11,402 nucleotides of DNA from positions 1 through 11,402 of the forward strand of contig URRU01000044.1 in assembly GCA_900550335.1 (NCBI GenBank). Reading direction: 5' to 3'. The stretch is from an uncultured Clostridium sp. (GTDB taxonomy: Bacteria > Bacillota > Clostridia > Peptostreptococcales > Peptostreptococcaceae). How positions within the stretch are numbered: the stretch's first letter is position 1; each line of letters opens with the position of its first letter. Below, one piece after another: positions 1 through 11,402 of the stretch. Position numbers and translations under genes: made by a program. The notes under the pieces are model-generated. The model was not told the origin of the DNA and ran no database searches. It saw only the letters and a list, made by a program, of their open reading frames with translations.

Positions 1-24
1 CAGAGGAAATAATTTATATTCAGA

Positions 25-40
25 AGTGGTAATAACCACT
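25..40. promoter_or_regulatory. Candidate operator A upstream of the PfkB kinase (TGGT-N4-ACCA)
   Basis: The sequence AGTGGTAATAACCACT is an inverted repeat with perfect 6-base arms around AATA. It matches 13 of 16 positions of a second site at 1138-1153 before agaS. The TGGT-N4-ACCA core resembles the core of GntR/HutC-family (NagR/DasR/YvoA-like) amino-sugar operators. A possible -10 (TATATT, 15-20) lies just upstream, which would put the site over the transcription start, but its -35 would fall outside the window. An alternative weak -35 (TTGAAA, 46-51) lies downstream. The regulator gene is not in the window. Confidence 0.5.
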
Positions 41-108
41 ATGTATTGAAACTTATTAAAAAAATTAAAATAAATAGGTAAAATAAAAAATTAAATAGGG
101 AGGTAGTC

Positions 109-1038
109 ATGATTACTACAATAACATTCAATGCATCTATAGATAGATTATATAGAGTAAGTGAAATAAATATAGGTGAAGTGCAGAGAGTAATCGAATC
201 TAATGCCACTGCTGGAGGAAAGGGAATAAACGTAACAAAAGTGTGTAAAATTCTTGGTGAAGATCCTATGGCGATTGGATTCTTAGGTGGATTTAATGGT
301 GCATTTATAAAAAATGAGCTAGACAAGAAAGAAATAAAAAATAGATTCACAAAAATAGATTCTGAAACTAGAAACTGCTTAAATATTATAGAAAATAATA
401 AAGTTAGTACTGAGTTTTTAGAAAAAGGGCCAGTTGTAGAAGCTAGTGATTTAGAAAGATTTGAAGAAGATTTAAATGCAGTTATAAAAGATACTAAGGT
501 TTTAGCAGCATCTGGAAGTTTTTGCCAGAATATGCCAGTTGAATACTACGAAAAAATAGGAAATATATGCAGAGAAAATGGAGTTAAGTTTGTACTAGAT
601 ACTTCTGGAAATGCGTTAAAGGCAGCTCTTAAATCTAAGCCTTATCTTATAAAACCTAACACAGATGAGATAAAACAGCTGCTAGATGTAAATGTAGAAT
701 CAAGAGAAGAAATAATAGAAGCTGGTAAAAAACTTTTAGAGTTAGGTGCAGAAAATGTATGTATATCTCTAGGAAAAAATGGAATGATATATCTAGATGG
801 TAAAAATGTTTATGATGTTAAAATTCCAAAAGTAGAGGCAGTAAATACTGTTGGCAGTGGAGATAGTACAATAGCAGGATTCAGTGTAGGTATACTTAGA
901 GGATATAGTCTAGAAGAAACTATAAAACTTGCAAATGCATGTGGTATAAGTAATGCTTTAAACGTAGACACAGGATTTGTTAAATTAGAAGAAGTTGAAA
1001 AGTACAAAAACTTAGTGGAAGTAACTAAAATAGCTTAA
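109..1038 (+). CDS. PfkB-family sugar-phosphate kinase (tagatose-6-phosphate / 1-phosphofructokinase type)
   Basis: Probable cytoplasmic ATP-dependent kinase that phosphorylates a ketohexose phosphate to the 1,6-bisphosphate. The 309-residue length is normal for LacC/FruK. The N-terminus has the family pattern TFNASID with substrate-binding Asp12, then the glycine-rich AGGKGINV segment (residues 35-42) typical of PfkB sugar kinases. The C-terminal signature TVGSGDS (residues 247-253) contains the expected catalytic base Asp252 and the anion hole; it reads GSGD rather than the commoner GAGD. GGGAGG at 98-103 lies 5 bases before the ATG. Next to an AgaS homologue and a class II ketose-bisphosphate aldolase, tagatose-6-phosphate is the likelier substrate, but LacC and FruK cannot be told apart with confidence from sequence. 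No clear terminator follows, so it may be co-transcribed with agaS. Confidence 0.9.
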   Translation: MITTITFNASIDRLYRVSEINIGEVQRVIESNATAGGKGINVTKVCKILGEDPMAIGFLGGFNGAFIKNELDKKEIKNRFTKIDSETRNCLNIIENNKVSTEFLEKGPVVEASDLERFEEDLNAVIKDTKVLAASGSFCQNMPVEYYEKIGNICRENGVKFVLDTSGNALKAALKSKPYLIKPNTDEIKQLLDVNVESREEIIEAGKKLLELGAENVCISLGKNGMIYLDGKNVYDVKIPKVEAVNTVGSGDSTIAGFSVGILRGYSLEETIKLANACGISNALNVDTGFVKLEEVEKYKNLVEVTKIA

Positions 1039-1098
1039 TTGAGACGATAAAAGAAGGTTATTTATATAATAAAAACGTATAAGGTTTAAAATTTTCTA

Positions 1099-1127
1099 TT
1101 GACAAAGAAAAACAAATAAATTATTCT
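1099..1127 (+). promoter_or_regulatory. Sigma-A type promoter for the agaS-aldolase unit
   Basis: A consensus -35 TTGACA (1099-1104) is followed after exactly 17 bases by TATTCT (1122-1127), a 4-of-6 match to the -10 box. Transcription would begin near 1134, leaving a leader of about 120 bases before the ATG at 1254. Operator-like site B begins about 10 bases downstream of the -10, so a repressor bound there would sit at the start of the transcript. This is the best housekeeping promoter seen in the window. Confidence 0.7.
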
Positions 1128-1133
1128 AAGAAT

Positions 1134-1203
1134 AGAAAGTGGTAGTTACCAGTTTAGACAAAATCGTTCGAAAGACGATTATATTTTTTACTTTCTTAAC
1201 TGG
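1134..1203 (+). promoter_or_regulatory. Structured agaS leader with terminator-like hairpin (possible attenuator)
   Basis: AATCGT (1162-1167) pairs with ACGATT (1175-1180), and a run of six T follows at 1184-1189, which resembles a weak intrinsic terminator in the untranslated leader. Two longer-range pairings flank it: AGAAAGT (1134-1140) with ACTTTCT (1190-1196), and CCAGTT (1149-1154) with AACTGG (1198-1203). Their order makes them cross, so they exclude each other or form a pseudoknot. No known riboswitch class or antiterminator-binding site was recognised. The stem has only two G-C pairs, so termination may be inefficient. Confidence 0.35.
1138..1153. promoter_or_regulatory. Candidate operator B at the agaS transcription start
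   Basis: AGTGGTAGTTACCAGT shares 13 of 16 bases with site A (25-40) and keeps the TGGT-N4-ACCA core. The inner arms TGGTA/TACCA are fully symmetric. It lies just downstream of the TTGACA-17-TATTCT promoter, where a repressor would block initiation or early elongation. The repeated motif before two genes of one pathway is the main support for a shared regulator. Confidence 0.5.
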
Positions 1204-1220
1204 TTATAACCTTATAACCA
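1201..1220. promoter_or_regulatory. 20-bp palindrome containing candidate operator C
   Basis: TGGTTATAA and TTATAACCA are perfect reverse complements separated by CC. Inside is the exact 10-base palindrome GGTTATAACC (1202-1211), which differs by one base from the GGTAATAACC core of site A. The octamer TTATAACC also occurs twice in tandem (1204-1211 and 1212-1219). The two-base spacer is too short for a comfortable RNA hairpin, so a DNA-binding role is more likely. It is centred about 61-65 bases downstream of site B and 34 bases before the agaS start codon. Confidence 0.4.
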
Positions 1221-1253
1221 AAATAAAGACCAAAAATAAAAAGGAGAAAAATA

Positions 1254-2423
1254 ATGTTTAAATTCGACGAACAGAAATTAAAAGATTTAGGTGCAATAAT
1301 AACAACAACAGAAATAAAACAGCAGCCAGAATTATGGGCTGAAGCTTACGAAATATACAAAGAAAACAAAGAAAACTTAGATAAATTCATATCTAACATA
1401 GGAGAAAAACACGGACAGTTTAGAGTAATATTTACTGGTGCTGGTACTTCTGCTTATGTAGGTAATTCAATAGTTCCTTACTTAAACAGAAAAAATGACC
1501 AGAAAAAAATGATAATAGAAGCTATAGCTACAACTGATATAGTTTCAAATCCTTACGACTATCTAAAAGAAGATATGCCAACTTTATTAGTATCATTTGC
1601 AAGAAGTGGTAACAGTCCAGAAAGTTTAGCAGCTCTTAACCTAGGAAAACAGGTAGTTAAAGATTTCTATCATTTAGCTATAACTTGTGCTCCAGAAGGT
1701 AAATTAGCACAGATGACTAAAAACGACGAACACAACTACTTATTATTAATGCCAGCAAGATCTAATGACCAGGGATTTGCTATGACTGGAAGTTTCTCTT
1801 GTATGATGTTATCTGCAATGCTTATATTCGATAACTTAAATGAAGACGAAGAAAGCTCATATGTAAGAACAATAGTTGAAATGGGAAGAAATGTAATAGA
1901 AAGAAAAGATGAAGTACATAAATATATAGAAGGTGATTTTGATAGAGTTGTTTACCTAGGTTCAGGTGGATTAGGTGCTTTAACTCAGGAAGCTCAGTTA
2001 AAATTACTTGAATTAACTGCAGGTAAAATAGCTACAGGATACGATTCTTCAATGGGATTCAGACACGGCCCAAAATCATTCATAAACGAAAACACTCTAG
2101 TATTTGTATTTGTTTCTAACAATGCATATACAAGACAGTACGATTTAGATGTACTTGAAGAAATAAATGCAGACCAGATAGCAAAATTAACTTGTGCTAT
2201 ATCTGTAGAAAATGAAGCAAACTTCTCTGGGGAAACATTCGGATTTGGAAAAGAATACGCTAATCTTCCAGATGCATACCTTGCATTCCCTTACATAATG
2301 TTTGCTCAGGCATTATCTCTATTTGTTTCAGTTAAAGTTGGAAATAAACCAGATACTCCATCTCCAACAGGAACAGTTAATAGAGTTGTTAAAGGTGTAA
2401 TAATACACGAATACGAAAAATAG
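1254..2423 (+). CDS. agaS: AgaS-type SIS-domain protein, probable galactosamine-6-phosphate deaminase/isomerase
   Basis: Cytoplasmic enzyme that in the characterised AgaS family converts galactosamine-6-phosphate to tagatose-6-phosphate with release of ammonia. Its 389 residues match the usual length of about 385. It has two SIS (sugar isomerase) domains, roughly residues 35-190 and 215-365. The first contains FTGAGTSAYVGNS and the phosphate-binding SFARSGNSPES. The second contains YLGSGGLGALTQEAQLKLLE and the FRHGPKSF segment with the catalytic-region His seen in AgaS and GlmS isomerase domains. AAGGAG at 1241-1246 lies 7 bases before the ATG. The aldolase follows after 44 bases. No deacetylase (AgaA/NagA) is present in the window, so growth on the N-acetylated sugar would need one elsewhere. 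All Gln codons I read here are CAG. Confidence 0.85.
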   Translation: MFKFDEQKLKDLGAIITTTEIKQQPELWAEAYEIYKENKENLDKFISNIGEKHGQFRVIFTGAGTSAYVGNSIVPYLNRKNDQKKMIIEAIATTDIVSNPYDYLKEDMPTLLVSFARSGNSPESLAALNLGKQVVKDFYHLAITCAPEGKLAQMTKNDEHNYLLLMPARSNDQGFAMTGSFSCMMLSAMLIFDNLNEDEESSYVRTIVEMGRNVIERKDEVHKYIEGDFDRVVYLGSGGLGALTQEAQLKLLELTAGKIATGYDSSMGFRHGPKSFINENTLVFVFVSNNAYTRQYDLDVLEEINADQIAKLTCAISVENEANFSGETFGFGKEYANLPDAYLAFPYIMFAQALSLFVSVKVGNKPDTPSPTGTVNRVVKGVIIHEYEK

Positions 2424-2453
2424 AAAATTTGATTGGATAGATTGAATAATTTG

Positions 2454-2460
2454 AAGGAGG
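2454..2460 (+). promoter_or_regulatory. Strong ribosome binding site for the aldolase
   Basis: AAGGAGG lies 7 bases upstream of the ATG at 2468 in a 44-base gap with no promoter or terminator. This supports co-transcription with agaS and strong independent translation of the aldolase. Confidence 0.7.
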
Positions 2461-2467
2461 TTTAGTT

Positions 2468-3319
2468 ATGGCATTAGTAACTACAAAAGAAATGCTTTTA
2501 AAAGCGCAGGAAGGTCATTACGCAGTAGGTGCGTTTAATGTTGAAAATATGGAAATGGTTATGGCTGTAATAGGAGCTGCAGAAGAATTAAATTCTCCAG
2601 TTATACTACAGACTACTCCATCTACAGTAAAATACGCAGGTTTAGATTATTATTTAGCAAATGTTAAGGTTGCAGCTGAAAAAGCTAGTGTACCAGTAGC
2701 AATGCACTTAGACCACGGTTCAAGCTTTGAACTAGCTATGCAGGCACTTAGAACTGGATATACTTCAATAATGATAGATGGTTCTCATGAATCATTTGAA
2801 GATAATATAGCTGTATCTAAAGCAGTTGCAGACGCTTGTAGACCATCAGATATACCAGTAGAAGCAGAATTAGGTAAAGTAGGCGGAAAAGAAGATGATT
2901 TAGATGGTGGAGAAGGAAATGCTCATACAGATCCACAGGAAGCTAAAGAATTCGTTGAAAGAACAGGAGTGTCTTCATTAGCTGTAGCAATAGGTACTGC
3001 TCATGGTATATACAAAGGTGAACCTAAAATAGATTTAGATAGATTATCAGAAATAAGAGAAGTTGTATCTGTTCCACTAGTACTTCACGGTGGTTCTGGT
3101 ATACCTGACGAAACAATAAAAGAAAGTATAAGAAGAGGTATAGCAAAAGTAAACTATGCAACTGAACTTAGAATAGCATTCAGTAATGGAGTTAAAAAAG
3201 TTTTAGCTGAAAACCCAGATGTAATAGATCCTAAAAAATATGGAGCAGCTGGACGTGACTCTGTTAAAGAATTTGTTAAAGGAAGAATGGAAGTTTGTGG
3301 CTCAATAAATAGAGCATAA
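2468..3319 (+). CDS. Class II ketose-bisphosphate aldolase (tagatose-1,6-bisphosphate aldolase, GatY/KbaY type)
   Basis: Zinc-dependent cytoplasmic aldolase that splits a ketohexose 1,6-bisphosphate into dihydroxyacetone phosphate and glyceraldehyde-3-phosphate. At 283 residues it matches GatY/KbaY and the short class II FBP aldolases. HLDHG (80-84) provides catalytic Asp82 and zinc ligand His83. The other ligands appear as His179 in GTAHGIYKG and His207 in LVLHGGSG, and NYATELR (229-235) fits the phosphate-binding loop. The C-terminal CGSINRA resembles the KbaY/GatY ending. The first half of the pathway is encoded immediately upstream, so tagatose-1,6-bisphosphate is favoured, although fructose-1,6-bisphosphate cannot be excluded and many members accept both. 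No partner subunit (GatZ/KbaZ) is present, as is normal for Gram-positive versions. A terminator-like hairpin follows 23 bases after the stop. Confidence 0.88.
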   Translation: MALVTTKEMLLKAQEGHYAVGAFNVENMEMVMAVIGAAEELNSPVILQTTPSTVKYAGLDYYLANVKVAAEKASVPVAMHLDHGSSFELAMQALRTGYTSIMIDGSHESFEDNIAVSKAVADACRPSDIPVEAELGKVGGKEDDLDGGEGNAHTDPQEAKEFVERTGVSSLAVAIGTAHGIYKGEPKIDLDRLSEIREVVSVPLVLHGGSGIPDETIKESIRRGIAKVNYATELRIAFSNGVKKVLAENPDVIDPKKYGAAGRDSVKEFVKGRMEVCGSINRA

Positions 3320-3342
3320 TTTGATAAACCAACCTTTTAAAG

Positions 3343-3379
3343 ACCCTAAATTCATACTATTTGTGTGTGGATTTAGGGT
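3343..3379 (+). terminator. Terminator-like hairpin after the Aga cassette
   Basis: ACCCTAAATTCATAC (3343-3357) pairs with GTGTGTGGATTTAGGGT (3363-3379), using 15 pairs with two G-T wobbles between 3343-3357 and 3365-3379 and a 7-base loop. The following TATTT is a poor U-tract, so termination may be partial. It lies between the aldolase stop and the promoter-like elements of the regulator gene. Confidence 0.6.
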
Positions 3380-3461
3380 ATTTAAGCAGATATACTATTT
3401 ATTTGCGTTTGTAAAAATAATGGGGCAATGTTTTCCTAGTTAAAGTGAAAAAAATATGTTT

Positions 3462-3488
3462 TTGTAAACTCTATGTTAAATGTATAAT
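3462..3488 (+). promoter_or_regulatory. Possible distal promoter of the PTS-peptidase operon
   Basis: TTGTAA (3462-3467) and a perfect TATAAT (3483-3488) are separated by 15 bases, shorter than ideal. Reading the -35 as TTTTGT (3460-3465) gives 17. A second TATAAT overlaps at 3488-3493. The transcript would carry a leader of more than 200 bases before the regulator. Confidence 0.35.
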
Positions 3489-3644
3489 ATAATAAGAGAA
3501 TAAAATAAATATACTCTTTTGTAAAAAATGTATATTTAATAAAGTTTACTAACAGTTTTAAATAATAAAACTTAATTTAATTTAGAATAACTTTAAATAT
3601 AATGAGATATAAATTTCAAGATATGTAATGAAAAAAATCGTCTT

Positions 3645-3671
3645 TTGTAAAGGATATGTTTTTAATATAAT
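3645..3671 (+). promoter_or_regulatory. Possible proximal promoter of the PTS-peptidase operon
   Basis: TTGTAA (3645-3650) and TATAAT (3666-3671) are again 15 bases apart. The block TTTTGTAAA-N4-ATGTT-N5-TATAAT is shared with the distal site at 3460-3488. The start of transcription would be near 3678, giving a short leader into the strong ribosome binding site at 3701-3711. The distance to the gene makes this the more plausible main promoter. Confidence 0.4.
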
Positions 3672-3700
3672 AACCTTAAAGACAAAGGACACAACTAATT

Positions 3701-3712
3701 AAGGGGGTGATC
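3701..3712 (+). promoter_or_regulatory. Near-perfect Shine-Dalgarno that sets the regulator start
   Basis: AAGGGGGTGATC differs by one base from the full anti-Shine-Dalgarno complement AAGGAGGTGATC. Seven bases separate the G-run (3703-3707) from the in-frame ATC at 3715, which is ideal spacing. No ATG, GTG or TTG occurs in this frame between the upstream stop (TAA, 3700-3702) and the ATG at 3832. Confidence 0.65.
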
Positions 3713-3714
3713 TT

Positions 3715-5616
3715 ATCAGACAACGTATTATTCTTGAAGAACTAATTAATAGCGATGGATACTTAAAATTAGATTATTTTGCAGAAAAATTAGGAGTTTC
3801 AACAAGAACCATAAGAAACGATATAAAGGATATGGAAAAAGATTATGAGCGTAACGGATTTTGTTTGGAATACAAAACAAGGTTAGGTTATATTCTTAAA
3901 ATAACAGATAAGAATAAGTTTGAAACTTACTTAGAAAAATTACCCGATTATATAGTTGAAAGTCCTGAACAAAGATTGGATTCAATTATAGTGGAATTAT
4001 TGCTAAAGGATGGATACAAAACAATTGAAAGCTTAAGTGATAAGTTTTTAGTGAGTACATCCCAGATAAAAAATGATTTGAAAAAGATAGATGATAGGCT
4101 GCTTAAATACGATTTGAGATTAGATAGAAAACCTCATTATGGATTAAAAGTAGAAGGTCCTATAGATTCAATTCAAAAATTAATCAGAGAGCTTTACGCA
4201 AAGAAAAATAGAAATTTTATGAAATATAAAATGACATATGTAAGTAAAGCAAAGATAGTAAATATAAAATCTACTATAAAAGATATTTTCAATGAACATT
4301 CACTAGAGGTAAATATAGCTGAGCTGGAAGAAATACTATCACAGTTAGTTATCTTATATATAAAGACAAGCTTAAGAAAAAGCTCTGATGTATATATGAT
4401 AGATAAAAAAGAAGATGATGAAGTATTAGAAGGCATATTAAGTGGAATATTCTATGAAAATAGATATTATTTTACCCCTCAGGAAAATGATTACCTAAAA
4501 AGACTTATAAGAGAAAAAACAAAAGATAAGAAAGCTGCTTCTCTTGCAATAGATAAAAGCAAGTTAGAGGAAGTTATATATGAGTACTTTAAAGAGGTTG
4601 ATAAAAGATATAAAACAAGCTTTTTAGATGATAAAGAGTTTTTAAAGCTTTTATACTTACATATAGCTGCTTTAATAGAAAGATCTAAAAACAACCAAAG
4701 TATCTCAAATCCATTTTCAGTGAAAATAAGTCAACAATACCCTACAGTTTTCAACTTAGCAATACAGTTATCAAAAAAAATAGAGCAGGAATATGATATA
4801 GAAATAGATCAGAATGAAATCGGATTTATAGCTACTCATATAGCGGTTCCTTTTGAAAAGAGAGAAAAAAACAACTTCGATAAGAAATACAGAATAGCAA
4901 TTGTTTGCTCATCTGGAGGAGGAAGTGCATTTTTAATAAAGCTTAGATTAGCTGAGATTTTTAGAAATGCAATAATAGAAAACTTCTCATTATTAGATGA
5001 AGAAGAGGTTATAGACTTTAAACCAGATTTAATTTTCTCAATAACAAAGCTAGGATTTAAAATCGACGCTCCAGTAATTTTAATAAATGAAATTTTAGAT
5101 GAGCTAGATAATATGAACATAAAAGAAAGTGTAATGTTTGTAGACCATATGCATAGTGCTAATAACCCTAAAGAATATATATTGAGTTTATTTAGCAAAA
5201 ATCATTTTAGATGCATAACAGAAAAAATGGATTACAAAGAAGTTCTTTATTCTATGGCACAGGATGTTGTAGATGATGGAGCTTGTTCCCCTACATTCCC
5301 AGATGATGTTTGGGAGAGGGAGTCTTGCCTAAGTACTATATATAAAAATGGAGTTGCAATACCTCATCCAATAGAGATGACAGGAAATAAAAACTTAATA
5401 TCTGTAGGTCTTGTGCAGGCAGATATTGAAAGCGAAGGAAAAACTCCAAAAGTAATATTTATGGTTTCTCTTAAAAAAGGAGATTTAGAACTACACAGAC
5501 AGATATCTAAATACCTAGATAGGGTAATGTCTAGTGAGGAAATAGTGGATATGCTAAATAAATCTCAGTCTTATGAAGAATTCATATATAAATTGAAAAT
5601 ATATATAGGAGGATAA
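3715..5616 (+). CDS. PRD-containing transcription regulator with EIIB- and EIIA-like domains (BglG/MtlR/LicR-type, DNA-binding)
   Basis: Probable PTS-controlled activator of the operon it heads. Numbered from the ATC at 3715 (633 residues), the domains are an N-terminal winged HTH (2-60, with LGVSTRTIRNDI), an Mga-type HTH (about 83-149), PRD1 (about 174-279), PRD2 (about 281-384), an EIIB-like domain (about 392-484, CSSGGGSA with Cys398) and a fructose-type EIIA domain (about 489-633, AIPHP with His551). PRD2 keeps both usual phospho-His, 316 (LYLHIAAL) and 375 (IATHIAVP). PRD1 has Leu where the first His is expected (LVILYIKTS) and no clear second His. The two HTHs imply DNA binding rather than BglG-type RNA antitermination. 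Starting at the ATG at 3832 would destroy the first HTH and leaves only one base after AAAGGA, so I extended to ATC. A lost or mutated start is the alternative. The last codons contain the ribosome binding site of the next gene. Confidence 0.85.
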   Translation: MRQRIILEELINSDGYLKLDYFAEKLGVSTRTIRNDIKDMEKDYERNGFCLEYKTRLGYILKITDKNKFETYLEKLPDYIVESPEQRLDSIIVELLLKDGYKTIESLSDKFLVSTSQIKNDLKKIDDRLLKYDLRLDRKPHYGLKVEGPIDSIQKLIRELYAKKNRNFMKYKMTYVSKAKIVNIKSTIKDIFNEHSLEVNIAELEEILSQLVILYIKTSLRKSSDVYMIDKKEDDEVLEGILSGIFYENRYYFTPQENDYLKRLIREKTKDKKAASLAIDKSKLEEVIYEYFKEVDKRYKTSFLDDKEFLKLLYLHIAALIERSKNNQSISNPFSVKISQQYPTVFNLAIQLSKKIEQEYDIEIDQNEIGFIATHIAVPFEKREKNNFDKKYRIAIVCSSGGGSAFLIKLRLAEIFRNAIIENFSLLDEEEVIDFKPDLIFSITKLGFKIDAPVILINEILDELDNMNIKESVMFVDHMHSANNPKEYILSLFSKNHFRCITEKMDYKEVLYSMAQDVVDDGACSPTFPDDVWERESCLSTIYKNGVAIPHPIEMTGNKNLISVGLVQADIESEGKTPKVIFMVSLKKGDLELHRQISKYLDRVMSSEEIVDMLNKSQSYEEFIYKLKIYIGG

Positions 5617-5619
5617 AAG

Positions 5620-6663
5620 ATGAATATAGATTTTCTAAAAAAATTGTCTGAAGCAGATGCCATAGCTTCTAATGAAGGCGAAGTTAGAAAGGTTATGCTA
5701 GACGAATTAAAGGATTATAGTGATAAAGTGGAATACGATGGTTTAGGAAGTGTAATATTTTCAAAAATAAAAGGTGAAGACCTACCAAATATAATGCTTT
5801 GCGCTCACATGGATGAAGTAGGATTTATGGTAAGAAGTATAGATAAATTAGGTATGATACACCTTATAAATATAGGTGGTGTTAAACCCTTAGCCCATTT
5901 CACGCAGAGAGTAAGAATAACAACTAGAGAAGGTAAGAAAATACCTGCTATAATAAATGCTACTTATAATGAAGGAAAAGCAGAAAATATATACGCAGAC
6001 ATCGGTGCATATACAGAAGAAGAAGTAAGAAATCTAGGAATAAGAGTTGGAGATATGGTTACATACTCAACTGAATTTGAAAAATTCGACCTACCAAATA
6101 GATTAGTTGGTAAAGCATTTGACGATAGATTAGGATGCTTTGTTATGGGAGAAGTTTTAAAAAGACTAGAAAAAGAAGATTTAAACTGTAATGTACACTT
6201 TGCAGCAACAAGTAGTGAAGAAGTAGGAATAAGAGGTGGTAAGACAGCTACTTATTTCGTAAATCCAGATATAGTATTCGCAATAGATGTTGCATGTGCA
6301 AAAAATGAATTTGTAAGAGATTACACAAATCAGAAACAGATAGACAAGGGTATCATGCTTATGCATAGAGATAGAACTTTAGTTCCAAATAAAGAACTAG
6401 TTAATTACGTTATTGATGTAGCTGAGGAAAACGGTATATCGTTACAGCACGACATGTTCCAGTCAGGAGGAACAGATGCAGGTGAGGCTCATCTAGTAAA
6501 CGAAGGGAAAGCAGCTGTTGTTACTTGTATCCCAGTAAGATACGGACACTGTGCATTCTCAATAGTAAGTAATAAAGATCTTGAAGATACTATAGAGCTA
6601 TATACTAAATTAATTTTAGATTTAGATAAAGAAAAATATAATAAAATAAGAAATTTTGGCTAA
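5620..6663 (+). CDS. M42-family metallopeptidase (FrvX-like / glutamyl aminopeptidase family)
   Basis: Predicted cytoplasmic dinuclear-metal aminopeptidase of 347 residues, a usual length for M42. The expected metal and catalytic residues are visible: His63 and Asp65 in CAHMDEVG, Asp168 in KAFDDR, Glu200-Glu201 in SSEEVGIRGG, Asp223 in AIDVA and His310 in VRYGHCAFS. The family is also annotated as FrvX or as an 'endoglucanase', and it recurs beside PTS genes such as E. coli frv. Two places depart from the motifs I know: SSEE instead of QEE, and HCAFS where HSPxE is typical, so specificity may be changed. The ATG lies 3 bases after the regulator stop, with AGGAGG (5607-5612) inside the regulator, which implies translational coupling. 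The protein could trim a peptide or amino-acid conjugate brought in by the adjoining PTS, but the substrate is unknown. Confidence 0.88.
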   Translation: MNIDFLKKLSEADAIASNEGEVRKVMLDELKDYSDKVEYDGLGSVIFSKIKGEDLPNIMLCAHMDEVGFMVRSIDKLGMIHLINIGGVKPLAHFTQRVRITTREGKKIPAIINATYNEGKAENIYADIGAYTEEEVRNLGIRVGDMVTYSTEFEKFDLPNRLVGKAFDDRLGCFVMGEVLKRLEKEDLNCNVHFAATSSEEVGIRGGKTATYFVNPDIVFAIDVACAKNEFVRDYTNQKQIDKGIMLMHRDRTLVPNKELVNYVIDVAEENGISLQHDMFQSGGTDAGEAHLVNEGKAAVVTCIPVRYGHCAFSIVSNKDLEDTIELYTKLILDLDKEKYNKIRNFG

Positions 6664-6691
6664 TTTAAAAGGTAAAAGGAGATTTTGAAAA

Positions 6692-7000
6692 ATGTCAACA
6701 GAAATGCAGATAATGGAATTAATATCTACAGCAGGAGAAAGTAAAGCTAAAGCTTTCGAAGCTTTAAAAAAAGTTAAAACAAGAGATTTTGATGGAGCAA
6801 GAGCTTTATTAAAAGAAGCTAGAGAAATAGACGTAGCAGCTCACAATATACAGACTCAGCTTATAACACGGGATTTAAATGAAGATATGGAAAGCCCAGA
6901 AATGAGCTTATTAATGGTTCACGCTCAGGACCACTACATGACTTCTCAGTTAGCTAAGGACATAATAGAAGCAGTTATAAATGTTTTCGAAGAAGAATAA
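6692..7000 (+). CDS. PTS lactose/cellobiose-family EIIA component
   Basis: Small cytoplasmic phosphocarrier of 102 residues, the usual length for PTS_IIA of the lactose/cellobiose/chitobiose family, which forms helical trimers. The motif LLMVHAQDHYM (73-83) contains His77, the residue phosphorylated by HPr, and Asp80, equivalent to the Asp that binds the central metal in the trimer. The N-terminal AGESKAKAFEAL (14-25) is also typical. AAAAGGAGA at 6674-6682 precedes the ATG by 9 bases. It follows the M42 gene by 28 bases without a terminator and passes phosphate to the EIIB encoded downstream. A 147-base gap separates it from EIIB, wider than elsewhere in the operon. Confidence 0.93.
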   Translation: MSTEMQIMELISTAGESKAKAFEALKKVKTRDFDGARALLKEAREIDVAAHNIQTQLITRDLNEDMESPEMSLLMVHAQDHYMTSQLAKDIIEAVINVFEEE

Positions 7001-7147
7001 GATTTGAACTTAAAAAATTAGAAACAAATAAATCAGAAAGATAAATTTGTCAAAAGTAAATTAGAAATTAATTATATTTTAAAAATATAAATAATATAAA
7101 AAAATCCAGTAAAAATAAAAAACAAAATTTTAGGAGGAATAATAGTT
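7001..7147. other. 147-base AT-rich gap between EIIA and EIIB with possible weak internal promoter
   Basis: The largest gap within the operon contains TTGTCA (7047-7052) and TATATT (7073-7078), 20 bases apart, which is too long for a good promoter. The inverted repeat TTATATTTT (7072-7080) with AAAATATAA (7082-7090) is all A-T and unlikely to terminate. A strong AGGAGG (7132-7137) precedes EIIB by 10 bases. No small gene with a convincing start was found. Confidence 0.3.
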
Positions 7148-7480
7148 ATGAAAATATTATTATGTTGTGCAGGTGGATTTTCAACAAACATGCTTATGCA
7201 GAATATGAAAAAGGTAGTAAAAGAAAGTGCTAAATTAAACGAAGATGATTTCGCATTCACTGCTATACCAGCAGATTCACTAGAAAGTGAAATAGACAAC
7301 TGGGATATAGTAATGATAGGACCTCAGGTTTCTCACAAAACTGACTTTATAGCATCTTTATGCGAACCAAGAAATATACCTTACGTTGTAATAGATAAAG
7401 ACGTTTACGGAAAAATGGACGGAGCAACAGTTATGAAATTAGCTCTAGTAACTTACAAAAAACATCAGATGGGACAGTAA
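7148..7480 (+). CDS. PTS lactose/cellobiose-family EIIB component
   Basis: Cytoplasmic phosphotransfer domain of 110 residues, matching stand-alone EIIB of the lactose/cellobiose class. The N-terminal P-loop-like motif CAGGFST (residues 7-13) follows the first strand (MKILLC). Cys7 fits the conserved C-x-x-G-x-ST position that accepts phosphate from EIIA and hands it to the sugar at EIIC. A second Cys (Cys6) stands directly before it. IVMIGPQVSH (55-64) fits the strand and loop found at this position in CelB/ChbB-type proteins. The gene lies between EIIA and EIIC, 33 bases before EIIC, completing the three-part permease. Sequence alone does not define the sugar. Confidence 0.93.
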   Translation: MKILLCCAGGFSTNMLMQNMKKVVKESAKLNEDDFAFTAIPADSLESEIDNWDIVMIGPQVSHKTDFIASLCEPRNIPYVVIDKDVYGKMDGATVMKLALVTYKKHQMGQ

Positions 7481-7513
7481 AATTTAATATAATAAAAAGA
7501 GGAGATTGAATAT

Positions 7514-8845
7514 ATGTTTGCTAAATTTGAAGCATTTATGAATAAATACTTTATGCCACTAGCGCATAAAGTGGATAATCAGAGACACTTAAGTGCGATA
7601 AAAGCCGGAATGGTTGCGATGACACCATTCACAATACTAGGAAGTTTATTTGCAGTACTTCCAGCTTTACCAAATATGATCGGGGAAAACAACCCACTAA
7701 GCCAGTTTATATTAAATAACGCGGTAATATTAGATTTACCAGTAACACTTTCAATAGGTTTAATAGGTTTATATTCTTGTATGTGTATAGCTTATAACTT
7801 AGGTAATCATTATAAATTATATATTCCTGGATGTATAACTCTTGCAACATTCGCATTCTTATTCTTAGTTGCAGATATAACTCCAGAAGGTGCTTTAGAC
7901 CTAGGTAACTTAGGTGCTAAAGGTCTATTTACAGGTATGATAGCAGGTTTACTTGCAGTAGAATTATACAACTTCTGTAAAGTTAAAAACCTTACAATAA
8001 AAATGCCAGAAGGCGTACCAGATTTCGTATCAAAATCATTCGAGTTAATACCTACAAGTTTAATAGTTGGTGGGACTTTTATAGTCGCAAGATTCGCATC
8101 ATTAGCAATATTCGGTGAATTACCACCACAGATACTTACTAAATTCTTAGCTCCATTAGTTGGATCTATGGATAACCCATGGGCAGTTCTTGGATTAAAC
8201 TTTGCTATATGTACAATATTCTTCTTCGGAATACATTCATCAGTTTTCAGTCCAATAACAAGACCAATAATGGTTACATTCATAGCTGAAAATATAGCAG
8301 CTATGCAGGCTGGACAGCCAATACCTCACTTCTATACAGCAGGTACATCAAGTGCATTCTTCGGATTCACAGGATGTGGTATAAGTATAGGATGTGTAAT
8401 AGCATGTTTACTATCTAAAAACAAAAGATACAAACAGATCGGTAAAGTTTCATTATTCCCAGCTCTATTCGGTATAAATGAACCAATATTATTCGGTGCT
8501 CCAATAATATTAAACCCAATAATGTTCATACCACACGTATTTGGTGGAGCCATAATAGGTACATTACCAATGTTCTTAATGCACTGGGGATTATTAGATA
8601 AACCAATATTTGACCCACCATACGTTGGAGTATTCTTAGAAGGATTCTTAACAAACGGTGACTGGAGAACAATATTAGCCAATGGATTACAGTTAGTATT
8701 AGCAATTGCTCTATACTGGCCATTCTTCAAAGTTATGGAACGTCAGGAAGAAGAAGCAGAGGCTAAAAAAGCAGAAGAAGCAACAAAAGATATATTCTCA
8801 AGTGAAGATAAAGACTTACTTGGAGATTTAGACCTAGACTTCTAA
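7514..8845 (+). CDS. PTS lactose/cellobiose-family EIIC permease
   Basis: Integral membrane permease of 443 residues, the usual size of ChbC/CelC-type EIIC, with about ten hydrophobic segments between residues 28 and 408. FFFGIHSS (236-243) carries the conserved His241, and FPALFGINEPILFGAP (315-330) carries the NEP motif with Glu323. Both positions line the sugar site in the family. The protein ends in a charged, Glu-rich cytoplasmic tail (about 410-443) that looks flexible. GAGGAGA (7499-7505) lies 9 bases upstream of the ATG. The family mainly imports beta-linked disaccharides or amino-sugar oligomers as 6-phosphates, yet no phospho-beta-glycosidase is encoded nearby. The neighbours are peptidases and a PLP lyase, which points to an unusual cargo. 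Confidence 0.93.
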   Translation: MFAKFEAFMNKYFMPLAHKVDNQRHLSAIKAGMVAMTPFTILGSLFAVLPALPNMIGENNPLSQFILNNAVILDLPVTLSIGLIGLYSCMCIAYNLGNHYKLYIPGCITLATFAFLFLVADITPEGALDLGNLGAKGLFTGMIAGLLAVELYNFCKVKNLTIKMPEGVPDFVSKSFELIPTSLIVGGTFIVARFASLAIFGELPPQILTKFLAPLVGSMDNPWAVLGLNFAICTIFFFGIHSSVFSPITRPIMVTFIAENIAAMQAGQPIPHFYTAGTSSAFFGFTGCGISIGCVIACLLSKNKRYKQIGKVSLFPALFGINEPILFGAPIILNPIMFIPHVFGGAIIGTLPMFLMHWGLLDKPIFDPPYVGVFLEGFLTNGDWRTILANGLQLVLAIALYWPFFKVMERQEEEAEAKKAEEATKDIFSSEDKDLLGDLDLDF

Positions 8846-8869
8846 TTTAAAAAAGAGAGGACTAAAACC

Positions 8870-9940
8870 ATGAACGATAGAGTAAAAAAACTAAGAGATT
8901 TAATAGACGAATTAAACACAGAGGCTATTTTATTAAAAGGAAAAAACAATAAGAGATATGTCGGTGCACTTACAGGAAGCGGTGTATATGTACTTATAAC
9001 GAAAGATTCGAAATATCAGATTTTAGACGGAAGATACATAGACGAAGCTGACAAAAAAACAACTGGGTTTATTAAAAAAATTGTACCACAGGGTTCTTAT
9101 ATACCTAGCATACTAGAATTATTAGAAGAGCTAAATATAAAAAATCTCGCAATAGAAAGCCAGGCTATGACTATACAGGATTACATCCGGTTAAAAGAAG
9201 CAGGATTAGATCTTACTCTATTGACAAATGAACTTGGAAAAGCAAGAGCAATCAAATCAGATGATGAGATTGCTCTTATCAAAAAAGCATGCGAGATAAC
9301 AGATGAAGTATTTAGTGAAGTTATTTCAGTAATAGAAGAAGGTATGACAGAGCTTGAGGTAGCAGCTCTACTTCAATACCATGCTCTTAAAAAAGGTGCA
9401 AGTGGAATGTCTTTTGAAACAATAGTTGTTTCAGGTGATAGAGGTGCAATGCCTCATGGAAGACCGACAACAAAAAAATTAAAAAGAAATGAAGCAATAA
9501 CAATAGATTTTGGTGTTGTTTATGAAGGATACCAATCAGATATGACTCGTACTATATCTATAGGAGAGCCTCCTGAAATTATTAAAAAAGTGTATGATGT
9601 TGTTTTAGAAGCTCAGACATCTGCAATTGCAGCTATTAAAGAAGGTGCAAAGGCAAGTGAAGTCGATAGCGTGGCTAGACAAATTATAGAAGAGCATGGA
9701 TTTGGTGAATATTTCAACCATGGACTAGGACATGGAATAGGTCTAGGAGATGGTGAAGTTCCTACACTAAACCAGAGAAGTAAAGATATTCTAACAGAAG
9801 GAATGGTTATGTCTTGTGAGCCAGGAATTTATATACCTGATGTAGGTGGAGTTAGAATAGAAGATGATGTTGTTATAATAGACGGAAAAGGTGTTTCGCT
9901 TAATAAAACAACTAAAGAATTTATAATATTGGGAGAGTAA
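8870..9940 (+). CDS. M24-family metallopeptidase (Xaa-Pro aminopeptidase/dipeptidase, PepP/PepQ/YqhT-like)
   Basis: Predicted cytoplasmic dinuclear-metal peptidase of the pita-bread fold, 356 residues, matching the short Gram-positive Xaa-Pro peptidases. An N-terminal creatinase-like domain (about 1-125) is followed by the catalytic domain. All five metal ligands are in place: Asp213 (TIDFG), Asp224 (SDMTRT), His288 (NHGLGHGIG), Glu317 (CEPGIY) and Glu331 (RIEDD). His196 in MPHGRP and His284 match the proline-site histidines of the family. The gene starts 24 bases after EIIC with GAGAGG (8855-8860) 9 bases before the ATG. Its own 3' end contains the ribosome binding site of the next gene. It may remove an N-terminal residue ahead of proline, for example from proline-rich glycopeptides, but this is inference from context. 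Confidence 0.9.
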   Translation: MNDRVKKLRDLIDELNTEAILLKGKNNKRYVGALTGSGVYVLITKDSKYQILDGRYIDEADKKTTGFIKKIVPQGSYIPSILELLEELNIKNLAIESQAMTIQDYIRLKEAGLDLTLLTNELGKARAIKSDDEIALIKKACEITDEVFSEVISVIEEGMTELEVAALLQYHALKKGASGMSFETIVVSGDRGAMPHGRPTTKKLKRNEAITIDFGVVYEGYQSDMTRTISIGEPPEIIKKVYDVVLEAQTSAIAAIKEGAKASEVDSVARQIIEEHGFGEYFNHGLGHGIGLGDGEVPTLNQRSKDILTEGMVMSCEPGIYIPDVGGVRIEDDVVIIDGKGVSLNKTTKEFIILGE

Positions 9941-9945
9941 TTAAT

Positions 9946-11133
9946 ATGGAATATAATTTTGACAAGGTAATAAACAGAAAAGAAGGTAACTGTAGAAAAT
10001 GGAGTAACCATGTATTAAAAGAAAAATTTGGCTTAGGTGCAGATGCAATCCCTATGGATTTAGCGGATATAGATTTTGAATGCTCACCAGCTATAAAAGA
10101 AGCAATCGCTAAAAGAGCAGCGGTTGGAGATTACAGCTATACATTTGTAAGCGACGATTTCTACGATGCTGTAATAGATTGGAACAAAAGAAGATTCAAT
10201 GTAGATATAGAAAAAGAATGGATAAAACTTACTTTTGGTACAGTATCAACTCTTCATTATATAGTTCAGGCTTACACTAAGGAAGGAGAAGGGGTATTAA
10301 TAAATACACCAGCTTACGATCCTTTTGCTGAAGCTGTAGAAAACAACAACAGACAGTTATACTGCAGTCCATTAAAATTAGTGGACAATAGATATTATTT
10401 AGATTTTGAAGATATGGAAGAACAGATGAAATCTAATAATATAAAAGTATTTATCTTCTGTAGTCCACAGAATCCATCTGGACGTATATGGACAAAGGAT
10501 GAGCTATATAGAGTGTCAGAATTATGTCTAAAATATAATGTACTTTTAGTATGTGATGAAATACATAGAGATATAGTATTTGATAGAAGTCAATTTACAT
10601 CTTTATGGAATGCACATCCTGAAATACATGAAAACAGTATAGTATGTGTTTCACCTAATAAAGGATTTAACCTAGGTGGACTTAAAACTTCTTACGTTGT
10701 AATAAGAAACAAAGAAGTAAGAGAAACTTTATTAACTAGATTAAAAAGCAACTCAATAACTTCTCCAAACGTATTTGCTGTACCTGCTATAGTAGCGGCT
10801 TATAATGACAGTGAAGAGTGGTTAGATCAGATGACTGCATATGTTGCAGGAAACTTCGAGATAGTTTACGACTTTTTCGAAAAAAATATGCCTAAAGCAA
10901 AAGTTATGAAATCTGAATCATCTTTCCTTGCTTGGATAGATGTTAGAGAAATATTTGCAAATGAAGAAGAAATGAGAGACTTCTTTATAAAGGCTAATCT
11001 AACTATGGTAGTTGGAAGTTATTTTGTACGGGACGGAGAAGGATTCGTAAGAATCAATATCGGATGCCCAAGAGCTACATTAAATGAAGCTTTAAATAGA
11101 ATTAAAAATACATATGAAGAACTATTTTGTTAG
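9946..11133 (+). CDS. MalY/PatB-type PLP-dependent C-S beta-lyase (class I/II aminotransferase fold)
   Basis: Cytoplasmic PLP enzyme of 395 residues; MalY/PatB relatives are about 390 and beta-eliminate cystathionine or cysteine S-conjugates to pyruvate, ammonia and a thiol. Expected residues are Tyr124 in TPAYDPF, Asn176 in SPQNPSGR, Asp204 in CDEIHRDI, the Schiff-base Lys239 in SPNKGFNLGGL and the carboxylate-binding Arg369 in FVRINIGCPR. PMDLADIDFECSPAI (36-50) is the MalY/PatB N-terminal pattern. It starts 6 bases after the M24 stop with GGGAGAG (9931-9937) inside that gene, so translation is probably coupled. E. coli malY likewise pairs with a PTS permease gene (malX), and MalY there also modulates a regulator. 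It could release sugar or sulfur from a Cys or Ser conjugate, or act as a simple aminotransferase. Confidence 0.88.
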   Translation: MEYNFDKVINRKEGNCRKWSNHVLKEKFGLGADAIPMDLADIDFECSPAIKEAIAKRAAVGDYSYTFVSDDFYDAVIDWNKRRFNVDIEKEWIKLTFGTVSTLHYIVQAYTKEGEGVLINTPAYDPFAEAVENNNRQLYCSPLKLVDNRYYLDFEDMEEQMKSNNIKVFIFCSPQNPSGRIWTKDELYRVSELCLKYNVLLVCDEIHRDIVFDRSQFTSLWNAHPEIHENSIVCVSPNKGFNLGGLKTSYVVIRNKEVRETLLTRLKSNSITSPNVFAVPAIVAAYNDSEEWLDQMTAYVAGNFEIVYDFFEKNMPKAKVMKSESSFLAWIDVREIFANEEEMRDFFIKANLTMVVGSYFVRDGEGFVRINIGCPRATLNEALNRIKNTYEELFC

Positions 11134-11148
11134 TTCCAGATAATCCCT

Positions 11149-11182
11149 AAGACCATTGTAGCAATGCGGTGGTCTTTTTTTT
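11149..11182 (+). terminator. Intrinsic terminator of the PTS-peptidase operon
   Basis: AAGACCA (11149-11155) pairs perfectly with TGGTCTT (11170-11176), with further inner pairing ATTG/CAAT, and the 3' arm runs into eight T residues (11175-11182). It starts 15 bases after the stop of the C-S lyase gene. This is a textbook rho-independent terminator and the clearest one in the window. Confidence 0.9.
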
Positions 11183-11195
11183 GTGTTTAGTTTTT

Positions 11196-11225
11196 AGTTT
11201 TTTTGTATTTAGTTTTTTTGTATTT
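11196..11225. repeat. Two perfect tandem 15-bp repeats
   Basis: AGTTTTTTTGTATTT occurs twice head to tail (11196-11210 and 11211-11225), is followed by AG, and is preceded by a partial copy (AGTTTTT at 11189-11195). It lies just past the operon terminator and codes for nothing. Replication slippage is the simplest origin, and copy number may vary between strains. Confidence 0.75.
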
Positions 11226-11267
11226 AGAAAACTCCTGTTTTACTAGTAGGTTTCTTTTTCTTGGGAC

Positions 11268-11305
11268 AAAGTAAGTAATTTGAAGTAAAGTAAATTATTT
11301 GAAGT
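11268..11305. repeat. Two imperfect tandem 19-bp repeats
   Basis: AAAGTAAGTAATTTGAAGT (11268-11286) is followed directly by AAAGTAAATTATTTGAAGT (11287-11305), with two mismatches in 19. The stretch from 11183 to the window end contains no recognised gene. These repeats could be direct-repeat binding sites for a gene beyond the edge, or slippage products. Confidence 0.6.
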
Positions 11306-11402
11306 TAAATAAAAAACATTAGCAAATGCATAATAATATAGATATACAATCAGTAATAAATAAAAATTATTAGTGGGAATTATCTGAATAGTTTAAAACC
11401 TA

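Follow-up and report, generated by a model that had tools for sequence, protein, structure and literature searches.

PTS permeases are sugar importers, and their operons usually encode sugar-metabolising enzymes. In the stretch of uncultured Clostridium DNA analyzed here (11,402 nucleotides, hereafter the window), a lactose/cellobiose-family (Lac-family) PTS is accompanied instead by two peptidases and a C-S lyase. What would such a permease import, and how would its cargo be broken down? Based on sequence comparisons, we propose, with a probability of roughly 0.55, a dedicated route for the uptake and breakdown of a sugar linked to an amino acid or a short peptide.

Layout of the operon

NCBIfam and Pfam searches confirmed the families of six genes on the forward strand (Table 1), which a first-pass annotation of this DNA had described as a one-direction run with short gaps and one terminator. 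The coordinates bear this out, with successive intergenic gaps of 28, 147, 33, 24, and 5 bases from the M42 gene to the lyase gene and a terminator hairpin behind the latter. That gene list was correct as far as it went, and omitted a PRD regulator. The regulator gene stops 3 bases short of the M42 gene, which is why we count the regulator as a member of the operon. Its first ATG is at 3832, while the sequence and its relatives place the homologous start at an ATC codon; its EIIB-like stretch corresponds to a weak match.

Table 1. Features of the window, with positions, strand, and supporting evidence
Feature	Position	Strand	Evidence
Hexose kinase, 1-PFK/LacC type (upstream set, TagK)	109..1038	+	TIGR03168 335 bits, TIGR03828 311 bits, both above cut-off
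AgaS-family sugar isomerase/deaminase (upstream set)	1254..2423	+	TIGR02815 448 bits, below cut-off 529
Class II tagatose/fructose-bisphosphate aldolase, GatY type (upstream set)	2468..3319	+	PRK12737 427 bits, cut-off 383
Strong hairpin between gatY and regulator gene	3343..3379	+	Fold of 3330-3390 = -24.5 kcal/mol, z -5.4, 0/200 shuffles as good
PRD regulator (HTH, PRD, EIIA-like; weak EIIB-like stretch)	3715..5616	+	Pfam Mga HTH, PRD, PTS_EIIA_2
M42 aminopeptidase, YpdE type	5620..6663	+	NCBIfam PRK09961 533 bits, cut-off 412
EIIA, lactose/cellobiose family	6692..7000	+	PF02255, 97 bits
EIIB, lactose/cellobiose family	7148..7480	+	PF02302, 42 bits
EIIC, lactose/cellobiose family	7514..8845	+	TIGR00410 260 bits, cut-off 236; PDB relative 3qnq
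M24 peptidase, YpdF-related	8870..9940	+	PF00557 240 bits
PatB/MalY-family PLP C-S lyase with Tyr250/Ser273 pair	9946..11133	+	TIGR04350 383 bits, cut-off 340
Intrinsic terminator of operon, hairpin and T run	11149..11176	+	Terminator scan; fold z -4.7

EIIA, EIIB, and EIIC are separate proteins, each above the cut-off of its Lac-family model. Against the equivalogs for the known substrates cellobiose, chitobiose, and lactose, EIIC stayed below the cut-offs (TIGR00359, 260 of 434; PRK10297, 129 of 760; TIGR00394, 178 of 614). None of the ten window proteins matched a glycosidase family in the NCBIfam and Pfam profile searches, in agreement with the earlier remark that no 6-phospho-beta-glycosidase is encoded here. 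An Rfam search of the window at gathering scores gave no match. A search for CcpA sites returned seven matches against a chance mean of 3.3 (at least seven in 14 of 200 shuffles), none of them between gatY and the regulator gene.

Conservation of peptidases and lyase with the PTS

We compared the loci of the best 80 of 179 EIIC relatives, 70 of them close (at least 46% identity) and ten more distant; the EIIC alignment took in 26 of 120 listed EIICs. Within 6 kb of the close EIICs in this set, M42 was found in 69 of 70 loci, M24 in 67, and a PatB/MalY lyase in 65. All three were present in 54 of the 59 close loci with full flanks, and 48 of the 70 reproduced the exact gene order of the window. 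By comparison, M42, M24, and the lyase were absent from all ten distant loci (six with full flanks) among the same best 80. Chance clustering of the PTS, the peptidases, and the lyase was therefore rejected. The first-pass annotation had suggested searching for the six families in this order, and its reading would have failed had the peptidases and lyase not been conserved with the PTS; they are.

Only one close locus lacks M42 (L065), and its sequence begins within the operon. M24 is missing from L048, which ends early, and from L017 and L034. Among the five loci with no lyase within 6 kb, L048 appears again, L064 has lyase fragments in several reading frames, and L078 has its lyase about 7 kb upstream; in the two Photobacterium loci (L053 and L054), no lyase was seen. 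According to their titles, the 70 close loci (from the best 80 of 179) belong to 24 genera, which are spread over Bacillota, Actinomycetota, and Pseudomonadota. Gaps between operon genes across loci had a median of 15 bases and were at most 100 bases in 297 of 325 cases. No glycosidase was seen among the annotated genes of the operon directons, in which a few small genes are unannotated. The operon, predicted from gene layout, is thus real and conserved.

These data bear on a more conventional reading, in which the PTS imports an ordinary disaccharide, the phospho-glycosidase is encoded elsewhere, and the peptidases and lyase serve to supply nitrogen and sulfur under shared regulation. The EIIC does belong to a disaccharide-type family, TIGR00410, and the absence of a glycosidase is a result for the ten window proteins. 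However, across three phyla this EIIC is accompanied by the peptidases and lyase, which are missing from the ten more distant loci. A GH4 glycosidase was confirmed in one of those ten, and genes in five others cluster with it. We consider the disaccharide reading unlikely.

The genes following the lyase offer further hints. RidA hydrolyses the product of beta-elimination, and its gene lies directly 3' of the lyase gene in four of the 70 operons (L023, L038, L067, and L074), which fits beta-elimination; RidA also adjoins two lyases with no EII nearby (L270 and L281). Lactate dehydrogenase occupies the same position in L013 and L057, while L065 has a gene resembling mannose-6-phosphate isomerase on the 3' side and L037 has HPr.

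Upstream of the regulator, the window carries galactosamine-type genes (TagK, AgaS, and GatY; the kinase scored 256 of 410 against the lacC model TIGR01231). This set is set apart from the PTS operon by the hairpin that follows gatY. The hairpin may terminate transcription, although it is absent from the terminator scan and its T tail is poor. TagK-AgaS-GatY lies beside the operon in four of the 70 loci from the best 80 of 179 relatives, all Peptostreptococcaceae, and one Companilactobacillus locus has AgaS 8.6 kb from the operon. We therefore rejected these genes as a general part of the operon, given their restriction to one family and the strong hairpin in between. AgaS as an Amadori deglycase partner was likewise rejected because AgaS is not co-conserved. 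A GalNAc cargo is thus hinted at by the upstream genes, in the lineage of the window only.

Catalytic residues and PTS-linked lyases

The M42 protein is 44% identical to E. coli YpdE and 32% identical to FrvX. The former value agrees with its score above the cut-off of PRK09961, which we take to be the YpdE family. H63, D168, E200, E201, D223, and H310, presumably its metal ligands, are invariant in 26 of 26 sequences. The M24 protein is 35% identical to E. coli YpdF, with D213, D224, H288, E317, and E331, again presumably metal ligands, invariant in 26 of 26. It scored 253 bits against the YpdF profile PRK09795, under the cut-off of 393; Pfam still places it in M24. The lyase exceeds the cut-off of its C-S lyase family, and its PLP lysine K239, together with Y124, D204, and R369, is invariant in 27 of 27.

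Intact catalytic residues also matter for the possibility that the lyase is mainly a regulator, binding a regulatory protein as MalY binds MalT, or a D-amino-acid racemase, rather than an enzyme acting on the import. E. coli MalY is described as interacting with MalT, and the MalY of a matching Latilactobacillus sakei cluster as an amino-acid racemase, in the excerpted text of PMC5845896. The 27 of 27 invariance argues for catalysis, although racemisation uses the same residues, and the RidA and lactate dehydrogenase genes that follow the lyase in four and two loci also speak against this possibility. We judge this regulator or racemase role to be quite improbable.

The lyase slot of the operon is filled from two branches of the family, and both branches also include lyases paired with other EII families; this comparison used 40 of the 65 operon lyases, the window lyase, and one extra locus. 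Across all 92 lyases of a first set, the Tyr250/Ser273 pair was present in 52 of 54 lyases adjacent to Lac, Fru, Glc, or Man EIIs, versus one of 38 others. An earlier comparison had omitted six of 41 rows labelled "none"; three of these 41 turned out to have other EIIs as neighbours, of the Man family in L102 and L152 and a further Lac EIIC in L153, and two of the three do not have the full pair.

In a test set of 100 further lyases, an EII (Lac, Fru, Glc, Man, Asc, or Srl, with Gat left out) lay within 5 kb in 15 of 16 with the pair versus 7 of 84 without it. L241 in the test set and L151 in the first set bear the pair with no EII nearby. Among the seven matches of pair-less lyases, that of L231 is a 24-bit match, and those of L273, L274, and L277 are EIIBs of 42-45 bits about 2 kb away. 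Places were chosen by list position, blind to residues and context. The first part comprised all 16 new places of a phylum sample, 19 of the 20 from the Vibrio order, and 25 of the 80 from an Erysipelotrichales-type order (about every third). The second comprised 40 of 66 new Enterococcus-order places: 30 with lower scores, a choice biased toward MalY-type lyases, and 10 with higher scores. L222 is the same DNA as L039, and L221, L225, L276, and L278 contain long stretches identical to the DNA of loci examined earlier. Neither the pair nor a nearby EII is present in any of these five, so that omitting them gives 15 of 16 versus 7 of 79. For the PTS lyases, one common origin is rejected only mildly (p-AU 0.015), and the pair may therefore partly reflect shared descent; moreover, some of the tested lyases are not independent of others.

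The PTS-lyase link extends to other permeases. L140 combines a Fru-family EII with an M24 peptidase and a lyase, L126 and L128 combine one with a lyase and an M20 peptidase, and L264 with a FrvX-like M42 and a lyase. For the 11 MalX-MalY pairs of the test set, a 5-kb neighbourhood showed no homologue of M42, M24, or M20 (two of the contigs end early), so the peptidases are not universal partners.

A proposed route and its relation to known systems

The partner enzymes look suited to cutting peptides and breaking amino-acid side chains rather than to cutting sugars, and their recurrence in distant bacteria suggests that the food is probably a sugar-amino-acid compound. The conjugate cargo proposed in the first-pass annotation gains partial support from co-conservation, from the lack of a glycosidase among annotated directon genes, and from RidA, which fits beta-elimination. 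We infer the substrate, chemistry, order of steps, linkage (O- or S-), and regulation as follows. The Lac-family EII would import the conjugate with phosphorylation of its sugar moiety, probably on C6. N-terminal residues would be trimmed by the M42 aminopeptidase, and the M24 peptidase would take those that M42 cannot, for example before proline. The lyase would then beta-eliminate the remaining glycosyl-amino acid to hexose-6-phosphate (or a thio-sugar phosphate) for glycolysis and aminoacrylate, which would give pyruvate and ammonia. No glycosidase would be required, because the lyase itself would free the sugar phosphate. The PRD regulator would switch the operon via PTS phosphorylation.

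An aminoacyl amino-sugar, such as the cysteine amide-linked to glucosamine in bacillithiol and mycothiol, would also account for an amide-cutting metallopeptidase, a lyase destroying the cysteine or an S-conjugate, and, for one lineage, the amino-sugar pathway next to the operon. Against this, the presence of two distinct YpdE/YpdF-type peptidases points to a longer peptide, and the known amidases of bacillithiol and mycothiol belong to a family other than the window peptidases. We regard such a cargo as very unlikely. The glycosyl-amino-acid or glycopeptide route may, more tentatively, exemplify a general PTS class with Lac, Fru, Glc, or Man EIIs, often with metallopeptidases, and a specialised lyase that beta-eliminates glycosyl-Ser, -Thr, or -Cys to hexose-6-phosphate without a glycosidase. 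In the lineage of the window, the cargo might then be mucin GalNAc-Ser/Thr feeding the neighbouring NagA-AgaS-TagK-GatY route. A conserved PTS of this kind would point to a nutrient class of sugars tied to amino acids or peptides and taken up whole by gut and food bacteria.

Among open-licence papers, PMC5845896 was the only published work found on this gene set. Its excerpted text lists the L. sakei LT-13 cluster LACBS_00568-00576 as PRD, aminopeptidase, IIA, IIB, IIC, RDD protein, aminopeptidase, and malY. As listed, this matches the window order of PRD, M42, IIA, IIB, IIC, M24, and lyase, and is the same order as in our RDD-type loci, e.g. L036; the L. sakei cluster has an extra second PRD gene and the RDD membrane protein, both lacking from the window (PMC5845896). 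Because its operon is of RDD type, the L. sakei lyase probably belongs to the MalY branch; the window lyase belongs to the other. Purified L. sakei MalY is a beta-lyase on L-Cys, cystine, and cystathionine and racemises many amino acids; the excerpted account mentions no sugar conjugate, PTS substrate, or peptidase role (PMC5845896). C. difficile CD3027-CD3031 encodes a glucose-type IIA, a phosphosugar isomerase, malY, and malX (PMC4026244, PMC6143707, in excerpt), and thus resembles the window in having an EII beside MalY and differs in its glucose-family EII and lack of a peptidase. B. theta handles GalNAc-Ser with a glycosidase and a kinase, as described within a group of papers whose other excerpts do not treat the operon (PMC11992087, PMC8386731, PMC3510511, PMC6143707, PMC4026244).

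Three E. coli systems share parts with the window, and the first-pass annotation rightly named frv and malXY. It missed the closest parallel for the peptidase pair, fryB-fryC-ypdF-ypdE-fryA, and its view of M24 as a new addition does not hold, as fry-ypdEF already has an M24 gene. fry-ypdEF shares a PTS and the M42 (YpdE)/M24 (YpdF) aminopeptidase pair and differs in that its operon lacks a lyase; in L140, a locus of the C. difficile group, homologues of fryB, fryC, ypdF, and the lyase occur together. frvABXR shares the PTS, M42 peptidase, and regulator, without M24 or lyase; L264 unites frvB, frvX, frvR, and lyase homologues. We take the EIIs of both systems to be of the fructose family; the window EIIC gave no match to FryC or FrvB at E<=1e-3. 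malXY has an EII beside a MalY that bears the same Tyr/Ser pair; unlike the window, with its Lac-family EII and PRD regulator, it has a glucose-family EIIBC, a MalI-type repressor, and no peptidase, and MalX gave no match to the window EIIC at E<=1e-3. Staphylococcus hominis is said to form odour by peptide import, peptidase cleavage, and PatB C-S lyase action on a cysteine conjugate, differing from the window in using a peptide transporter rather than a PTS and no sugar phosphate.

The window operon joins the themes of malXY, frv, and fry-ypdEF, for which we know of no assigned substrates. The general class, if real, would explain these orphans, and the combination of the three themes, together with residues whose presence predicts PTS linkage of a lyase, makes them testable in E. 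coli K-12.

Extent and conservation of the operon

All ten genes of the window lie on the plus strand. A strong hairpin separates the upstream kinase-AgaS-GatY trio (see table) from the gene for a PRD regulator, which is followed by those for an M42 peptidase, lactose/cellobiose-family EIIA, EIIB and EIIC, an M24 peptidase and a C-S lyase of the PatB/MalY kind, with a terminator at the 3' end of the operon. The gene calls and coordinates of the first-pass annotation were correct. Its operon, opened at the M42 gene, started too late and left out the PRD regulator, whose stop lies 3 bases 5' of that gene; the operon therefore begins earlier. The gap between EIIA and EIIB is far above the other operon gaps, and a scan of it for a terminator revealed none. 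Where the homologous start of the PRD regulator falls, the window has an ATC codon with a good ribosome-binding site 5' of it, which may be a rare AUC start. The PRD regulator of L001, the nearest relative, likewise has ATC at this point, and the C. difficile-group relatives L003, L004 and L021 have ATG.

Coordinates and order of features in the window and in compared loci
Feature	Locus	Position	Strand
Hexose kinase, 1-PFK/LacC type	window, first of three upstream genes		+
AgaS-family isomerase	window, second upstream gene		+
GatY-type aldolase	window, third upstream gene		+
PRD regulator, start region (homologous start lacks ATG, GTG and TTG)	window	3700-3834	+
ATC codon at homologous start	window	3715	+
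EIIA-EIIB gap, 147 bases	window	7001-7147	
Small RDD-family protein (example)	L029	13210-13866	
Lacticaseibacillus operon copy	L064	8251-14303	
Mannose-family PTS with PatB-type lyase	L152	4983-10847	
Mannose-family PTS with PatB-type lyase	L172	2420-11542	
Distant Lac-family EIIC with lyase	L153	2883-6562	

An EIIC alignment was made with 26 of 120 listed relatives, followed by a scan of one genome per species; of the 179 loci confirmed, the best 80 were compared. These 80 split cleanly by EIIC identity, 70 at at least 46% and 10 at 35-37%. Among the 70 close-EIIC loci within the best 80 of 179, an M42 gene lies within 6 kb in 69, an M24 gene in 67, a lyase in 65 and a regulator in 59, and the exact gene order of the window recurs in 48. 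M42, M24 and lyase are all present in 54 of the 59 close-EIIC loci whose flanks are long enough at either end. Both gene content and order are conserved, and the active sites are intact. The titles of these 70 loci name 24 genera, spanning Clostridium, Enterococcus, Streptococcus and lactobacilli to Collinsella, Olsenella, Vibrio and Photobacterium; the loci are partly non-independent because Enterococcus relatives are numerous. Two Enterococcus megaplasmids of about 0.9-1 Mb also carry the operon (L084, L085; E. gilvus, E. raffinosus). An RDD membrane protein, absent from the window, is encoded in 24 loci as part of many such operons. The Lacticaseibacillus copy looks decayed, with M42, EIIC and lyase genes each broken or shortened.

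Near the 10 distant EIICs, six of them with full flanks, a search for M42, M24 and lyase gave 0 of 10 for each. At the one such locus tested (L070), Pfam identified a GH4 family glycosidase, and genes clustering with it are present in L068, L069, L071, L072 and L077. This contrast between close-EIIC and distant-EIIC loci speaks against a chief rival reading, that the window's operon imports an ordinary disaccharide and the glycosidase, which the first-pass annotation had found lacking here, is encoded elsewhere.

Lyases that accompany a PTS

Identity to the window lyase is 59-86% in the nearest loci and 22-44% in others. Seven distant lyases tested all matched TIGR04350 (PatB family) best, at 278-361 bits, and two passed its cut-off of 340. 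When PTS adjacency is mapped onto a tree of 92 lyases, 2 changes suffice, versus about 30 with shuffled labels; a careful tree of 85 rows with corrected labels gave 2 versus 26. Two branches contain 51 of the 54 PTS-adjacent lyases. In the first, E. coli MalY is joined by three more partners of MalX, two frv-type partners, a further Fru-type partner (L127) and the lyases of 27 Lac-type operons. The second comprises the window lyase, those of 14 more Lac-type operons (Collinsella among them), one fry-type partner and the lyase of L078, which lies upstream of a Lac-type operon. A single origin of the 51 is mildly rejected (p-AU 0.015). The lyase thus tends to remain with a PTS even across differing EII families.

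Tyr250 and Ser273 (Tyr244 and Ser268 in E. coli MalY) stand out when the two PTS branches are compared with other lyases. Both occur in 51/51 PTS-branch lyases, versus 2/35 (Tyr) and 1/35 (Ser) elsewhere; with all rows kept and three labels corrected, the pair occurs in 52/54 PTS-adjacent versus 1/38 other lyases. As this pair emerged post hoc, it was tested on 100 further lyases, chosen from lists blind to residues and context, with an EII sought within 5 kb. An EII was present for 15 of the 16 with the pair versus 7 of the 84 without (Fisher p ~1e-11, only a guide because the test lyases are interrelated, 8 of the 16 being MalX partners from one order). Five of the 84 pairless lyases, and none of the 16, shared DNA with earlier loci. 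Related PLP enzymes suggest, by analogy, that Ser273 sits in the loop facing the distal end of the substrate.

Proposed cargo and its breakdown

The best reading is conjugate import, trimming and beta-elimination, for which we infer the substrate, the linkage and the order of steps. The PTS would import a sugar-amino-acid or sugar-peptide conjugate and phosphorylate the sugar at C6, two complementary aminopeptidases (M42 and M24) would trim it, and the lyase would release free sugar phosphate by beta-elimination, making a glycosidase unnecessary. Identity to the E. coli counterparts is 44% for the window M42 (YpdE), 35% for the M24 (YpdF) and 29% for the lyase (MalY); YpdE halts before X-Pro, which YpdF handles.

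Beta-elimination by PLP enzymes yields aminoacrylate, which RidA enzymes hydrolyse. A RidA-family gene, above its NCBIfam cut-off in each case, lies directly 3' of the lyase in L023, L038, L067 and L074. Two lyases that have no PTS nearby (L270, L281) are likewise followed by RidA, which fits the chemistry of the lyase family generally rather than this operon in particular. Other neighbours are a lactate dehydrogenase 3' of the lyase (L013, L057), an HPr gene (L037) and, 3' of the lyase in L065, a gene resembling mannose-6-phosphate isomerase (112 bits against a cut-off of 116). These neighbours fit pyruvate and hexose-6-phosphate as products, and the L065 gene is a hint that lineages may use different sugars.

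In L001, a NagA deacetylase (TIGR00221, 306 bits; cut-off 226) and a GntR regulator lie 5' of TagK-AgaS-GatY, and NagA with this trio would make a GalNAc-6-phosphate route. Parts of a similar gene extend into L004 and L021. TagK-AgaS-GatY adjoins the operon in 4 of the 70 close-EIIC loci (best 80 of 179), all Peptostreptococcaceae. L067 has a different amino-sugar set 5' of the operon: NagA with a mannose-type EII and a SIS protein, the last two by sequence likeness only. GalNAc is therefore a fair guess, no more, for the window's lineage only. A chief rival here is that the cargo is an aminoacyl amino-sugar.

Some genomes carry two operons (L001/L028, L024/L036, L074/L078). In the first two pairs the lyases belong to different branches, which suggests different substrates. 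The second copies L028, L036, L078 and L146 have a different EIIC; L001 and L028 come from one Peptacetobacter MAG.

Related systems and earlier reports

E. coli has the gene sets fryB-fryC-ypdF-ypdE-fryA, frvA-B-X-R and malI-malX-malY. Combinations missing there occur among the lyase neighbourhoods of other genomes: fryB, fryC and lyase with an M24 peptidase (L140, from the C. difficile group); frvB, frvR, lyase and M20 peptidase (L126, L128); frvB, FrvX-like M42, frvR and lyase (L264); and mannose-family EIIs with a lyase (L152, L172). The last two loci also encode SIS-domain proteins, with RidA in L152, and may be further relatives of this theme. No M42, M24 or M20 peptidase was found within 5 kb of the 11 MalX-MalY pairs of the test set (0/11), and in L238 a Lac-type EIIC and a lyase occur without either peptidase; these cases speak against a universal peptidase-PTS-lyase rule. 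In L153 a distant Lac-family EIIC, an apparently RpiR-type regulator, a lyase and RidA stand consecutively; no peptidases were seen there, and its lyase lacks the Tyr/Ser pair.

The same cluster occurs in L. sakei LT-13, and its lyase, once purified, showed beta-lyase and broad racemase activity (PMC5845896). A further chief rival would give the lyase a role as racemase or regulator. Its authors name the PTS and aminopeptidase genes next to it and give no PTS substrate there (PMC5845896). In our literature search, no account turned up of how conserved the cluster is, of its lyase signature, or of a link joining malXY, frv and fry-ypdEF. For a single species the cluster has already been published, as a gene list (PMC5845896); the operon is a PTS operon with an unusual, conserved enzyme set.
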